From Jiella sonneratiae (GTDB lineage: Bacteria > Pseudomonadota > Alphaproteobacteria > Rhizobiales > Rhizobiaceae): a stretch of DNA of 64,000 nt. The notes beneath the pieces are model-generated. The model ran no database searches and was not told the origin of the DNA. It saw only the letters and a list, made by a program, of their open reading frames with translations. The stretch is taken from the NCBI RefSeq assembly GCF_017353515.1, contig NZ_JAFMPY010000004.1, positions 124,001 through 188,000 on the forward strand. The letters are read 5' to 3'. Below, in pieces: positions 1 through 64,000 of the stretch (positions are counted from its first letter, which is position 1; each line of letters starts with the position of its first letter). A program made the translations under genes and the position numbers.

Positions 1-2
1 GC

Positions 3-710
3 TCGCGGCTCGTCGAGCAGGAGCCGGAGACCCGCCGCTATTTCCTCGGCGAGGAGGCCTATGTGCTCGGCGTCCTCGCCTCGCACCGCTTCGGCTTCCT
101 CGACTGCGCCCTCGAAAGCCTCGCCAGCCTGTCGCGCACCAGCGGCGACACCAGCTTCGCCTCGGTGCGGCGCGGCGACTTCGCGGTCTGCCTGCACCGC
201 GAGGAGGGGGCGTTTCCGATCCGCACCCATGCGCTGCTGCCCGGCCATCGCCATCCGCTCGGGGTCGGCGCCGGGGCGATGGCGATGCTGGCGGCGCTTT
301 CCGACGCCGAGATCGAGCCGATCCTCGCCGCCAATGCGCCGCTGCTCGAGGAGCGCTATGCCGGCTATCCGCCGGAGACGATCCGCGCCGACGTGGCCTT
401 TGCCCGCCAGCACGGCTTCTCGCTCAATCCGGGGCGCGTCCTCGCCAATTCCTGGGCGATCGGAATGGCGGTGCGCTATCCGGACGGGCGCATCGCCGGG
501 GCGCTGTCGATCGCCGCGATCGACAGCCGCATGGGCGATGCGCGCCAGGGCGAGCTCGCCGGCCATCTCGGTCGCGAGGTCGCAAGGGTCGAGGCGCGGC
601 TCGCGCGACGCTTTGCGGCGCCGCCTTCCGGCGCGGCGCGGCCGGCTGGCGGGAGGGGCCGGGGCGCGACGCCCCGCGACGACATTTCAATGGGAGGTAT
701 CGGATCATGA
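3..710 (+). CDS. IclR family transcriptional regulator, C-terminal effector domain (5' end outside window)
   Basis: The reading frame is open from the left edge and ends in a TGA that overlaps the next start codon (ATGA). The visible 235 residues match the GAF-like effector domain of IclR regulators: a phrase resembling 'RYFLGEEAYVLGVLA' opens the domain, and a late segment 'NPGRVLANSWAIGMAVRYPDGRIAGALSIAA' in shape fits the usual ligand-pocket strand order. The N-terminal helix-turn-helix must lie outside the window. Tight coupling to the thiolase suggests it controls the operon that follows (707-5417), probably in response to a pathway intermediate; the ligand is unknown. The last 25 residues are Ala/Gly/Arg-rich and poorly conserved in character. 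Confidence 0.85.
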   Translation, partial: SRLVEQEPETRRYFLGEEAYVLGVLASHRFGFLDCALESLASLSRTSGDTSFASVRRGDFAVCLHREEGAFPIRTHALLPGHRHPLGVGAGAMAMLAALSDAEIEPILAANAPLLEERYAGYPPETIRADVAFARQHGFSLNPGRVLANSWAIGMAVRYPDGRIAGALSIAAIDSRMGDARQGELAGHLGREVARVEARLARRFAAPPSGAARPAGGRGRGATPRDDISMGGIGS

Positions 711-1876
711 CGAAGGCGCGCATCGTCGGCTGGTCGCACAGCCGTTTCGGCAAGTCGGAGGCACCCTCGACCGAGGCGCTGATGCGCGAGGTCGTCGGCC
801 CCGCCATCGCCCATGCCGGCATCGAGACGTCCGACGTCGACGGCGTCTTCGTCGGCGTCATGAACAACGGCTTCTCCAAGCAGGACTTCCAGGGCGCCCT
901 CGTCGGCATGGCCCATGACGGGCTCGGCCAGGTGCCGGCGGTGCGGCTGGAAAACGCCTGCGCCACCGGCTCGGCGGCGCTCTACACGGCGATGGACTTC
1001 ATCGAGGCGGGGCGCGGCCGCGTCGCCGTCGTCGTCGGCGCCGAGAAGATGACGGCGATCCCGACCGTCGAGGTCGGCGACATTCTGCTCGGCGCGAGCT
1101 ACCGCGCCGAGGAGGCGGAGGTCGAGGGCGGCTTCGCCGGCATCTTCGGCCGCATCGCCCAGACCTATTTCCAGAAGTTCGGCGACCGCTCGGAGGAACT
1201 CGCGATGATCGCCGCGAAGAACCATTCGAACGGCATGGCGAACCCTTACGCCCACATGCGCAAGGACTTCGGCTTCGACTTCTGCAACACCGTCTCCGAC
1301 AAGAACCCCTATGTCGCGGGGCCCTTGCGGCGCACCGACTGTTCGCTGGTCTCGGACGGCGCCGCTGCGATCGTCCTTGCCGACGAGGAGACCGCCGAGA
1401 CGCTGGAGCGGGCGATCGCCTTCAGGGCGCGCCAGCACGCCAACGACGTCCTCGCCATCTCGCGGCGCGATCCGACCGAGTTCGCCGGCGCCCGCACGGC
1501 CTGGGCGAGAGCCCTGGAGGAGGCGGGGCTGACGCTCGACGACCTCGACCTCGTCGAGACCCACGACTGTTTCACCATCGCCGAGATGATCGAATACGAG
1601 GCGATGGGCCTCGCCAAACGCGGCGAGGGCTACAAGGTGGTGCGCGAGGGGATCACGCGGAAGGACGGCAGGCTGCCGGTGAACGCCTCCGGCGGCCTGA
1701 AGTCGAAGGGCCATCCGATCGGCGCGACCGGCGTCTCGATGCACGTCATGGCGGCGATGCAGCTGATGGAAGAGGCCGGCGACATGCAGGTCCAGGGTGC
1801 GAAAACCGCCGGCGTGTTCAACATGGGCGGCGCCGCCGTCGCCAACTACGTATCGATCCTCGAGCGGGTGAAATGA
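707..1876 (+). CDS. Thiolase family protein (SCP2-like acyl-CoA acyltransferase)
   Basis: A 389-residue thiolase-fold enzyme, expected to cleave a 3-ketoacyl-CoA (or form one) with CoA. The nucleophilic cysteine is C85 in 'ENACATGSA'. The second catalytic element is H336 in 'KSKGHPIGATG', and H286 lies in 'THDCF'. The final cysteine of classical thiolases is absent: the C-terminal loop reads 'FNMGGAAV', as in SCP2-type thiolases. The ATG start follows a GGAGG-like site and overlaps the IclR stop. It sits directly before an acyl-CoA ligase, so it probably acts on the CoA ester that the ligase starts. The substrate cannot be inferred from sequence. Confidence 0.9.
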   Translation: MTKARIVGWSHSRFGKSEAPSTEALMREVVGPAIAHAGIETSDVDGVFVGVMNNGFSKQDFQGALVGMAHDGLGQVPAVRLENACATGSAALYTAMDFIEAGRGRVAVVVGAEKMTAIPTVEVGDILLGASYRAEEAEVEGGFAGIFGRIAQTYFQKFGDRSEELAMIAAKNHSNGMANPYAHMRKDFGFDFCNTVSDKNPYVAGPLRRTDCSLVSDGAAAIVLADEETAETLERAIAFRARQHANDVLAISRRDPTEFAGARTAWARALEEAGLTLDDLDLVETHDCFTIAEMIEYEAMGLAKRGEGYKVVREGITRKDGRLPVNASGGLKSKGHPIGATGVSMHVMAAMQLMEEAGDMQVQGAKTAGVFNMGGAAVANYVSILERVK

Positions 1877-3504
1877 TGGCCGCGGGTCTGGGGGGCGCGC
1901 CGAAGGGAGGCGTCGCGCCGCAATCGACCCGGGTTTCCAACCTCGCCCATCTCGTCACCCGCGCCAGCCGCCGGCTCGCCGGCCGTCCGGCGCTCGTCTG
2001 GGGCGACCGGCAGTGGACGTGGCAGGAATTCGACGGCCGCATCAGTGCCATGGCAGCGGCTCTGAGGGATCGGTTCGACGTTGCGAAGGGCGACCGCATC
2101 CTCGTCCAGTCGCAGAACTGCAACCAGATGTTCGAGGCGATGTTCGCCTGCTTCCGGCTCGGGGCGGTCTACGTGCCGACCAACTTCCGGCAGACGCCGG
2201 ACGAGGTCGCCTATCTCGCCGAGGCGAGCGGCGCGAAAGGGATGATCTGCAACGCCGGCTTCCCGGACCATGCGCGGGCCTGCCTCGCCTCGAAACGCCC
2301 GCCGGAATTCGTCGTTGCGATCGGCGAGGCGGTATTCGGCGAAAGCTACGACGCGCTGGTCGCCGCGCATCGCGGCGAAGCCGTCGAAAACGTTCCGGTC
2401 GACCGGGACGACCCGTGCTGGTTCTTCTTCACCTCCGGCACCACGGGCCGTCCGAAGGCCGCGGTCCTGACCCACGGCCAGATGGCCTTCGTCGCCGTCA
2501 ACCATCTGAACGACCTGATGCCCGGCACCGGCCCCGCCGATGCCTCGCTCGTCGTCGCGCCGCTCTCCCACGGCGCCGGCGTCCACCAGCTGACCCAGGT
2601 GGCGGCCGGCGCGACGACGGTGCTGATGCCGTCGGACCGCTTCGACGTCGCCGAGGCCTGGAGCCTCGTCGAGAAGCACCGCATCAGCAACATGTTCACC
2701 GTGCCCACCATCGTGAAGCGCCTGGTCGAGCATCCGGCGGTCGACGATTTCGACCATTCGTCGCTGCGCTACGTGATCTATGCCGGCGCGCCGATGTACC
2801 GGGCCGACCAGAAGCGGGCGCTGGAAAAGCTCGGGCCGGTGCTCGTCCAGTATTTCGGCCTCGGCGAGGTGACCGGCAACATCACCGTCTTCCCGCCGGG
2901 CGAACACAGCCTCGACGACGGCGCGGCCCGCGTCGGCACCTGCGGCTTCGAGCGCACCGGCATGGAGATCTCCATCCAAGGCGAGGACGGCCGCGCGCTG
3001 CTGCCCGGGGCGAGCGGCGAGATCTGCGTCGCCGGGCCGGCGGTCTTCGCCGGCTATTACGACAACCCGGAAGCCAACGCCAAGGCGTTCCGCGACGGCT
3101 GGTTCCGCACCGGCGACCTCGGCCATCTCGACGCCGAGGGCTACCTTTTCATCACCGGCCGCGCCTCCGACATGTACATCTCCGGCGGCTCCAACATCTA
3201 TCCGCGCGAGATCGAGGAGAAGATTCTCGCCCATCCGAAGATCTCCGAGGCGGCGGTGGTCGGCGTGCCGGATCCCGACTGGGGCGAGGTCGGCATCGCC
3301 GTCCTCGTCGCGGTGTCGGGCGAGACGGTCACGGAGGCCGAGATCGCCGCCTTCCTCGCCGAGAAGATCGCCCGTTACAAGCTGCCGAAGCGCTTCGTCT
3401 TCTTCGACGAGATGCCGAAGTCGGCCTATGGCAAGATCACCAAGAAGCTGGTGCGCGAGGCGCTGGAGGAGCGCGGCCTCCTCGGCGACGGGCCGGCGGC
3501 CTGA
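1873..3504 (+). CDS. AMP-binding acyl-CoA ligase
   Basis: A 543-residue member of the ANL superfamily that should activate a carboxylic acid to its CoA thioester through an acyl-adenylate. The P-loop 'TSGTTGRPKAAV' lies near residue 185. The adenylate motif 'YFGLGEVTGN' has Gly-Leu-Gly-Glu where many family members have Gly-Met-Thr-Glu. 'WFRTGDLGHLD' (near 415) and the C-terminal lysine in 'PKSAYGKITKKL' (near 525) are present, so the enzyme looks intact. The start ATG overlaps the thiolase stop (ATGA). It resembles fatty-acid or aryl-CoA ligases; chain specificity cannot be read. It forms one transcription unit with the thiolase, the tandem DUF296 protein and probably the SDR. Confidence 0.9.
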   Translation: MMAAGLGGAPKGGVAPQSTRVSNLAHLVTRASRRLAGRPALVWGDRQWTWQEFDGRISAMAAALRDRFDVAKGDRILVQSQNCNQMFEAMFACFRLGAVYVPTNFRQTPDEVAYLAEASGAKGMICNAGFPDHARACLASKRPPEFVVAIGEAVFGESYDALVAAHRGEAVENVPVDRDDPCWFFFTSGTTGRPKAAVLTHGQMAFVAVNHLNDLMPGTGPADASLVVAPLSHGAGVHQLTQVAAGATTVLMPSDRFDVAEAWSLVEKHRISNMFTVPTIVKRLVEHPAVDDFDHSSLRYVIYAGAPMYRADQKRALEKLGPVLVQYFGLGEVTGNITVFPPGEHSLDDGAARVGTCGFERTGMEISIQGEDGRALLPGASGEICVAGPAVFAGYYDNPEANAKAFRDGWFRTGDLGHLDAEGYLFITGRASDMYISGGSNIYPREIEEKILAHPKISEAAVVGVPDPDWGEVGIAVLVAVSGETVTEAEIAAFLAEKIARYKLPKRFVFFDEMPKSAYGKITKKLVREALEERGLLGDGPAA

Positions 3505-3505
3505 C

Positions 3506-4366
3506 ATGACGAACGAACTGCGTCAGATCCGCCATCCCGGCCCGGTCGCCACGATCCGCCATGCGAGCGCCTGGGGCGGGGCGGTGCGGCTCGACGTCAC
3601 CGTCGAACCCGGCGAGACGATGGAGGCCGGCCTCGGAAGGGCCGTTGCGGCGGCCGGCTGCGACGCCGCCTATGTGGCGATGGCGGGCGCCCGCCTGTCG
3701 CCGTTTCGCTACGTGATGCCGGCCGGATCGCCGGGGCCGGATCACGCTGCCTGGTATTCAAACACCTTCGCCCCGGAGGGCGTCGTCACCGTCGAAGAGG
3801 CCGGGGCGATCGTCGGGCGGCGCGACGGCGCGCCCTTCGTCCATTGCCACGGCCTCTGGCGCGCCGGGACCGGGCCGCTTGCCATGGGCCACATGCTGCC
3901 GGCCGAGAGCCGTGCAGCCGAGCCCGTCCGCATCACCGGGGTCGGCCTGCGCGGAGCGGTCTTCGAGTCGCGCCAGGACGTGGAGACGAATTTCCGCCTG
4001 TTTGCCGCAGAGCGCGCCGCCTCGGCCGCTTCCGGGCTTCGTCCGGCGGGTCCCGCCGCGCTCGCCCTGACGCTGCGGCCGAACCAGGACGTCAGCGCGG
4101 CGATCGAGGCGATCTGCGCCGAGGAGGGCATCGCGGCCGCCCGCATCCACGGCATCGGCAGCCTCAACGGCGCCCGCTTTGCGGCCGGCCCGGCGATGCA
4201 CTCCTACGCCTCGGAGCTTCTCATCCGGCGAGGTCACCTGGCCGAGGGGCGCGCCCGGCTCGACGTCGCGGTCGTCGCGATGGACGGGACGATCTTCGAG
4301 GGGGTGCTCGTACGGGGTGAGAATCCGGTCTGCGTGACCTTCGAGCTGGTTGTGGTGCCAGAATGA
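3506..4366 (+). CDS. Tandem DUF296 (PPC/PCC) domain protein, function unknown
   Basis: A 286-residue protein starting at the ATG one base after the ligase stop. Two copies of the PPC/DUF296 fold can be traced. Copy one covers about residues 20-150: 'EPGETMEAGLGRAVAAAG', then 'FVHCHGLW' and 'GHML', which could carry metal-ligand histidines. Copy two covers about 175-285: 'RPNQDVSAAIEAICAEEGI', 'IHGIGSLNGARF', then 'NPVCVTFELVV'. Single-copy bacterial PPC proteins are known as small trimers without DNA-binding AT-hooks, and no AT-hook is visible here. The biochemical role is undefined. Its fixed place between a ligase and a dehydrogenase argues for a part in the same CoA-linked pathway rather than in chromatin. 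Confidence 0.8.
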   Translation: MTNELRQIRHPGPVATIRHASAWGGAVRLDVTVEPGETMEAGLGRAVAAAGCDAAYVAMAGARLSPFRYVMPAGSPGPDHAAWYSNTFAPEGVVTVEEAGAIVGRRDGAPFVHCHGLWRAGTGPLAMGHMLPAESRAAEPVRITGVGLRGAVFESRQDVETNFRLFAAERAASAASGLRPAGPAALALTLRPNQDVSAAIEAICAEEGIAAARIHGIGSLNGARFAAGPAMHSYASELLIRRGHLAEGRARLDVAVVAMDGTIFEGVLVRGENPVCVTFELVVVPE

Positions 4367-4395
4367 TGAATGGCGGTGGGCGTTGGTGCCGAGGC

Positions 4396-4572
4396 ACCCC
4401 CCTCTGTCCTGCCGGACATCTCCCCCACAAGGGGGGAGATTGGCGGCTTCACAGGGCTGCGCAGACGAGCGGATAGAGGCATGACGCATCGACCGTTCAG
4501 AACGAGGCCGCATCGCCAGAGCGAATTCGATCTCCCCCCTTGTGGGGGAGATGCCGGCAGGCAGAGGGGGGT
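4396..4572. repeat. Palindromic intergenic element with ~45-bp inverted ends (copy 1)
   Basis: This 177-bp element fills most of the gap between the DUF296 gene and the SDR gene. Its ends are near-perfect inverted repeats beginning ACCCCCCTCTG at the left and ending CAGAGGGGGGT at the right. Each arm also contains its own palindrome (4418-4440 and 4530-4552) built from ATCTCCCCC and GGGGGAGAT around an ACAA or TTGT centre. The core of about 90 bp has no ORF of its own. A second copy lies at 29278-29452. The structure resembles the rhizobial RIME-type or MITE-like elements; family membership is inferred from structure only. Confidence 0.85.
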
Positions 4573-4625
4573 AGCCGGATGCGCGACGTGTCCGATCTGC
4601 TTTCAAACGAGGGAGAACGAAACGA

Positions 4626-5417
4626 ATGTCCGAACAGCAGAAGGTCGCGCTGGTCACCGGCGCGGCGCGGGGCATCGGCCTCGCGACGGCGAAGCGCTTC
4701 CTGGAGGAAGGCTGGCAGGTCGCGCTGCTCGACATCGACGGCGCTGCCCAGGAAGCGGCGGTGGCAGCGTTCGGCCGCCCCGAGGCGACGCTGGCGATCA
4801 CCGCCGACGTCGCCGAGCCGGAAGCGGCGGCGCGGGCCGTCGGCGAAGTGATGGCGCGGTTCGGCCGGCTCGACGCGCTGGTCAACAATGCCGGCACGGC
4901 GGTGTTCAAGCCGCTGCTCGAGACGAGCCACGAGGAATGGCAGCGGGTGCTCGCGGTCAATCTCGGCGGGCCGTTCCTGATGACCAACCGGGCCGCGCCC
5001 GAAATGGCGAAGACCGGCGGCGGCGCGATCGTCAACATCACTTCGATCTCCGGCTTCCGGGCCTCGACGCTGAGGGTCGCCTACGGCACCTCCAAGGCCG
5101 GGCTGAAGCATCTGACCAAGCAGCAGGCTGTGGAACTCGCCGGGCTCGGCATCCGGGTCAATGCGGTGGCGCCGGGCCCCGTCGACACGGCCATGGCCAA
5201 GGCGGTCCACAGCGCGGCGATCCGCAAGGACTATCACGACACGATCCCGCTCGAGCGCTACGGCCTCGAGGTGGAACTCGCCGACGCGATCTTCTACCTC
5301 TGCTCGCCGCGGTCGAGCTACGTCACCGGCCAGATCCTCGGGGTCGACGGCGGTTTCGACGCCGCGGGTATCGGCCTGCCGACGCTGCGCCGCGATCGCG
5401 GCGGCGCCGACGCATGA
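4626..5417 (+). CDS. SDR family NAD(P)-dependent oxidoreductase
   Basis: A 263-residue classical short-chain dehydrogenase. The cofactor loop is 'TGAARGIG' (residues 11-18), followed by 'NNAG' (87-90). The catalytic set is S140 or S142, Y153 and K157 ('YGTSK'). An acidic residue after the second strand ('LLDID') suggests preference for NAD over NADP. It would oxidise a hydroxyacyl or other alcohol intermediate, or reduce the ketone, in the upstream thiolase/ligase pathway. The ATG has GGGAGAA at a good distance. It is separated from the DUF296 gene by a 259-bp gap holding the palindromic element, so it may have its own promoter. It ends 30 bp from the convergent doeB. Confidence 0.9.
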   Translation: MSEQQKVALVTGAARGIGLATAKRFLEEGWQVALLDIDGAAQEAAVAAFGRPEATLAITADVAEPEAAARAVGEVMARFGRLDALVNNAGTAVFKPLLETSHEEWQRVLAVNLGGPFLMTNRAAPEMAKTGGGAIVNITSISGFRASTLRVAYGTSKAGLKHLTKQQAVELAGLGIRVNAVAPGPVDTAMAKAVHSAAIRKDYHDTIPLERYGLEVELADAIFYLCSPRSSYVTGQILGVDGGFDAAGIGLPTLRRDRGGADA

Positions 5418-5447
5418 GAGCGCCGGCCCGGATCGTCACCCGTTGCC

Positions 5448-6464
5448 TCAGTCGAGAACGCCGAGGACGGCGATGCAGTCGCCGGCCTTGACCAGCCCCG
5501 GAAAGTGCCGGGCCGCGAGGATGCCGTCCATCTTGGCGGTGTAGGTGTAGGGGTCCTGGCCGGTGCGGTCGATCGGCCAGGCGCGCCCGATCGGCTGGCC
5601 CTCTCGCACCGTCTCGCCGAGGTCGACCAGCGGCTCCATCAGCCCGTCGATCTCGGAAAAGGTGAAGCAGCGTTCGTCCGGCATGTCGAGCCAGCGCGTG
5701 GCGCGGATCTCCGGTTCGCCCTTCACGATGCCGGCATGGCGCAGGAGATCGCGGACGCCGCGCTTGGCGATCGCGGCGGTGCGGGCGCTCGCGGTGCCGC
5801 CGCCGCCGAGCTCGGTGGTCACGAACACCTTGCCCATCGCCTCGGCGGTGGTGTCGAACATGCCGACGGCGTCGATCTCCAGCATCTTCACCGAATAGGG
5901 GGCGCCGAAGGCCCTGACGGCGGCGAAGCACGCCGCCTCCTGGTCCTTGTCGTCGAGGACGTGGGCGGCGGCAAACGGCAGGAAGTCGAGCGTCCTGCCG
6001 CCGGAATGGAAGTCGAGCACCAGATCCGCCATCGGCAGCAGGTTGCGGGTGACGAAGTCGGCGATCTTCTCGGTCGGATTGCCGAACGGCCGGCCCGGGA
6101 AGGACCGGTTGAGGTTGCCCCTGTCGATCGGCGAGGTGCGCGTGCCGGCCCGGAACGCCGGATAGTTCAGCGCCGGCACGATGACGATCCGGCCGGTCAC
6201 TTCGGAGATGTCGAGATTGCGGGCGAGGTCGAACAGCGCGATCGGCCCCTCGTATTCGTCGCCGTGGTTGCCGCCGGTCAGAAGCGCCGTCGGCCCGTCG
6301 CCGTTCTTCGCGACGGTGATCGGCGTCAGGATCGAGCCCCAGGCCGAATCGTCGCGGCTGTAGGGCATGCGCAGAAAGCCGTGATGGATGCCGTCGGCGT
6401 CGAATTCGACCTTGGCGACCACCGGCGAGGGCGGCATTTCGGCGACGGGTTCCGGTCCGAACAT
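5448..6464 (-). CDS. doeB: N-acetyl-diaminobutyrate deacetylase (ectoine catabolism)
   Basis: A 338-residue protein of the succinylglutamate desuccinylase/aspartoacylase (M14-like zinc) family. Zinc ligands H67 and E70 lie in 'GGNHGDEYEG' and H153 in 'DFHSGG'. In ectoine degradation DoeB (EutE) removes the acetyl group from N-acetyl-2,4-diaminobutyrate made by DoeA. The assignment rests on these motifs and on its position as the last gene of a leftward ehuABCD-eutABC-doeA-doeB operon; it begins 7 bp after doeA. The ATG at 6464 is the first in frame. It faces the SDR gene, with 30 bp between the two stops. Confidence 0.93.
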   Translation of the reverse strand: MFGPEPVAEMPPSPVVAKVEFDADGIHHGFLRMPYSRDDSAWGSILTPITVAKNGDGPTALLTGGNHGDEYEGPIALFDLARNLDISEVTGRIVIVPALNYPAFRAGTRTSPIDRGNLNRSFPGRPFGNPTEKIADFVTRNLLPMADLVLDFHSGGRTLDFLPFAAAHVLDDKDQEAACFAAVRAFGAPYSVKMLEIDAVGMFDTTAEAMGKVFVTTELGGGGTASARTAAIAKRGVRDLLRHAGIVKGEPEIRATRWLDMPDERCFTFSEIDGLMEPLVDLGETVREGQPIGRAWPIDRTGQDPYTYTAKMDGILAARHFPGLVKAGDCIAVLGVLD

Positions 6465-6471
6465 CGTTTCC

Positions 6472-7665
6472 TCACTCCTTCACGAACAGCTTGCGCGGCA
6501 CGTCGGCGAGGAGTTCGTAGCCGGTCTCGGTGATGGCGAGGCTCTCGGTGATTTCGAGGCCCATGTCCTCGAGCCACAGGCCGGTCATGAAGTGGAAGGT
6601 CATGCCGGGCTTCAGCTCCGTCCTGTCGCCCGGGCGAAGGCTCATCGTCCGCTCGCCCCAGTCCGGCGGATAGGAAAGCCCGATCGGATAGCCGGTGCGG
6701 TTGTCCTTGACGATGCCGTATCTTCTCAGCACCGCGAAGAAGGCGTTGGCGATGTCCTCGCAGCGATTGCCGGGCCTCGCGGCTTCCAGGCCGGCCTCCA
6801 TGCCCTCCAGCGTCGCCTTCTCGGCGTCGAGGAAGGCCTGGCTCGGCCTGCCGAGGAACACCGTGCGCGACAGCGGGCAGTGATAGCGGTGGTAGCAGCC
6901 GGCGATCTCGAAGAAGGTGCCTTCGCCGGTCCGCATCGGCCTGTCGTCCCAGGTCAGGTGCGGGGCCGAGGCATCGGCGCCGGACGGCAGCAGCGGCACG
7001 ATCGCCGGATAGTCGCCGCCGAAGCGCCCGTCCGGCCCGTCGACGCCGCGGGTGCCCGCGTCGAAGATCTCGGCGACGAGGTCGTTCTTGCGCATGCCGG
7101 GCTCGATCTTGTCGACGATGCGCCGGTGCATCGCGCCGACGATCCGGCCGGCGATGCGCATGTAGTCGAGTTCCTGCGGGCTCTTGACCGCGCGCTGCCA
7201 GTTGACGAGCCCCGTCGCGTCGACGAAGCGGGCGTTCGGCAGGCGGTCCTGCATCACCGCGAAGGCCTTGGCCGAAAACCAGTAATTGTCCATCTCGACG
7301 CCGATGGCGAGCCGGTCGAGGCCGCGCTCCTCGATCAGCGCGGCGAGCGCCTGCATCGGATGGCGCTCGGTCGACTGGACGTAGTGGTCGGCATAGCCGA
7401 CGATGTCGTCGTGGCCGAGATAGGCGGTGCGCCTGGCGCCGTTGGCGTCCTGGCCGCGGCCGAACCAGACCGGCTCGCCCTCGGGCGGGACGAGGACGCC
7501 CTGGTGGACGTAGAAGGACCAGCCGTCATAGCCGGTCAGCCACGCCATGTTGGAGGGGTCGGAGACCCAGAGGGCGTCGACGCCCTGTGCCTGCATGGCG
7601 CGGCGGGTCTTCTCCAGCCGGGACGCATATTCCTCGCGGGTGAATTTCAGCTGAGGGGCCGACAT
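6472..7665 (-). CDS. doeA: Ectoine hydrolase, M24 family
   Basis: A 397-residue member of the aminopeptidase P / creatinase (M24, 'pita-bread') family. DoeA (EutD) opens the ectoine ring to N-acetyl-2,4-diaminobutyrate. The N-terminal creatinase domain starts 'LKFTREEYASRLEKTRRAM', and the catalytic half carries 'YHRYHCPLSRTVFLG' and 'GMTFHFMTG'. Like other ectoine hydrolases it lacks the classical full five-ligand metal set of prolidases (for example no Asp-x10-Asp pair is obvious), which fits a hydrolase that works on a cyclic amidine. The ATG at 7665 was chosen over longer in-frame extension because homologous sequence begins there. It lies between eutC and doeB in one operon. Confidence 0.93.
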   Translation of the reverse strand: MSAPQLKFTREEYASRLEKTRRAMQAQGVDALWVSDPSNMAWLTGYDGWSFYVHQGVLVPPEGEPVWFGRGQDANGARRTAYLGHDDIVGYADHYVQSTERHPMQALAALIEERGLDRLAIGVEMDNYWFSAKAFAVMQDRLPNARFVDATGLVNWQRAVKSPQELDYMRIAGRIVGAMHRRIVDKIEPGMRKNDLVAEIFDAGTRGVDGPDGRFGGDYPAIVPLLPSGADASAPHLTWDDRPMRTGEGTFFEIAGCYHRYHCPLSRTVFLGRPSQAFLDAEKATLEGMEAGLEAARPGNRCEDIANAFFAVLRRYGIVKDNRTGYPIGLSYPPDWGERTMSLRPGDRTELKPGMTFHFMTGLWLEDMGLEITESLAITETGYELLADVPRKLFVKE

Positions 7666-7681
7666 CGGGCCGTCTTTCCTG

Positions 7682-8674
7682 TCAGGTTGCAAAGCGTGTT
7701 CCGCGATCGCGCTCCTGCGCCCGGCGGTGGGCGAGGGTGGCGATCGCCGTGTCCTGGACGCCGGTCCCGGTGAGGTCGGCGATGGTGATGGCGCCGGCGG
7801 CGGTGCGGCCCGCGGCAAGGCCCGCGACGATCGCGCCGAGTTCGGCAAGGCCGGCGTCCCCGGCGACGAGACCGGCGGCGAGCGCATGGTGGAGCTCGCC
7901 GAGGCGGCGGGTCTGCGTCAGGCTGTCGGCGACGTAGAGGTCGGCCTTGGCGATCGCCGCCGGCTCGATTTCGTTCTTGTGCTCGGCGTCGGAGCCCATG
8001 GCGGTGACGTGCTGGCCGGGCGACAGCCAGTCGGCGAAGAGGATCGGCGTTTCCGCCGGCGTCGTCGTGACGATCACGTCGGCGCCCTCGACGGCGCTCT
8101 GCGCATCGTTCGCCGCGGTGACGGCGATCCTGAGATCGGCGGAGGCCTCCCGCGCCGCCGCTTCCGCCTTCGCCGCATCGCGCGCCCAGATCCGCGCGCT
8201 GCGGATCGGCCGCACGAGCGTCAGCGCCCGAAGCTGCAGCCGCGCCTGCACGCCGGCGCCGAGGATCGCGGCGGTCTCCGCATCCGGCCGGGCGAGGTGC
8301 TTTGCCGCGACGGCGCCGGCGGCGGCGGTTCGGACGTCGGTGAGATAGCCGTTGTCGAGGAACAGCGCCTCGACCAGCCCGGTCCGCGCCGAGAGCAGCA
8401 TCATCAGCCCGTTGACGCTCGGAAGCCCGAGCCTGGGATTGTCGAAGAAGCCGGGGCTGACCTTGATCGCGAAGCCGTCGAGGCCGGGGACGTATGCGGT
8501 CTTCACGTCCACCTCGCCGCGATGCTCGGGAATGTCGAGCCGCATGATCGGCGGCATCGCCACGGGCTTCGTCGCCAGCGCCGCGAACGCCGCCTCGATC
8601 GCCCCGACGATCTCGATGTCGAGGGCGACGAAGCCGCGCAGCTCGGCCTCGGTGAGGATGCGGATCTCGGGCAT
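7682..8674 (-). CDS. eutC: Ectoine utilization protein EutC (ornithine cyclodeaminase family)
   Basis: A 330-residue ornithine cyclodeaminase/mu-crystallin family protein with an NAD-binding Rossmann motif ('ILGAGVQARLQL', near residues 140-151). The catalytic-type lysine segment 'GFAIKVSPGFFDN' and the late 'DLTGTGVQDTA' are typical. In ectoine clusters EutC travels with EutB and EutA; it is thought to help convert hydroxyectoine to ectoine, but the exact reaction is unsettled. Its start overlaps the eutB stop (ATGA), so the two are translationally coupled. Sixteen bases separate it from doeA. The Lys-x-Ser segment is intact, so it is likely an active enzyme rather than a decayed copy. Confidence 0.9.
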   Translation of the reverse strand: MPEIRILTEAELRGFVALDIEIVGAIEAAFAALATKPVAMPPIMRLDIPEHRGEVDVKTAYVPGLDGFAIKVSPGFFDNPRLGLPSVNGLMMLLSARTGLVEALFLDNGYLTDVRTAAAGAVAAKHLARPDAETAAILGAGVQARLQLRALTLVRPIRSARIWARDAAKAEAAAREASADLRIAVTAANDAQSAVEGADVIVTTTPAETPILFADWLSPGQHVTAMGSDAEHKNEIEPAAIAKADLYVADSLTQTRRLGELHHALAAGLVAGDAGLAELGAIVAGLAAGRTAAGAITIADLTGTGVQDTAIATLAHRRAQERDRGTRFAT

Positions 8675-9660
8675 CAGGCGGCCTCCTCCAATGAGTTCGC
8701 ACCGGCAACGATCCGGGCATGGAGATCCATGGCGACGTTCCTGCCCGAAACGAGCGCCACCACCGGTCCGCCGGCCGCCACCTTGCCGGCGATCAGCGCC
8801 GCGATGCCGACGGCCGCCGCCCCCTCGACGATCTCGCGTTCCTCGAAATAGGCGTGGCGCATGCCGGCGGCGATCTCGGCCTCCGTCAAGAGCACCACCT
8901 CGTCGACGAGGTCGCGGACCATGCGGAAGGTCAGGCGGTTGTCGAGCCCGATGCCGCCGCCGAGCGAATCGGCGAGCGTTGCGAGTTCCTCGACCTCGAC
9001 CGGGTGCCCGGCGGCAAGGCTCGCCTGCATGGCGGCGCCGCGCCGCATCGAGACGCCGACGATGCGGGCACGCGGCCGCCTCGCCTTCACCGCCGCGGCG
9101 ACGCCGGCGATCAGCCCGCCGCCGGAGAGCGGCACCAGCACGGTCTCGACGTCTGGGACGCTCTCGACGATCTCGAGCCCGATGGTGCCCTGGCCGGCGA
9201 CGACGGCGGGATGGTCGAAGGGCGGAACCGGCACCATCCCCTCCGTCTCGACCAGCCGGTCGACCTCGCGCTGCGCGTCGTCCTGGCTGCGTCCGACGAC
9301 GCAGAGTTCGGCGCCGAGGGCGGTGATCGCGTCGCGCTTGTTGGCGGGAACGAGGTTCGACAGGCAGACGACGCAGCGCGCGCCGGCCTTCTTCGCCGCA
9401 TGGGCGAGCGCCCGGCCGTGATTGCCGGTCGAGGCGGCGACGACGCCCCTTTTTCGCTCGGCGTCGCTCAGCGACAGCACGGCGTTGGTCGCGCCGCGCA
9501 GCTTGAAGGCGCCGGTCTCCTGCCGGTGTTCGAGCTTCAGGTGGACGGGGACGCCGACGCGCTCGGAGAGCGATGCCGAGCGCTCGACCGGCGTATGCCG
9601 GACGGAGCCCGCAATGCGCCGTGCCGCCGCCTCGATCGTCGCAAGACCGACCTCTTCCAT
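8674..9660 (-). CDS. eutB: Hydroxyectoine utilization dehydratase EutB (threonine dehydratase-like)
   Basis: A 328-residue fold-type II PLP enzyme related to threonine/serine dehydratase. The PLP lysine is K53 in 'ETGAFKLRGATNA', the phosphate loop is 'PLSGGGLIAGVA' near residue 180, and the asparagine that contacts the ring is in 'STGNHG'. In the ectoine cluster EutB is proposed to dehydrate hydroxyectoine or a derivative, with EutC completing reduction to ectoine. The start at 9660 is preferred to the longer in-frame ORF because the family starts close to 'IEAAARRIAG'. It follows eutA by 14 bp and overlaps eutC by ATGA. No ACT regulatory domain is present, in keeping with a catabolic role. 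Confidence 0.92.
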   Translation of the reverse strand: MEEVGLATIEAAARRIAGSVRHTPVERSASLSERVGVPVHLKLEHRQETGAFKLRGATNAVLSLSDAERKRGVVAASTGNHGRALAHAAKKAGARCVVCLSNLVPANKRDAITALGAELCVVGRSQDDAQREVDRLVETEGMVPVPPFDHPAVVAGQGTIGLEIVESVPDVETVLVPLSGGGLIAGVAAAVKARRPRARIVGVSMRRGAAMQASLAAGHPVEVEELATLADSLGGGIGLDNRLTFRMVRDLVDEVVLLTEAEIAAGMRHAYFEEREIVEGAAAVGIAALIAGKVAAGGPVVALVSGRNVAMDLHARIVAGANSLEEAA

Positions 9661-9674
9661 CGCGCCGTCGTTCC

Positions 9675-10445
9675 TCAAGCTTCGAAGGGCATCGCGAAGA
9701 GCCGTCCCGCTTCCGGCCCGGCGGGGGAAACGCCGGAGCGGCCGAGGCATTCCCAGATCGTCGCCTGGTTCGAGGTCACCACCGGCCGCCCGATCCGCCG
9801 CTCGATCTCCGCCACCACCGGAAGGACCCGCAGCGCCGTGCAGGAGACGAAGAGCGCCTCGGCGTCGTCCGGCGTCGCCTCGACCGCCGCCTCGACGATC
9901 GCGGCGGGCGCGATGCGGGCCATCTCGCGGTCGTCGTCGAAGCCGAGGCAGGTCGCGGCCGCGACGTCGAAACCCTTTTCCTCGACATAGGAAAGCAGCG
10001 GCCGGGTGGTTTCGACGAGATAGGGCGTCAGCATGGCGATCCGCTGGGCGCCGAGCGCTCGCAGCGCGCGCGCCGCGGAAAGGGCCGGCGTCACCACCGG
10101 CACGTCCGGCTTGCCCGCCTGAATGGCAGTCGCGACGGCCGCATCGCCGATCACCGCCGAGGCCGAGGAACAGGAGAAGCAGACGGCGTCGAGATCGGCG
10201 CCGGGCAGGATCGACGCCGCCGCCGCGGCGAGCCGCGGGCGCATCGCGAGGAGGTTTTCCGGCGTCGTCGGATTGGCGTATTCGACCCGCGCCGCATAGA
10301 CGCCCACCCCGGAAGCGGCGGCGAGGCGGGCATAGTCCGGCTCGCTGGTGTGGTCGGTCGCCAGAAGGATCAGCCCGATCCTTTTTTCCACCGGCCGGTC
10401 GTCGCGCCTGAGGGACGCTCCCGTCCCCTCCCGGATCGCCGTCAT
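9675..10445 (-). CDS. eutA: Ectoine utilization protein EutA (Asp/Glu racemase-like)
   Basis: A 256-residue protein of the maleate isomerase / arylmalonate decarboxylase branch of the Asp/Glu racemase superfamily. The paired catalytic cysteines are C92 ('FSCSSAS') and C202 ('VSCTALR'), and 'LLATDHTSEPDY' near the start is characteristic. EutA is a constant member of ectoine loci; it has been suggested to act on the stereochemistry of a hydroxyectoine intermediate, but no reaction is firmly assigned. Its ATG overlaps the ehuD stop, so it is co-translated with the transporter. A much longer open frame continues upstream through ehuD and ehuC, but that is only GC-rich read-through. Confidence 0.9.
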   Translation of the reverse strand: MTAIREGTGASLRRDDRPVEKRIGLILLATDHTSEPDYARLAAASGVGVYAARVEYANPTTPENLLAMRPRLAAAAASILPGADLDAVCFSCSSASAVIGDAAVATAIQAGKPDVPVVTPALSAARALRALGAQRIAMLTPYLVETTRPLLSYVEEKGFDVAAATCLGFDDDREMARIAPAAIVEAAVEATPDDAEALFVSCTALRVLPVVAEIERRIGRPVVTSNQATIWECLGRSGVSPAGPEAGRLFAMPFEA

Positions 10446-11119
10446 GTCGCCGCCCGCCCGCGCTTGCCGTAGCCGCCGAAGCGGCGTTCGAGATATTTCA
10501 CGCCGATCACCGAGACGAGGCTGATGACGAGGAAGAACACGCCGACGAGGGTGATCGGCTCGACATAGCGGTAGTTGTAGTTGGCGATCGAGCGGGCCTG
10601 GTTCATCAGTTCGAGGACGGTGATCGCCGACAGGAGCGGCGTCTCCTTGAACATCGCGATCAGATAGTTCGCGAGCGCCGGGATGACCGGCATGATCGCC
10701 TGCGGCAGGACGACGTGGCGCCAGCTCTGGCGGGCGGTGAGATTGCAGGCCTTCGCCGCCTCCCACTGGCCGCGGGGCACGTTGTCGATGCCGGCGCGGT
10801 AGACCTCGGAGGTGTAGGTCGCATAATGCAGGCCGAGGCCGATGACGCCGGCGACCAGCGGCGCGAGGGTGATGCCGACCTCCGGCAGGATGTAGAACAG
10901 GAAGTAGAGCTGCACGAGCAGCGGCGTGCCGCGCACGAACTCGACGAGGCCGGCGGTGGGCCGCGAGACGAGGCGGTTGGTCGATCGCCGCATGATCGCG
11001 AAGACGAGGCCGAGCACGACCGCGAGGAGATAGCCGAGCAGCGTCGCGATGATGGTGATCTTGGCGCCCTCGGCGAGGGTCGGCAGGATCTCCCGGACGA
11101 ATTGCCAGTCCCAGTCCAT
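10442..11119 (-). CDS. ehuD: Ectoine/hydroxyectoine ABC transporter permease EhuD
   Basis: A 225-residue inner-membrane permease of the polar amino acid (His/Glu/Gln) family with about five hydrophobic spans. The EAA loop that docks on the ATPase reads 'EAAKACNLTARQSWRHVVLP'. The family signature 'VEFVRGTPLLVQLYF' is near residue 63. It forms the translocation pore with EhuC, is energised by EhuA and is fed by periplasmic EhuB. It lies 9 bp downstream of ehuC and overlaps eutA by four bases. Assignment to ectoine rather than an amino acid rests on the cluster. Confidence 0.92.
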   Translation of the reverse strand: MDWDWQFVREILPTLAEGAKITIIATLLGYLLAVVLGLVFAIMRRSTNRLVSRPTAGLVEFVRGTPLLVQLYFLFYILPEVGITLAPLVAGVIGLGLHYATYTSEVYRAGIDNVPRGQWEAAKACNLTARQSWRHVVLPQAIMPVIPALANYLIAMFKETPLLSAITVLELMNQARSIANYNYRYVEPITLVGVFFLVISLVSVIGVKYLERRFGGYGKRGRAAT

Positions 11120-11128
11120 CGCCGCCTC

Positions 11129-11788
11129 CTATGCCCTGACGCCGTCGAGACCGCGGGTCAGGCGCCGTTCCAGCGCCCGCACGGCGAAGGTGATGACCAT
11201 GGCGATGGCGAAATAGAGGATCAGGATGGTGATGAAGGGCACCGCCGTGTTGCCGGTCTGGCCGCGCACGACCTGCGCCTGGAAGGTCATGTCGGACAGC
11301 GAGATCAGGGAGACGATCGCGGTTCCCTTCAACAGTTCGATGGCGTTGTTGCCGAAGGTCGGTAGCATGATCACGAAGGCCTGCGGCAGGATGACGTGCC
11401 GCATGGTCTGGAAACGGGTGAGGTTGACGGCGAGCGCCGCTTCCTTCTGGCCCTCGTCGACGGCCTGGACGGCGCTGCGCACCACCTCCGCCCCGTAGGC
11501 GCCGACATTGAGGCCGAGGGCGAGGACGCCCGCCTGCATCGGCGTCAGGGTGAAGCCCATCAGCGGCAGCACGTAGTAGATCCAGAACAGCTGGACGAAG
11601 ATCGAGGTGCCGCGGAAGAACTCGATGTAGCCGACCGAGAGCCAGCGCAGCGCCGCCAGGCGCGAGATCCGCCCGAGGCCGGCCACGAAGGCGACGGCGA
11701 GGGCGAAGGCGCAGCCATAGACGGTGAGCTGGACGGTGATCCAGGCGCCGTGGAGGATCAGCGTCAGATAGCCGAGCCACATCTCCAT
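11129..11788 (-). CDS. ehuC: Ectoine/hydroxyectoine ABC transporter permease EhuC
   Basis: A 219-residue permease of the same family as EhuD and its likely heterodimer partner. It shows the signature 'IEFFRGTSIFVQLFW' and the EAA loop 'EAALAVNLTRFQTMRHVILP'. The ATG at 11788 is the first good start. Unusually, it is separated from ehuB by 466 bp that hold a palindromic repeat element, whereas ehuC, ehuD and eutA are tightly packed. Expression of the downstream part of the operon may therefore depend on read-through of that element or on a second promoter. Confidence 0.92.
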   Translation of the reverse strand: MEMWLGYLTLILHGAWITVQLTVYGCAFALAVAFVAGLGRISRLAALRWLSVGYIEFFRGTSIFVQLFWIYYVLPLMGFTLTPMQAGVLALGLNVGAYGAEVVRSAVQAVDEGQKEAALAVNLTRFQTMRHVILPQAFVIMLPTFGNNAIELLKGTAIVSLISLSDMTFQAQVVRGQTGNTAVPFITILILYFAIAMVITFAVRALERRLTRGLDGVRA

Positions 11789-11864
11789 GAAGGTTCAGGT
11801 CTCCGGGGTTGGTGTTGGTGGGTTCCCTTGGAGCCCGATGGAGTCAGTCACTGGCGCCCTTCGC

Positions 11865-12164
11865 CCTTCGAGGCTCGCTGCGCTCGCGCCGCTGCATGAC
11901 GGGCACCTTCAGCGCCGAGGTCGCCCCGCAGCCGCAACGGCTATGCTCACTTCGCCGCAGCGTCTCTTTCCCTCCGCGGCGTCATCCTCGGGCTTGTCCC
12001 GAGGAGCTACTGGCGTGTCCGCCCCAGAAGCGTCGGAGAAGGGCGGACATCGGCGCGGGCCCATCCCATCGATGGCAGGAGATCCTCGGGACAGGCTCGA
12101 GGATGACGTCGCTTCGCTGGTCTCCGCCAAGCGCCCCTCGTCCTTCGAGGCTCGCTACGCTCGC
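11865..12164. repeat. Composite intergenic repeat (REP-like) between ehuB and ehuC
   Basis: The 466-bp gap between ehuB and ehuC contains no credible gene. It holds a long inverted repeat whose arms at 11980-12005 and 12083-12108 match at about 24 of 26 bases (core CGTCATCCTCG ... TGTCCCGAGGA), spaced by 77 bp. It is flanked by direct repeats CCTTCGAGGCTCGCT[G/A]CGCTCGC at 11865-11887 and 12142-12164, followed by CCTCAGGATGAGGGG. Such Rhizobiales intergenic elements are mobile in evolution but carry no transposase. The remaining flanks (11789-11864 and 12165-12254) show nothing I can name. Confidence 0.8.
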
Positions 12165-12254
12165 ACCTCAGGATGAGGGGCTACTATGACCCGCGAGCGC
12201 AGCGGATTCCCGCGCTCGCAGTGCAAAGGTGGCTCCTTCGGAGCGCCCCGCCTC

Positions 12255-13112
12255 TTACTCGGCGGCCGAGCAGAGCTTTTCGCGCGAGGTCTTCATCGCG
12301 GCCTCGGCGGAGAAGCCGTAGGGCTCGACGATCTTCTTGAATTCGCCCGACTTCTTGAGCTCGGCGAGACCCTTGTCGAAGGCGTCGCGCAGGTCCGTCT
12401 GGTCCTTGCGGAAGGCCGCGCCGTCGCAGGCGATCGGCGAATCCTCCACCGGCGCGACGACGGCCACCCCGCCGCCGGCCATCTTGGCGAGCGCGTTGAT
12501 CGACAGGACCGGCAGCGAATAGACGTCGATCCGGCCCTGCTGCAGCATGGTCAGGCCGCTCTGGGTGTCCGGCACGACGATGACGCGGTCGCGCGGCACG
12601 CCGGCCTCGAGCGCCAGCCGCTCCTCGGTGCCGCCGCCTGGCGCCCCGATCGTCGCGTCGGAACTGTCGGCGATCGACTTGAAGGTGGTCAGATTCTTCG
12701 GGTTGCCCTCCTTCACCAGGAAGGCTTCGGCGTCGCACAGCACCGGCTCGGAATAGGCGACGGCGCGGCAGCGCTGCGGCTTCATGAACAGGCCGGCGGT
12801 GACGGCGTCGAAGCGGCCGGCCTGCAGGCCCGGAATCATCGCGCCGTATTCGGAGACGACGGGATCGAGCTTGTCGATGCCGAGCTTCTTGAACACCGCC
12901 CGGGCGACGTCGGGGGCCGCCCCGGTGACCGTGCCGTCGGACTTCAGCTCGGTGTAGGGCGGCTCGTTGCCGATGGCGATCTTCACCTCGCCCTTGTCCT
13001 TCAGAGCCTGGAGCGCGTCGTCGGCGCGGGCGGGCGCGGACCCGGCGAGGCCGATGGCGGCGAGGGCGAGAGCGAAGACGGCGTTTCGGCTGGCGGCGGT
13101 CGGGGATGTCAT
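12255..13112 (-). CDS. ehuB: Ectoine/hydroxyectoine ABC transporter substrate-binding protein EhuB
   Basis: A 285-residue periplasmic binding protein (family 3 solute-binding fold). A signal peptide of about 30 residues ends near 'APARADD'. The mature part begins 'LQALKDKGEVKIAIGNEPPYTE', typical of EhuB. Segments such as 'GLQAGRFDAVTAGLFMKPQRC' and 'SEPVLCDAEAFLVKEGNP' match the ectoine-binding family. It captures ectoine and hydroxyectoine and delivers them to EhuC/EhuD. The ATG at 13112 has a GGAG site and excludes a 24-residue low-complexity in-frame extension. It follows ehuA by 107 bp. The long repeat-filled gap downstream is unusual for the operon. Confidence 0.93.
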   Translation of the reverse strand: MTSPTAASRNAVFALALAAIGLAGSAPARADDALQALKDKGEVKIAIGNEPPYTELKSDGTVTGAAPDVARAVFKKLGIDKLDPVVSEYGAMIPGLQAGRFDAVTAGLFMKPQRCRAVAYSEPVLCDAEAFLVKEGNPKNLTTFKSIADSSDATIGAPGGGTEERLALEAGVPRDRVIVVPDTQSGLTMLQQGRIDVYSLPVLSINALAKMAGGGVAVVAPVEDSPIACDGAAFRKDQTDLRDAFDKGLAELKKSGEFKKIVEPYGFSAEAAMKTSREKLCSAAE

Positions 13113-13219
13113 GGCAGCTCCGTTTTCTGGGGTCGTCTCTGGGTCGGCTGGGGGTCGTCTCTGGGTCGGGGCGCCGCTCGGCACGCGGCCGCGGCGGCGC
13201 CGGCCGATGCGCTGATGCG

Positions 13220-13996
13220 CTAATGCGCGGCGAGCACCTTGCGCAGGAAGCTCTGGGTGCGCTCGTGGGTGGGATTGGTGAAGATCTCCGAGGGCGGGCC
13301 GTCCTCGATGATCCGGCCGGCGTCGAAGAACAGCACCCGGTCGGCGAAGTCGCGGGCGAAGTTCATCTCGTGGGTGACGAGCAGCATCGTCATGTCGGTC
13401 TCCTCGGCGAGCAGCCGCATGACGTTCAGGACTTCTTCGACGAGTTCCGGGTCGAGCGCCGACGTCACCTCGTCGAACAGCATGATCTTCGGCCGCAGCG
13501 CGCAGGCGCGGGCGATCGCCACGCGCTGCTTCTGGCCGCCGGAGAGCTGTGCCGGCATCGCTCCGGCCTTGTCGGCGAGGCCCACCATGTCGAGGAGTTC
13601 CATCGCCCGCGCCTCGGCGTCGGCCTTCGAGACCTTCTGGGTCAGGATCGGGGCGAGGGTGACGTTGTCGAGCACCGACTTGTGCGGGAAGAGATTGAAG
13701 TGCTGGAAGACCATGCCGATCTTGCGCCGCATCTCGTGCAGGTGCTTCTCGTTCGCCGGGACGAGGGTCTCGCCGCGGCGCATGTGGAAAAGCTGGTCGC
13801 CGTCGACGGTGATGTGCCCCTCCGAGGGGTGCTCCAGCGTCATCAGCATGCGCAGGATCGTGGTCTTGCCCGATCCGGACGGCCCGATCAGCGCCAGCTT
13901 CTCGCCCGGCTCGACCTGGAAGGTGAGGCCGTCCAGCACGGTGAGCGAGCCGAAGCGCTTGGTCACGGCGTTGAGGGTGATGATCGGCTCGGCCAC
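13220..13996 (-). CDS. ehuA: Ectoine/hydroxyectoine ABC transporter ATP-binding protein EhuA
   Basis: A 258-residue ABC ATPase of the polar amino acid group. Walker A is 'GPSGSGKTT' (near residue 38), the signature is 'LSGGQKQRVAIARA', Walker B is 'IMLFDEVTSALD' and the switch histidine is in 'LVTHEMNFA'. It dimerises and powers EhuC/EhuD. The start is GTG, supported by a GAGGAGA ribosome-binding site four bases upstream. It is the first gene of the leftward ehuABCD-eutABC-doeAB operon. Its 5' region (13997-14147) is AT-rich and holds two direct copies of the candidate operator, which points to control by EnuR or the AsnC-type protein encoded next door. Confidence 0.92.
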   Translation of the reverse strand: MAEPIITLNAVTKRFGSLTVLDGLTFQVEPGEKLALIGPSGSGKTTILRMLMTLEHPSEGHITVDGDQLFHMRRGETLVPANEKHLHEMRRKIGMVFQHFNLFPHKSVLDNVTLAPILTQKVSKADAEARAMELLDMVGLADKAGAMPAQLSGGQKQRVAIARACALRPKIMLFDEVTSALDPELVEEVLNVMRLLAEETDMTMLLVTHEMNFARDFADRVLFFDAGRIIEDGPPSEIFTNPTHERTQSFLRKVLAAH

Positions 13997-14052
13997 GGGT
14001 CTCCTCGATCGGCGTTCGTCTGTCTCGGACGCCCTACGATGTGTCCCGGAAG

Positions 14053-14089
14053 CAAATCACGTCAATCTGTAAAATCAAATCATGACAAT
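14053..14089. promoter_or_regulatory. Candidate ectoine-regulon operator, two direct copies upstream of ehuA
   Basis: CAAATCACGTCAAT (14053-14066) and CAAATCATGACAAT (14076-14089) are direct repeats 23 bp apart, about two helical turns, in an AT-rich patch 57-93 bp upstream of the ehuA GTG. A third copy, CAAATCATGTCATT, lies in the enuR/asnC divergent gap. The shared motif and its placement suggest a binding site for one of the two local regulators. No experiment is available from sequence alone. Confidence 0.6.
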
Positions 14090-14147
14090 ATTTCCATGAC
14101 TGCATATCAATCGCGCAGCTCTGCTGCCCGGTCCGGCGCGTCGATGC

Positions 14148-15530
14148 CTAGATCGCGAGCAGCAGCGGCTCCGGCGCCGCGTGATAGAGCCCGGCGACGA
14201 CGCGCAGCCCGGCCTTCAGCTCGGCCTCGCTGGCCGAGCCGACGGCGATGCGCACCGCCGGGTGCTCGTCGCGGCCGATCTGGAAGCTGCGGCCCGGCGC
14301 GAGCGCGACGCCGCGCAGCCGCGCCTGGGCGACGAAGACCTCCTCCTCGGTGCGGCTGCGCAGCGGCAGCCAGACGTGCAGCCCCATCGGATGGGCGCGG
14401 TGGTCGATCCCCGCCAGCATCTCGGCGACGGTCGCCTGGCGGCGCGCCAGCGCCTTGCGCTGCCAGCGGACGAGATCCATCGCCGTGCCGTCGCGCACCC
14501 AGCGCGAGGCGACCTCGGCAAGCAGCGGCGTCGCGATCCAGTGGCTGACGAGATGGCGGTTGGCGACGGCCGGCATCAGCCGGTCGGGCGCGACGAGATA
14601 GCCGGTGCGCAGCCCCGGCAGCACCGACTTGGTGAAGGTCGTCACATAGAGCGTGCGTTCCGGGGCGAGGGCCGCGACCGGCGGCGGCCGGTCTTCGATC
14701 AGCGGTCCCAGCGGATCGTTCTCGATGATCGACAGGGCGTTTTCGCGGGCGACCGCGATCAGCGCCTCGCGGCGGGCGAGCCCCATCATCGAGGCGGAGG
14801 GGTTGATCGGCGAAGGCTGCAGGAACACCGCCCGCACGTCCTCCTGCCGGCAGAGCGCCGCCAGCGCTTCCGGCACCATGCCCTCGTCGTCGATGGCGAC
14901 GCCGGCCATCTTGAGGCCGAGATAGCTCGCCAGCGGCACCAGCGTGTGGTGGCCGAGGGTTTCGGTGGCGATCACCGTGCCGGTGCTCGCCGCGCTCATC
15001 ATCGCCACGGTCATGCCGGCGGTCGCGCCGTTGGTCAGGATGACGTTGCCGGGCGACGCCTCGACGCCGCAGTGGCGCAGCCATTCGACCGCCACCGCGC
15101 GGTGACCCGGGAAGATCACGTTCGGCCGGAAGGAGAGGGCGGCGCTCGCCGGCAGGTCGACCGCCATCTCGGCGAGCACCGCCTTCATCCGGTCGAGATG
15201 CATGGTCTCGCAGACCGGCTTCAGGATCGACAGGTCGATGGTCTCGCCCGGCCGCTCCTCGAGATAGGGAACGTCGCTCGCCGGCTCCTGGCGCCGCACG
15301 AAGCTGCCGCGGCCGGTCTCGCCCGAGACGAGGCCGCGCCGGATCAGCTCCTCATAGGCCCGGCTGACCGTCTGGACCGAGATCTTCAACTCGTGGGCGA
15401 GAATGCGGTGCGGCGGCAGCTGCGCTCCGTTGGCGAGGCGGCCGTCGGCGATCGCCCGGGCGATCTGGTCGGCGAGCGACTGGTAGACGGGGCGCGAGAG
15501 GGCCGCGGGATCGAGAAAGGCCATTGTCAT
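14148..15530 (-). CDS. enuR: MocR-type (GntR/aminotransferase) regulator of ectoine use, EnuR-like
   Basis: A 460-residue MocR-family regulator: an N-terminal winged helix (about 10-80, 'LPPHRILAHELKISVQTVSRAYEEL' in outline) joined to a fold-type I aminotransferase domain. The PLP lysine is K301 in 'TTFTKSVLPGLRTGY'. EnuR is known as the PLP-dependent repressor of ectoine-catabolic genes whose inducers are DoeA/DoeB intermediates. I chose the ATG at 15530, which has AAAGAG seven bases upstream, over a TTG at 15548 that would leave no divergent promoter space; an ATG at 15524 is also possible. It is transcribed toward ehuA and divergently from the AsnC-type gene. Confidence 0.9.
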   Translation of the reverse strand: MTMAFLDPAALSRPVYQSLADQIARAIADGRLANGAQLPPHRILAHELKISVQTVSRAYEELIRRGLVSGETGRGSFVRRQEPASDVPYLEERPGETIDLSILKPVCETMHLDRMKAVLAEMAVDLPASAALSFRPNVIFPGHRAVAVEWLRHCGVEASPGNVILTNGATAGMTVAMMSAASTGTVIATETLGHHTLVPLASYLGLKMAGVAIDDEGMVPEALAALCRQEDVRAVFLQPSPINPSASMMGLARREALIAVARENALSIIENDPLGPLIEDRPPPVAALAPERTLYVTTFTKSVLPGLRTGYLVAPDRLMPAVANRHLVSHWIATPLLAEVASRWVRDGTAMDLVRWQRKALARRQATVAEMLAGIDHRAHPMGLHVWLPLRSRTEEEVFVAQARLRGVALAPGRSFQIGRDEHPAVRIAVGSASEAELKAGLRVVAGLYHAAPEPLLLAI

Positions 15531-15559
15531 GAAAGCACTCTTTCGCAAATCATGTCATT
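15523..15559. promoter_or_regulatory. Candidate operator in the enuR / asnC divergent region
   Basis: CAAATCATGTCATT (15546-15559) on the plus strand repeats the motif found twice before ehuA. On the minus strand TCATGACAAT (15532-15523) is identical to ten bases of the 14076 copy and overlaps the enuR start codon. The two copies face each other about 13 bp apart. A regulator bound here could control both divergent genes and block enuR translation initiation or transcription. Confidence 0.55.
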
Positions 15560-15602
15560 CGGCAATATGGACGGCGACGCCGCCAGGGGGAACGCCAAGC
15601 CG

Positions 15603-16061
15603 ATGCCGGATATCAAGCTCGACGCCATCGACCTGAAGATCCTCGCCGCCATCGAGAAGGAGGGTCGGATCACCAAGCTGAAGCTCGCCGAGACGGTGGG
15701 GCTTTCGCCGACGCCCTGCTGGATGCGGCTGAAGCGGCTGGAACGCACCGGCCTCGTCGCGGGCTATCATGCCCGGATCGAGTGGCGGCTCATCGCGCCG
15801 CAGACGACGGTGCTCGTCGAGATCACCCTCGGCCAGCACCGCCAGGCCGATTTCGACCGCTTCGAGCGGGTGGTGCGCGCGACGCCCGAGGTGGTCGCCT
15901 GCTGGTCCGTCGGCGGCGGCGTCGACTATCTCCTCAAGGTCGTCGCGCGGGACGTCGACGCCTATCAGCGGCTCGTCGACGGCTGGCTGCAGCGCGAGAT
16001 CGGCATCGCCCGCTATTTCACCTACATCGTCACCCGCACGGTGAAGGAGGCCGAGGGGTGA
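15603..16061 (+). CDS. AsnC/Lrp family regulator of the ectoine cluster (DoeX-like)
   Basis: A 152-residue Lrp/AsnC protein. The N-terminal helix-turn-helix runs 'LDAIDLKILAAIEKEGRITKLKLAE' in outline, with recognition helix around 'LSPTPCWMRLKRLE' (35-48). The C-terminal RAM domain (about 65-145) senses amino acids. AsnC-type genes accompany ehu/eut and doe clusters, and DoeX of Halomonas elongata binds upstream of doeA; equivalence here is inference from position. The ATG at 15603, preceded by AGGGGG, is preferred over ATGs at 15552 and 15567, which would leave almost no divergent promoter. Lrp proteins bind repeated AT-rich sites, which fits the repeated motif nearby. Confidence 0.85.
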   Translation: MPDIKLDAIDLKILAAIEKEGRITKLKLAETVGLSPTPCWMRLKRLERTGLVAGYHARIEWRLIAPQTTVLVEITLGQHRQADFDRFERVVRATPEVVACWSVGGGVDYLLKVVARDVDAYQRLVDGWLQREIGIARYFTYIVTRTVKEAEG

Positions 16062-16500
16062 GCGCGTTGGTCTCGCTGCCACGAGAGATCTTGCCCCCCA
16101 GCCAGGCCCGAATGCCACGAGATCGACACGTTCGGCAGAGGACAGCAGCGGCACTCCCGCCGTGCTTGGCCGGCGGATGAGAATTGACCGAAGCCATTGA
16201 AATTGCGTTGGCGTAAGCGGCTGTAAAATCTGACATCTTGGCGGTTCGGCCGGCTGTACACTGCAATCGTGGCAAGCGATCCGGCGAGATGTGCGAACGT
16301 CGTGGGCGGGCGGCGGCGAGTCGGAAAAAGAGCGCCCCGGAGAGAGACTCTCTCGCAAAGCCGTCGACTTCAGCCCGTTCGGACTGGCGCAAGCCCCTCT
16401 TCAGCCCATCCCTCTGCCGCGGAACCCGTAGGTTCACCCTCGTGCCGGCGACGTCCGCCGGCCTTCCGGTCGCCCTGCCGGAACAGCCAGGAGGTGATCC
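16062..16500 (+). promoter_or_regulatory. 439-bp leader upstream of doeC, ending in a 12-base perfect Shine-Dalgarno
   Basis: I see no gene here. An AT-richer patch (16190-16235) contains CTGTAAAATC at 16221-16230, a 10-mer identical to one at 14067-14076 in the ehuA control region, and then TGACAT. A small palindrome GAGAGAgactCTCTC lies further on. The last twelve bases, AGGAGGTGATCC (16489-16500), match the whole anti-Shine-Dalgarno tail of 16S rRNA, directly before the TTG start of doeC. A promoter for doeC-doeD is expected here, but I cannot fix -35 and -10 hexamers with confidence. Confidence 0.5.
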
Positions 16501-17994
16501 TTGAGCGCCGTCTTCGCCCGCAACGACTTTCACCCCGACCTCGACCGCCTCGCCGACCCGCGCCTCTTTCGCGAGCAGGCCTTCGTCGACGGCCGCTGGA
16601 TCGCCGCTGCCGATCGCTCCACCTTTCCCGTGACCGACCCCGCCTCCGGCCTGACGCTCGCCCATGTCGCATCGCTCGACGCGGCCGGCGCTGAGGCGGC
16701 GATCGATGCGGCTCAGGCGGCCTTCGCCGGCTGGAAGGCGCTGCTGCCGCAACAGCGGGCGGCGGTGCTGCGGCGCTGGCACGCCGGGATCCTCGCGGCG
16801 AAACACGACCTTGCGCTCCTGATGGTTCTCGAACAGGGCAAGCCATTGTCGGAGGCGCTGGGCGAGATCGACTACGCCGCCTCCTTCGTCGACTATTACG
16901 CCGAAGAGGCGAAGCGCGTCTCGGTCGAGAGCGTCGCGAGCCATCTGCCCGATGCGGCAATGAGCGTTTCGCGCGTGCCGGTCGGCGTCGCCGGCCTGGT
17001 GACGCCATGGAACTTCCCCGCCGCCATGCTGACCCGAAAGGCCGCGGCAGCGCTCGCCGCCGGCTGCACCGTCGTCTCCCATCCTTCTGCCGAAACGCCG
17101 CTCTCGGCCCTCGCACTCGCCGAACTCGCCGACAGGGCGGGCTTTCCGGGCGGCGTCTTCAACGTCGTCACCGGCGATGCCGAGACCATCGTCGGGACGA
17201 TGTGCGCCGATCGCCGCGTCCGGGCGATGAGCTTCACCGGCTCGACCGAGATCGGCCGGCTGATCGCCGCGCGTTCGGCGCCGACGGTCAAGCGCCTCGT
17301 CATGGAACTCGGCGGCCACGCCCCGCTGATCGTCTTTGCCGACGCCGATCTCGAACGGGCCGTCGACACCGCCATCGACGCCAAGTTCGCCACCTCCGGG
17401 CAGGACTGCCTCGCTGCCAACCGGATCTATGTCGAGCGGCCGGTCTATGCCGCCTTCGCCCGGCGCTTCGCCGAAAAGGCGGCGGCGCTTCGGGTCGGCA
17501 ACGGCCTCGACGAGGCAACGCGGATCGGCCCGCTGATGCACGGGCGTGCCGTCGCCAAGGTCGAGGCGCAGGTCCGGGATGCGCTGGCGCGCGGCGCCCG
17601 GCTTCTGACCGGCGGCACCCGCCACGCGGCCGGGCCGCTGTTCTTCCGGCCGACGGTTCTCGCCGACGTGCCGGAGGCGGCGCTGATCATGCGCGAGGAG
17701 ACCTTCGGGCCGGTCGCCGCCCTGACGCCCTTCGATGCCGAGGCCGAAGTCGTCGCCCGGGCGAACGATTGCGAATACGGCCTCGTCGCCTATGTCGTGA
17801 CGAAGGACGGCGCGCGGGCCGCCCGGCTCGCCGCCGCGCTCGACTACGGCATGGTCGCCGTCAACCGCGTGAAGATCACCGGCGCGCCGATACCCTTCGG
17901 CGGAGTGAAGCAGTCGGGCCTCGGCCGCGAGGGCTCGCGCCACGGGCTCGAGGCCTTCACCGACGTCAAATATGTCTGCGCCGATCTTCGCTGA
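16501..17994 (+). CDS. doeC: Aldehyde dehydrogenase, probable aspartate-semialdehyde dehydrogenase DoeC
   Basis: A 497-residue NAD(P)-dependent aldehyde dehydrogenase of the succinate-semialdehyde type. Catalytic C303 ('SGQDCLAAN'), general base E269 ('VMELGGHAP') and N171 ('TPWNFP') are present. In ectoine catabolism DoeC oxidises aspartate semialdehyde, made by DoeD, to aspartate. The start is a rare TTG with an optimal AGGAGGTGATCC site and correct spacing. One oddity: the conserved Lys that binds the adenine ribose (usual 'VKPAE' strand) appears as His in 'VVSHPSAETP'. It lies 93 bp before doeD. Succinate-semialdehyde dehydrogenase is the alternative name used in similar clusters. Confidence 0.85.
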   Translation: MSAVFARNDFHPDLDRLADPRLFREQAFVDGRWIAAADRSTFPVTDPASGLTLAHVASLDAAGAEAAIDAAQAAFAGWKALLPQQRAAVLRRWHAGILAAKHDLALLMVLEQGKPLSEALGEIDYAASFVDYYAEEAKRVSVESVASHLPDAAMSVSRVPVGVAGLVTPWNFPAAMLTRKAAAALAAGCTVVSHPSAETPLSALALAELADRAGFPGGVFNVVTGDAETIVGTMCADRRVRAMSFTGSTEIGRLIAARSAPTVKRLVMELGGHAPLIVFADADLERAVDTAIDAKFATSGQDCLAANRIYVERPVYAAFARRFAEKAAALRVGNGLDEATRIGPLMHGRAVAKVEAQVRDALARGARLLTGGTRHAAGPLFFRPTVLADVPEAALIMREETFGPVAALTPFDAEAEVVARANDCEYGLVAYVVTKDGARAARLAAALDYGMVAVNRVKITGAPIPFGGVKQSGLGREGSRHGLEAFTDVKYVCADLR

Positions 17995-18087
17995 TCCGGC
18001 CTTGCGACAGCGCCCCACCGCTTTTCCGGCGGGCGGCTGACCGTCCGACCCGCCTTTTCGAACCCTTGAGAGAAAGGAGCCGTCACC

Positions 18088-19470
18088 ATGCTCGACGCCT
18101 CGAACGAACGCGAAGCCTTCGACCGCGATCACTTCTTCCATCCCTCGACGCATATGGGCCTTCACGCCCGCGGCGAGGCGCCGACGCGGGTGATCACCGG
18201 CGGGGAGGGCGTGCGCATCACCGATGCCTTGGGCCGCACCCATGTCGACGCCTTTGCGGGGCTCTACTGCGTCAATGTCGGTTACGGCCGCACCGAGGTG
18301 GCGGACGCCATCGCCCGGCAGGCGCATGAGCTCGCCTATTACCACGCCTATGTCGGCCACGGCACCGACGCCTCGATCCAACTCGCGAAGATGATCGTCG
18401 ACCGGGCGCCGGACCACATGAGCCGGGTCTATTTCGGCCTGTCGGGATCGGACGCCAACGAGACCAACATCAAGCTGATCTGGTTCTACAACAACGTCCT
18501 CGGCCGGCCTGAGAAGAAGAAGATCATCTCGCGCTGGCGCGGCTATCACGGATCGGGCGTGATGACCGGCTCGCTGACCGGCCTGAAGCTCTTCCACGAG
18601 GCCTTCGACCTGCCGCGGGCGCCGATCCTCCACACCGTCTCGCCCTATTATTTCCGCCGCGAGGACCGCTCGATGAGCGAGGAGGAGTTCTCGCAGCATT
18701 GTGCCGACGAACTCGAGAGCCTGATCCTCGCGGAAGGGCCGGAGACGGTCGCCGCCTTCATCGGCGAGCCGGTGCTCGGCACCGGCGGCATCGTGCCGCC
18801 GCCGGCCGGCTACTGGCAGAAGATCCAGGCCGTGCTCGACAAATACGACGTGATGCTCGTCGCCGACGAGGTGGTGACCGGCTTCGGCCGGCTCGGCTCG
18901 ATGTTCGGCTCGGACCACTACGGCATGAAGCCGGATCTCATCACCATCGCCAAGGGCCTCACCTCGGCCTATGCGCCGCTTTCCGGCTCGATCGTCTCGG
19001 AGCGGATGTGGGAGGGGCTGGTCAAGGGCGCCGACGATCTGGGCGCCTTCGGCCATGGCTGGACCTATTCGGCGCATCCGATCTGCGCGGCGGCGGGCGT
19101 CGCCAATCTGACGCTCATCGACGACTTGAACCTCGTCGAGAACGTCCGCGACGTCGGGCCGTACTTTCTGAACGGCCTGAAGCAGGCGCTCGAAGGCAAG
19201 GCGCATGTCGGCGAGGTTCGCGGCGAGGGGCTGCTCGCCGCCGTCGAATTCGTCGCCGACAAAGACGACCGGGCGTTCTTCGACCCCTCCCTCAAGGTCG
19301 GCGCCAGAATCGCCGCCGCGCTGTTCGAGCGCGGCGTCATCGGACGGGCGATGCCGGAGGGCGACATCCTCGGATTCGCGCCACCCTTCTGCCTGACCAG
19401 AGAGGATGCCGATCTGATCGTCGAAAAGACCGCCGAGGCCGTCGACGCGGTGATGGCGACGCTCGCCTGA
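18088..19470 (+). CDS. doeD: Class III aminotransferase, probable diaminobutyrate transaminase DoeD
   Basis: A 460-residue omega-amino acid transaminase with fold-type I PLP domain. PLP lysine K289 lies in 'LITIAKGLTSAYAP', D260 in 'LVADEVVTGFGRLG' and the phosphate contact region is 'GLSGSDANETNIKL' (117-130). DoeD is expected to move the amino group of 2,4-diaminobutyrate to an oxo-acid, giving aspartate semialdehyde for DoeC. The ATG follows GAGAAAGGAG. The gene forms a rightward unit with doeC and ends at a probable terminator. By sequence alone it could be any aspartate/omega-amino acid:pyruvate transaminase; the cluster decides the call. Confidence 0.87.
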   Translation: MLDASNEREAFDRDHFFHPSTHMGLHARGEAPTRVITGGEGVRITDALGRTHVDAFAGLYCVNVGYGRTEVADAIARQAHELAYYHAYVGHGTDASIQLAKMIVDRAPDHMSRVYFGLSGSDANETNIKLIWFYNNVLGRPEKKKIISRWRGYHGSGVMTGSLTGLKLFHEAFDLPRAPILHTVSPYYFRREDRSMSEEEFSQHCADELESLILAEGPETVAAFIGEPVLGTGGIVPPPAGYWQKIQAVLDKYDVMLVADEVVTGFGRLGSMFGSDHYGMKPDLITIAKGLTSAYAPLSGSIVSERMWEGLVKGADDLGAFGHGWTYSAHPICAAAGVANLTLIDDLNLVENVRDVGPYFLNGLKQALEGKAHVGEVRGEGLLAAVEFVADKDDRAFFDPSLKVGARIAAALFERGVIGRAMPEGDILGFAPPFCLTREDADLIVEKTAEAVDAVMATLA

Positions 19471-19518
19471 CGTCGCGACGCCGCATTCCGGAGCCGCAAT
19501 GCTGCGGCAGCACCCTCG

Positions 19519-19550
19519 CGCCGGCCCCTCGTGGCCGGCGTTTCACGTTT
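19519..19550 (+). terminator. Probable rho-independent terminator after doeD
   Basis: An 8-bp perfect GC stem, CGCCGGCC (19519-19526) with GGCCGGCG (19533-19540), closes a six-base loop. It is followed by TTTCACGTTT. It begins 48 bp after the doeD stop. The U-tract is interrupted, so termination may be partial. Confidence 0.6.
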
Positions 19551-19614
19551 GCGCCCCCATTCGAGCGATCCGCGGCAGAGACCGCAAGCGGACGATTGAC
19601 CGCGGCCAATAATA

Positions 19615-19629
19615 TGATAATGAAAATCA
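19615..19629. promoter_or_regulatory. Fur-like iron box upstream of hemP-hmuTUV
   Basis: TGATAAT-G-AAAATCA matches the 7-1-7 Fur inverted repeat (TGATAATnATTATCA) at 12 of 14 positions. It is in the only AT-rich stretch of the region, 28 bp before the hemP ATG. TTGACC at 19596 could be a -35 element. In Hyphomicrobiales iron control is often by Irr or RirA, so the binding protein is uncertain. Confidence 0.6.
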
Positions 19630-19657
19630 AGTTATAGAGCCTTGATTTCGTTGCATA

Positions 19658-19864
19658 ATGTGGAGTGGTTCTAAAGTGCATGAGGATGAGGAATGGGTGA
19701 AGCCGCAGGGCCCGGCCCATGACGAGCCGGGCGTCGCCCCGCCGAGGCGCTCCGTCGCGGCGAGCGAGCTCTTCGGTGACGGCCACGAGGTGGAGATCCG
19801 TCTCGGCCCGGCAGTCTACCGCCTGCGCCTGACGAAATCCGGCAAACTCATCCTCAACAAATAG
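19658..19864 (+). CDS. hemP: Hemin uptake protein HemP/HmuP
   Basis: A 68-residue protein whose last 35 residues match the HemP/HmuP family: 'SELFGDGHEVEIRLG' followed by 'YRLRLTKSGKLILNK', the invariant family ending. HmuP is a small activator or accessory protein needed for expression of hemin uptake genes in rhizobia. The N-terminal start is uncertain: ATG at 19658 has no Shine-Dalgarno, while GTG at 19676 has GGAG ten bases upstream and would give 62 residues. It is the first gene of the hmu unit, downstream of the Fur-like box and 11 bp before hmuT. Confidence 0.88.
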   Translation: MWSGSKVHEDEEWVKPQGPAHDEPGVAPPRRSVAASELFGDGHEVEIRLGPAVYRLRLTKSGKLILNK

Positions 19865-19875
19865 GGCACCTCTCG

Positions 19876-20805
19876 ATGTCGAAGCGTTTCGATCGGAAAC
19901 TCGCGCCGCGAAGCGCGCGGCTCGTCGCGGCCATGGCCCTGACCGCGGCCCTCCTGCCGTTCGCCGCCCCGCACGGGGCCGAAGCCGCGCAGGCGGGGCC
20001 GGCGGAGGCCGCCCATGCCGAGCGGATCGTCGCGGTCGGCGGCGCGGTCACGGAGACGCTCTACGCGCTTCACGCCGAAGACCGCATCGTCGCGGTCGAC
20101 ACCACCGCCGTCTATCCGCCTGAGGCCGCGGCAAAGCCGAGCGTCGGCTACATGCGGGCGCTGTCGGCCGAGGGCGTCCTCGCAATGTCGCCGGATCTCG
20201 TCCTTCTGGAGGAAGGCTCCGGCCCGCCGGCGGCGATCGATCTCCTGAAGGCCTCGGGCGTGACGATCGTCAACGTCCCCGCCGGGCACGGGGTCGAGGC
20301 GATCGGCAGGAAGATCGAGACGATCGCCGCGGCGGTCGGCAAGGAGACCGCCGGCGCGCATCTCGCCGAGACCGTCGAGGCGAAGCTCGGCCGGCTGGAA
20401 ACGCGACTCTCCGAACTCGGTGAGCGCAAGCGCGTGCTCTTCGTCCTGTCGATCGTCGACGGGCGGCCGATGGCGGCGGGCTCCGGCACCGCGGCGGACG
20501 CGATGATCAGGCTCGCTGGGGGCACCAACGTCTTTGCCGAAGTCAAGGGATACAAGACCCTTTCGCCGGAAGCCGCCGCCGAGCTGGCGCCGGACGTCGT
20601 CCTGATGATGAGCGGCGCCGGCCCCGAACATGCGGCTGCCGATCCCTTCGCCTTGCCGGCCCTCGCCGCGACCCCGGCGGGCCGCGAAAAGGCACTGGTC
20701 AGGATGGATGCCGGCTATCTGCTCGGCTTCGGGCCGCGGACCGCCGATGCGGCGCGCGACCTTGCCGCGCGGCTCTATCCGGGCCGCATCGAGCCGGCGC
20801 CATGA
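19876..20805 (+). CDS. hmuT: Hemin ABC transporter, periplasmic binding protein HmuT
   Basis: A 309-residue cluster A (TroA/BtuF-like) binding protein with a signal peptide ending near residue 40 ('GAEAAQAG'). The first domain opens 'AERIVAVGGAVTETLYAL' and carries the tyrosine of 'PSVGYMRALSAEG', the expected haem ligand position. A long connecting helix follows (about 120-160). It would carry haem from an outer-membrane receptor, not found in the window, to HmuU/HmuV. Its stop overlaps the hmuU start (ATGA). The alternative, a ferric-siderophore or cobalamin binder, is less likely because hemP precedes it. Confidence 0.9.
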   Translation: MSKRFDRKLAPRSARLVAAMALTAALLPFAAPHGAEAAQAGPAEAAHAERIVAVGGAVTETLYALHAEDRIVAVDTTAVYPPEAAAKPSVGYMRALSAEGVLAMSPDLVLLEEGSGPPAAIDLLKASGVTIVNVPAGHGVEAIGRKIETIAAAVGKETAGAHLAETVEAKLGRLETRLSELGERKRVLFVLSIVDGRPMAAGSGTAADAMIRLAGGTNVFAEVKGYKTLSPEAAAELAPDVVLMMSGAGPEHAAADPFALPALAATPAGREKALVRMDAGYLLGFGPRTADAARDLAARLYPGRIEPAP

Positions 20806-21887
20806 GCGGGCGCGCCGGGGGGCTTGCCGCGGTGCGCCCGGCCGGGGACCGCCGCTTCGACGAGGCTGTCGCCCTCATCGTGCTCCTCGCCGGCGTCGTC
20901 CTCGTCGGCATCCTGGCGCTCGGCGTCGGCCCGTCGGGCCTTTCGCCGGCCCGCGTCCTCGACATCCTCCGGGCCGGGCCGCAGACGGCGGACTTTCCCT
21001 CCGGCGAGGTGATCATCGTCTGGCAGATCCGGCTGCCGCGCATCCTGATGGGAGCGCTGATCGGCGCGGTGCTGGCGCTTGCCGGGGCGGTCATGCAGGG
21101 GCTGTTCCGCAATCCGCTCGCCGATCCCGGCATCGTCGGCGTCTCTTCCGGTGCGGCGCTCGGCGCCGTGGCGATGATCGTGCTCGCCGGCGGTCCGCTC
21201 GCCGGGATCGCCGCGCTTCTCGGCAGCTACGCCCTGCCGCTCGCCGCCTTCTGCGGCGGCCTCGCCGCGACGTGTCTTCTCTATGCGATCGCGACGCGCG
21301 GCGGCATCACCTCCGTCGCGACCATGCTGCTCGCCGGCATCGCGATCGGCGCCTTCTCCGCGGCGATCATGGGCTTCCTGATCTTTTCCAGCAACGACAC
21401 GCAGCTGCGCGACATCACCTTCTGGAGCCTCGGCGGCCTCGGCGGCGCGACCTGGCAGAAGCTGTTCGTCGCCGGGCCGGTCATGCTCGCCGTCGTCGCC
21501 GCGGCGCCGTTCCTCGCCCGGGGTCTCGATACGATGGTGCTCGGCGAGGCGGAGGCCTTCCACATGGGGCTGAAGGTCGAGCGGCTGAAGCGCCTGTCGA
21601 TCTTCCTCGTCGCCGCCGCGACGGGGGCGGCGGTCGCCGTCTCCGGCATCATCGGCTTCGTCGGCATCGTCGTGCCGCATCTGCTGCGGCTCGCGGTCGG
21701 CGCCAATCACGGCTTCCTGCTGCCCGCCTCGGCGCTGGCCGGGGCGCTGCTGCTGATCCTCGCCGACATGGGAGCGCGCGTCCTCGTGGCGCCGGCCGAA
21801 CTGCCGATCGGCATCATCACCGCCGCGCTGGGGGCGCCGTTCTTCCTCTGGCTGCTGCTGCGCCGCCGCGACCTGACGGGCTTTTGA
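20802..21887 (+). CDS. hmuU: Hemin ABC transporter permease HmuU
   Basis: A 361-residue FecCD-family permease with about ten transmembrane helices. Family landmarks include 'WQIRLPRILMGALIGA' near residue 70, 'NPLADPGIVGVSSGAALGA' near 105 (read in two pieces) and 'GFVGIVVPHLLRL' near 285, the latter coupling to the ATPase. It forms a homodimeric channel for haem across the inner membrane. It overlaps hmuT by four bases and ends four bases before hmuV. The N-terminal 25 residues are polar and extend beyond the usual family start, but the first ATG overlaps hmuT in the standard ATGA way. Confidence 0.92.
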   Translation: MSGRAGGLAAVRPAGDRRFDEAVALIVLLAGVVLVGILALGVGPSGLSPARVLDILRAGPQTADFPSGEVIIVWQIRLPRILMGALIGAVLALAGAVMQGLFRNPLADPGIVGVSSGAALGAVAMIVLAGGPLAGIAALLGSYALPLAAFCGGLAATCLLYAIATRGGITSVATMLLAGIAIGAFSAAIMGFLIFSSNDTQLRDITFWSLGGLGGATWQKLFVAGPVMLAVVAAAPFLARGLDTMVLGEAEAFHMGLKVERLKRLSIFLVAAATGAAVAVSGIIGFVGIVVPHLLRLAVGANHGFLLPASALAGALLLILADMGARVLVAPAELPIGIITAALGAPFFLWLLLRRRDLTGF

Positions 21888-21891
21888 CGCG

Positions 21892-22704
21892 ATGCCGGTG
21901 ACGCTCGACCGCGTCGAGGTCGTGCTCGGCGCAAGGCGCATTCTCGGGCCGCTGTCGCTGTCGCTCCTGCCCGGCAGCCTGACCGTGGTCGTCGGCCCGA
22001 ACGGCGCCGGCAAGTCGACCCTCGTGCGTGCGATCAGCGGCGAACGACCCGCGACGGGCGGAAGCGTCCGCCACGACGGCGCCGACGTCGCGGCCATGCC
22101 TGCGGCCCGGCTCGCCGGGTTGCGAGCCGTGCTGCCGCAGGCGAGCACCGTCGCCTTTCCGTTCACCGTCTACGAGATCGTCTCCCTCGGGCTTCGCATG
22201 CGCGCCGGCCTGTCGCCGGCCGGCCGCCGCCGGGCCGTCGCCGCCGCGCTCGCCGCGGTCGATCTCGAGGACTTCGGCGCGCGGCTCTATCCGGAGCTGT
22301 CGGGCGGCGAGCAGCAGCGGGTGCAGCTTGCCCGCGTCCTCTGCCAGGTCGGCGATGCCGTCGGCGAGGCGGGGCCGAAGCTGCTCATCCTCGACGAGCC
22401 GACGGCCAGCCTCGACGTGCGCCATCAGCTCGACGTCCTGTCGATCGCAAAAGATTTCGCCGAGGCCGGCGGCGTCGCGCTCGCGGTCCTCCACGACCTC
22501 AACCTCGCGGCGGGCTTCGCCGACCGGATGCTGGTCCTCGACCGGGGCCGCCTCGCCGCCGACGACGCGCCGGACCGGGTGCTTTCGAGCGGCGTCCTCA
22601 CCCAGGTTTTCGGCGTCGCGATGACCGTCCTGTCGCCGCAGGGCTGGCCGCGGCCGGCGATCCTGCCGGATCTTTCCGCCTGCCGAAGCGCCCCGCGCGG
22701 GTGA
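21892..22704 (+). CDS. hmuV: Hemin ABC transporter ATP-binding protein HmuV
   Basis: A 270-residue ABC ATPase of the haem/siderophore group. Walker A is 'GPNGAGKSTL' (near 36), the signature 'LSGGEQQRVQLARVL', Walker B 'LLILDEPTASLD' and the switch histidine lies in 'AVLHDLNLAAGFAD'. It drives haem import by HmuU. A short segment between signature and Walker B ('CQVGDAVGEAGPK') is the length usual for HmuV proteins. It is the last gene of the hmu unit. The 262 bp downstream carry the promoter and leader of the amide operon and no clear terminator for hmuV. Confidence 0.92.
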   Translation: MPVTLDRVEVVLGARRILGPLSLSLLPGSLTVVVGPNGAGKSTLVRAISGERPATGGSVRHDGADVAAMPAARLAGLRAVLPQASTVAFPFTVYEIVSLGLRMRAGLSPAGRRRAVAAALAAVDLEDFGARLYPELSGGEQQRVQLARVLCQVGDAVGEAGPKLLILDEPTASLDVRHQLDVLSIAKDFAEAGGVALAVLHDLNLAAGFADRMLVLDRGRLAADDAPDRVLSSGVLTQVFGVAMTVLSPQGWPRPAILPDLSACRSAPRG

Positions 22705-22827
22705 CGCCTGGCCTGCGGCCGGCCGCCAGTTCCAGCCGCGGCGGGCGCGAATGACGCAGGCGTGTGCGGCCGCATTTGGTCAAATTCTGCCCAATCCTTG
22801 CGCAGTCTGCCGGTCTGCCCATCACGC

Positions 22828-22855
22828 TTGACACCCCCGTTCGCGCTGTTACGGT
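22828..22855 (+). promoter_or_regulatory. Sigma-70 type promoter for the amide operon
   Basis: TTGACA (22828-22833) and TACGGT (22850-22855) are separated by 16 bp. The -35 is a consensus match and the -10 is weak, as is common in alphaproteobacteria. It lies about 110 bp before amiC, leaving room for a structured leader. No other promoter-like pair is as good in the 262-bp gap. Confidence 0.5.
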
Positions 22856-22893
22856 TGCCCCACATACCGGCCATGACCGCCGGACGGCATTCG

Positions 22894-22950
22894 AGCCCCG
22901 TTAGACGCGATCCCGGCCTTTGCGGATCCCGTCGGCGGGGCTTTCGTCTT
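22894..22950 (+). terminator. Leader hairpin before amiC, possible antitermination target
   Basis: AGCCCCG (22894-22900) pairs perfectly with CGGGGCT (22936-22942) and is followed by TTCGTCTTTCT. An inner stem can form between GATCC and GGATC. A smaller stem (CCGGC / GCCGG, 22867-22883) lies just upstream. A stem followed by a U-rich run, placed between promoter and first gene, is what an ANTAR antiterminator such as AmiR would act on. I could not confirm the canonical ANTAR hexaloops. Confidence 0.45.
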
Positions 22951-22966
22951 TCTGGGAAGTCTCTCC

Positions 22967-24169
22967 TTGGCGAAGCGACACGTCGAAATCGGCATCCTGT
23001 TCTCGCGGAGCGGCAACTACCACCTGCTCTCCGAGGCGTGCCGTGCCGGCGCGATGCTGGCGATCGCCACCGTCAATGCCGACAAGGACGCCGCCGTCGA
23101 ATTTGAGCCCGTCGAGCGCGACCCGGAGGGCCAGATCGACCGCTACGCCCCGCTCTGCGAGGAGATCACCCGCGGCGGCGCCCGCCATGTCGTCGGCTGC
23201 GTCACCTCCTGGAGCCGCAAGGAGGTGATCCCGGTCCTCGAAAAAACCGGCGCGACGCTCTGGTATCCCTGTCCCTACGAGGGGTTCGAGGCGAACGAAC
23301 ACGTCGTCTACATGCACGCCTCGCCGAACCAGCATCTCGTGCCGCTCTTTGCCCATGTGTTGCCGCGCTACGGCCGGAACGCCTGCCTCGTCGGCTCGAA
23401 CTACATCTGGGGCTGGGAGACCAACCGCGTCGCCCGCGACCTCGTCCAGGACGCCGGCGGGCAGGTGCTCGCCGAGCGCTACCTGCCGCTCGGCGACACC
23501 GACGTCTCCCGCCTCGTCGCCGAAATCCGCGCGGTCAGGCCGAGCTTCGTCCTCAATCACCTGATCGGCCCGTCCTCCTACGCCTTCCTCGCCGCGCTCG
23601 GGGAACTGGCGAAGCAGGATCCGGCCTTCTCGCCGGAGCGCTGCCCGGTGCTCTCCTGCAACCTGACGGAGATCGAACTGCCGGCGATCGGCCCGGCGAG
23701 CGAGGGGCTCGTCGCCGTCGGCCCGTGGTTCCTCGGGGCCGGGGAGCCCTGGCCGTGGAAGGCACTCGAGGCACTGGAGGCGCCGGAGGCGCCGGAGGCA
23801 GCCGGGAGCGTCGCCGTTCCGGCGCAGCCCTCGTCCTTCTTCGTCGCGGCGTTTTCCTCCGTCCTCGTCCTCGCCGATCTCCTCGGGGCAAAAGAGCGCG
23901 GGGCGGAAGAGGGCGGGACAACGGAGGGCCCCCGGCCGGGTACCGCGCCGCTCGCCTTCGCCGGCCGCAGCTTTTCGACCCCCTTCGGCGAGATCGCCAT
24001 CGATCCCCAGACCCAGCATGCCAGCCTGCCGGTGAGGATCGGCAGGGTCAGCGGCGGCCGCTTCGCCATCGTCGAGGCGTCGCAGGGCCGGGTCGATCCG
24101 GACCCCTATCTGTCGCGCTACGATCCGGCCAAGGTCTTCGGCCGGCCGGCCCTCAGGGCGGTCTCGTGA
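22967..24169 (+). CDS. amiC: AmiC-like amide sensor (ABC-type substrate-binding fold)
   Basis: A 400-residue type I periplasmic-binding-fold protein without signal peptide, opening 'KRHVEIGILFSRSGNYHLLSE' in outline, as in AmiC of Pseudomonas. AmiC is a cytoplasmic sensor that holds AmiR inactive until a small amide binds. Landmarks are 'VVGCVTSWSRKEVIPV' near 76 and 'LVGSNYIWGWETNR' near 143. The start is TTG with GGGAAG upstream. Compared with the 385-residue Pseudomonas protein it has a low-complexity insert ('EALEAPEAPEAAG', near 265-278) and a Gly/Glu-rich loop near 310-325. The stop overlaps amiR (GTGA), so the pair is co-translated. A urea- or branched-chain-type transporter binding protein is the alternative. 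Confidence 0.85.
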   Translation: MAKRHVEIGILFSRSGNYHLLSEACRAGAMLAIATVNADKDAAVEFEPVERDPEGQIDRYAPLCEEITRGGARHVVGCVTSWSRKEVIPVLEKTGATLWYPCPYEGFEANEHVVYMHASPNQHLVPLFAHVLPRYGRNACLVGSNYIWGWETNRVARDLVQDAGGQVLAERYLPLGDTDVSRLVAEIRAVRPSFVLNHLIGPSSYAFLAALGELAKQDPAFSPERCPVLSCNLTEIELPAIGPASEGLVAVGPWFLGAGEPWPWKALEALEAPEAPEAAGSVAVPAQPSSFFVAAFSSVLVLADLLGAKERGAEEGGTTEGPRPGTAPLAFAGRSFSTPFGEIAIDPQTQHASLPVRIGRVSGGRFAIVEASQGRVDPDPYLSRYDPAKVFGRPALRAVS

Positions 24170-24771
24170 CCCGCCGCGCCCGCATCCCCAATCTCGGCGG
24201 CGCGAGGGCCTTCGTCCTGCACCGTCCGCACCAGACGACGACGGCGCTCGCCCGCCAGCTGGCCGCGATCGGCCTCGACGCGGTGGAATGCTGGCCGGAG
24301 CTTCCGGCCGACGCGCTCGCCGCCGACTTCGTCTTCTTCGACGCCGACATGGGCTACGACGCGCAGTTTCCCTGGCGCCCGGGCGAGGCGCCGATGCCGC
24401 TGATCGCGCTGATCGGCTCGGAGGCGCCCGGCCGCATCGAATGGGCGCTCGCCCAGGGCGCCGACAGCCATCTCGTCAAGCCGGTCGGCAATTCCGGCAT
24501 CTATACGGCGCTGCTCATCGCCCGCCAGGGCTTCGAGGCCCGCCGGAGCCTCGCAGGCGAGGTGCGCGCGCTGAAGGCGAGGGTCGCCGAGCGCCAGACC
24601 GTCGTCAGGGCCGTGGTGGCGCTTGCCGGCAGCGGCGTCGGCGAGGAGCGCGCCTATCAGCAGCTGAGGGCCCTCGCCATGAGCTGGCAGCTCACCGTCG
24701 AGGAGGCGGCCCGCAAGGTGCTCGAGCTCGAAGAAAAGGGAGGGCGGGATGAGCGGCCAGCTCGTGGTTGA
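24166..24771 (+). CDS. amiR: AmiR-like ANTAR antitermination regulator
   Basis: A 201-residue protein with an N-terminal pseudo-receiver domain (about 10-125) and a C-terminal ANTAR domain (about 140-195) containing the helix ending 'AYQQLRALAMSWQLTVEEAA'. In Pseudomonas AmiR binds leader RNA and prevents termination when released from AmiC. The receiver lacks a convincing phospho-acceptor set, which fits control by AmiC rather than by phosphorylation. The GTG start overlaps the amiC stop. Its 3' end overlaps the first permease gene by 23 bp. The likely target is the leader hairpin before amiC, which would give autoregulation of the whole operon. Confidence 0.87.
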   Translation: MTRRARIPNLGGARAFVLHRPHQTTTALARQLAAIGLDAVECWPELPADALAADFVFFDADMGYDAQFPWRPGEAPMPLIALIGSEAPGRIEWALAQGADSHLVKPVGNSGIYTALLIARQGFEARRSLAGEVRALKARVAERQTVVRAVVALAGSGVGEERAYQQLRALAMSWQLTVEEAARKVLELEEKGGRDERPARG

Positions 24772-25660
24772 GACCGCCCCGGCGAACGAAGCGGGGGCGC
24801 CGAGGCGCCGGCGCGGCGTCTTCTCCCGGCTGCTCGGCCGGCCGCTGGCGCTGATCGGCCTTGCCGTCATCCTCCTCACCGTCTGCGGCGCGGTCTTCGC
24901 GCCGTATCTGACGCCTTTCGATCCGAACGACCAGATGTTCGACGGCCTCAGCCTCGAAGGCGCGCCGATGCCGCCCGGCGGCAAGTTCCTGCTCGGCACC
25001 GACCTTCTCGGCCGCGATCTGCTGACGCGCATCCTCTACGGCGCGCGCACCTCGCTGGTCATCGGCATCGTCGCCAACGGCGTCGCGCTTTTCATCGGCT
25101 CGCTGGTCGGCATCACCGCCGGCTTCTTCCGCGGCTGGATCGGCACCGTCCTGATGCGTTTCACCGATCTGATGATGGCGTTTCCGGCGCTGCTTCTCGC
25201 GATCTGCCTCGCCGCCGTGCTCTCGCCGAGCCTGTGGATCGTCGCGCTCGTCATCGCGCTGGTGAACTGGGTGCAGACGGCGCGCGTCGTCTATACCGAG
25301 ACCTCCTCGCTGGCGCGGCGCGAATTCGTCGAGGCCGAGCGCTCGATCGGCGCGTCGACGCCCCGCATCCTGTTCCGCCACATCCTGCCGCACCTCCTTC
25401 CGACGATCATCGTCTGGGGCACGCTCGGCATCTCGACGACGGTGCTGCTCGAGGCGACGCTCTCCTATCTCGGCGTCGGCGTGCAGCCGCCGACCGCCTC
25501 CTGGGGCAACATCATCTTCGAAAACCAGACCTACTTCCAGGCGGCGCCGTGGCTGGTGTTCTTCCCCGGCGCCGCGATCCTCGCCCTGGCGCTTGCCTTC
25601 AACCTCGTCGGCGACGCGATGCGCGACATCCTCGACCCCACCCAGCGGGGGCGCTTGTGA
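24749..25660 (+). CDS. Oligopeptide/dipeptide-type ABC transporter permease (DppC-like)
   Basis: A 303-residue permease of the DppC/OppC type. The N-terminal segment 'GRPLALIGLAVILLTV' holds the first membrane span, followed by the periplasmic 'LLGTDLLGRDLLTRILYGARTS' in outline that is diagnostic for the C subunit. The EAA loop is 'EAERSIGASTPRILFRHILP'. It overlaps amiR by 23 bp and the next permease by one base (TGATG), unusual only in that the C subunit gene precedes the B subunit gene. Together with the B subunit it forms the channel. The cargo is probably an amide or a short amide-containing compound, inferred from amiCR and the amidase. Confidence 0.9.
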   Translation: MSGQLVVETAPANEAGAPRRRRGVFSRLLGRPLALIGLAVILLTVCGAVFAPYLTPFDPNDQMFDGLSLEGAPMPPGGKFLLGTDLLGRDLLTRILYGARTSLVIGIVANGVALFIGSLVGITAGFFRGWIGTVLMRFTDLMMAFPALLLAICLAAVLSPSLWIVALVIALVNWVQTARVVYTETSSLARREFVEAERSIGASTPRILFRHILPHLLPTIIVWGTLGISTTVLLEATLSYLGVGVQPPTASWGNIIFENQTYFQAAPWLVFFPGAAILALALAFNLVGDAMRDILDPTQRGRL

Positions 25661-26580
25661 TGGCAGCCTACCTCCTGCGCCGTCTCGTTCAGGCCGTGCT
25701 GATCCTCTTTGGCGTCTCGCTGATCACCTTCGCGCTGCTCTACGTCCTGCCGGCCGATCCGGTGCGCCAGATCGCCGGCCGCGCGGCCAGCGCCCAGACC
25801 GTCGAGAACATCCGCCACCAGCTCGGCCTCGACCAGCCCTTCGTCGTCCAGTACGGCCGCTACCTCCTCGGCCTCGTCCAGGGCGATCTCGGCCGCTCCT
25901 ACCTGCAGCGCACCGACGTTTCGACGCTGATCGCCGCGCGCCTGCCGGCGAGCCTGCTCCTGATGGTCGGGGCGATCGTCTGCGAACTGGCGCTCGGCCT
26001 CACCATGGGGCTGGTCGCGGCGCTGAAGCGCGGCACGGCGCTCGACCAGGCGCTGATGGTCGGCTCCTTCGTCGGGGTCTCGGCGCCGCAGTTCGTCGTC
26101 GGCCTGCTGCTCCTCTACGTCTTCGCCGTCCGGCTCTCCTGGTTTCCGATCGGCGGCTACGGCTCGTTCTCCCACCTCGTCCTGCCCTCGGTCACGCTCG
26201 GCATCCTCGGCGCCGGCTGGTACTCGCGGATGATGCGCTCGGCGATGGTCGACGTGCTCCGCCAGGACTTCATCCGCACCGCCCGGGCCAAGGGGCTGAA
26301 GCGCGCCACCGTGCTGTTCCGCCACGCCCTGCCCAACGCGATCCTGCCGGTGATCGCGATGATCGGCATCGACATCGGCCTGTTCATGTCGGGCATCGTC
26401 GTCGTCGAGAGCGTCTTCGGCTGGCCGGGCATCGGCCAGCTCGCCTGGCAGGCGATCCAGCGCGTCGACATCCCGATCATCATGGGCGTCACGCTGGTCT
26501 CGGCCTGCGCCATCGTCCTCGGCAACCTCCTCGCCGACCTCGTCACCCCCTTCATCGATCCCCGCATCAAGCTCCAGTGA
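25660..26580 (+). CDS. Oligopeptide/dipeptide-type ABC transporter permease (DppB-like)
   Basis: A 306-residue B-type permease. It begins 'YLLRRLVQAVLILFGVSLITF', the hallmark of DppB, and continues 'LLYVLPADPVRQIAG'. The middle carries 'LGLDQPFVVQYGRYLLGLVQGDLG' in outline, and the EAA loop is 'RTARAKGLKRATVLFRHALP'. It has about six membrane spans. The ATG at 25660 overlaps the previous stop by one base; a GTG at 25657 is possible but less likely. The gene ends 16 bp before the substrate-binding protein. Confidence 0.92.
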   Translation: MAAYLLRRLVQAVLILFGVSLITFALLYVLPADPVRQIAGRAASAQTVENIRHQLGLDQPFVVQYGRYLLGLVQGDLGRSYLQRTDVSTLIAARLPASLLLMVGAIVCELALGLTMGLVAALKRGTALDQALMVGSFVGVSAPQFVVGLLLLYVFAVRLSWFPIGGYGSFSHLVLPSVTLGILGAGWYSRMMRSAMVDVLRQDFIRTARAKGLKRATVLFRHALPNAILPVIAMIGIDIGLFMSGIVVVESVFGWPGIGQLAWQAIQRVDIPIIMGVTLVSACAIVLGNLLADLVTPFIDPRIKLQ

Positions 26581-26596
26581 AGAAGGATTTTCGCCG

Positions 26597-28279
26597 ATGA
26601 GAGCATTCCTCGCCTCGACCGTCGCCGCCTCGGCGCTGACGCTCGCGCTCCTCGCCGCCCCCGCGGCCTTCGCCGAGGACAAGGCCGCGGCCGCTTCGGC
26701 GCAGGCCGGCGAATACACGCCGGACCCTGACGCCAAGGAGGGCGGCGCCATCGTCGTCACCTACAAGGACGACGTCTCCACCCTCGATCCGGCGATCGGC
26801 TACGACTGGCAGAACTGGTCGATGATCAAGAGCCTGTTCGACGCGATGATGGACTACGTTCCCGGCACGACGGAGCTGCGCCCCGCGCTCGCCGAGAGCT
26901 ACGACATTTCCGACGACGGGACCGTCTTCACCTTCCACCTCAGGAAGGGCGTCAAGTTCCACAACGGCCGCGAGATGACCGCCGACGACGTCAAATATTC
27001 GCTCGACAGGGTCACCAATCCGAAGACCCAGTCGCCGGGCGCCGGCTTCTTCGGCTCGATCAAGGGCTATGACGACGTGGCTTCCGGCAAGGCCGACCAT
27101 CTCGCCGGCGTCGAGGTCGTCGATCCCTCGACGGTGAAGATCACCCTGTCGCGGCCGGACGCGACCTTCCTGCACGTGATGGCGCTGAACTTCGCCTCGG
27201 TCGTGCCGCACGAGGCGGTCGAGAAGTGGGGCGCCGACTTCGGCCACCATCCGGTCGGCACCGGCGCCTTCAAGCTCGCCGACTGGACCATCGGCCAGCA
27301 GCTGGTGTTCCAGAAGAACGCGGACTACTGGCGCGACGGTGTGCCCTATCTCGACAAGATCACCTTCGAGATCGGCCAGGAGCCGATCGTCGCGCTGCTC
27401 CGGCTGCAGAAGGGCGAGGTCGACATTCCCGGCGACGGCATTCCGCCGGCGAAGTTCCGCGAGGTGATGAGCGATCCCGAGCAGAAGGCGCGCGTCGTCG
27501 AGGGCGGCCAGCTCCAGACCGGCTACATCACCATGAACGTGACGATGCCGCCCTTCGACAAGAAGGAGGTTCGCCAGGCGGTGAATATGGCGATCAACAA
27601 GGATCGCATCGTCCAGATGATCAACAACCGGGCGATCCCGGCGAACCAGCCGCTGCCGCCCTCGATGCCGGGCTACGACAAAAGCTTCGAGGGCTACCAG
27701 TACGACCCCGACAAGGCCAAAGAGATGCTGGCGGATGCCGGCTTCGCGGACGGGTTCGAGACCGAGCTCTACGTCATGAACACCGATCCGAATCCGCGCA
27801 TCGCCCAGGCGATCCAGCAGGATCTCGCCGGGATCGGCATCAAGGCCGACATCAAGGCGCTCGCCCAGGCGAACGTCATCGCCGCCGGCGGCGCCAAGGA
27901 CGAGGCGCCGATGATCTGGTCCGGCGGCATGGCCTGGATCGCCGACTTCCCCGATCCGTCGAACTTCTACGGCCCGATTCTCGGCTGCGCCGGCGCGACG
28001 CCCGGCGGCTGGAACTGGTCGTGGTACTGCAACGAGGATCTCGACAAGGAGGCCGCCAAGGCCGATTCCATCGTCGATCCGGCGAAGAAGGACGAACGCG
28101 ACAAGATGTGGAGCGACGTCTACGGCAAGGTGATGGCCGACGCGCCCTGGGTGCCGGTCTTCAACGAGCAGCGCTTCACCATGAAGTCCAAGCGCATGGG
28201 CGGCGCCGACGACCTTTATGTCGATCCCGTCCACATCCCGATCAACTACGACTACGTGTATGTGACCGATGTGCAGTAA
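26597..28279 (+). CDS. ABC transporter substrate-binding protein, family 5 (DppA-like)
   Basis: A 560-residue cluster C binding protein (SBP family 5). A signal peptide of about 23 residues ends at 'PAAFAED'. The mature protein contains the family opening 'GGAIVVTYKDDVSTLDPAIG' and 'LRKGVKFHNGREMTADDVKYS', plus 'VRQAVNMAINKDRIVQ' in the second lobe. It is larger than typical DppA (about 510 mature), mainly at the C terminus. The genomic context suggests the ligand is an amide rather than a peptide, but family 5 proteins bind very diverse molecules. AGAAGGA precedes the ATG. The stop lies inside the amidase gene start (11-bp overlap). Confidence 0.9.
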   Translation: MRAFLASTVAASALTLALLAAPAAFAEDKAAAASAQAGEYTPDPDAKEGGAIVVTYKDDVSTLDPAIGYDWQNWSMIKSLFDAMMDYVPGTTELRPALAESYDISDDGTVFTFHLRKGVKFHNGREMTADDVKYSLDRVTNPKTQSPGAGFFGSIKGYDDVASGKADHLAGVEVVDPSTVKITLSRPDATFLHVMALNFASVVPHEAVEKWGADFGHHPVGTGAFKLADWTIGQQLVFQKNADYWRDGVPYLDKITFEIGQEPIVALLRLQKGEVDIPGDGIPPAKFREVMSDPEQKARVVEGGQLQTGYITMNVTMPPFDKKEVRQAVNMAINKDRIVQMINNRAIPANQPLPPSMPGYDKSFEGYQYDPDKAKEMLADAGFADGFETELYVMNTDPNPRIAQAIQQDLAGIGIKADIKALAQANVIAAGGAKDEAPMIWSGGMAWIADFPDPSNFYGPILGCAGATPGGWNWSWYCNEDLDKEAAKADSIVDPAKKDERDKMWSDVYGKVMADAPWVPVFNEQRFTMKSKRMGGADDLYVDPVHIPINYDYVYVTDVQ

Positions 28280-29213
28280 CTGCGACTATACGATCCATTC
28301 GCGCCACCACCATTTCGGCTGGGACAACACGTTCCAGCCGGCGGAGAAGGTGGCCCCCGGCTCCACCGTCGCGTTCGAATGCATGGACTCCTCGGCCGGA
28401 CAGCTGACGCCGGATTCCACCGTCGCCGACGTCGGGGCGATGGACTTCGGCAAGATCAACCCGGTCACCGGGCCGATCTATATCGACGGCGCCGAGCCGG
28501 GCGACGCGCTGAAGGTGACGATCGAAGGCTTCACGCCGTCGGGCTTCGGCTGGACGGCGAACATCCCCGGCTTCGGGCTGCTTGCCGACGACTTCAAGGA
28601 ACCGGCGCTGACGCTCTGGAAATACGACCCGGACAGCCTCGAGCCGGCGCTGTTCGGCAAGACCGGGCGGGTGCCGCTGAAGCCGTTCTGCGGCACGATC
28701 GGCGTCGCCCCGGCCGAGCCCGGCCATCACTCGGTCGTCCCGCCGCGGCGGGTCGGCGGCAATCTCGACATCCGCGACCTTGCGGCCGGCACGGTGCTCT
28801 ACCTGCCGGTCGAGGTTGCCGGTGCGCTGTTCTCGGTGGGCGACACCCATGCCGCCCAGGGCGACGGCGAGGTCTGCGGCACGGCGATCGAGAGCCCGAT
28901 GACCACGGTGCTCACCTTCGATCTCGTCAAGCAGGCCAATCTGAAGATGCCGCGCTTCACGACGCCGGGGCCGGTGACGCGCCACCTCGACGCCAAGGGC
29001 TACGAGGTGACGACGGGCATCGGGCCGGACCTGATGACCGGCGCGAAGGAGGCCGTCTCCCAGATGGTCGACCTCCTCGCCGGGCGATACCAGCTCGATC
29101 CCGTCGACGCCTACATGCTGGTCTCGACCTGCGGCGACCTCAGGATCTCGGAGATCGTCGACATGCCGAACTGGGTGGTGTCGTTCTACTTCCCGCGCTG
29201 CGTCTTCGAATGA
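28269..29213 (+). CDS. Acetamidase/formamidase family protein
   Basis: A 314-residue FmdA/AmdA-family amidase, expected to hydrolyse acetamide, formamide or a similar short amide to ammonia and acid. Signature elements are 'HHHFGWDN' near residue 13, 'EPGDALKVTIEG' near 78, 'GGNLDIRDLAAGTVLYLPVEV' in outline near 163-183, 'FSVGDTHAAQGDGEV' near 188 and 'STCGDLRISEIVDMP' near 287. All expected metal-binding His/Asp segments are visible, so it looks functional. It overlaps the binding-protein gene by 11 bp, so it is translationally coupled to transport. It supports an amide role for the whole module. 364 bp separate it from the ATPase gene. Confidence 0.9.
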   Translation: MCSNCDYTIHSRHHHFGWDNTFQPAEKVAPGSTVAFECMDSSAGQLTPDSTVADVGAMDFGKINPVTGPIYIDGAEPGDALKVTIEGFTPSGFGWTANIPGFGLLADDFKEPALTLWKYDPDSLEPALFGKTGRVPLKPFCGTIGVAPAEPGHHSVVPPRRVGGNLDIRDLAAGTVLYLPVEVAGALFSVGDTHAAQGDGEVCGTAIESPMTTVLTFDLVKQANLKMPRFTTPGPVTRHLDAKGYEVTTGIGPDLMTGAKEAVSQMVDLLAGRYQLDPVDAYMLVSTCGDLRISEIVDMPNWVVSFYFPRCVFE

Positions 29214-29277
29214 TCGGCGAAAGACGAAGTGGGATGAGGGCGGCCTGCTTCGGCAATGCTGCGGCTGTCGCTGCCGT

Positions 29278-29452
29278 ACCCCCCTCTGTCCTCCTGAGCC
29301 ATTGTCGAAGGGCGGACATCTCCCCCGCAAGGGGGGAGATCACGCGCGACGATGGTGGCGCGATATATGCGACGTCGAAGAGAGGCGGCAGCCAAAGCGA
29401 CTGGCCGATCTCCCCCCTTGCGGGGGAGATGCCCGGCAGGGCAGAGGGGGGT
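29278..29452. repeat. Palindromic intergenic element with inverted ends (copy 2)
   Basis: This 175-bp copy matches the element at 4396-4572: it opens ACCCCCCTCTG and closes CAGAGGGGGGT. Its two inner palindromes pair ATCTCCCCC with GGGGGAGAT around GCAA or TTGC, where copy 1 has ACAA or TTGT. The left arm has an extra segment of about 18 bp (GAGCCATTGTCGAAGGG). The core differs from copy 1. It occupies the 364-bp gap between the amidase and the ATPase genes; the rest of the gap (29214-29277, 29453-29577) shows nothing I can name. Confidence 0.85.
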
Positions 29453-29577
29453 CGTGGCGTCGACCTCAGCAATCGCCCTTGCGATAACGCACACGCAGCC
29501 AGCGTTCGAGACAGCCTCCCGTCATCTTGGGCCGCCCGCAAAGTGTCAAAGGCGGCCACCCTTTGCCCGGCGATGCG

Positions 29578-31392
29578 ATGAGCCTCATTCCCACCATGAC
29601 ACGCGCGCCGCGGCGCGCTCTGCCGGCCAGGAGCGACGCGGTGCTCGCCGTCGACGGGCTCACCGTCGTCGTCGCCGGCGAGGACGGGCCGCGGCCGGTG
29701 GTCTCGAACCTCTCGTTCCAGCTCATGCGCGGCGAGACGCTGTGCATCGCCGGCGAATCCGGCTCCGGCAAGTCGATGACCGCGCTGGCGATCATGGGCC
29801 TCCTGCCGAAGCCGGGAGCGAAGATCGCCGGCGGCTCGATCCGGCTCGGGGGCAGCGAGCTCACAGACCTTTCCGAAGGCGGGATGCGGGCGGTCCGCGG
29901 CAGCCGCGTCGCGATGATCTTCCAGGAGCCGATGACCTCGCTGAACCCGGTGCTGACCATCGGCCGGCAGCTGACGGAGGCGATCATGGCGCACGAGCCG
30001 GTGGGCCGGGGCGAGGCGAAGCGGCGCGCCGTCGCGGCGCTCGACGCCGTGCGCATCCCGGAGGCGGCGAGCCGCATGGGCCAGCATCCGCACGAACTCT
30101 CGGGCGGCATGCGCCAGCGGGTGATGATCGCGATGGCGCTGGCGCTCCGCCCGGACGTCCTCATCGCCGACGAGCCGACGACGGCGCTCGACGTGACGGT
30201 GCAGGGCGAGGTGCTGGAACTCCTGCGCGACCTGCAGCGCGATCTCGGCACGGCGGTGATCCTGATCACCCACGACATGGGCGTCGTCGCCGAGATGGCT
30301 GCCCGGGTCGTCGTCATGCGCCATGGCCGAATGGTCGAGAGCGGCGCCGCGGCGACGATCTTTTCCAACCCGCGCGAGGCCTATACGCGCGAACTCCTCG
30401 CCGCGGTGCCGCGGATCGGCGAAGGCGCCGGCCGCGTCGCGACGCGGTTGCGGGAACTGCCGGCGGCCGGGGCCGCGCGGCCGGTGCCGGTCGTCGAAGT
30501 CGCCGACCTCGCCGTCCGCTTCGACCTTCACGGCGGCCTCCTCGGCCGGGTCGACCGCCGCGTCCACGCCGTCGAGGGCGTCAGCTTTTCCGTCGGCGAC
30601 CGCGAGACCCTGTCGCTGGTCGGCGAGAGCGGCTGCGGCAAGTCGACGACGGCGAAAGCCATCGCCGGCCTCGTCCCCTATGAGGGCGACATCCTGGTCG
30701 GCGGGCGCAACATCGCCGGCCTGCCGAGGTCCGAGGCGAAGGCGCTGCGCCGCGACGTGCAGATGATCTTCCAGGACCCCTACGCCTCGCTCGACCCGCG
30801 CATGAGCGTCGGCGATCTCGTCGCCGAGCCGATGCTGATCCACGGCGTCGCCTCGGGCGCCGAGCGGCGCGAGCGCGTCGCCGGCCTGTTCGAGCGCGTC
30901 GGCCTGTCGCCGGCGGATACGGGCAAGTATCCGCACGAATTCTCCGGTGGCCAGCGCCAGCGCATCTGCATCGCCCGGGCGCTGGCGCTGCGCCCGAAGC
31001 TGATCATCGCCGACGAGAGCGTTTCGGCGCTCGACGTCTCGGTGCAGGCGCGGGTGCTGGAGCTGTTGCGCGAGCTGCAGGCCGAGTTCGGCATCGCCTT
31101 CCTGTTCATCTCGCACGACATGGCGGTCGTCGAGAACATCTCCGACCGCGTCGCGGTGATGTATCTCGGCCAGATTGTCGAAACCGGGACCCGCGACCAG
31201 ATCTTCACCGATCCGAAGCATCCCTACACCCAGCGGCTGATCGCGGCGGTGCCGGTGCCCGATCCGTCGCGGAAGCGCCACGCCTTCCCGCGGCTCGACC
31301 AGGACATTCCGAGCCCGGTGCGCCGGGTCGGCGACGAACCGGCGCGGCTCAAGCTGCGCGATCTCGGCGGCGGCCACCTCGTCGCGGCCTGA
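29578..31392 (+). CDS. Fused dipeptide-type ABC transporter ATP-binding protein (DppD-DppF fusion)
   Basis: A 604-residue protein with two complete ABC ATPase domains. The first has Walker A 'GESGSGKSM' (near 59) and signature 'LSGGMRQRVMIAMAL'. The second has 'GESGCGKST' (near 349) and 'FSGGQRQRICIARAL'. Both Walker B motifs ('LIADEPTTALD', 'IIADESVSALD') are present. The oligopeptide-family C-terminal segment follows each ('YTRELLAAVP', 'YTQRLIAAVP'). It would power the two permeases encoded upstream, replacing separate D and F subunits. The ATG at 29578 is preferred to an upstream TTG. It is separated from the other operon genes by the repeat element, so separate or read-through expression is possible. 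Confidence 0.92.
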   Translation: MSLIPTMTRAPRRALPARSDAVLAVDGLTVVVAGEDGPRPVVSNLSFQLMRGETLCIAGESGSGKSMTALAIMGLLPKPGAKIAGGSIRLGGSELTDLSEGGMRAVRGSRVAMIFQEPMTSLNPVLTIGRQLTEAIMAHEPVGRGEAKRRAVAALDAVRIPEAASRMGQHPHELSGGMRQRVMIAMALALRPDVLIADEPTTALDVTVQGEVLELLRDLQRDLGTAVILITHDMGVVAEMAARVVVMRHGRMVESGAAATIFSNPREAYTRELLAAVPRIGEGAGRVATRLRELPAAGAARPVPVVEVADLAVRFDLHGGLLGRVDRRVHAVEGVSFSVGDRETLSLVGESGCGKSTTAKAIAGLVPYEGDILVGGRNIAGLPRSEAKALRRDVQMIFQDPYASLDPRMSVGDLVAEPMLIHGVASGAERRERVAGLFERVGLSPADTGKYPHEFSGGQRQRICIARALALRPKLIIADESVSALDVSVQARVLELLRELQAEFGIAFLFISHDMAVVENISDRVAVMYLGQIVETGTRDQIFTDPKHPYTQRLIAAVPVPDPSRKRHAFPRLDQDIPSPVRRVGDEPARLKLRDLGGGHLVAA

Positions 31393-31597
31393 GGCGCGGC
31401 GCGCGATCCGGGTGGCCGCGCGGCCGGTGCCCCGCGACCGCGCAGGGCCGCCCCCGGCCGCCCCGGCCGCCCCAGGGCCGCGATGAGCCCGAAAATCGGT
31501 ATCGCTTTCCGGCCGGCAGGGTGCGAAGTAACGAGCAGGAAGCCGACATGGGTCCGGCCGGCGCCCGGCGCCGCCCACCCGGCAGGAGGACGATCGG

Positions 31598-32866
31598 ATG
31601 TCCGTCGAGACGATCGACACGCTGGTGATCGGCGCGGGCCAGGCGGGCATCGCGACGAGCGAACATCTCGGCCGGGCCGGCGTGCCGCATCTCGTCCTCG
31701 AACGCGCGCGGATCGCCGAGCGCTGGCGCTCGGAGCGCTGGGATAGCCTCGTCGCCAACGGGCCGGCCTGGCACGACCGCTTTCCGGGCATGGCCTTCGA
31801 CGGGCTCGATCCGGACGCCTTCGCGCCGAAGGAGGCGGTCGCCGACTATTTCGTCGCCTATGCCGAAAGGATCGGCGCGCCGGTCCGCTGCGGTGTCGCG
31901 GTGACGGCGGTGCGGCGCGAGCCGGGCCGGCCGGGCTTTCTCGTCGAGACCGCCTCCGGGAGCTACCGCGCCGACAACGTCGTGGCGGCGACCGGGCCGT
32001 TCCAGCGCCCGGTCATCCCGGAGATCGCCGCCGGTCTGCCGGGCGTCCTGCAGATCCACTCCAGCGGCTATCGCAACCCCGACCAGCTTCCGGCCGGCGC
32101 CGTCCTCGTCGTCGGCGCCGGTTCCTCCGGCGTCCAGATCGCCGAGGAGCTCTGCCGCGCCGGCCGGCGGGTCTATCTGTCGGTCGGGCCGCACGAGCGT
32201 CCGCCCCGCGCCTATCGCGGCCGCGACTTCGTCTGGTGGCTCGGCGTCCTCGGCAAGTGGGACGCCCAGACCCCGGAGGCGGGCGCCGAACACGTGACCA
32301 TCGCCGTCAGCGGCGCCCGGGGCGGCCGCACCATCGACTTTCGCCGCCTTGCCGCGGAGGGGATCACGCTGGTCGGCCGCACCGAGACGGTTCGAGACGG
32401 TGTCGCCGGCTTCGCCCCCGACCTTTGCGAGACCATCGCCCGGGGCGACGCCAGCCATGCCGCGCTTCTCGACGAGGCGGACGCCTATGTCGTGCGCTAC
32501 GGCCTCGACCTTCCCGAAGAGCCGGAGGCCCGCAGGATCGAGGCGGATCCGGCGTCTCTGACCGATCCTATCCGTGACCTCGATCTCGCCGCCGCCGGCG
32601 TCTCCGCGATCGTCTGGGCGACGGGATACGCGCCCGACTACGGCTGGCTCCATCTCGACGCCTTCGACGCGGCCGGGCGGCCGCGGCACCGGCGCGGCGT
32701 CTCGCCGGAGCCGGGGCTCTATTTCGTCGGCCTGCCCTGGCTGTCGCGCCGTGGCTCGAGCTTCATCTGGGGCGTCTGGCACGATGCGCGCTTCGTCGCC
32801 GACCACATCGCGACGCGGCGAAGCTATCGCCTCTACAGCCCGTCGAGCGGACGCCCCGACGGCTGA
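31598..32866 (+). CDS. Flavin-containing monooxygenase-like NAD(P)/FAD protein
   Basis: A 422-residue flavoprotein. The FAD motif 'GAGQAGIATSEHLG' is at residues 10-23 and the NAD(P) motif 'VVGAGSSGVQIAEEL' near 171. Between them 'LQIHSSGYRNPDQLP' fits the FMO/N-hydroxylase identifying segment, and 'WATGYAPDYGWL' near 341 is the usual late loop. It probably oxygenates a nitrogen or sulfur atom or a small ketone. The ATG has a strong AGGAGG site. The 205 bp upstream are extremely GC-rich, with short direct repeats of CCGGCCGCCCC (31450-31475). It starts a three-gene rightward unit with RidA and DUF1028, whose relation to the amide operon is suggestive only. Confidence 0.82.
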   Translation: MSVETIDTLVIGAGQAGIATSEHLGRAGVPHLVLERARIAERWRSERWDSLVANGPAWHDRFPGMAFDGLDPDAFAPKEAVADYFVAYAERIGAPVRCGVAVTAVRREPGRPGFLVETASGSYRADNVVAATGPFQRPVIPEIAAGLPGVLQIHSSGYRNPDQLPAGAVLVVGAGSSGVQIAEELCRAGRRVYLSVGPHERPPRAYRGRDFVWWLGVLGKWDAQTPEAGAEHVTIAVSGARGGRTIDFRRLAAEGITLVGRTETVRDGVAGFAPDLCETIARGDASHAALLDEADAYVVRYGLDLPEEPEARRIEADPASLTDPIRDLDLAAAGVSAIVWATGYAPDYGWLHLDAFDAAGRPRHRRGVSPEPGLYFVGLPWLSRRGSSFIWGVWHDARFVADHIATRRSYRLYSPSSGRPDG

Positions 32867-32974
32867 CGGCAGGCCCGGCGCGGCGGGCTCCGCCCGCCGG
32901 CGCCACGGATTTCTTCACGCCAGGGGCGGGGCCGGCGGGCTTGCCCGCCCGCTTCGAGGACAGGACGGCACATC

Positions 32975-33391
32975 ATGGCTCACACCCGCATCCGCAAGTT
33001 CAACACCCGGGACACCTATCCGGAGCAGAATCTCGACAACGATCTCTGTCAGGCGGTGGTGACGCAGGGCGGCAAGACCGTCTGGCTGCGCGGCCAATGC
33101 CCGCAGAATCTCGACGACGCAGTCAATCTCGACAGCCACGATCCGGTGGCCCAGACCCACAAGGTGATGCAGAACATCCGGCAGCTGATCGAGGAGGCCG
33201 GCGGCGGCATGGAGCACCTGGTCAAGGTGGTCGTCTATCTGACGGACGTGCGCCACCGCGAGGCGGTCTACCGCACGATGGGCGAATACATCAAAGGCGT
33301 CCATCCGGTCTCGACCGGCCTCGTCGTCAGCGCGCTCGCCCGTCCGGAATGGCTGGTCGAGATCGACGCGACCGCCGTCATCCCGGAGTGA
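32975..33391 (+). CDS. RidA family protein (enamine/imine deaminase fold)
   Basis: A 138-residue YjgF/YER057c/UK114 family protein with the trimer fold. The late segment 'STGLVVSALARPEWLVEIDATAVI' in outline is the family ending, and the arginine that holds the substrate carboxylate in RidA is plausibly the one in 'ALARPEW'. The family hydrolyses reactive enamines/imines, and several subfamilies are pathway-specific. The N-terminal part 'NTRDTYPEQNLDNDLCQAV' is typical of subfamilies found next to catabolic amine/amide enzymes. It is 4 bp upstream of the DUF1028 gene. A role in clearing an imine formed by the preceding flavoenzyme is attractive but inferred. Confidence 0.88.
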   Translation: MAHTRIRKFNTRDTYPEQNLDNDLCQAVVTQGGKTVWLRGQCPQNLDDAVNLDSHDPVAQTHKVMQNIRQLIEEAGGGMEHLVKVVVYLTDVRHREAVYRTMGEYIKGVHPVSTGLVVSALARPEWLVEIDATAVIPE

Positions 33392-33395
33392 GCCG

Positions 33396-34070
33396 ATGAC
33401 CTTCTCGCTCGTCGCGCGCTGCGCCGAGACCGGCATGTTCGGCGTCGCGGTCTCCTCCTCCTCGCCCGCCGTCGGGGCGCGGTGCGTCTATGCCCGGGCG
33501 GGCGTCGGCGCGGTCGCCTCGCAGAACGTCACCGACCCGACGCTCGGGCCGCTGGTGCTCGACGCGATGCAGCGCGGCGCCAGCGCCGCAGAGGCGGTGG
33601 AAGAGGCGAAGCGGCGCGGCCGCTTCATCGAATACCGGCAGTTGCTCGTCGTCGACGCAAAGGGCCGCGCGGCGATCCATTCCGGTCCGCATGCCCTCGG
33701 CGTCTTTGCCGAGGCAAGCGCCGAGAACGTCGCCTCGGGCGGCAATCTCCTCGCCGATGCCGGGGTGCCGGAGGCGATCGTCGCGGCCTTCCTCGCCTCC
33801 GCCGGCCATCTCGGCGACCGGCTGATCGCGGCGATGCGGGCGGGGCTTGCCGCAGGCGGCGAGGCCGGGCCGGTGCATTCGGCCGCGATGCGCCTCGTCG
33901 ACGCGGTCGCCTGGCCGGTGGCGGATCTGCGCTGTGACTGGACGGAGGACTGCCCGATCGAGGCGCTCGCCGGGCTCTGGACGATCTACCGGCCGCAGAT
34001 GGACGCCTATGTCACGCGCGCCCTCGATCCGCGCGCGGCACCCTCCTACGGCGTGCCGGGCGACGAGTAG
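33396..34070 (+). CDS. DUF1028 domain protein
   Basis: A 224-residue DUF1028 protein. It begins 'TFSLVARCAETGMFGVAVSSSSPAVGARC' in outline, which resembles the opening strands of Ntn-hydrolases, and shows 'GVGAVASQNVTDP' near 37 and 'GNLLADAGVPEAI' near 112. No enzymatic activity is established for the family that I know of; it commonly travels with RidA proteins, amidohydrolases and peptide-type transporters. It has no signal peptide and no added peptidoglycan-binding domain. It is tightly linked to RidA (4-bp gap). It ends 94 bp from the convergent cysA. Confidence 0.85.
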   Translation: MTFSLVARCAETGMFGVAVSSSSPAVGARCVYARAGVGAVASQNVTDPTLGPLVLDAMQRGASAAEAVEEAKRRGRFIEYRQLLVVDAKGRAAIHSGPHALGVFAEASAENVASGGNLLADAGVPEAIVAAFLASAGHLGDRLIAAMRAGLAAGGEAGPVHSAAMRLVDAVAWPVADLRCDWTEDCPIEALAGLWTIYRPQMDAYVTRALDPRAAPSYGVPGDE

Positions 34071-34164
34071 CGCGGGGCGCCTGCCGCGTGAGACGCCGGT
34101 CCGGCGGGGCCGGCCCGAAAGCCGCCGCGGCTCCGCCCCGGATGGCCGAAGACGGCCGCGCCGC

Positions 34165-35205
34165 TCAGCCGGCGGGATAGATCTGCCAGCGCAGCGGGCG
34201 GAAGGCCTGCACCGGCTCGGGGCAAATCGGCGTCGACGCCGGCACCGCGACTTCCAGGCGCTCGCCCTTGTCGCCGACCTCGAGCTCGATCATCCGGGCG
34301 CCGCCGTGGCGCCGCACGGCGGCGATGCGGCCGGCGATCGCGCCCGCCGACTGGGCGGTGAGCTCCAGGTCGTGCGGGCGCAGCAGCATGCGCGCCGGGC
34401 CGTCCGGCAGGCCGGCGGCGAGCGGGCCGAGGCTGCGGCGGCCGAGAAAGACCTCGCCGCGGTCGACGGTGACCGACAGTGCGCTCGAATCGCCGATGAA
34501 GCCGTGGACGAAGGCCGAGGCCGGCCGGTCGTAGATCTCGTCGGGCGCGCCCACCTGCTCGATGCGGCCCTGGCCCATCACCACCACCCGGTCGGACATC
34601 TCCATCGCCTCCTCCTGGTCGTGGGTGACGAAGACCGTCGTGTGGCCGGTGCGCTCGTGCAGTTCGCGCAGCCAGCGCCGCAGCTCCTTGCGGACCTTGG
34701 CGTCGAGGGCGCCGAAGGGCTCGTCGAGGAGAAGCACCTGCGGCTCGATGGCGAGCGCCCGCGCGAGCGCGACGCGCTGGCGCTGGCCGCCGGAGAGCTG
34801 GTGGGGGAAGCGGTTGCCGATCTGCGGGAGCTGGACGAGTTCCAGCAGTTCGGCGGCGCGGCGCCGGATCACATCCTCCGGCGGGCGGGTCGCCCGGTCG
34901 CGGACCCTCAGGCCGAAGGCGATGTTGTCGGCGACGCTCATGTGGCGGAACAGCGCGTAATGCTGGAACACGAAGCCGACGTTTCGCTCGCGCACGCTCT
35001 TCTGCGAGGCGTCCTCGGCGCCGAAGAACACCGCGCCCGAGGTCGGAAATTCCAGGCCGGCGATGAGCCGCAGCAGCGTCGTCTTGCCGGAGCCGGACGG
35101 GCCGAGAAGGGCGAGGAGCTCGCCGGAGGCGATGTCGAGCGAGACGCCGTGCAGCGCCGGGTAGCGATCGAATTCCTTGCGGAGCCTGCGGATGCTGATG
35201 TCCAT
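34165..35205 (-). CDS. cysA: Sulfate/thiosulfate ABC transporter ATP-binding protein CysA
   Basis: A 346-residue ABC ATPase. Walker A '[11 protein letters not shown]' is near 36, the signature '[15 protein letters not shown]' near 135, Walker B '[12 protein letters not shown]' near 157, and a C-terminal TOBE domain follows (about 240-345). It powers sulfate/thiosulfate import by CysT/CysW. It begins with '[12 protein letters not shown]', typical of CysA. It is the last gene of the leftward sbp-cysT-cysW-cysA set, separated from cysW by 145 bp that contain two hairpins. It ends 94 bp from the convergent DUF1028 gene. Confidence 0.94.
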
Positions 35206-35249
35206 GGACTGTCTCCGGAGCGGATCGGGTTAAAGTTGGATGGGCCGTC

Positions 35250-35346
35250 ATACGAGATCCGCTCGATCAGAGCCGGTCTCGTATCAAGCCCGCGCGGTGA
35301 ATGAGCGTCGTTGTTTCCGGCATCACGAAAGTGATCTGCCGGAAAC
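35250..35346 (-). promoter_or_regulatory. Two consecutive hairpins between cysW and cysA
   Basis: Stem 1 is ATACGAGA (35250-35257) with TCTCGTAT (35277-35284). Stem 2 is GTTTCCGGCA (35313-35322) with TGCCGGAAAC (35337-35346), extended inward by TCAC/GTGA around a four-base loop. Both are perfect. No U-tract follows on the minus strand, so they are not simple terminators. They may be RNA-processing, stability or attenuation elements that set CysA level relative to the permeases. Confidence 0.6.
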
Positions 35347-35350
35347 CGTG

Positions 35351-36283
35351 TCAGTGGCCGCGGCGGGGCTTCAGCCCGCCGCCGTGCCGCCATTCGAGCA
35401 GGCTCTTCAGGAGCAGCGTCGCGAGGGCGAGGAGGGCGAGCAGCGAGGCGACGGCGAAGGCGGCCGGAAAGGCGTATTCGTTGTAGAGGATCTCGACATG
35501 CAGCGGCATCGTGTCGGTGACGCCGCGGATGTGGCCCGAGACCACCGAGACCGCGCCGAACTCGCCCATCGCCCGGGCGTTGCAGAGGAGCACGCCGTAG
35601 AGCAGCGCCCAGCGGACGTTGGGCAGCGTCACCAGGCGGAACGCCTGGAGGCCGCTCGCCCCGAGCGAGATCGCCGCCTCCTCGTCGCCGGTTCCCTGTT
35701 CCTGCATCAGCGGGATCAGCTCGCGGGCGACGAAGGGGAAGGTGACGAAGATCGTCGCCAGCGCGATGCCCGGAACGGCGAAGACGACGTCGATGCCGTG
35801 GTCGGAGAGCCAGGGGCCGAGAGCGCCCTGGCTGCCGAAGATGAGCACGAAGACGAGGCCCGCGACCACCGGCGAGACCGAGAACGGCAGATCGATGAGA
35901 GTGATCAGGAAGCTCTTGCCGACGAAGTCGAACTTGGCGATCGCCCAGGCGGCGCAGAGGCCGAAGACGAGATTGGCCGGCACCGCGATCGCCGAGACGA
36001 GGAGCGTCAGCCGGATCGCCGCCAGTGCGTCGGGATCGGCGAGCGCGGCGAGATAGACCCCGACGCCGCCCTTCAGGGCCTCGACGAAGACGAGGACCAG
36101 CGGCAGCACCAGGACGAAGCCGAGAAAGGCGAGGGCGGCGGCGATGAGCAGCCGGCGGACGGCCGGCCGCTCGCCGGTCGGCGCCTGCCAGCGGCGCCTT
36201 GCGGGATCGCGCGCTTCGAGGCCGCTTTTCGCCGGGCGATCGAGGGGAGCCGCGGATGCCACGGGTTCGACGTTTCTACGCAT
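35351..36283 (-). CDS. cysW: Sulfate ABC transporter permease CysW
   Basis: A 310-residue permease with about six hydrophobic spans after a 40-residue polar N-terminal extension. Family landmarks are '[19 protein letters not shown]' in outline near 140-158, the EAA loop '[22 protein letters not shown]' in outline near 207-228 and '[19 protein letters not shown]' near 243. The start overlaps the cysT end by 8 bp. It pairs with CysT to form the sulfate channel. The extension is longer than in most CysW proteins, but no better start lies downstream in the same context. Confidence 0.93.
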
Positions 36284-37151
36284 GGCGCCCGAGCCTCCGG
36301 CGGCCGACCGCCTGGATCAGGTTGATCGTCAGGAGCATGAGGAAGGCGATTCCCAGCATCTCGGCGGCGAGCGCCGTCGCCGCGGCGTAGTCGTATTCTT
36401 CGAGCCTGATGACGATGAGCAGCGGTGCGATCTCGGAGACGTAGGGAATGTTGCCGGCGATGAAGATCACCGAGCCGTATTCGCCGACCGCCCGGGCCAG
36501 CGCCAGCGCGAAGCCGGTGAGGATCGACGGCAGCAGCGCCGGCAGGACGACCCGGAACACCGTCTGCCGGCGCGAGGCCCCGAGCGTCGCCGCCGCCTCC
36601 TCGACGTCGCGGTCGAGGTCGCGCAGCACCGGTTCGACGGTGCGCACCACGAAAGGCAGGCCGACGAAGGTGAGCGCCGCGACGACGCCGAGTGGCGTAT
36701 AGGCGATCTTCAGCCCGAGCGGCGCAAGATACTGGCCGACCCAGCCGTTCGGGGCATAGAGCGCCGTCAGCGCGATGCCGGCGACGGCGGTCGGCAGCGC
36801 GAAGGGCAGGTCGATGACGGCGTCCACGACCCGCCGGAGCGGGAAGTCGTATCGCACCAGCACCCAGGCGACCAGGACGCCGAAGACGGCGTTGATGCTC
36901 GCCGCGGCGAGCGCGGCGAGGAAGGAAAGCCGCAGCGCCGCCAGCGTGCGCGGGTCCGTGGCCAGCGCGGCGAAGTCGGAAATGCCGAGGCCCGCCGCCT
37001 TCGCCACCAGCGCGCCGAGCGGCACCAGCACCACGGCCGACAGATAGAGGAGGGTGAAGCCGAGCGTCAGGCCGAAACCCGGCAGCACGCTCGGCTGGCG
37101 CAGGCGCGGCAGCGTGCCGGCGGCAAAGCGCGGGAGGAGGGCGGCGGTCAT
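36276..37151 (-). CDS. cysT: Sulfate ABC transporter permease CysT
   Basis: A 291-residue permease opening '[23 protein letters not shown]' in outline after about 22 residues, as CysT (CysU) does. '[23 protein letters not shown]' in outline, the EAA loop '[21 protein letters not shown]' and '[16 protein letters not shown]' support the call. It lies seven bases downstream of the sulfate-binding gene and overlaps cysW. It provides half of the transmembrane pathway for sulfate or thiosulfate. Confidence 0.93.
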
Positions 37152-37158
37152 CGCGGCC

Positions 37159-38166
37159 TCACTCGCCGGGTTTCATGATCTGGTCGAAGACGCCGCCGTC
37201 GCCGAAGAAGCGCGGCTGCGCCTTCGCCCAGCCGCCGAAGTCGGCGACGGTGACGAGGTCGAGCCTGGCGAAGCGCTTCAGGTCTTCCGGCGCGGCGTCC
37301 TCGGGGTGGGACGGCCGGAAGTAGTGCTTTGCCGCGAGCGCCTGGCCGGCGGGCGCGTAGAGAAAGTCGAGATAGGCCCGGGCCGCCTCCTCGGTGCCCT
37401 TCCTGCCGGCATTGCCGGGAACCAGCGCGACCGGCGGTTCGGCCTTGATCGAGAGGGACGGCGTGACGATGTCGAAGCCGTCGGGGCCGAGCTGCTCCAG
37501 CGCGAGATAGGCTTCGTTCTCCCAGCCGACGAGCACGTCGCCGATGCCGCGCTGGACGAAGGTCGTCGTCGCGCCGCGTGCGCCGGTGTCGAGAACCGGG
37601 GCGTTGCGGTAGATGCGGGCGACGAAGTCCTGCACCTTCGCTTCGTCGCCGCCGAACTTCTTCTCGCCATAGGCCCAGGCGGCGAGGAAGTTCCAGCGCG
37701 CCCCGCCGGAGGTCTTGGGGTTCGGCGTGACGACGGCGACGCCCTCCCTGGCAAGATCGTCCCAGTCCCGGATGTTCTTCGGATTGCCCTTGCGCACCAG
37801 GAAGACGATGGTCGACGTGTAGGGGCAGCTGTTGTCCGGCAGCATGCCCTGCCAGTCGGCGGGGATCCTGCCCGTCGCCCTGGCGATGGCGTCGATGTCG
37901 GCGGCGAGCGCCAGCGTCACCACGTCGGCGTCGAGCCCGTCGACGACGGCGCGGGCCTGAGCGCCCGAACCGCCATGCGACATGCGGATCGCCACCGGAG
38001 GATGACCCTCGGCCTGCCATTTCGCAGCGAAGGCCGTATTGAAGTCCCGATAGAATTCCCGCGTCGGATCGTAGGAGACGTTGAGCAGTGTCTCGGACCG
38101 GGCCGTCCCTGCGGCGAGGATCGAGACGGCGGCCGCGAAAAGGGCGGCCTTCACGGAATTGCGCAT
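37159..38166 (-). CDS. sbp: Sulfate-binding protein Sbp
   Basis: A 335-residue periplasmic sulfate-binding protein with a signal peptide of about 24 residues ('AGTARSE' cleavage region). The mature protein starts '[18 protein letters not shown]', the family opening. '[26 protein letters not shown]' in outline and '[18 protein letters not shown]' carry sulfate-contacting residues. The ATG at 38166 is chosen because everything further upstream in frame is low-complexity. It is the first gene of the leftward transporter unit, and its control region includes TTGACA and a perfect palindrome. CysP-type thiosulfate specificity is possible. Confidence 0.94.
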
Positions 38167-38200
38167 GAAACCCTCATTTGTCGACCGAGATAGTCGGGTA

Positions 38201-38232
38201 TTAATCTCGATTAAACCGATAGGGTTTGTCAA
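38201..38232 (-). promoter_or_regulatory. Promoter and palindromic operator before sbp
   Basis: On the minus strand a consensus TTGACA lies at 38232-38227. TTAATC-TC-GATTAA (38201-38214), a perfect 6-2-6 palindrome, covers the place where the -10 should be. The region is AT-rich in a GC-rich genome. A repressor bound here would block RNA polymerase; the Rrf2 protein encoded upstream and a CysB-like LysR protein are candidates. Confidence 0.55.
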
Positions 38233-38433
38233 TAGGGATCGTTTCGGAGCGATGACGCGGTGGCGGGACAGGAGGCGCGGCACCGCATCGCGTGCCATGG
38301 CGCCGCCGCCGGGCGGCGAGACAGGCAAGCCACGCCGCAGCCTCGCGCGCCGGTTCACCGGCCGGTGACGAGCCATAGGGATGGCGGCAGTTGTCGGGTG
38401 CAACGTCCGCCGGAAGGGCGGCGCCGTCTACGG

Positions 38434-38883
38434 TCAGGCCTCGGCCTCGGCGACGGCCGCCGCCGCCCGGCCCTGCTGGGCGAGGGCGTCGGCGATGGTC
38501 GTGCGGTCGAGCACGTCGCGGGCCGACTGGGCGACCTGGGCGAAGACGCGGCGGATCTCGCACGCCGACTCGCTGCGGCAATCGGCGCAGCGGCGATAGG
38601 CGATGCGGCTGAGGCAGGGCAGCGGCGCGATCGGCCCGTCGATGAGGCGCAGCACCTCGCCGAAGGTGATCGCGTCGGCAGGCTTCAGCAGATAATAGCC
38701 GCCGAGCTTGCCGCGCCGGCTGTGGACGATGCCGACGCGCTTCAGGTCGAGCAGGATCTGTTCGAGGAATTTCCGCGGGATCGTCTGGCTTTCGGCGATC
38801 TCGGCGGTGACCAGCCCGGCGTCGCCGGCGCGGGCGAGGGCGATGAGGGCCCGCAGCGCGTATTTGGCTTTCTGGCTGATCAT
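38434..38883 (-). CDS. Rrf2 family transcriptional regulator, probable Fe-S sensor
   Basis: A 149-residue Rrf2 protein starting 'MISQKAKYALRAL', the family opening; a longer in-frame ATG at 38943 is less likely. The winged helix spans about 1-75 ('IPRKFLEQILLDLKRVGIV' is the recognition part). A loop carries C90, C99, C102 and C108, enough to bind an Fe-S cluster, as in IscR/RsrR-type members. It lies upstream of sbp-cysTWA in the same direction, 267 bp away, and is a natural candidate to link sulfur import to cluster or cysteine status. CymR-type Rrf2 regulators of cysteine metabolism lack these cysteines. Confidence 0.87.
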   Translation of the reverse strand: MISQKAKYALRALIALARAGDAGLVTAEIAESQTIPRKFLEQILLDLKRVGIVHSRRGKLGGYYLLKPADAITFGEVLRLIDGPIAPLPCLSRIAYRRCADCRSESACEIRRVFAQVAQSARDVLDRTTIADALAQQGRAAAAVAEAEA

Positions 38884-39012
38884 GCCGGCGATTGATCCGA
38901 TACTCGATGTCGTTTCGGGAGATAGGCGATTTGCCGCGAGCATGCCACCCGTGGCGACGCTTCAGGTCGGATCGCCCGAGCGGCTGCCGCCGGCTTCTGT
39001 TAGCGTGCTCCG

Positions 39013-39954
39013 ATGACCGACCCCGCTTCCGATTCCGACGGCTCGCGCGAGCCGCAATTCTCGACCGCCTTCGATCCCGCCCATGGCAGGCCGGTGTCCG
39101 TCGCCCCCGGCATCCTGCGGGTGACCGCCGACAACCCGTCGCCCTTCACCTTCAGGGGGACCAACAGCCACGTCGTCGGCGACGCCGCCCGCTGCTTCGT
39201 CGTCGATCCCGGACCGGCGGACGAGGCGCATCTCGCCGCGCTTCTCGAGGCCGTCGACGGGCGCAGGGTCGAGGCGGTGATCCTCACCCACACCCATTCC
39301 GACCATTCCGCCCTGGCGATGCGCCTCGCTGCGGAAGTTTCGGCGCCGCTCCTCGGCGCCCGGCGAAAGGCCGCTCCGCCGCCTGCCGCCGGCGTGCCGG
39401 TGCTCGACGCCGAGCCGGCCGGCGACCTCGCCTTTGCCCGTCATCTCGAAGACGGCGAGACCCTCGATCTCGGCGACCGCAGCGTCGAGGTCGTCGCGAC
39501 GCCCGGCCACGCCTCCGACCACGTCGCGCTGGCGCTTTCCGGCTCGGGGATCCTTCTGTCCGGCGACCACGTGATGGCCTGGTCGACCAGCGTCGTCGCG
39601 CCGCCCGACGGCTCGATGGGTGACTATATGGCTTCGCTCGAAAAGCTGCTTTCCCGCAGCGAGACCCGCTATCTGCCGGGCCATGGCGGCCCGGTCGAGC
39701 GCCCGGTTTCCTTCGTCAAGGCGCTGCTCCATCACCGGCGGATGCGCGAGACGGCGATCCTGAAGCGCCTCGATGCCGGCGACGAGACGATCCCGGCGAT
39801 CGTCGCGGCGATCTATCCGGGGCTCGACCCGCGGCTGCAAGGCGCCGCCGGCCTGTCGGTACTCGCGCATTTGGAGGATCTTCAGGCCCGCCGCCTGGTG
39901 TGCTCGGCCGCTTCGCCCGGCGGCGCCGCGGTCTACTGGCCGGCGGCTCGCTGA
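39013..39954 (+). CDS. MBL-fold metallohydrolase (LACTB2-like)
   Basis: A 313-residue metallo-beta-lactamase-fold hydrolase. Metal ligands are H93, H95, D97 and H98 ('THTHSDHS'), a later His in 'TPGHASDHVAL' and Asp in 'LLSGDHVM'. The C-terminal helical segment ending in a winged-helix-like region (about 240-300) is typical of LACTB2-type proteins, some of which are RNA endonucleases while others hydrolyse thioesters. The substrate is unknown. It is divergent from the Rrf2 gene and convergent with the DUF1499 gene (40-bp gap). Confidence 0.87.
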   Translation: MTDPASDSDGSREPQFSTAFDPAHGRPVSVAPGILRVTADNPSPFTFRGTNSHVVGDAARCFVVDPGPADEAHLAALLEAVDGRRVEAVILTHTHSDHSALAMRLAAEVSAPLLGARRKAAPPPAAGVPVLDAEPAGDLAFARHLEDGETLDLGDRSVEVVATPGHASDHVALALSGSGILLSGDHVMAWSTSVVAPPDGSMGDYMASLEKLLSRSETRYLPGHGGPVERPVSFVKALLHHRRMRETAILKRLDAGDETIPAIVAAIYPGLDPRLQGAAGLSVLAHLEDLQARRLVCSAASPGGAAVYWPAAR

Positions 39955-39994
39955 GCCCGCGCGCCGCGGCGGGAGAAGGAGGTGAAGCGGCAGG

Positions 39995-40915
39995 TCAGGA
40001 TGCGTTCGACACCTGCCCGGCCAGCGCGGCGTCGAGGTCGGCGAAGAAGCCTTCCAGGAAGCGGCGGTTCTGGCCGAAGTCGATCTCCATCTTCTGCGAG
40101 GTCGAGCGCGCGTCGACGAAGGTCTCGCTGCCGTCTTCGACGACGCGGATCTCGACGGTGCTCGGCAGGCCGAGCAGGAAGTCGCGCGCGGTCGCGACGA
40201 TCCGGTACTGGTCGCTGTCGCGGGTGCCGACGAGATCGGCGGGACTGAGCCGCTCGGCCTCGGCCCGGAAGGTCGGGACCGGCACCTTCACCGTGCCGCT
40301 GACCCCGAGGTCGCCCTCCACCTCGTTGTCGGGCGCTGCGTCCGGATCGCCGAGGCTGACGTCGTCGACCGGCCACTTCTCGTCGGACAGGACGAGCCGG
40401 ACGGCCTTGTAGATCTCGGGCGCGGCCGCGAGATAGCGCCGCCCGGTGACGACGCTCGGCGGGTCCTCGGCGCTGATCGCCCGCTGCCAGCGCGGCGGGA
40501 CGTGTCGCGGCGCGTCGATCACGTCGGCGATCGGGTCGGGCTCCATGCCCTCGGTATAGGCGAGATTGGCGCGCGGATTGTCGACCGCGAGGAAGGTCGC
40601 GAAAGCGAAGGGCGCGAGTGCGAACAGCGACAGCGCGAAGGCGGCGATCGCCTTGCCGCCGCCGAGAAGGCCGGAGAACCAGACCCGGACGAGGCCGTAG
40701 ACGGCGATGAGGAAGGAGAGGCACGCCATCGTCGCGGCGAGGACGAGAATGAGGGCAAGGGCCTGCGGCAGGATTCCGCCGGCCCTGAAGATGCCGAAGC
40801 CGGCCGCCACCAGGACGATCGCCAGGACGGCGAGCCAGCGGGCGAAGCCGGCCAGCCGCAGGCGCTTGCGGACGTAATGGCCGGAGACCGGCAGGCTGGC
40901 GAAGACAAGGCTCAT
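39995..40915 (-). CDS. DUF1499 domain membrane protein
   Basis: A 306-residue protein with three hydrophobic helices in the first 115 residues ('WLAVLAIVLVAAGFGIF', 'LALILVLAATMACLSFLIAV', 'IAAFALSLFALAPFAFATFL') and a soluble DUF1499 domain after about residue 125. The C-terminal strand ending 'DARSTSQKMEIDFGQNRRFLEGFF' in outline is the DUF1499 mark. Function is unknown; family members sit at the envelope. Its stop lies 40 bp from that of the MBL gene. It may be co-transcribed with the upstream acyl-CoA ligase, though 123 bp separate them. Confidence 0.83.
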   Translation of the reverse strand: MSLVFASLPVSGHYVRKRLRLAGFARWLAVLAIVLVAAGFGIFRAGGILPQALALILVLAATMACLSFLIAVYGLVRVWFSGLLGGGKAIAAFALSLFALAPFAFATFLAVDNPRANLAYTEGMEPDPIADVIDAPRHVPPRWQRAISAEDPPSVVTGRRYLAAAPEIYKAVRLVLSDEKWPVDDVSLGDPDAAPDNEVEGDLGVSGTVKVPVPTFRAEAERLSPADLVGTRDSDQYRIVATARDFLLGLPSTVEIRVVEDGSETFVDARSTSQKMEIDFGQNRRFLEGFFADLDAALAGQVSNAS

Positions 40916-41038
40916 CTAGCTCATTCCAGAACCGTCGTGCCGACGTCGGCGTCGGGACGTTCTTATACCAGCCGGAGACGCGGCTGGCACGCCCGTCCGG
41001 CCGCGCCGTCCCAAGGCGCCGGCTTCGGCGCGCCGGCC

Positions 41039-42667
41039 TCAGCGCGTCGGCAGGACGTAGTCGCGGAATTCCTCCCTGAGCGCCGTCTTGCGGATCTTGC
41101 CGGCCGCCGTGTGCGGGATCTCCTCGACGAAGACGACGTCGTCGGGCATCCACCACTTGGCGATCTTGCCTTCCAGGAAGGCGAGGAGATCCGCCTTGCT
41201 CGGCTCGCGGCCCTGCTTGCGCACGCAGACGAGCAGCGGCCGTTCGTCCCATTTGGGATGCGCGAGGCCGATCACCGCGGCTTCGGCGACGTCCGGATGG
41301 CCGACCGCGATGTTCTCGATCTCGATCGACGAGATCCACTCGCCGCCCGACTTGATGACGTCCTTCGCCCGGTCGGTGATCTGCATGTAGCCGTGCTGGT
41401 CGATATGGGCGACGTCGCCGGTGTCGAACCAGCCGTCGGCGTCGAAGAGCTCGGCTCCCTGGTTCTTGTAGTAGGCCTTGGCGACCGACGGCCCGCGCAC
41501 CTTCAGCCGGCCGAAGGTCCTGCCGTCGCGCGGCTGGGTGCGGTTCGCGTCGTCCGTCACCTTCATCTCGACGCCGAAGGGCGGGAATCCCTGCTTTTCC
41601 TCCACCGCAAGCAGCGCATCGCCTTCGAGCCCGGCATATTCCGGCTTGATCGCGCAGAGCGTGCCGAGCGGGCTCATCTCGGTCATGCCCCAGGCGTGGA
41701 CGACCTGCGCCCCGTAGCGGTTCTGGAACGCCTCGGTGACCCGGCGCGGGCAGGCCGAGCCGCCGATGATGACACGCTCGAGATCCGGCAGGTCGCCGCC
41801 ATGCGCCTCCAGATGCTGGAGCAGCATCAGCCAGACGGTCGGGACCGCCGCGGTGCAGGTCACCCGTTCCTCGGTCAGGATCTCGTAGACCGACGCGCCG
41901 TCCATCTTCGGGCCGGGCATGACCAGCGACGCGCCGGTCATCGGCGAGGTCAGGGCGATGCCCCAGCCGTTGGCGTGGAAGAACGGCACGATCGGCAGCA
42001 TGCGGGAGGCGGAGGAGAGATTCATCGCGTCCGGCGCCTGCGCGATCATCGAATGCAGGACGTTGGAGCGGTGGGAGTAGACGACGCCCTTGGGATTGCC
42101 GGTAGTGCCGGAGGTGTAACACATGCCGGCGGCGGTGTTCTCGTCGAAGCTGCGCCAGGCGAAATCGCCGTCGGCCTCCTTCAGCCATTCCTCGTAGGCG
42201 ACGGCATTCTTGAGTTTCGTCTCCGGCATGTGTGCGGCGTCGGTGAGGACGACGACCTTCTTCAGGCTCGGAACGCTGGGAGCCAGCGCCTCGACCAGCG
42301 GCACGAAGGTGATGTCGACGAAGATCAGCTTGTCTTCGGCGTCGTTCATGATCCAGGCGAGCTGCTCGGGAAACAGCCGCGGGTTCAGGGTGTGGTAGAT
42401 CGCGCCGACGCCCATGATGCCGTACCAGCATTCGAGGTGGCGCCAGGTGTTCCAGGCCATGGTGGCGATGCGGTCGCCGAGCCCGTAGCCCTCGCTTTCG
42501 AGACGCTGGGCGATCCTCAGCGCCCGGTCGCGCACCTCGCGGTAGTTCGTCCGGTGCATCGGCCCCTCGACCGAACGGCTGACGACCTCGCGCAGCGGAT
42601 GCTCGTTGGCGGCATGGTCGATCACCTTGGAGCAGAGCAAGGGCCAGTCCTGCATCAGTCCGCGCAT
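41039..42667 (-). CDS. Long-chain/medium-chain fatty acid-CoA ligase
   Basis: A 542-residue ANL-superfamily ligase. It has the P-loop '[17 protein letters not shown]' near 184, the adenylate motif '[11 protein letters not shown]' near 331, '[12 protein letters not shown]' near 415 and the catalytic lysine region '[17 protein letters not shown]' near 520. The opening '[20 protein letters not shown]' in outline resembles the alkK/medium-chain ligase group. It converts fatty acids to acyl-CoA at the cytoplasmic membrane. The ATG at 42667 excludes a 152-residue low-complexity upstream extension. It is divergent from the acidic hypothetical gene at 42843. Confidence 0.91.
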
Positions 42668-42842
42668 GTCGTCTTCCTCCCGTTTCGGCGCCCCTTGCGG
42701 CTCCCCGGCGCCGGCGATTTTCTGGTTGCGCCACTGTGTCGCCAAAGCCGCCGGCTTGTCCAGTCGCGCGGCGGCGGACAAAGTTTGGACATTTCCCCGC
42801 GCCACAACCGCCGCCAAGGACAAGCGAAACAGGGGGTTCGGC

Positions 42843-43256
42843 ATGCAGACCAACGAGGTGGCCGACATCGATCCGTTCGAGGCAGGCGAGGGCGTGGAGG
42901 CGGTCGAGTTCGAGCTCGCGCTCGGCACGAGCGATCTCGGCGAGACGAGTTTCGAGGACTGCGTGCGCCACGCGGCCGAGATGATCGGCGGCGAGTTCCT
43001 CTTCGCCATGCCGGCCGACGGCTCCTTCGAGGACACCAGCGAGATCGCCGCGATCCACATGGGCGGGGGCGCCGACCGGACGGGCCGGGTGTTCTTCGCG
43101 GTGCTCGATCTCGACGGGGACACGATGCGCGTCGCCGATCGCGAGGAGGTCGGCGAGCGCTTCTACGGCTTTGCCCGGGCCTTCGTCGGGGTGCTGTCGC
43201 GCATCCGCGACGAAATGCCGTCCTTCGGGCAGATGGACGCCGAAGGCACCGCCTGA
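42843..43256 (+). CDS. Acidic hypothetical protein
   Basis: A 137-residue acidic protein that I do not recognise. The ATG has AGGGGG eight bases upstream. There are no membrane spans and no signal peptide. The first 30 residues are strongly acidic ('DIDPFEAGEGVEAVEFELAL'), and a later strand pattern 'GRVFFAVLDLDGDTMRVADREEVGERF' in outline suggests an alpha/beta fold. It is transcribed alone between the divergent acyl-CoA ligase and the convergent nrsF. Coding is supported by the ribosome-binding site and GC-rich third positions, not by a known family. Confidence 0.6.
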   Translation: MQTNEVADIDPFEAGEGVEAVEFELALGTSDLGETSFEDCVRHAAEMIGGEFLFAMPADGSFEDTSEIAAIHMGGGADRTGRVFFAVLDLDGDTMRVADREEVGERFYGFARAFVGVLSRIRDEMPSFGQMDAEGTA

Positions 43257-43340
43257 CCGCCTGACCGTCAGGCCGGCCGGGCGAAGAAGACCCGCGCGCC
43301 GCCGACGGCCGCTGCGTCGCCAGCCTTCGGCGGCGGCCGC

Positions 43341-43979
43341 CTACCAGCGCAGCATGCGGCCGCCCGCCACCGCGCCGGCCGCGACCAGCACCAGCGTCGC
43401 CAGCGGATACCAGATCGCCACGAAGAGCGGCGAATCGTCGGTGCAGTGGGCGGCGTAGAAGGCGGCCGCGATGCCGGCAGAGGCGAAACCGGCGATGGCG
43501 CCGGTCAGACGCGGCCGTGTCGGCGCCTGCCGCGACAAAGCAAACAGCAGGACGGCGAGGACCGGCATGCCGATCGTCGGGATGGCGAGGAGGCAGTTCT
43601 TCGCATTGCTGCCGATCGCCCGTGCCGCCCAGAGATGTTCGGGAACCGAGGCGAGTTCGGCCGCGACGGCGAGGCCGAGCACGATCGCCGGCACCGCGAA
43701 CCACCCCAGACGCTCGCGCCACGGCCGGGCCGGCCGCGCCAGTCCGGCGAGGACGGCGATGGCGGCTGCCGCGAGGAGGCCGGTCTCGACGAATTTCACG
43801 TCGAAGCGCGGGGTCGCGAGCGACGCCACGAAGTCGGGCCGCGGCCCGAGCAGCAGCATGAAGACGCCAAAGCCGACGAGCAGCGCGAAGGCGGCGACCG
43901 CCCCGAAAGGCACCGTCGCGCCCGCGGCATGCCGCCTGCTGCCTCCTGCCAGATCCGCGATCAGTTCATCCGTCTGCAT
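43341..43979 (-). CDS. NrsF/DUF1109 family anti-sigma factor
   Basis: A 212-residue membrane protein of the NrsF (DUF1109) family with six predicted hydrophobic helices. It opens 'MQTDELIADLAGGSRR' as usual for the family. Two cysteines lie in the membrane region ('AKNCLLAIP' and 'AAHCTDDSP'), the positions thought to sense redox or metal stress in NrsF proteins. It should hold the sigma factor encoded just upstream at the membrane until stress. Its start overlaps the sigma factor stop (ATGA), so the pair is made in fixed ratio. Confidence 0.87.
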   Translation of the reverse strand: MQTDELIADLAGGSRRHAAGATVPFGAVAAFALLVGFGVFMLLLGPRPDFVASLATPRFDVKFVETGLLAAAAIAVLAGLARPARPWRERLGWFAVPAIVLGLAVAAELASVPEHLWAARAIGSNAKNCLLAIPTIGMPVLAVLLFALSRQAPTRPRLTGAIAGFASAGIAAAFYAAHCTDDSPLFVAIWYPLATLVLVAAGAVAGGRMLRW

Positions 43980-44533
43980 CAGTCTTTTCCGAACTTCCGG
44001 GCGATCGCCGCGAGACCGCGGTGGAACGCCACCCTCACGGCCCCCTCGCTCATGTCGAGGTCCCGGGCCGTCTGCGTGATCGACTTGCCTTCGACCGAGA
44101 GGGCCGAGACCACCGCCCGCTGCCGGCCGCCGAGCGAGGCGACCGCCCGCCCGACGTCGTGGGCCGTGGCGTTCGGCACCGCGGAGGGATCCTCGAAGAC
44201 GTCGCCGATCGCGTCGATGTCGATCTCGATCCGCCGTCCCCGCCGCCGGTAGGCGTCGATCGCCTTGTAGCGCGCGATCGCGAACAGCCACGGCGCCACC
44301 GGTTCGCCCGGCCGCCAGGTGTGCCGTTTCGCATGCACTGCGAGCAGGATTTCCTGGACGAGATCCTCGATGTCGAAGCCGGGCGAATGACGCGGCATGC
44401 GCTGCGCCGCAAACCGGCGCACGATCTGCGCCGCGTCCGTCAGAAACGCCCGGTAGGCTTTTTCGTCGCCGGCCACCGCGCGAAGCAGCAGGTCGTCGAG
44501 CCCTTGCAGCTTGGACGAGGAGGCAGGCGCCAT
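43979..44533 (-). CDS. ECF sigma factor, SigF-type
   Basis: A 184-residue extracytoplasmic-function sigma factor. Region 2 runs about 15-90 with 'DIEDLVQEILLAVHAKRHTW' and 'PWLFAIARYKAIDAYRRRGRR' in outline; region 4 runs about 125-180 with 'SITQTARDLDMSEGAVRVAFHRGLAAI' in outline. There is no region 3, as expected. It pairs with the NrsF-like gene, the same arrangement as sigF-nrsF of Caulobacter, where it responds to oxidative and heavy-metal stress. The 180 bp upstream should contain its own promoter, often autoregulated, but I cannot mark it safely. The Rieske/AIF reductase lies upstream on the same strand. Confidence 0.9.
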   Translation of the reverse strand: MAPASSSKLQGLDDLLLRAVAGDEKAYRAFLTDAAQIVRRFAAQRMPRHSPGFDIEDLVQEILLAVHAKRHTWRPGEPVAPWLFAIARYKAIDAYRRRGRRIEIDIDAIGDVFEDPSAVPNATAHDVGRAVASLGGRQRAVVSALSVEGKSITQTARDLDMSEGAVRVAFHRGLAAIARKFGKD

Positions 44534-44712
44534 GGAAACGCTTTCGCCGCGGTCGAGGACATTGTTTCGACCATGCCGAATTTTTTCCGGCGCTGCATCG
44601 CCTCGAATTCACATGCGCGTGAACGCCGTTGCGACCCCGGCCGGCGCCGCGGGCCAGGGCGAGGGCCTTCGAAAGGGCCGCAGGGTCCAGGGCGGGCGCC
44701 GGCCGTCGGAGG

Positions 44713-46290
44713 TCAGAGCAGCGTCTTCGGCTGCCAGCCGGCTGCTTCCAGGCTGGTCCGCGACGGGGTGGGATCGGAGGCGAGCAACAGGCCGTGCAGG
44801 TCGGCGGTGACGTCCGCCTTGCCCCGCCCGAGCGCGGCGACGACCTTGTCGTCCTTGACGTAGAAGGCCGTGTAGCTGCCGCCGGCGAGGTCGCCCTCGA
44901 CATGGCATTCGTCGAAGTCCCGGGCGTGGCCGACATAGTGGATCGGCCCGTATTGGGCGGACCAGAAGAACGGAATGCCGGTGAACGGGGTCGAATCGCC
45001 GAGCATCGCCCGTGCCGCGTGGCGGCCGTGCTGCTCGGCGACCCGCCAGTGCTCGATGCGGACGGCGTAGTCCCGGCCGTTGAGCGGCAACTTCGCGACG
45101 TCGCCGCCGGCAAAGAGGCTCGGATCGAGCGAAAGGTCGGGCTTCACCGCCACGGCGCCCGCCGCTTGCGCCTCTTCGCCGAAAATCGCGAGCCGCGGCT
45201 TTGCGCCGATGGCGACGAGAACCATGTCGGCCGGGATCTCCGCGCCGCTCGAAAGATGCACGGCGCTGAGGGCGCCGCGCTTTGCCTCGATGGCGGCGAC
45301 GCCGGTGTTCGTGCGGATGTCGACGCCCTTGGCGCGGTGCTGCGCGGTGATCTGGCCGGCGACGTCCTCGCCCCACTTGCCGGCGAAGGGAAGCGTCTCC
45401 TGGGAGACGACAGTCACCTTCTTGCCGTTGCCGACGAAGGCGGCGGCGGCCTCCATGCCGATGAACCCGGACCCGACGACGACGATCGCCCGGGCCTCGT
45501 CGGCTGCGGCCTTCAGCTTCCTGGCGTCGTCGTGGGTGCGCAGGGTGAAGACGTTCGGCAGATCGGCGTTCTCGACGGACAGACGGGCGGAGTCGCTGCC
45601 CGGGGCGGCGAAGCAGCGGTCGTAGACGAGGCCTTCGCCGACCCCGCTTTTGCCGGTGAAGTGGATCGTCCGGTTCGCCGCGTCGATCCGTTCGACGCGC
45701 TCGGTGATCCGCTCGACGCCGATCGCATCGAGGCCACCGGAACCGACGAGCGGCAGATCCTCGTCCGAACTCTTGCCGGCGAGATAGGTCTTCGACAGTG
45801 CCGTGCGGTCGTAGGGCGTCTCGCCGTCGTCGGAGAACATCACGATGCGGCCGTCGAAGCCCTGTTTCACCAGTTCCTGCGCGCAGGCGAGCCCCGCGGC
45901 GCCGCCGCCGACGATGGCGAAAATGCGCGGGCCGCCGGCCTTGCGCTGCGACGGCTCGACCTCCGGCCGCTGCTCGCCGGCGCCTTCCGGCACCTCGACG
46001 AGGACGCGCCCGTCGACCACCGAGGTCGGGAAGCGGCTGAGGCAGCCCTGGCCCGGCGGCTCGATGTGGTCGCCCGTCGCAAGGTCGAAATTGGCGTGGT
46101 GCCAGGGGCAGATCACCCGGGTGCCGACGCGCGTGCCGTTCTTCAGCGGCGCACCCTTGTGGGTGCAGTGGGCGCCGGTCGCGTGCACGGTCCCGCCGTC
46201 GCGGGCGAGCAGGATCTTCAGGTCGCCGGCCGAAACCTCGTGGAGGCCGGTCTCGGACAGATCGGAGAGGGCGCAGACATCGTGCTTCAT
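44713..46290 (-). CDS. Rieske domain-FAD oxidoreductase (AIF/ferredoxin reductase type)
   Basis: A 525-residue protein with an N-terminal Rieske [2Fe-2S] domain: ligands C42, H44, C61 and H64 ('HCTHKGAP', 'CPWHHANF'). It is followed by a pyridine nucleotide-disulfide-type flavoprotein (about 110-420: FAD motif 'AIVGGGAAGLACAQEL', NAD motif 'VVVGSGFIGMEAAAAF', late FAD motif 'LFAGGDVAKLPLNG') and a C-terminal reductase domain. This is the architecture of AIFM3-like bacterial reductases; the electron acceptor is unknown. It may be stress-linked through its position 180 bp upstream of the sigma factor gene, in the same direction. It is divergent from the GGDEF-EAL gene. Confidence 0.9.
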   Translation of the reverse strand: MKHDVCALSDLSETGLHEVSAGDLKILLARDGGTVHATGAHCTHKGAPLKNGTRVGTRVICPWHHANFDLATGDHIEPPGQGCLSRFPTSVVDGRVLVEVPEGAGEQRPEVEPSQRKAGGPRIFAIVGGGAAGLACAQELVKQGFDGRIVMFSDDGETPYDRTALSKTYLAGKSSDEDLPLVGSGGLDAIGVERITERVERIDAANRTIHFTGKSGVGEGLVYDRCFAAPGSDSARLSVENADLPNVFTLRTHDDARKLKAAADEARAIVVVGSGFIGMEAAAAFVGNGKKVTVVSQETLPFAGKWGEDVAGQITAQHRAKGVDIRTNTGVAAIEAKRGALSAVHLSSGAEIPADMVLVAIGAKPRLAIFGEEAQAAGAVAVKPDLSLDPSLFAGGDVAKLPLNGRDYAVRIEHWRVAEQHGRHAARAMLGDSTPFTGIPFFWSAQYGPIHYVGHARDFDECHVEGDLAGGSYTAFYVKDDKVVAALGRGKADVTADLHGLLLASDPTPSRTSLEAAGWQPKTLL

Positions 46291-46489
46291 GAATTTCGTC
46301 CCGAGTCTGGAATCGTTCGATGTTGCGCCAACGGGGCAGGGACGACGCAGGTTCCTGCGTCGCGACGGGCGCTCTGCCGATCGGGCGGGAGCCGCCGGGC
46401 TCGGTAGCCGGCTCGGAACCCTGGATCTGGCCGGTTAACCGCCGCTTCATGCCGCATGGGTAGATTTCGCAGTCCGGTTGGAGGCCACG

Positions 46490-48427
46490 ATGATGAGACG
46501 GTTCCTGGGCTGGCTGACGCTGCGGGCGACGGAACCAGGCATTGCCATGGCGCAGTATCGCGAGATCCGCCGGCAGATCCCGCTTCTCTATTCGCTGCTC
46601 GGCGTCAACGCGCTGGCGGTCGCCTATACCCATCACGGCGCCGCGCCGGCCTGGATGACGGTGTGGATTCCCGCCGGGCTGGTGGCGGTCTGCCTGCTTC
46701 GGGTGGCCGGCTGGCTGCTCGCCCCGGCCAGGGCCGTCACGGCCGCCGAGGCGATCCGCGGGCTGCGGCGGACCGTGTTCTTCGGCTCGCTGATCGCACT
46801 TGCCTACATCGCGTGGTCCCTGAAGCTCGGCGAATACGGCAACGAGCATCAGCAGACCCATGTCGCGATCTTCATCGCGATCACGGTGATGGGCTGCATC
46901 TTCTGCCTGATGCATCTGCCGCAGGCGGCGCTGGCGGTCACGGCGATCGTCACGCTGCCCTATCTGGCGTTTTACGTGGGTTCCGGCGACGCGATCTACG
47001 CGGCCGTCGGCTTCAACATCCTGCTCGTCACGCTGGTGTTGCTGCGGGTGCTCTTCAACAGCTTCGACGCCTTCACCATGCTGATCCGCACCCGGGTGGA
47101 AACCGAGCGGCTCAACGGCGAGATCACCAAGCTCGCCCACACCGACATTCTGACCGGCCTGCCCAACCGGCGGCTGTTCTTCCAGGAGGCGGACCGCAGC
47201 GTCGAGCGCTGCCGCACGGCCGGCGGCGAAGTCGCGCTCGGCGTCATCGATCTCGACCGCTTCAAGGCGGTGAACGACACCTTCGGCCACGTGCTCGGCG
47301 ACGAACTCCTGGAGGCGGCCGGAACGCGCCTGCGCGCCGTCTTCGCGGACCACGGCCTTGTCGCCCGGCTCGGCGGCGACGAGTTCGCCTTCCTCAGCGA
47401 GGGGCCGGCCGAGCGCGCCGTGGCGCTTGCCGGCGATGCCTGCCGCGCATTGTCGGAGCCATATTCCCTCGGCGCGCTGACGGTGACGATCGGTGCGTCC
47501 TGCGGGGTCGCGGCGTCCTGCGACATCGGCGGGTCCGCCCGCGCGCTCTACGACGGCGCGGACTACGCGCTCTATAAGGCCAAGAGCGAGAGGCGGGGCT
47601 TCGCCACCCTCTATTCCCCCGACCACGAGCGCCGCATCCGGTCGGAGCGCGCCGTCGAAGCCGCCCTGCAGACTGCCGATCTCGGCGCCGAGATGACCGT
47701 CCATCTCCAGCCGATCGCCGCGGTCGGCGACGGCTCGCTCGCCGCCGTCGAGGCTCTCGCCCGCTGGACGAGCCCGCATCTCGGTCCGGTCGGGCCGGAC
47801 GTCTTCATCCCGCTCGCCGAACGGGTCGGCATCATGCATCGGCTGACGCTCGACCTTCTCGCCAAGGCGCTGGCGTGCCTCGACCACCTGCCGGCCGAGA
47901 TCGACCTCTCCTTCAACCTCTCGGCCCACGACATCACCTGCCACGAGACCGTGATGGCGATCATGGCCCTGGTGCGGCGCTCGGGCGTACGGCCGGGGCG
48001 GCTGATCCTCGAACTCACCGAGACCGCGGTGGTCAGGGACTTCGAGACGGCGGAAGCCTCGATGCGGCTGCTGCGCTCGCTCGGCATCAGGATCGCCCTC
48101 GACGACTTCGGCACCGGCCAGTCCAGCCTCAGCTATCTGCGCAGGCTGCCCTTCGACAAGGTGAAGATCGACCGGAGCTTCATGGCGGGCGCAGGCGACG
48201 GGGAGGGCCGGGAACTGCTGGCGGCGATGGTCGCCTTCTGCCGGTCGATGCGCAAGATCTGCATTGCCGAGGGCGTCGAGGACGAAGAGCAGCTGAACTT
48301 TCTCGCTGCGATCGGCTGCGACCGCTTCCAGGGCTATCTGCTCGCCCGGCCGATGCCGCTCGACGAGCTCGTGGCCTTCGAACGGGCGCGGCGGCCTTTC
48401 GAAAGGCGTGCCGCGCAGGGCCGCTGA
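46490..48427 (+). CDS. Membrane-bound GGDEF-EAL protein (cyclic-di-GMP turnover)
   Basis: A 645-residue protein. About six hydrophobic helices fill residues 30-195, then a GGDEF domain (about 205-375, motif GGDEF at 295-299) and an EAL domain (about 390-635, EAL at 421-423). The EAL part keeps the catalytic set, with 'LELTETAVV', 'LDDFGTGQSSLSYL' and 'EGVEDEEQ'. The GGDEF motif is also intact but lacks the RxxD inhibitory site (the preceding residues read 'DHGLVAR'), so feedback inhibition is unlikely. Net activity could be synthesis or hydrolysis. The ATG at 46490 follows GGAG; the neighbouring ATG at 46493 is equivalent. Confidence 0.9.
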   Translation: MMRRFLGWLTLRATEPGIAMAQYREIRRQIPLLYSLLGVNALAVAYTHHGAAPAWMTVWIPAGLVAVCLLRVAGWLLAPARAVTAAEAIRGLRRTVFFGSLIALAYIAWSLKLGEYGNEHQQTHVAIFIAITVMGCIFCLMHLPQAALAVTAIVTLPYLAFYVGSGDAIYAAVGFNILLVTLVLLRVLFNSFDAFTMLIRTRVETERLNGEITKLAHTDILTGLPNRRLFFQEADRSVERCRTAGGEVALGVIDLDRFKAVNDTFGHVLGDELLEAAGTRLRAVFADHGLVARLGGDEFAFLSEGPAERAVALAGDACRALSEPYSLGALTVTIGASCGVAASCDIGGSARALYDGADYALYKAKSERRGFATLYSPDHERRIRSERAVEAALQTADLGAEMTVHLQPIAAVGDGSLAAVEALARWTSPHLGPVGPDVFIPLAERVGIMHRLTLDLLAKALACLDHLPAEIDLSFNLSAHDITCHETVMAIMALVRRSGVRPGRLILELTETAVVRDFETAEASMRLLRSLGIRIALDDFGTGQSSLSYLRRLPFDKVKIDRSFMAGAGDGEGRELLAAMVAFCRSMRKICIAEGVEDEEQLNFLAAIGCDRFQGYLLARPMPLDELVAFERARRPFERRAAQGR

Positions 48428-48590
48428 CGGCGCGTCTCTGCGCGAGCCGGCGGCTTCGGGGCCAGGCCTTGCGCTTTCAGAGACGTCATCGTCTCCGTCG
48501 ACGCGCGAGCGTCATCGCCGGGTCGGGCTTCTCCCGCCTGGCTGCATCAGGCACACCACAACCGGTGGCCGTCGGTCCCGCTCCGCGCAA

Positions 48591-48624
48591 CGAAAAAAGC
48601 GAGCGGCGCGGGGCCACTCGCTTT
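48591..48624 (-). terminator. Rho-independent terminator of the L,D-transpeptidase gene
   Basis: On the minus strand AAAGCGAG and CTCGCTTT form a perfect 8-bp stem with a 13-base GC-rich loop, followed by a run of six T. It lies 63 bp after the stop codon. A second GC palindrome (48648-48667) sits between it and the gene. Confidence 0.75.
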
Positions 48625-48686
48625 GACGATGAGGCGAGGGAGAATGCGGCGCCGCGCGTGCGGCGCCGGTCCCGGCTCGGCTCGGC

Positions 48687-49394
48687 TCAGACGTAGGCGC
48701 CGGCCCGCACCAGGACCGGCGACCCGACGGCGACGCGGCCGTAGAGGTCGATGATGTCCTGGTTCATGAAGCGGATGCAGCCGGAGGAATCGTTCGTGCC
48801 GATGGTCCAGTATTCCGGCGAGCCGTGCAGCCGGTAGAGCGTGTCGCGATTGCCCTGGTAGAGATACATCGCCCGCGCGCCGAGCGGGTTCATGATGCCG
48901 CCGGGCATGCCGCTCGCATATTCCTCGAGATCCGGCTTGCGCTCGATCATCTCCCGCGGCGGCGTCCAGGTCGGCCAGACCTTCTTGGCGCGCACCTCGG
49001 CGCGGCCGCTCCAGCCGAAACCCTCGCGGCCGACGCCGACGCCGTAACGCATCGCCCGTCCGCCGGGCATGACGTAATAGGCGAACTTCGAGTCGGTATC
49101 GACGACGACGGTCCCCGGCTTCTCGCCGGTCGGGTCCGCGACTTCACGGCGCCAGTACTGCTCGGGGACGCGGGAAAGATTGACGGCTGGTATCACCTCG
49201 CCGTGGTCGACCATGCGGCCGTACATCGACGTGTAGCGCGGGTCGCCGTAGGTCCCGCCGCCGGAAAACGCCGTCAGCGAGGAGATGCGGGCGCGGGAAC
49301 TGCTCGAGCAGCCGGAAACGGCTGCAGCGGCACCAATGCCCGCAAGCGAAAGGAAGCCGCGCCGCGAAAGGGCGCGCTGATCGAGGTCACTCAT
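48687..49394 (-). CDS. L,D-transpeptidase (YkuD family), Tat-type lipoprotein
   Basis: A 235-residue YkuD-domain enzyme that cross-links peptidoglycan or anchors proteins to it. Catalytic residues are H190 ('YRLHGSPEYW'), C206 and R208 ('SSGCIRFMNQD'). The N-terminal 'SRRGFLSLAGIGAAAAVSGC' has a twin-arginine-like start and a lipobox with C29, so the protein is likely exported folded and lipidated; most rhizobial paralogues also show this. The ATG at 49394 is preferred over a longer frame that begins with sequence lacking features. It has its own terminator and stands alone. Confidence 0.92.
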   Translation of the reverse strand: MSDLDQRALSRRGFLSLAGIGAAAAVSGCSSSSRARISSLTAFSGGGTYGDPRYTSMYGRMVDHGEVIPAVNLSRVPEQYWRREVADPTGEKPGTVVVDTDSKFAYYVMPGGRAMRYGVGVGREGFGWSGRAEVRAKKVWPTWTPPREMIERKPDLEEYASGMPGGIMNPLGARAMYLYQGNRDTLYRLHGSPEYWTIGTNDSSGCIRFMNQDIIDLYGRVAVGSPVLVRAGAYV

Positions 49395-49589
49395 GGTCCA
49401 GCCTTGGTTTTGTTTTTGGGGCCGTACCCGGGATTTGGGCCGACCCACCGATATGTTTGTATAGCAACGATCGACCGGGCGCGCGGTTCCACGATCACAG
49501 TGCGTTGAAAGAACGAGGATCCCGGCCGGGCTGTGACATCGCGGCACCCGCCGGCTTTCCGGCCGTGGCGACCTTTGGAGAAAGGCCGG

Positions 49590-50252
49590 TCAGAGCCGTG
49601 CAGCGAGGCCCTTGAGGTCCGGCAGGATCGCGCCGGGGGCGAGGTCGAGATATTCGTCCGGCTCGCCCCGCCGGTTGATCCAGACCGTGTGGAAGCCGAA
49701 GCGCGTCGCGCCGGCGACGTCCCAGCGGTTCGACGACTGGAAGGAGACCGCGTCGGGATAGATGCGGAAATGCGTCGTCACCATGTCGTAGACGGCGGGC
49801 GCGGTCTTGTACTGGCCGCAGTCCTCGGCCGAGAAGAGCTGGTCGACAAGGGTCTCGAGTCCGGCCGAGCGCACCGCCCGCGCCAGCATGTCGCGCGAGC
49901 CGTTGGACAGGATGGCGACGCGTCCGCCCTTGTCCTTGAGCGCCTTCAGCGTCGCGGGAACCTCCTCGTAGCAGTCGAGGTCGCGATAGGCCTCGAGCAG
50001 CGGTTCGCGCAGTGTCCGGTCGACGCCGCCGACCTTCTCGAAAGCATAGTCCAGCGCGTCCTCGGTGAGGTCCCAGAAGTTCCGGCTGGCGTCGCCCATC
50101 AGCCCGCGTACCCAGGAATATTCGAGCTGCTTGCGCCGCCAGACCTCCGCCAGCTCGCGTCCCCTGGCGCCGATCGCGCCGGCATGCCGCGCGACGGCGG
50201 CACCGGTGTCGAACAGCGTTCCATAGGCATCGAAGACGTAGACGGAATGCAA
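49590..50252 (-). CDS. Haloacid dehalogenase type II (HAD superfamily)
   Basis: A 220-residue HAD hydrolase of the (S)-2-haloacid dehalogenase type. The nucleophile D8 lies in 'VFDAYGTLFD', the second motif in 'AILSNGSRDM', a lysine in 'GQYKTAPAVYD' and the late motif in 'SFQSSNRWDVAGA', which is the type II signature. It would hydrolyse 2-haloacids to 2-hydroxyacids, although many genomic members have other or unknown substrates. The start is TTG with AGAGGA upstream; no ATG is available near the conserved first strand. It is divergent from the aminotransferase gene, with 277 bp between them that hold nothing I can name. Confidence 0.87.
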   Translation of the reverse strand: MHSVYVFDAYGTLFDTGAAVARHAGAIGARGRELAEVWRRKQLEYSWVRGLMGDASRNFWDLTEDALDYAFEKVGGVDRTLREPLLEAYRDLDCYEEVPATLKALKDKGGRVAILSNGSRDMLARAVRSAGLETLVDQLFSAEDCGQYKTAPAVYDMVTTHFRIYPDAVSFQSSNRWDVAGATRFGFHTVWINRRGEPDEYLDLAPGAILPDLKGLAARL

Positions 50253-50529
50253 GGCGGGCGTCCTCTTCTGGCAATCGGCTTGGTCGAGCGCGCGCGGGGG
50301 CGCGATCTTGACACGTGAAATATGGCCGGGTCGAGCGTCGCCCCGGATGTCGGAATCGGACCACTAGATGGGGCGATGTCCCCGGCGCGCCATACCGGCC
50401 TGCGATTGAAAAGCGCCGCCGCCGGGTCTACCCCGGAACGGAACGGCCGGCAAAGGTTCTGCCCGCCCGTCTTTCGAACGCCGACCCGCCTCTCGCCTCC
50501 GGCGCGGCGGGCCAGAGGAGAATCAGCTG

Positions 50530-51411
50530 ATGTCGCATGCGTCCCACGCCCCGTCCTCGGAGCTCCTGACCCGCACCTTCGTCGACGGCGCCTGGCACGA
50601 GGGCAGCCCGGCGCTGATCGGCCCGAAGAGCCATGCCATGTGGCTCGGCTCGTCGGTGTTCGACGGCGCCCGCTGGTTCGACGGCGTCGCCCCGGACCTC
50701 GACCGGCACTGCGCGCGCGTCAACCGGTCGGCCGAGGCGCTGGGGCTGAAGGCGACGATGCCGGCGACGGAGATCGAGGCGCTGACCCGCGAGGGGCTGA
50801 AGGGCTTTTCCGGCCGGACCGCCGTCTATATCCGGCCGATGTACTGGGCCGAGGACGGCGGCTACATGGGCGTTCCGGCCGACGCGGAATCGACGCGCTT
50901 CTGCCTCTGCCTCTACGAGACGCCGATGATCGAGCCGGCCGGCTTTTCGCTGACCGTCTCGCCGTTCCGCCGGCCGACGCCGGAGACCATGCCGACCCTC
51001 GCCAAGGCCGGCTGCCTCTATCCCAACAACGCCCGGGCGATCATGGAGGCGCATCGCCGCGGCTTCGAGAACGCCCTCGTCCTCGACATGATCGGTAACG
51101 TCGCCGAGACCGGCACCTCCAACATCTTCTGCGTCAGGGACGGGGTGGTCTACACCCCCGCGCCGAACGGCTGCTTCCTCAACGGCATCACCCGCCAGCG
51201 GGTGATCGCGCTGCTGCGCGAAGCCGGCCGCGAGGTCGTGGAGAAGAGCCTTTCGGTCGCCGAGTTCATGGCCGCCGACGAGATTTTCTCGACCGGCAAC
51301 CACTCGAAGGTCGTGCCGGTGAACCGGATCGAGGACCGCCCGCTGCAGCCGGGGCCGGTCTATCGCGAGGCCCGCGAAGCCTACATGGCCTTCGCCCGCA
51401 AGGCCGGCTGA
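50530..51411 (+). CDS. Class IV aminotransferase, branched-chain type
   Basis: A 293-residue fold-type IV PLP enzyme. The PLP lysine is in 'TLAKAGCLYPNNARAIMEA' near residue 158, and the E-x-G-T-S-N segment 'ETGTSNIFCVRDG' near 197 binds the phosphate. It most resembles branched-chain aminotransferases of Rhizobiales but could be a paralogue with another specificity, since the usual 'KAGGNY' after the lysine reads 'KAGCLY'. GAGGAG stands ten bases before the ATG. It is followed after 202 bp by sodB and is probably expressed alone. Confidence 0.86.
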   Translation: MSHASHAPSSELLTRTFVDGAWHEGSPALIGPKSHAMWLGSSVFDGARWFDGVAPDLDRHCARVNRSAEALGLKATMPATEIEALTREGLKGFSGRTAVYIRPMYWAEDGGYMGVPADAESTRFCLCLYETPMIEPAGFSLTVSPFRRPTPETMPTLAKAGCLYPNNARAIMEAHRRGFENALVLDMIGNVAETGTSNIFCVRDGVVYTPAPNGCFLNGITRQRVIALLREAGREVVEKSLSVAEFMAADEIFSTGNHSKVVPVNRIEDRPLQPGPVYREAREAYMAFARKAG

Positions 51412-51613
51412 GCGCTGCCGCCCGTCGGGATTTTTTCCGCCAGAAGGCCGAGGCGGGCGGTGGCGGAAGCTCTGCCGCACCCTAACTGTCGACCGCGAAC
51501 CCTGCGGCGGTCACGCGAAGCGGTCACGGCCCCGGACGAGGCTCCGGGCGGCCCCGTGCCGCAGACGCTTATCCGACACGCCGCCCATCGAACCCGAAAC
51601 GAAGGAGACGAAC

Positions 51614-52216
51614 ATGGCTTTCACCCTTCCCGAGCTTCCTTACGCCTATGACGCGCTTGGTCCCTACATGTCGAAGGAGACCCTCGAGTATCACCACGAC
51701 AAGCACCACCAGGCCTATGTGACCAAGGGCAACGAGCTCGCCGAGAAGGCCGGCATGGCCGATCTTCCGCTCGAGGAGATCGTCAAGAAGTCCCACGGCA
51801 CCGACCAGGCGCTGTTCAACAATGCCGGCCAGCACTACAACCACATCCACTTCTGGAAGTGGATGAAGCCGAACGGCGGCGGCAAGAGCCTTCCCGGCAA
51901 GCTGGCTTCCGCCTTCGATTCCGATCTCGGCGGCTACGACAAGTTCAAGTCCGACTTCGAGGCCGCCGGTGCCGGCCAGTTCGGCTCGGGCTGGGCCTGG
52001 GTTGCGGTGAAGAACGGCAAGCTCGAGATCATGAAGACGCCGAACGGCGAGAACCCGCTGGTGCACGGCGGCGTGCCGATCCTCGGCGTCGACGTGTGGG
52101 AGCACTCCTATTACATCGACTACCGCAACGCCCGGCCGAAATATCTCTCGGCCTTCGTCGACAGCCTGATCAACTGGGACTACGTCCTCGAATGCTACGA
52201 GAAGGCGACGGCCTGA
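51614..52216 (+). CDS. sodB: Superoxide dismutase, Fe/Mn type
   Basis: A 200-residue Fe/Mn superoxide dismutase. Metal ligands are the His in 'YHHDKHHQAYV' (near 27), the His in 'AGQHYNHIHFW' (near 76-80) and the Asp and His in 'LGVDVWEHSYYIDYRN' (near 160-164). It destroys superoxide in the cytoplasm. The ATG follows GAAGGAGA. Length and motifs are complete. It is a single-gene unit closed by a strong terminator. Confidence 0.95.
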   Translation: MAFTLPELPYAYDALGPYMSKETLEYHHDKHHQAYVTKGNELAEKAGMADLPLEEIVKKSHGTDQALFNNAGQHYNHIHFWKWMKPNGGGKSLPGKLASAFDSDLGGYDKFKSDFEAAGAGQFGSGWAWVAVKNGKLEIMKTPNGENPLVHGGVPILGVDVWEHSYYIDYRNARPKYLSAFVDSLINWDYVLECYEKATA

Positions 52217-52287
52217 GGCGCTTTTCCGGCCGGGGCCCGACGATCGACGCTCGATCGGGCACGCCGCCGGCAACAGGTTTTTTTCGG

Positions 52288-52317
52288 GGCCCCGGCTGCA
52301 CTGCCGGGGCCTTTTTT
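52288..52317 (+). terminator. Rho-independent terminator of sodB
   Basis: GGCCCCGG (52288-52295) pairs perfectly with CCGGGGCC (52304-52311) around an eight-base loop and is followed by six T. It lies 72 bp after the sodB stop. The rest of the 342-bp gap to the cytochrome gene (52318-52558) should hold that gene's promoter but shows nothing I can define. Confidence 0.9.
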
Positions 52318-52558
52318 CGTCGTCACGGCCTCGACAAGTCTTCGTGACCGAAGGCTCAGGCATGCCCGCCGGCGACCGGCCGCGCAGCGTCCGGCCCATG
52401 GCTTCTCAAAGGCTTAGCGCGAGCCGGACACCCGCCACGCAGCCTTTCGGCGAAGGCCGCCCGGCCGCGCGCCGTCATCAGGCAGTTGCCTGAATCTGGA
52501 AGGGTTCCAAGTGGTTGAGATTCCGCGCCTGTCGCGCGGCACTCCTGGGAGTCTCTCG

Positions 52559-53020
52559 ATGACTGACAAACGCCCGTTCCGTTTCGCCGTTTTGGCCGTT
52601 GCCGCGGCCACGATCGTCGCCGTGCCGGCGGTCGCCGCCAATCTCGACGCCATCAAGGCGCGCCAGGAGCTGATGAAGAAGAACGGCAAGGCGACCAAGG
52701 CGGGCGCGATGATCCTCAAGGGCGAGGCGAAGTTCAGCCCGGACAAGGCGACCGAGATCTTCACCGAGATGCACGAGGTCGCGATGAAGTTCGGCGACTA
52801 TTTCCCCGAAGATTCCAAGGAAGGCGGCAAGACCGAGGCGGCCCCGGCGATCTGGCAGAAGCCGGACGATTTCAAGGCGGCGCTGGTCAAGTATCAGGAG
52901 GACACGAAGGCGGCGCTCGATGCGGCCCCGAAGGACGAGGACGCCTTCAAGCAGCAGTTCGGGATGGTGACCCAGAACTGCAAGAACTGCCACGAGAAGT
53001 TCCGCCTCGACGACAAGTGA
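52559..53020 (+). CDS. Cytochrome c' / c-556 (class II cytochrome c)
   Basis: A 153-residue periplasmic cytochrome. A signal peptide ends at about 'VPAVAAN' (residue 27). The four-helix-bundle pattern of class II cytochromes closes with the haem site C141-x-x-C144-H145 ('NCKNCHEKFR'). M39 in 'RQELMKKNG' is placed to be the sixth ligand, as in c-556-type members, while true cytochromes c' lack it. It may carry electrons or bind NO. The ATG at 52559 has GGGAG; an upstream in-frame GTG at 52511 would add a non-signal-like leader. Confidence 0.9.
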   Translation: MTDKRPFRFAVLAVAAATIVAVPAVAANLDAIKARQELMKKNGKATKAGAMILKGEAKFSPDKATEIFTEMHEVAMKFGDYFPEDSKEGGKTEAAPAIWQKPDDFKAALVKYQEDTKAALDAAPKDEDAFKQQFGMVTQNCKNCHEKFRLDDK

Positions 53021-53155
53021 GCCCGGCGCCTTCGGGCGACGCGCCTTACCCCGGAGCCACACGCGCGGACCACGCAATTATATCGGACGGGCCGGTTCGC
53101 CGCCGGCCCGTCTGCGCGCTCAAAGAATGCCCGCGGCAGCGCCGGCAAGGCGGCG

Positions 53156-53386
53156 TCACGGGCCGGGCGGCTTCGGCTTGCCGGCATCGAGGTCCACCAT
53201 CACCGTCGCCAGCTGTTTCGAGCCGCAGCGGCAGCGGAAGAACGCCGCCGCCAGATGCACCGGCAGGTCGTCGCGCAGGCCCCGCGGCAGAAGGCCGACC
53301 GGCAGGAACGTTGTGTGCCGGCAGGCGACGCAGCGCACTTCCAGCCACAGGCGCCGGCGGCGCAGATCGGCGATGGTCAGGAACAC
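53156..53386 (-). CDS. Small CxxC zinc-ribbon-like protein
   Basis: A 76-residue protein with GTG start and a very good GGAGG site six bases upstream. It opens 'FLTIADLRRRRLWLEVRCVACRHTTFLP' in outline, containing one CxxC pair, and later 'FRCRCGSKQLATVMVDLD', a second Cys pair; together they can bind zinc. I recognise the pattern 'IADLRRRxLWLEVRCxxC' as recurring in small rhizobial proteins of unknown function. It is located between the convergent cytochrome gene and the I78 lipoprotein gene. Confidence 0.7.
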   Translation of the reverse strand: MFLTIADLRRRRLWLEVRCVACRHTTFLPVGLLPRGLRDDLPVHLAAAFFRCRCGSKQLATVMVDLDAGKPKPPGP

Positions 53387-53584
53387 CGGAACCTCCGAGA
53401 TGTTCCTTATTTGTTCCAGTCGCCGCGGGCGACTCGATTCTTCGGTCGCGACGAAAACCCGCAGGAGCGGGCGGGGTGGTGGGTGCGGGCAGCCGGCCGC
53501 GCAGGAGCAGGGCAGGGCAGGGCACCGGCCGCGCGGCCGATGCCCGTCGTCGTCGTCCCTGTCCGGAAAGCCGGAGCGCGGCGC

Positions 53585-53986
53585 TCAGCCGCAGCGCACC
53601 GCGGTGATCCGGTTGCGGTCGTCGGTATCGAGGTCGAGCCGCCCGGCGACGAATTCCTGCGTCACCGGCTGGCCGGGATAGAGGATCCGGACCGTTTCGG
53701 CTCCGGTCGCCTCCTTGGCCTTGTCGACGGCGACGCTGGTGGCGAGTTCGCCGACGAGGAATTGCGCCGCCGCGGCATTGCAGCTGCCGGCGCCGCCGCC
53801 TGCCGAGGCGACCGGTGCCGCGCCGCCGGGCGCGGCGAGAAAGCCTCCCCCGGCGCCGCCGCCGGCCGGCGGCAGCGGCGTGTTCGCTGCCGGCGGCGGG
53901 GTGGTGATGCGGCCGCTGCCGCTCGAGCAGGCGCCGGCCGCGAATGCGGTGACGACGATGGCGGCGGTGGCAAGTGGTTTCGGCAT
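53585..53986 (-). CDS. I78-family peptidase inhibitor-like lipoprotein
   Basis: A 133-residue secreted lipoprotein with lipobox 'AAGAC' (C20). A Gly/Pro/Ala-rich linker (about 25-67) follows, and then the I78/elastase-inhibitor-like domain: 'KAKEATGAETVRILYPGQPVTQEFVAGRL' in outline, ending 'ITAVRCG'. C69 and C132 may form a disulfide. Family members inhibit serine proteases in the periplasm; here the role is inferred. AGGAGAAAGG precedes the ATG. It lies downstream of purN-purM on the same strand (140-bp gap) but is likely separate. Confidence 0.83.
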   Translation of the reverse strand: MPKPLATAAIVVTAFAAGACSSGSGRITTPPPAANTPLPPAGGGAGGGFLAAPGGAAPVASAGGGAGSCNAAAAQFLVGELATSVAVDKAKEATGAETVRILYPGQPVTQEFVAGRLDLDTDDRNRITAVRCG

Positions 53987-54126
53987 GGTCGTGCCTTTCT
54001 CCTGTCGCGTCGCTTCTTCGGGGTGGTGAGGGCTGAAATCTCGGGGCGGTGGTGATCCCTTGGCGGCGTGCCGGGCGCGGCGCGGCGCGGTTGGCCGGAG
54101 CCGCCGCGGGTTCGTCTCCTTCGCGG

Positions 54127-54837
54127 TCAGTTCTGCCTGGCGTCGGGCGAGACGAGCATCTGCGGGGCGCGGGCGGCGAAGGCCGGCTCCTGCCCGTCGT
54201 CCGGAACCAGCGGCGCGCGCCTGCGATAGGCCGCCTGGCCGTTGACCATCCTGACGTCGCCCGTCAGCATCATCTTCAGGGCGTGGGGGTAGAGCCGGTG
54301 CTCGGCGCGCAGCAGCCGGTCGGCGAGGGTTTCGGCGGTGTCGCCCGGCTCGATCGCGATCGCCGCCTGGGCGATGATCGGGCCCTCGTCCATGCGCTCG
54401 GTGACGTAGTGCACGGTGCAGCCGTGGACGCGCATGCCGGCGGCGATCGCCCGCGCATGGGTGTCGAGGCCGGGAAAGAGCGGCAGCAGCGAGGGATGGA
54501 TGTTGATCATCCGGCCCTCGAAGCGCCGCACGAAATCGGGCGTCAGGAGACGCATGTAGCCGGCGAGGCAGATGACGTCGGGCTCCACCGCGCCGAGGAC
54601 GTCGAGGACGGCGCGCTCGTGCGCCTCGCGGCTCGCAAAGTCCTTCTGGTCGACGGCATGGGCGGCGATGTCGTAGCGCCGCGCCGTCTCCAGCCCCTTG
54701 GCGTCGGGCCGGTTGGAAAGGACGGCCTTCACCTCGCCGGGAAAGTTCGGATCCATGCAGGCGGCGATGATCGCCCCCATGTTGGAGCCGCGACCGGAAA
54801 TCAGGATCGCGATGCGCTTTCGCTGCGGCCCGGTCAT
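54127..54837 (-). CDS. purN: Phosphoribosylglycinamide formyltransferase PurN
   Basis: A 236-residue GAR transformylase. It uses 10-formyltetrahydrofolate to make FGAR in purine synthesis. It opens '[18 protein letters not shown]', with the family motif '[20 protein letters not shown]' in outline near 110 (catalytic Asn and His) and Asp in '[14 protein letters not shown]'. It overlaps purM by four bases (ATGA) so the two are coupled. The C-terminal extension after residue 190 ('[13 protein letters not shown]') is common in Rhizobiales. Confidence 0.96.
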
Positions 54838-55901
54838 CGCCGCGACAGCCCGCCGCGGAAGGTGACGCCGGGCCCGCTGCGCGGTTCCAGCCGGCCGAGC
54901 GGCACCACCGTCTCGCCGGCCGCCTCGAGCATCGCGGCGGCGCCCGCCGCCTCCTTTTCCGAGACGACGACGACCATGCCGATGCCGCAGTTGAAGGTGC
55001 GCAGCATCTCCGCCTCGGCGATGCCGCCCGCCGACTGCAGCCAGGAAAACACCGGCGGAACCGGGAAGGCGAGGTCGATCGCGGCGGCAAGATGATCCGG
55101 CAGGACGCGCGGGATGTTCTCGACGAAGCCGCCGCCGGTGATGTGGGCGAGCGCCTTGATGCCGGCGCCGCCGCGTAGCGCCGAAAGCAAAGGCTTGACG
55201 TAGATCCGGGTCGGGGCGAGCAGCGCCTCGCCCAGGCTGCGTTCCGCCTCGAAGGGGGCGGGAGCGTCGTAGGAAAGCCCGCTCGCCTCGACGATGCGCC
55301 GTACCAGCGAATAGCCGTTGGAATGCACCCCCGAGGAGGCGAGGCCGAGGACGACGTCGCCGGGGGCGAATTCATCGGTCTTCGGCAGCAGCGTGCCGCG
55401 CTCGGCGGCGCCGACGGCAAAGCCCGCGAGGTCGTAGTCGCCCTTGGCATAGAGGCCCGGCATCTCCGCCGTCTCGCCGCCGAGCAGCGCGCAGCCGGCG
55501 ATCCGGCAGCCTTCGGCGATGCCCTTGACGACGGCGGCGCCCTCCGCCGGATCGAGATGGCCGGTGGCGTAGTAGTCGAGGAACAGGAGCGGCTCGGCGC
55601 CTTGGACGACGAGGTCGTTGACGCACATCGCCACGAGATCGATGCCGATCGTCTCGTGCCGGCCGGTCTCGATGGCGATCTTCACCTTGGTTCCGACGCC
55701 GTCGTTGGCGGCGACGAGAATCGGATCAAAAAATCCCGCCGCCCTGAGATCGAACAGCCCGCCGAACCCGCCGATCTCGCCGTCGGCTCCCGGCCGCGCC
55801 GTCGCGCGCACATGCGGCTTGATCCGCCGGACCATGTCGTTGCCCGCGTCGATGTCGACGCCGGCGTCGCGATAGGTCATGGATTTGTGATTGTCTGCCA
55901 T
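54834..55901 (-). CDS. purM: Phosphoribosylformylglycinamidine cyclo-ligase PurM
   Basis: A 355-residue AIR synthetase, the ATP-dependent ring closure after PurL. Hallmarks are 'GGFGGLFDL' near 43, '[14 protein letters not shown]' near 63, '[22 protein letters not shown]'-like segment near 85 (here with '[10 protein letters not shown]'), and '[11 protein letters not shown]' near 141. All typical PurM blocks are intact. The ATG at 55901 opens '[21 protein letters not shown]' in outline. It is divergent from the CDP-alcohol transferase gene, with 218 bp between that should hold both promoters. Confidence 0.97.
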
Positions 55902-56119
55902 GCGCCCCGTGCCCCGTTCCAGCCGGAGTTGACACGATCGGGGAGCGCGAGCAAGACCCGCGGGATGGTCGAGGCTCTCTCAGGCGCCGTCGAAACGGTC
56001 CGGGCAGGTTGCGTCGCTGCCGGCGGCAGTGTCCGGCCGGCGCCGCCGCCGGCCCTTGAAGGAGAGCGCGCGCCGCTCCTTGCCGCGGCGGCCTCGACGC
56101 TGCAGCGGGCGGGGGCGCC

Positions 56120-56686
56120 ATGACGATACCGAACCTCATCTCGATCGCCCGGCTGCTCGTCGTCCCGGTGATGATCTGGGCGCTGATCGACGGCCGCTTC
56201 GCCGTCGCCTTCTGGCTGTTCGTGATCGCCGGCGTCTCCGACGCCGTCGACGGCGCCATCGCCCGGCATTTCAATCAGCAGTCGGCGCTCGGCCTCTATC
56301 TCGATCCGATGGCCGACAAGGCGCTGCTGTCGACCGTTTACATCGGCCTCGCTTTGTTGCAGCGGCTGCCCGACTGGCTGGCGATCGCCGTCGTCAGCCG
56401 CGACGTTCTGATCGTCGCCGCCTTCATGCTCTCCTACGTCATGGGCCTGCCGGTCGCGGTGCGGCCGCTCTTCGTCTCCAAGCTGACCACGGCCGCCCAG
56501 ATCTGTCTCGCCGCAGGCGTCCTCGGCGAGGCGGCGCTCGGCGTCCGCCTCGGGCTCGTCACCGATCTTCTCGTCGGCCTGACGCTGATCTTGACCGTCG
56601 CCTCGGCCACCGCCTATCTCGTCGACTGGCTGCGCCACATGGCCTCGCCCCACGAAACGTCTCAGGGAGACAGCGAGGATCCATGA
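56120..56686 (+). CDS. CDP-alcohol phosphatidyltransferase
   Basis: A 188-residue integral membrane enzyme carrying the full CDP-alcohol motif (D-x2-D-G-x2-A-R-x8-G-x3-D-x3-D), read as 'DAVDGAIAR' then 'GLYLDPMAD', residues about 54-79. It transfers a phosphatidyl group from CDP-diacylglycerol to an alcohol; in this neighbourhood rhizobia carry a PgsA/cardiolipin-synthase-like paralogue. The exact acceptor is not deducible. Its TGA overlaps the ATG of the next gene, so it is co-translated with the AI-2E family protein. Confidence 0.88.
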   Translation: MTIPNLISIARLLVVPVMIWALIDGRFAVAFWLFVIAGVSDAVDGAIARHFNQQSALGLYLDPMADKALLSTVYIGLALLQRLPDWLAIAVVSRDVLIVAAFMLSYVMGLPVAVRPLFVSKLTTAAQICLAAGVLGEAALGVRLGLVTDLLVGLTLILTVASATAYLVDWLRHMASPHETSQGDSEDP

Positions 56687-57849
56687 CCGACAGGAGCGCG
56701 CCGATCCGGCGCCAGATACTGTTCTGGAGCGTCGCGGCCATCGTGGCGATCCTCCTGTTGTGGCTGTTCTCCGGCATCCTCCTGCCCTTCGTCCTCGGCA
56801 TGGTGATCGCCTATTTCCTCGACCCGGTGGCCGACTGGCTGGAGCGCCGCGGCATTTCCCGGCTGTGGGCGACGGTGCTGATCCTCGGCCTGTTCACGCT
56901 GGTCTTCGTCGGCGTCATCGTCATCCTGGTTCCGGTGATCGCCGGCCAGATCGGCGGGCTCGCGGCCCGCGTGCCGGACTATATCGAGCGTCTCCAGGCG
57001 CTGGTCGAAAGCCTCCGATCGAGTTCGGTCGGGCGCCTGCTGCCGGAGGGCGAGGCCAATCTCAAGCAGGATCTCGGCAAGCTGGTGAGCGAGGGCGCCA
57101 GCTTCCTGTCCTCCTTCGTCGCCTCGCTCTGGTCGTCGTCGCTCGCCGTCGTCAATTTCGTCTCGCTCTTCGTCGTCACCCCGGTCGTCGCCTTCTACAT
57201 GCTGCTCGACTGGGACAAGATGGTCGCCGCGATCGACGACTGGGTGCCGCGCCAGCATGTCCACACCGTCCGGCGCCTCGCCCGCGACATCGACCGCTCG
57301 GTCGCCGGCTTCCTGCGCGGGCAGGGCAGCGTCTGCCTGATCCTCGGCACATTCTACGGCCTCGGCCTGTCGCTGGTCGGCCTGAACTTCGGGCTCCTGA
57401 TCGGTCTCTTCGCCGGCCTGATCTCCTTCATCCCCTATGTCGGCTCGATCACCGGCCTCGTCGTCTCCGTCGGCGTGGCGCTGGTCCAGTTCTGGCCCGA
57501 CTGGCCCTGGGTCGTCGCCGTCGTCGCGGTGTTCCTCGTCGGCCAGTTCTTCGAGGGCAACATCCTGCAGCCGAAGCTCGTCGGCGCCTCGGTCGGGCTG
57601 CATCCGGTGTGGCTGATGTTCGCGCTGCTCGCCTTCGGCGCGCTGTTCGGCTTCGTCGGCCTCTTGATCGCCGTCCCCTCGGCCGCGGCGGTCGGCGTGC
57701 TCGTGCGTTTCGCCCTCACCCGGTATCTCCAGAGCGAGATGTATTTCGGCCGCGAGCCGACGCATGAGGAGACCGAGATGATCGAGAACGACATCGTCCC
57801 GCCGGCGCTGCCGCCGCGGCCGGGGGCCGGTGCCGGGCCGACGGTCTGA
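56683..57849 (+). CDS. AI-2E family transporter (PerM-like)
   Basis: A 388-residue membrane protein of the AI-2E exporter/PerM family with about eight hydrophobic helices. Landmarks are 'FVLGMVIAYFLDPVADWLERRG' in outline near 36, 'FYGLGLSLVGLNFGLLIG' near 225, 'ISFIPYVGSITG' near 248 and 'FFEGNILQPKLVGASVGLHP' in outline near 288. The substrate is unsure; PerM proteins have been linked to osmotic or sodium ion transport and to autoinducer efflux. It overlaps the CDP-alcohol transferase by four bases and lies 9 bp before hdaA, giving a conserved three-gene unit. Confidence 0.9.
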   Translation: MTDRSAPIRRQILFWSVAAIVAILLLWLFSGILLPFVLGMVIAYFLDPVADWLERRGISRLWATVLILGLFTLVFVGVIVILVPVIAGQIGGLAARVPDYIERLQALVESLRSSSVGRLLPEGEANLKQDLGKLVSEGASFLSSFVASLWSSSLAVVNFVSLFVVTPVVAFYMLLDWDKMVAAIDDWVPRQHVHTVRRLARDIDRSVAGFLRGQGSVCLILGTFYGLGLSLVGLNFGLLIGLFAGLISFIPYVGSITGLVVSVGVALVQFWPDWPWVVAVVAVFLVGQFFEGNILQPKLVGASVGLHPVWLMFALLAFGALFGFVGLLIAVPSAAAVGVLVRFALTRYLQSEMYFGREPTHEETEMIENDIVPPALPPRPGAGAGPTV

Positions 57850-57858
57850 GGCGCGGCC

Positions 57859-58527
57859 ATGGCGAGGCAACTGCCGCTCGAGCTTCCGCACCGCCCGTCC
57901 TATTCCCGGGACGACCTCGTCGTCTCGGAGGCGAACCGGCTGGCCGTCGGCGCGATCGACGCCTTCCCCGACTGGCCGCATCCGGTGGTGCTGATTTCCG
58001 GGCCGCCCGGCTCCGGCAAGAGCCACCTCGCCGCGGTGTTCGCCGCCGAGGCGGGAGGCGCCACGGCGCGGCGCGACGGCGTCGGCGCGATCCTTGCCGA
58101 AAGGCCGTTCCTCGGCGTCGTCGACGACGTCGATCGCGGCGGCCTCGACGAGGCGTCGCTCTTTGCCCTCGTCAATGCGGCGCGCCTCGGCGGCGGCTCG
58201 CTGCTCTTGACCAGCCGCGTCCTGCCCGCGGCCATGGCGATCCAGACGCCGGATCTGCGCTCGCGCCTCGCCGCCGCGACGACCGTGCCGCTCGGCGCGC
58301 CGGACGACGCGCTCCTGACCGGCGTCCTCGCCAAGCTGTTTTCCGACCGCCAGATCGAGGTCGAGCCCGGCGCGCTCGCCTATCTCGTCGCCCGCATGGA
58401 GCGCTCGCTCGACGCGGCGCGCCGCATCGTCGCCGAGATCGACCGCGAGGCGCTCTCGGCCAAGCGGAAGGTGACGCGGCCGCTGCTGCGCCGGGTGCTC
58501 GACGAGGGGGGATGGCTTTTCGGCTGA
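57859..58527 (+). CDS. hdaA: DnaA-related replication regulator HdaA
   Basis: A 222-residue DnaA-like AAA+ protein. 'QLPLEL' at residues 4-9 is the beta-clamp binding motif of Hda. Walker A is 'GPPGSGKS' (48-55) and Walker B 'FLGVVDDVD' near 88. HdaA works with the DNA polymerase clamp to convert DnaA-ATP to DnaA-ADP after initiation. It is shorter than DnaA and lacks the DNA-binding domain IV, as expected. It is followed 67 bp downstream by ppk1. Confidence 0.92.
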
Positions 58528-58594
58528 CCGCGCCATGTCATCCTGGCGTCTTTTCAAAAAGCTAGCTCAAGGTCCGGTTCATGGGGGTGGAACG

Positions 58595-61063
58595 ATGAGC
58601 GACGACGAAGGCAACGGCATTTCGGACCGTGGACCGGCAGGCGCCGGCGAGGCGAAGGAGCGCGGCACCGAAACCGTGACCGCGACCGCCACCCGGCGCC
58701 GCAGGCCGGTCGCCGCGCCGGCCAAGGGCGAGAGCCGCGCGCCGGGCGCCGGCGGCAACGGCAAGCCCGGCCGCCGCGCTGCCGCCGCGTCCGCATCCGC
58801 CACGGCCGGGCCGACGGCCAGCGAAGTCGCCAGCAGCGCCGAGGCGCTGGTCTCCGAGGCCGCGATGATCCTCGCCGACGTCGCGGTGACGCCCCCGCCG
58901 GCGCCGCGCCTGACCCAGGAGGCGGCGGAACTGCCGGCCGACCGCTACATCAACCGCGAACTCTCCTGGCTGCAGTTCAACCGCCGGGTCCTCGAAGAAT
59001 CCCAGAACGAGAACCATCCGCTGCTCGAGCGCGTGCGCTTCCTGTCGATCTCGGCCGACAATCTCGACGAGTTCTTCATGGTCCGCGTCGCCGGCCTTGC
59101 CGGCCAGGTGCGCGAGAAGCTGCCGGTGCGCTCGATCGACGGCCTGACCCCGCAGGAGCAGCTCGACCGGATCCTCGAGGAGGTGACCGGGCTGCAGAGC
59201 GAGCAGCAGGCCTCGCTGGCGGGGCTGGTCAAGGCGCTGCGCGCCGAAAAGATCATGATCGTCGGCGCCGGAGACCTCAGGGGCGAGGACCGGGCCTGGC
59301 TGCAGAAGGTCTTCGAGGAACGGATCTTCCCGGTGCTGACGCCGCTGTCGATCGACCCGGCGCATCCGTTTCCCTTCATCCCCAATCTCGGCTTCTCGAT
59401 CGCGCTTTCGCTGGTGCGCGAGCGCGATTCCGCCGGCATGAACGCGCTGCTGCGCCTGCCGGTCGCGCTGCAGCGCTTCGTCGAGATGCCGGTGACGGAG
59501 GACGGCGTCGTGCGCTTCGTGCCGATCGAGAGCGTCGCGGCGCTGTTCATCGGCAAGCTGTTTCCCGGCTATCGGGTGAAGGGCTCTGGCACCTTCCGGA
59601 TCATCCGCGACTCCGACATCGAGGTCGAGGAGGAGGCGGAAGATCTCGTGCGGCTGTTCGAGAGCGCCCTGAAGCGGCGGCGCCGCGGCTCGGTGATCCG
59701 CATCGAGTTCGATTCGGTGATGCCGGAAGCGCTCCGCAACTTCGTCGCCGGCGAGCTCGAGGTGCCGCAGGCCCGCATCTCGGTGATGGACGGCATGCTC
59801 GCCCTCGATTCCATGTCGCAGCTCTGCCGGCTGGATCGCGACGACCTGAAGTTCCAGCCCTACATCCCGCGCTTTCCCGAGCGCATCCGCGAACACAACG
59901 GCGACTGCTTCGCGGCGATCCGCGAGAAGGACATCGTCGTCCACCACCCCTACGAATCCTTCGACGTCGTCGTGCAGTTCGTCCGTCAGGCCGCCGCCGA
60001 TCCGAACGTCATCGCCATCAAGCAGACGCTCTACCGCACCTCCAACGATTCCCCGATCGTGCGCGCTTTGATCGACGCGGCCGAGGCCGGCAAGTCGGTG
60101 ACGGCGCTGATCGAGCTGAAGGCGCGCTTCGACGAGGAGGCGAACATCCGCTGGGCCCGCGACATGGAGCGGGCCGGCGTCCAGGTGGTGTTCGGCTTCA
60201 TCGAGAAGAAGACCCACGCCAAGCTCTCGCTCGTCGTGCGGCGGGAGGAGGGGCGTCTCGTCAGCTTCTGCCACATCGGCACCGGCAACTACCATCCGAT
60301 CACCGCCAAGATCTACACCGACCTCTCCTACTTCACCGCCGATCCGGCGGTGACCTTCGACGTCGGCCTCGTCTTCAACTACATCACCGGCTACGCCGAG
60401 CCCTCGGAGGTCCGTCGGCTCGCCGTCTCGCCGGTGACCATGCGCTCGAAGATCATCCGCCACGTCGAGGACGAGATCGCCCATGTGAAGGCGGGGCGGC
60501 CGGGCCAGATCTGGATGAAGATGAACTCGCTCGTCGACGCCGCGGTCATCGACGCGCTCTACCGCGCGAGCCAGGCCGGCGTCGAGATCGACCTCGTGGT
60601 GCGCGGCATCTGCTGCCTGAAGCCGCGCGTTCCCGGCCTGTCCGACAACATCCGCGTCAAGTCGATCGTCGGCCGCTTCCTCGAACACAGCCGGATCTAC
60701 TGTTTCGGCAACGGCCAGGGCCTGCCCTCGGACAAGGCGGTCGTCTATCTCGGCTCGGCCGACATGATGCCCCGCAATCTCGACCGCCGGGTGGAAGTGC
60801 TGGTGCCGCTCACCAATCCCACTGTCCACAGCCAGGTGTTGTCGCAGATCATGCTGGGCAATATCCTCGATAACCAGCAGAGCTGGTCGGTGGCGGCGGA
60901 CGGATCGTCGCGCCGCATCGTTCCCTCGCCGGGAGAGCAACCTTTCAATGCCCAGCGGTATTTCATGACCAATCCCAGCCTCTCGGGCCGGGGGAAGGCG
61001 CTGAAGACCGACGCCCCCCGGCTGATTGCCAGACAGAAGGCGGAGCATGGCCGATTTGACTGA
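58595..61063 (+). CDS. ppk1: Polyphosphate kinase Ppk1
   Basis: An 822-residue polyphosphate kinase that makes polyphosphate from ATP. The phospho-acceptor His is H541 ('KKTHAKLSL') and the second catalytic His is H698 ('[11 protein letters not shown]'). Both are exactly 106 residues later than in the E. coli enzyme (435 and 592), so the core is of standard length behind a roughly 106-residue N-terminal extension rich in Ala, Gly, Arg and Pro. The core opens '[20 protein letters not shown]'. The start at 58595 has GGGGGTGGAA; an ATG at 58535 would add 20 residues. It overlaps ppx. Confidence 0.94.
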
Positions 61064-62570
61064 GGCACCCGCGCTCGGCCGGCTTCCGGGCATGACGCCG
61101 GTCGGCGTCATCGACATCGGCTCGAACTCCGTGCGCCTCGTCATCTACGAGGGGCTCGCGCGTTCTTTGACCGTGCTGTTGAACGAAAAGGTCCTGAGCG
61201 GCCTCGGCAAGGGCCTCGCCCAGACCGGCCGGCTCGACGGCCAGTCGGTCGAGAGCGCGCTGGCGGCGCTGAAGCGCTTCGCGCTGCTGTCGCGCCAGGC
61301 CGGCGTCGGCGAGCTCTACCCGATTGCCACGGCCGCCGCGCGCGAGGCGCAGAACGGGCCGGACTTCATCGCCGCGGCCGAGGCGGTGCTCGGGCGAGCG
61401 ATCATCATCCTGTCGGGTGCCGACGAGGCGATCGGCGCCGCCCACGGCGTGCTCGCCGGCTTTCACCGGCCCGACGGCATCGTCGGCGATCTCGGCGGCG
61501 GCAGCCTGGAGCTCATCGAAGTGACGCCGGAAGGGCTCGGGGAGGGCATCACCACCCCGCTCGGCGGTCTGCGCCTGCGCGATCTTTCCGGCGGCGACCT
61601 CGGCAAGGCCCAGGCGATCGCCGACAGCCACGTCTCCGCCTCGACGCTCGCCGGCCGGGGCGACGGGCGGTCGTTCTTCGCCGTCGGCGGCACCTGGCGC
61701 AATCTCGCCAAGCTGCACATGGAGCAGCAGAACTATCCCCTGCACGTCATGCACGCCTACGAGATGCCGACGGCGGGCATCGACGGCTTTCTCGATGCGG
61801 TGATCCGTTCCGACCCCGAGAAGCTGCCGGGCATCGCCGCGGTGTCGAAGTCCCGCCGCGCCCTGCTCGCCTACGGCGCCGTCGCGCTGAAGAGCGTCGT
61901 GCGCTTCGTCAAGCCGCAGAAGATCGTGCTGTCGGCGCTCGGCCTGCGCGAGGGCTTCCTCTACGAACGTCTTTCGCCGGAGGAGCGGGCCAAGGATCCG
62001 CTGATCGAGAGCGCCTTCGAGCTCGCGCTCCTGCGCTCGCGCTCGCCGCAGCATGCGCGCGAGATGGTCGACTGGTCGCGGCGCAGCTTCGAGGCGCTCG
62101 GCATCGACGAGACCGCCGAGGAGGAGCGGCTGCGCGTCGCCGCCTGCCTCCTCGCCGACATCGGCTGGCGCGCCCATCCCGACTATCGCGGCAAGCAGGC
62201 GCTGTCGATCATCGCTCATGCGGCGATGCCGGCGGTCGACCACCGCGGCCGGGCGTTTCTCGGCCTCACCAACTTCTACCGCCACGAGGGCAGCCTCGAG
62301 CAGCAGCATATTCCCGAGCTCGAGACCCTGGCCGGCGAGCGCCTGCTCAAGCGGGCGCAGATCCTCGCCTCGCTGTTCCGCGTCACCTATCTGATGACCG
62401 CCTCGATGCCGGGCATCCTCGACCAGTTCAAATGGGCGCAGGACCCGCGCGGCGGCTTCACGCTGGTGCTGCCGGCGCATCTCGCCGATCTCGTCGGCGA
62501 GCGGCCGGAGGGGCGCCTGCAGCAGTTCGCCAAGGTCGTCGACAAGACGCTGCGGATGGAGGCGCGCTGA
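61047..62570 (+). CDS. ppx: Exopolyphosphatase / guanosine pentaphosphatase Ppx
   Basis: A 507-residue actin-like ASKHA phosphatase. The phosphate-1 motif is '[15 protein letters not shown]' near residue 19 and the phosphate-2 motif '[13 protein letters not shown]' near 149. An additional C-terminal helical HD-like region runs from about 310 ('[20 protein letters not shown]'). It hydrolyses polyphosphate and possibly pppGpp, opposing Ppk1. The ATG at 61047 lies inside the end of ppk1 (17-bp overlap), so the pair is coupled. It converges on the pentapeptide-repeat gene, with 24 bp between stops. Confidence 0.94.
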
Positions 62571-62594
62571 GCGGCCGGCACACGCTCCCGGCGC

Positions 62595-63974
62595 TCAGTT
62601 GGTTTTTCCGACGCTGGACGTCACCGTGTCGTCGTCCGCACCGCCGGGCTTCGGCGATTGCGGACTGCCGGCTCCCCTGGCGCAGATCCGGCCGATCCGC
62701 TCCCGGAAGCTCTCGAGCTGCGTCCACCATTGCGTGGCAAAGGGGAACGGCAGGTCCCGTCGCGGCGGACAGTCGCCGGAAAGCTTGGCGCGGATCGTCG
62801 CGGGGAGGGTCGCCCGCGTCGCCTCGTCCATCGTCGCCATCGAAAACTGCTCCGGCCGCAGGCCCTCGGCATCGGCGAAATCGACGTCGACGAGAACCGC
62901 CCCCTCGAAGCTGGTTCGCTCGAGCAGGCTGTCCCTCATCGAGACGTTCTTCAGATAGGCATATCGAAACGACGCATCGCCCAGCCTCGCCCGCGCGAAG
63001 GACACGCGGTCGATGAAGCTGGCGTCGAAACGTCCGCGCCAGGCGATCGTGTCCTCGAAGCTGCTCTGCTGCAGGAAGGCATCCTCGATGACGGCGTCGT
63101 TGAGAAAGGCCGAATCGGCGACGACCCTGACGAGGTTCGACGCCGGAAGCTGCAGCCGGTCCATGTGGGCGAAGACGAAGCTCGTATCCTCGAGGTTCAC
63201 CGCTTCCATGTTGGTGTCGAGGAGCAGCGCGCGGTCGAAGGACGTATCGCGGATGTCCGCCCCGACCATGAACGCCTTGCGGATGTCCGCGTAGCGCATG
63301 TCGAAGCCCCTGAGATTGGTCCTGCTGAGGGTCTGGATGTAGAATTGCCGGCGGCGTCGCCATTCGTTCTCGAACGCCTGGCGCGCCGGGACCGATTCGC
63401 CCTGCGGCCGGTTCCGCCCCAGATAGCTGGAGCGGAACTCCTCTACGAAGTCCTCGCGATACTGGTATGTCGCGGGCATCTGCGTGAAATTCGCCTCGGC
63501 CAGATCGGCCCGCGCCAGCGTCGTCCAGGCGTCGGTGCGTTCGCCGGATTTGATCGGCCACGCCGTCGCCAGGAACATCGGGACGGCCGCGAGGATGAAC
63601 AGGCCGGCCGATGCGCGGCGGAACGGCCGGGAAAACAGCGTCGGCCAGGCGGTTTCCCGCACCGTGCCGCTCGGCGGGTTCGGGCTTTTCGCCGCCTGCC
63701 GGATCGCCAGTCTCAGCCCCACCATCGCCAGCACCGTCGCCACGAAGAGGAAGCCGAGAACAGACGAGGAAAGCAGGTCGTGGCGAACGAAGGATCGGAC
63801 CCACAGGTAGCCGGTCAGAAGCGGACCCGAGAGCACGATCAGGGCGACGGCGAATGCGAGCGAGACCTCGTTGTAGCGGCGCGCCCGCTTCGGCAGCTTC
63901 AGCACCCAGGCCGCGTAGAACGGCGTCCGCAACCGGATCGACCGCATGCCGGCGTCCGTCAGCGATCGCGACAT
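62595..63974 (-). CDS. Membrane-anchored pentapeptide-repeat protein
   Basis: A 459-residue protein with three hydrophobic segments near residues 38-55, 70-88 and 122-140. A 'TTLARADLAEANF' motif follows and then a pentapeptide-repeat region (about 215-370: 'SRTNLRGFDMRYADIRKAF', 'SFEDTIAWRGRFDASFIDRVSF' in outline, 'LERTSFEGAVLVDVDFADAEGL'). The repeats form a right-handed quadrilateral beta-helix, here likely cytoplasmic or periplasmic on a membrane anchor. Function is unknown. The ATG at 63974 is 26 bp from the window edge and the frame stays open beyond it, so the true start may be outside. It has no close neighbour on its strand in the window. Confidence 0.82.
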   Translation of the reverse strand: MSRSLTDAGMRSIRLRTPFYAAWVLKLPKRARRYNEVSLAFAVALIVLSGPLLTGYLWVRSFVRHDLLSSSVLGFLFVATVLAMVGLRLAIRQAAKSPNPPSGTVRETAWPTLFSRPFRRASAGLFILAAVPMFLATAWPIKSGERTDAWTTLARADLAEANFTQMPATYQYREDFVEEFRSSYLGRNRPQGESVPARQAFENEWRRRRQFYIQTLSRTNLRGFDMRYADIRKAFMVGADIRDTSFDRALLLDTNMEAVNLEDTSFVFAHMDRLQLPASNLVRVVADSAFLNDAVIEDAFLQQSSFEDTIAWRGRFDASFIDRVSFARARLGDASFRYAYLKNVSMRDSLLERTSFEGAVLVDVDFADAEGLRPEQFSMATMDEATRATLPATIRAKLSGDCPPRRDLPFPFATQWWTQLESFRERIGRICARGAGSPQSPKPGGADDDTVTSSVGKTN

Positions 63975-64000
63975 GTCGCTGAGCTTCCAGAGGGTGATCA

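What the first reader, a model, noticed from the sequence alone, without database searches (positions are those of the whole stretch)
14053..15559. A repeated 14-bp motif links the ehuA promoter with the enuR/asnC divergent promoter
CAAATCACGTCAAT (14053) and CAAATCATGACAAT (14076) are direct repeats 23 bp apart before ehuA. CAAATCATGTCATT (15546), plus TCATGACAAT on the other strand (15532-15523), lie between enuR and the AsnC-type gene. AT-rich 10- to 14-mers recurring only at these control regions in such a GC-rich window are unlikely by chance and define a candidate regulon operator. A 10-mer CTGTAAAATC is also shared by the ehuA (14067) and doeC (16221) upstream regions.
Basis: partly seen in the sequence, partly recalled or inferred. 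Interest (0 to 1): 0.72.

Follow-up and report, generated by a model that had tools for sequence, protein, structure and literature searches.

The report
EnuR operator pair controlling ectoine genes
The repeated short sequence is most likely the landing site of EnuR, the known switch for eating the salt-protectant ectoine; it sits on the uptake-gene promoter and again on the start of the switch's own gene, so the core is known, while the overlap with the start codon looks like a new detail.

Summary
The repeats exist exactly as described. From the window alone they are only mildly unexpected (3 of 100 shuffles give as many), but relatives settle the matter. All 66 distinct loci examined with a close EnuR (58% identity or more) carry ATTGTCATGAT and ATTGACATGATTT as direct repeats, 23 bp apart in 64 and 22 bp in 2, before ehuA or the gene that replaces it; the second box contains the -35 element. 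A strict composite pattern occurs in 36 of 199 family genomes; all 36 are among the 65 with EhuR/EnuR above the NCBIfam cut-off, and 0 of the other 134 have it. The site between enuR and the AsnC gene (doeX) is a second operator: a box2-like half plus an inverted box lying on the enuR start codon. There the rare Thr codon ACA follows ATG in 65 of 66 loci (5.7% of other Thr codons), and a TTGnnn -35 lies 34-36 bp before ATG, suggesting a leaderless, self-repressed enuR. The 10-mer shared with doeC is not conserved and is rejected. DoeX as the binder is disfavoured. New member of a known kind (EnuR/EhuR/EutR operators). No binding was tested here.

The parts
14076..14089 (-). Operator box 1 at the ehuA promoter (minus strand ATTGTCATGATTTG)
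   Evidence: no mismatch to the ATTGTCATGAT box searched for in relatives
14053..14066 (-). Operator box 2 at the ehuA promoter (minus strand ATTGACGTGATTTG), starting 23 bp after box 1; holds the candidate -35 TTGACG (14065-14060)
   Evidence: one mismatch to ATTGACATGATTT; this A-to-G change is seen only in the window among the 66 loci
14036..14041 (-). Candidate ehuA -10 element CATCGT, 18 bp after the -35
   Evidence: in relatives CATCGT lies at 17 bp in 49 of 66 loci, CATCCT at 18 bp in 6, CATCGT at 18 bp in 1, the other 10 not matched so by the scan; assignment inferred
13220..13996 (-). ehuA, first gene of the ehu/eut operon
   Evidence: NCBIfam TIGR03005, 435.3 bits against cut-off 345.4
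14148..15530 (-). enuR (EhuR/EutR), MocR/GabR-type regulator; start ATG at 15530-15528, second codon ACA at 15527-15525
   Evidence: NCBIfam NF052286, 651.2 bits against cut-off 480; Pfam GntR and Aminotran_1_2; start position from conservation
15546..15559 (-). Operator box 2-like half at the enuR/doeX region (minus strand AATGACATGATTTG), starting 29 bp before the enuR ATG
15523..15532 (+). Inverted operator box (plus strand ATTGTCATGA) covering the enuR start codon and Thr2 codon
   Evidence: ATG-ACA in 65 of 66 loci
15560..15565 (-). Candidate enuR -35 TTGCCG, starting 35 bp before the enuR ATG; no good -10 follows in the window
   Evidence: a TTGnnn hexamer at -36 to -34 in 66 of 66 loci (best match to TTGACA sought at -38 to -34); inferred
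15524..15553 (+). Candidate doeX promoter TTGTCA-18-AATCAT, both hexamers inside the operator boxes
   Evidence: the only promoter-like match in 13900-16520; shuffles mean 0.1
15552..16061 (+). doeX (asnC), Lrp/AsnC family; start unsettled (ATG at 15552, 15570 or 15603)
   Evidence: Pfam AsnC_trans_reg, HTH_24, HTH_AsnC-type; alignments to relatives begin at residue 14-23 in 48 of 66 loci and at residue 1 in 9
16221..16230 (+). 10-mer CTGTAAAATC upstream of doeC: not part of the system

Best explanation
The repeats are operator boxes of EnuR (also EhuR, EutR), the PLP-dependent MocR/GabR-type repressor encoded between them. At ehuA two boxes in the same direction, 23 bp (about two helical turns) apart, are proposed to let an EnuR dimer cover the -35 region and block transcription of ehuABCD-eut. 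In the enuR/doeX interval a second site, one box plus an inverted box, lies over the divergent enuR and doeX start regions, so EnuR would limit both its own synthesis and the doeX-doeCD side. When ectoine is imported and partly degraded, alpha-ADABA binds EnuR-PLP, EnuR leaves the DNA and all units are switched on together. Shown here: the boxes, spacing, conservation, co-occurrence with EnuR, and constraint at the enuR start codon. From the literature: repression by EnuR, the inducer, DNA binding by EnuR of other species. Inferred: binding in this organism, dimer placement, promoter elements, the leaderless enuR message.
For: enuR in the window is EhuR by NCBIfam (651.2 bits, cut-off 480). 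66 of 66 distinct loci have the composite, 23 bp apart in 64 and 22 bp in 2, with at most 3 mismatches in the 24 box positions. It follows the promoter, not the enuR 3' end: in L006 and L009 it lies with ehuA on the other side of enuR; in L016, L027, L053, L060 it precedes a TRAP-transporter-like gene and in L049 an eutA-like gene instead of ehuA (gene labels by reading, no family search). Strict pattern in 36 of 199 genomes, all within the 65 with EhuR above cut-off, 0 of 134 others, Fisher p about 5e-22 (genomes are related, so p is nominal). Looser pattern: 45 of 65 against 4 of 134. S. meliloti SM11 (L096) has both sites, and purified EnuR of S. meliloti is reported to bind its predicted sites (PMC5924519 passage). 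In three genomes with EhuR about 8 kb from doeX the composite, at 22 bp, lies between eutB and doeX. Publications: EutR regulons include eut, doeC, doeD, doeX, ehu (PMC5320631, section 12 read); EnuR represses and alpha-ADABA is an inducer (PMC8739950, PMC5924519, passages).
Against: No binding experiment for this organism. The literal published palindrome ATTGTn6ACAAT is not found at the boxes in any of the 66 loci; two Phyllobacterium loci (L054, L057) have a literal match 82 bp before enuR, outside the boxes. 20 of 65 EhuR-positive genomes lack even the looser pattern and 4 genomes without EhuR above cut-off match it. Second doeX copies in two EhuR-positive genomes (L094, L095) have no box near them. 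Window box 2 carries TTGACG, seen in no other of the 66. Operator and enuR are linked in one cluster, so co-occurrence partly reflects joint inheritance; one search scored only up to 7 candidates per genome.
Confidence: 0.92

Rival explanations
1. The boxes are binding sites of the AsnC-type protein DoeX, which wraps or activates the same promoters.
For: DoeX of Halomonas is reported to bind the doe control region and asnC mutants of R. pomeroyi lose activation (PMC5924519 passages). All 66 loci with the motif also have a doeX homologue in reach.
Against: Genomes G067 and G103 (no EhuR above cut-off) and G160 (borderline, 483.8 against 480) hold doeX-doeC-doeD with 70-71% identical DoeX but no box in the 10 kb around it and no genome-wide hit of either pattern. 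Second doeX copies in L094 and L095 also lack boxes. The box spacing is of the kind described for MocR regulators.
Confidence: 0.05
2. The repeats are only conserved promoter hexamers (TTGACA-like) and AT-rich leader, not a regulator's operator.
For: Box 2 contains the -35 hexamer and the whole region is a promoter.
Against: Conservation runs over 11-13 bases twice at a nearly fixed 23 bp step; box 1 lies outside the core promoter; an inverted copy falls on coding sequence.
Confidence: 0.02
3. The ATG-ACA conservation at enuR reflects translation initiation (A-rich second codon, leaderless start), not an operator.
For: A-rich early codons are a general trend (recalled); only 6 of 66 enuR starts have a Shine-Dalgarno tetramer, against 26 of the 36 ehuA starts that could be placed.
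Against: The conserved block extends upstream of ATG (C at -1 in 66 of 66, T at -2 in 63 of 66) and spells the inverted box 1; codon 3 takes 14 different codons.
Confidence: 0.25

Closest known systems
EhuR (EnuR) operators of Sinorhizobium meliloti (Yu et al. 2017, J Bacteriol; paper not held; abstract recalled)
   Same: Same boxes and the same neighbourhood at enuR in S. meliloti SM11. The recalled abstract reports EhuR footprints at the -35 region of the ehuA promoter and the +1 region of the ehuR promoter, which is the layout found here.
   Different: The window belongs to a relative of Jiella and Aurantimonas; its ehuA -35 is TTGACG; its enuR-side box is AATGACATGATTT, where S. meliloti has ATTGAGCTGATTT.
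EutR regulons of Suvorova and Rodionov 2016 (PMC5320631, passages and section 12 read)
   Same: Same regulator group and regulon content (eut, doeC, doeD, doeX, ehu).
   Different: Described there as a palindrome, quoted as ATTGTn6ACAAT in PMC8739950; here the sites read as a direct repeat (ehuA) and an inverted pair over the enuR start.
EnuR of Ruegeria pomeroyi DSS-3 (PMC8739950 and PMC5924519, passages)
   Same: Two closely spaced predicted sites over the -35/-10 of the uptake and catabolic operon; repressor with PLP and alpha-ADABA.
   Different: Transporter genes are uehABC; enuR there is reported to have a promoter that does not respond to ectoine (PMC5924519).

Membership tests
EnuR/EhuR/EutR operator | Cognate regulator EnuR encoded at the locus | tested here: met
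   NF052286, 651.2 bits against cut-off 480
EnuR/EhuR/EutR operator | Sites in front of ehu/eut and doeX/doe genes, overlapping the promoter core | tested here: met
   promoter elements by sequence only
EnuR/EhuR/EutR operator | Same box architecture as the S. meliloti ehuA and ehuR promoters, reported to be bound by EhuR | tested here: met
   L096 against the window
EnuR/EhuR/EutR operator | Literal published consensus ATTGTn6ACAAT | tested here: not met
   0 of 66 at the boxes. Not treated as defining: the S. meliloti sites as printed lack it too, and the source allows variation
EnuR/EhuR/EutR operator | Binding by EnuR and release by alpha-ADABA | not testable with these tools
   needs protein-DNA assays
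DoeX (AsnC/Lrp) operator | Motif present at doeX-doeCD clusters regardless of EnuR | tested here: not met
   absent in 3 of 3 clusters whose genomes have no (2) or only borderline (1) EhuR
Leaderless, self-repressed gene | -35 about 35 bp before ATG and no Shine-Dalgarno | tested here: inconclusive
   -35 in 66 of 66, SD tetramer in 6 of 66, but the -10 is weak (2-3 of 6 matches) in 38 of 66, the window among the weak ones, and no transcript data

The most novel reading that the evidence does not exclude
In the EnuR group one operator half-site is fused with the enuR start codon: the repressor sits on +1/ATG of its own leaderless message, and this DNA use forces a rare synonymous codon (Thr ACA) to stay fixed across the close EnuR clade (65 of 66 loci), with the same ATG-AC start in 12 of 12 EnuR genes only 42-52% identical.
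Probability: 0.6. Interest if true: 0.42.

Novelty: new member of a known kind. Interest (0 to 1): 0.3.

Why it matters
It identifies the probable control sites of ectoine uptake and breakdown in an alphaproteobacterium, refines the published palindromic EnuR motif for this clade into a two-box direct repeat at ehuA and an inverted pair over the enuR start, and offers a clean case of a DNA-binding site that may constrain codon choice at a start codon. It makes the open question of how EnuR reads differently arranged boxes, and how EnuR and DoeX share one short interval, directly testable.

Tried and rejected
10-mer CTGTAAAATC near doeC: of the 98 loci held at that time, 6 match: four are the window's own copies (L001-L004), the others L034 and, elsewhere, the distant locus L073. 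In the doeX-doeC alignment of the window and five relatives it is in 1 of 5 relatives (L034); L035, L037 and L038 lack the stretch and L039 differs there. Rejected as a conserved site.

Published palindrome ATTGTn6ACAAT (also tried as ATTGn8CAAT): no match at the boxes in the 66 close loci; matches elsewhere in 3 of 66 (the window far from the site; L054 and L057 82 bp before enuR); among 12 distant loci, 1 (L076) matches ATTGn8CAAT, 88 bp after enuR and once more further on.

First co-occurrence count by EnuR protein (53 of 199) was dropped as a negative set: its first look scored at most 8 candidates per genome and missed EhuR in G016, G119 and G189. The family search replaced it, although it too scored at most 7 candidates per genome.

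DoeX without EnuR first looked like a mixed result (3 of 6 genomes with the motif); those three proved to have EhuR about 8 kb away.

Counterexamples kept: L027 has ATG-ACG and no box 2-like half at enuR; 13 of 66 loci fail the permissive box 2-like expression there, 12 of them by about one letter as judged by eye. The second S. meliloti system on an accessory plasmid (L098, 51% identical regulator) starts ATG-ACG with an SD-like GGAGAG, without the fusion. For the ehuA -10, 10 of 66 loci did not give CATCGT or CATCCT at 17-18 bp in the scan, L006 and L009 because their operator does not follow enuR.

Search for print on a start-codon operator of enuR: searches listed nothing on it; the library is open-licence only and I read passages, so this is weak evidence.

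Full report
Observation. The 14-mers fill non-coding or start-codon sequence in an ectoine cluster: eutC, eutB, ehuD, ehuC, ehuB and ehuA to the left on the minus strand, enuR on the minus strand, then doeX (AsnC type), doeC and doeD on the plus strand (doeC and doeD by position and literature; NCBIfam gives only general dehydrogenase and aminotransferase families). By the window alone the repeats are mildly improbable: 3 of 100 shuffles match the count of three, and the TCATGACAAT piece alone is not significant. Genome-wide the exact pattern occurs only here, 3 of 3; at one mismatch one extra copy lies inside a coding frame; at two mismatches there are 48 hits in all against 4 for the reversed control, not inspected further.

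Relatives. The search for related loci returned 27 loci, the nearest being Jiella, Aurantimonas and Fulvimarina records at 84-88% EnuR identity; the genome search gave 53 of 199 family genomes with EnuR matches. I gathered 68 close loci (EnuR at least 58% identical), dropped 2 duplicates, and kept 66 including the window, all with different enuR sequences; 12 distant loci were kept apart. The loci are related by descent, so counts are not independent events.

The ehuA operator. All 66 carry box 1 (ATTGTCATGAT) followed by box 2 (ATTGACATGATTT), 23 bp from start to start in 64 and 22 bp in 2, with at most 3 mismatches in total. Box 2 holds the -35 TTGACA; CATCGT lies 17 bp further in 49 of 66 loci, CATCCT at 18 bp in 6 and CATCGT at 18 bp in 1, with 10 not matched so. 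The window's box 2 reads ATTGACGTGATTT, so its -35 is TTGACG, with CATCGT 18 bp on. The element stays with the promoter: it lies with ehuA on the other side of enuR in L006 and L009, precedes a DctP-like TRAP transporter gene in L016, L027, L053 and L060, and an eutA-like gene in L049 (gene labels read from the translations).

The enuR/doeX operator. Upstream of enuR a box 2-like half, about ATTGnnnTGATTT (AATGACATGATTT in the window; a permissive expression was used), starts 28-30 bp before the enuR ATG in 53 of 66 loci; 12 of the other 13 differ by about one letter by eye and L027 lacks it. Facing it is the inverted box TC-ATG-ACA(AT), which is the enuR start. C precedes ATG in 66 of 66, T precedes that in 63 of 66, and codon 2 is ACA in 65 of 66, while codon 3 takes 14 different codons. 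Elsewhere in the same genes ACA is 94 of 1646 Thr codons (5.7%). In a codon alignment, codon 2 is the most constrained of 66 columns of conserved four-fold residues (65 of 66 loci the same codon; median over columns 64%). All 12 distant EnuR genes also start ATG-AC (10 ACA, 2 ACT), as does a Leisingera gene at its annotated start (ACA). A second S. meliloti system does not share it (ATG-ACG with an SD-like sequence). A TTGnnn hexamer begins 34-36 bp before ATG in 66 of 66, and an SD tetramer is present in only 6 of 66, against 26 of the 36 ehuA starts that could be placed. This is the layout of a promoter whose +1 is the start codon. The -10 is weak in many loci (2-3 of 6 matches in 38 of 66), and the window has no good one, so leaderless transcription is an inference. 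On the other strand a promoter scan finds a single candidate, TTGTCA-18-AATCAT at 15524-15553, both hexamers within the operator boxes, which would serve doeX. The doeX start is unsettled: alignments begin at residue 14-23 in 48 of 66 loci and at residue 1 in 9, and a promoter at 15524-15553 would leave only the ATGs at 15570 or 15603 (inference).

Which protein. The strict composite pattern occurs in 36 of 199 family genomes, once each, reversed control zero. EhuR above the NCBIfam cut-off is found in 65 of 199. All 36 are among the 65; 0 of the other 134 have it (Fisher nominal p about 5e-22). A looser pattern gives 45 of 65 against 4 of 134; the four look unrelated in the core by eye. Genomes with a good DoeX but no EhuR above cut-off (G067, G103) or a borderline one (G160) have no site in the 10 kb around doeX, and two second doeX copies (L094, L095) in EhuR-positive genomes have none either. 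G016, G119 and G189, where EhuR is about 8 kb from doeX, have the composite between eutB and doeX. This favours EnuR over DoeX, within the limit that operator and regulator are inherited together.

Known work. EutR regulons were predicted to include eut, doeC, doeD, doeX and ehu (PMC5320631, section 12 read), and MocR operators are mostly direct repeats or direct plus inverted repeats spaced by helical turns (passages). EnuR of R. pomeroyi binds a 48 bp promoter fragment with two predicted sites and has alpha-ADABA as inducer (PMC8739950, passages). enuR disruption derepresses the clusters in S. meliloti and R. pomeroyi, and enuR transcription is reported substrate-induced in S. meliloti (PMC5924519, passages), as expected for self-repression. 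I recall, without having the paper, that the S. meliloti abstract reports EhuR footprints at the -35 region of ehuA and the +1 region of ehuR; S. meliloti SM11 carries the same two sites. The finding is therefore a new member of a known kind. The overlap of the operator with the start codon and its codon constraint were not found in my literature searches, which are far from complete.

Rejected. The doeC 10-mer is not conserved. The literal ATTGTn6ACAAT palindrome is absent from the boxes of these operators; two Phyllobacterium loci have one nearby.

Noticed in passing
window 16339-16354: A near-palindrome GGAGAGAGACTCTCTC upstream of doeC is present, with small changes, in the window and all five aligned Jiella/Aurantimonas-type relatives; function unknown, possibly a doeC leader element or another regulator's site.
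   Followed up: no
L016, L027, L053, L060, downstream of enuR: A DctP-like TRAP transporter replaces ehuABCD behind the same EnuR operator.
   Followed up: partly
ehuA leaders of many loci, e.g. L023, L028, L054: An inverted repeat GTCTC...GAGAC surrounds the ehuA Shine-Dalgarno region in many rhizobial loci; not folded or tested.
   Followed up: no
window genome contig 20, 24210-25553: A second EhuR-like MocR protein (412.7 bits, below the cut-off of 480) of unknown target.
   Followed up: no
L098 (S. meliloti M270 accessory plasmid): A second ehuBACD with a divergent EnuR-like gene that starts ATG-ACG with an SD-like sequence, near transposase and integrase genes.
   Followed up: partly
L034 and L039, between doeX and doeC: An insert with CCTCGGGCTTGTCCCGAGGATC-like sequence in both, absent from the window and from L035, L037, L038.
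   Followed up: no
L054 and L057, 82 bp before enuR: A literal ATTGTn6ACAAT palindrome (ATTGTGGATAGACAAT) in the enuR/doeX interval of two Phyllobacterium loci, outside the boxes described here.
   Followed up: no
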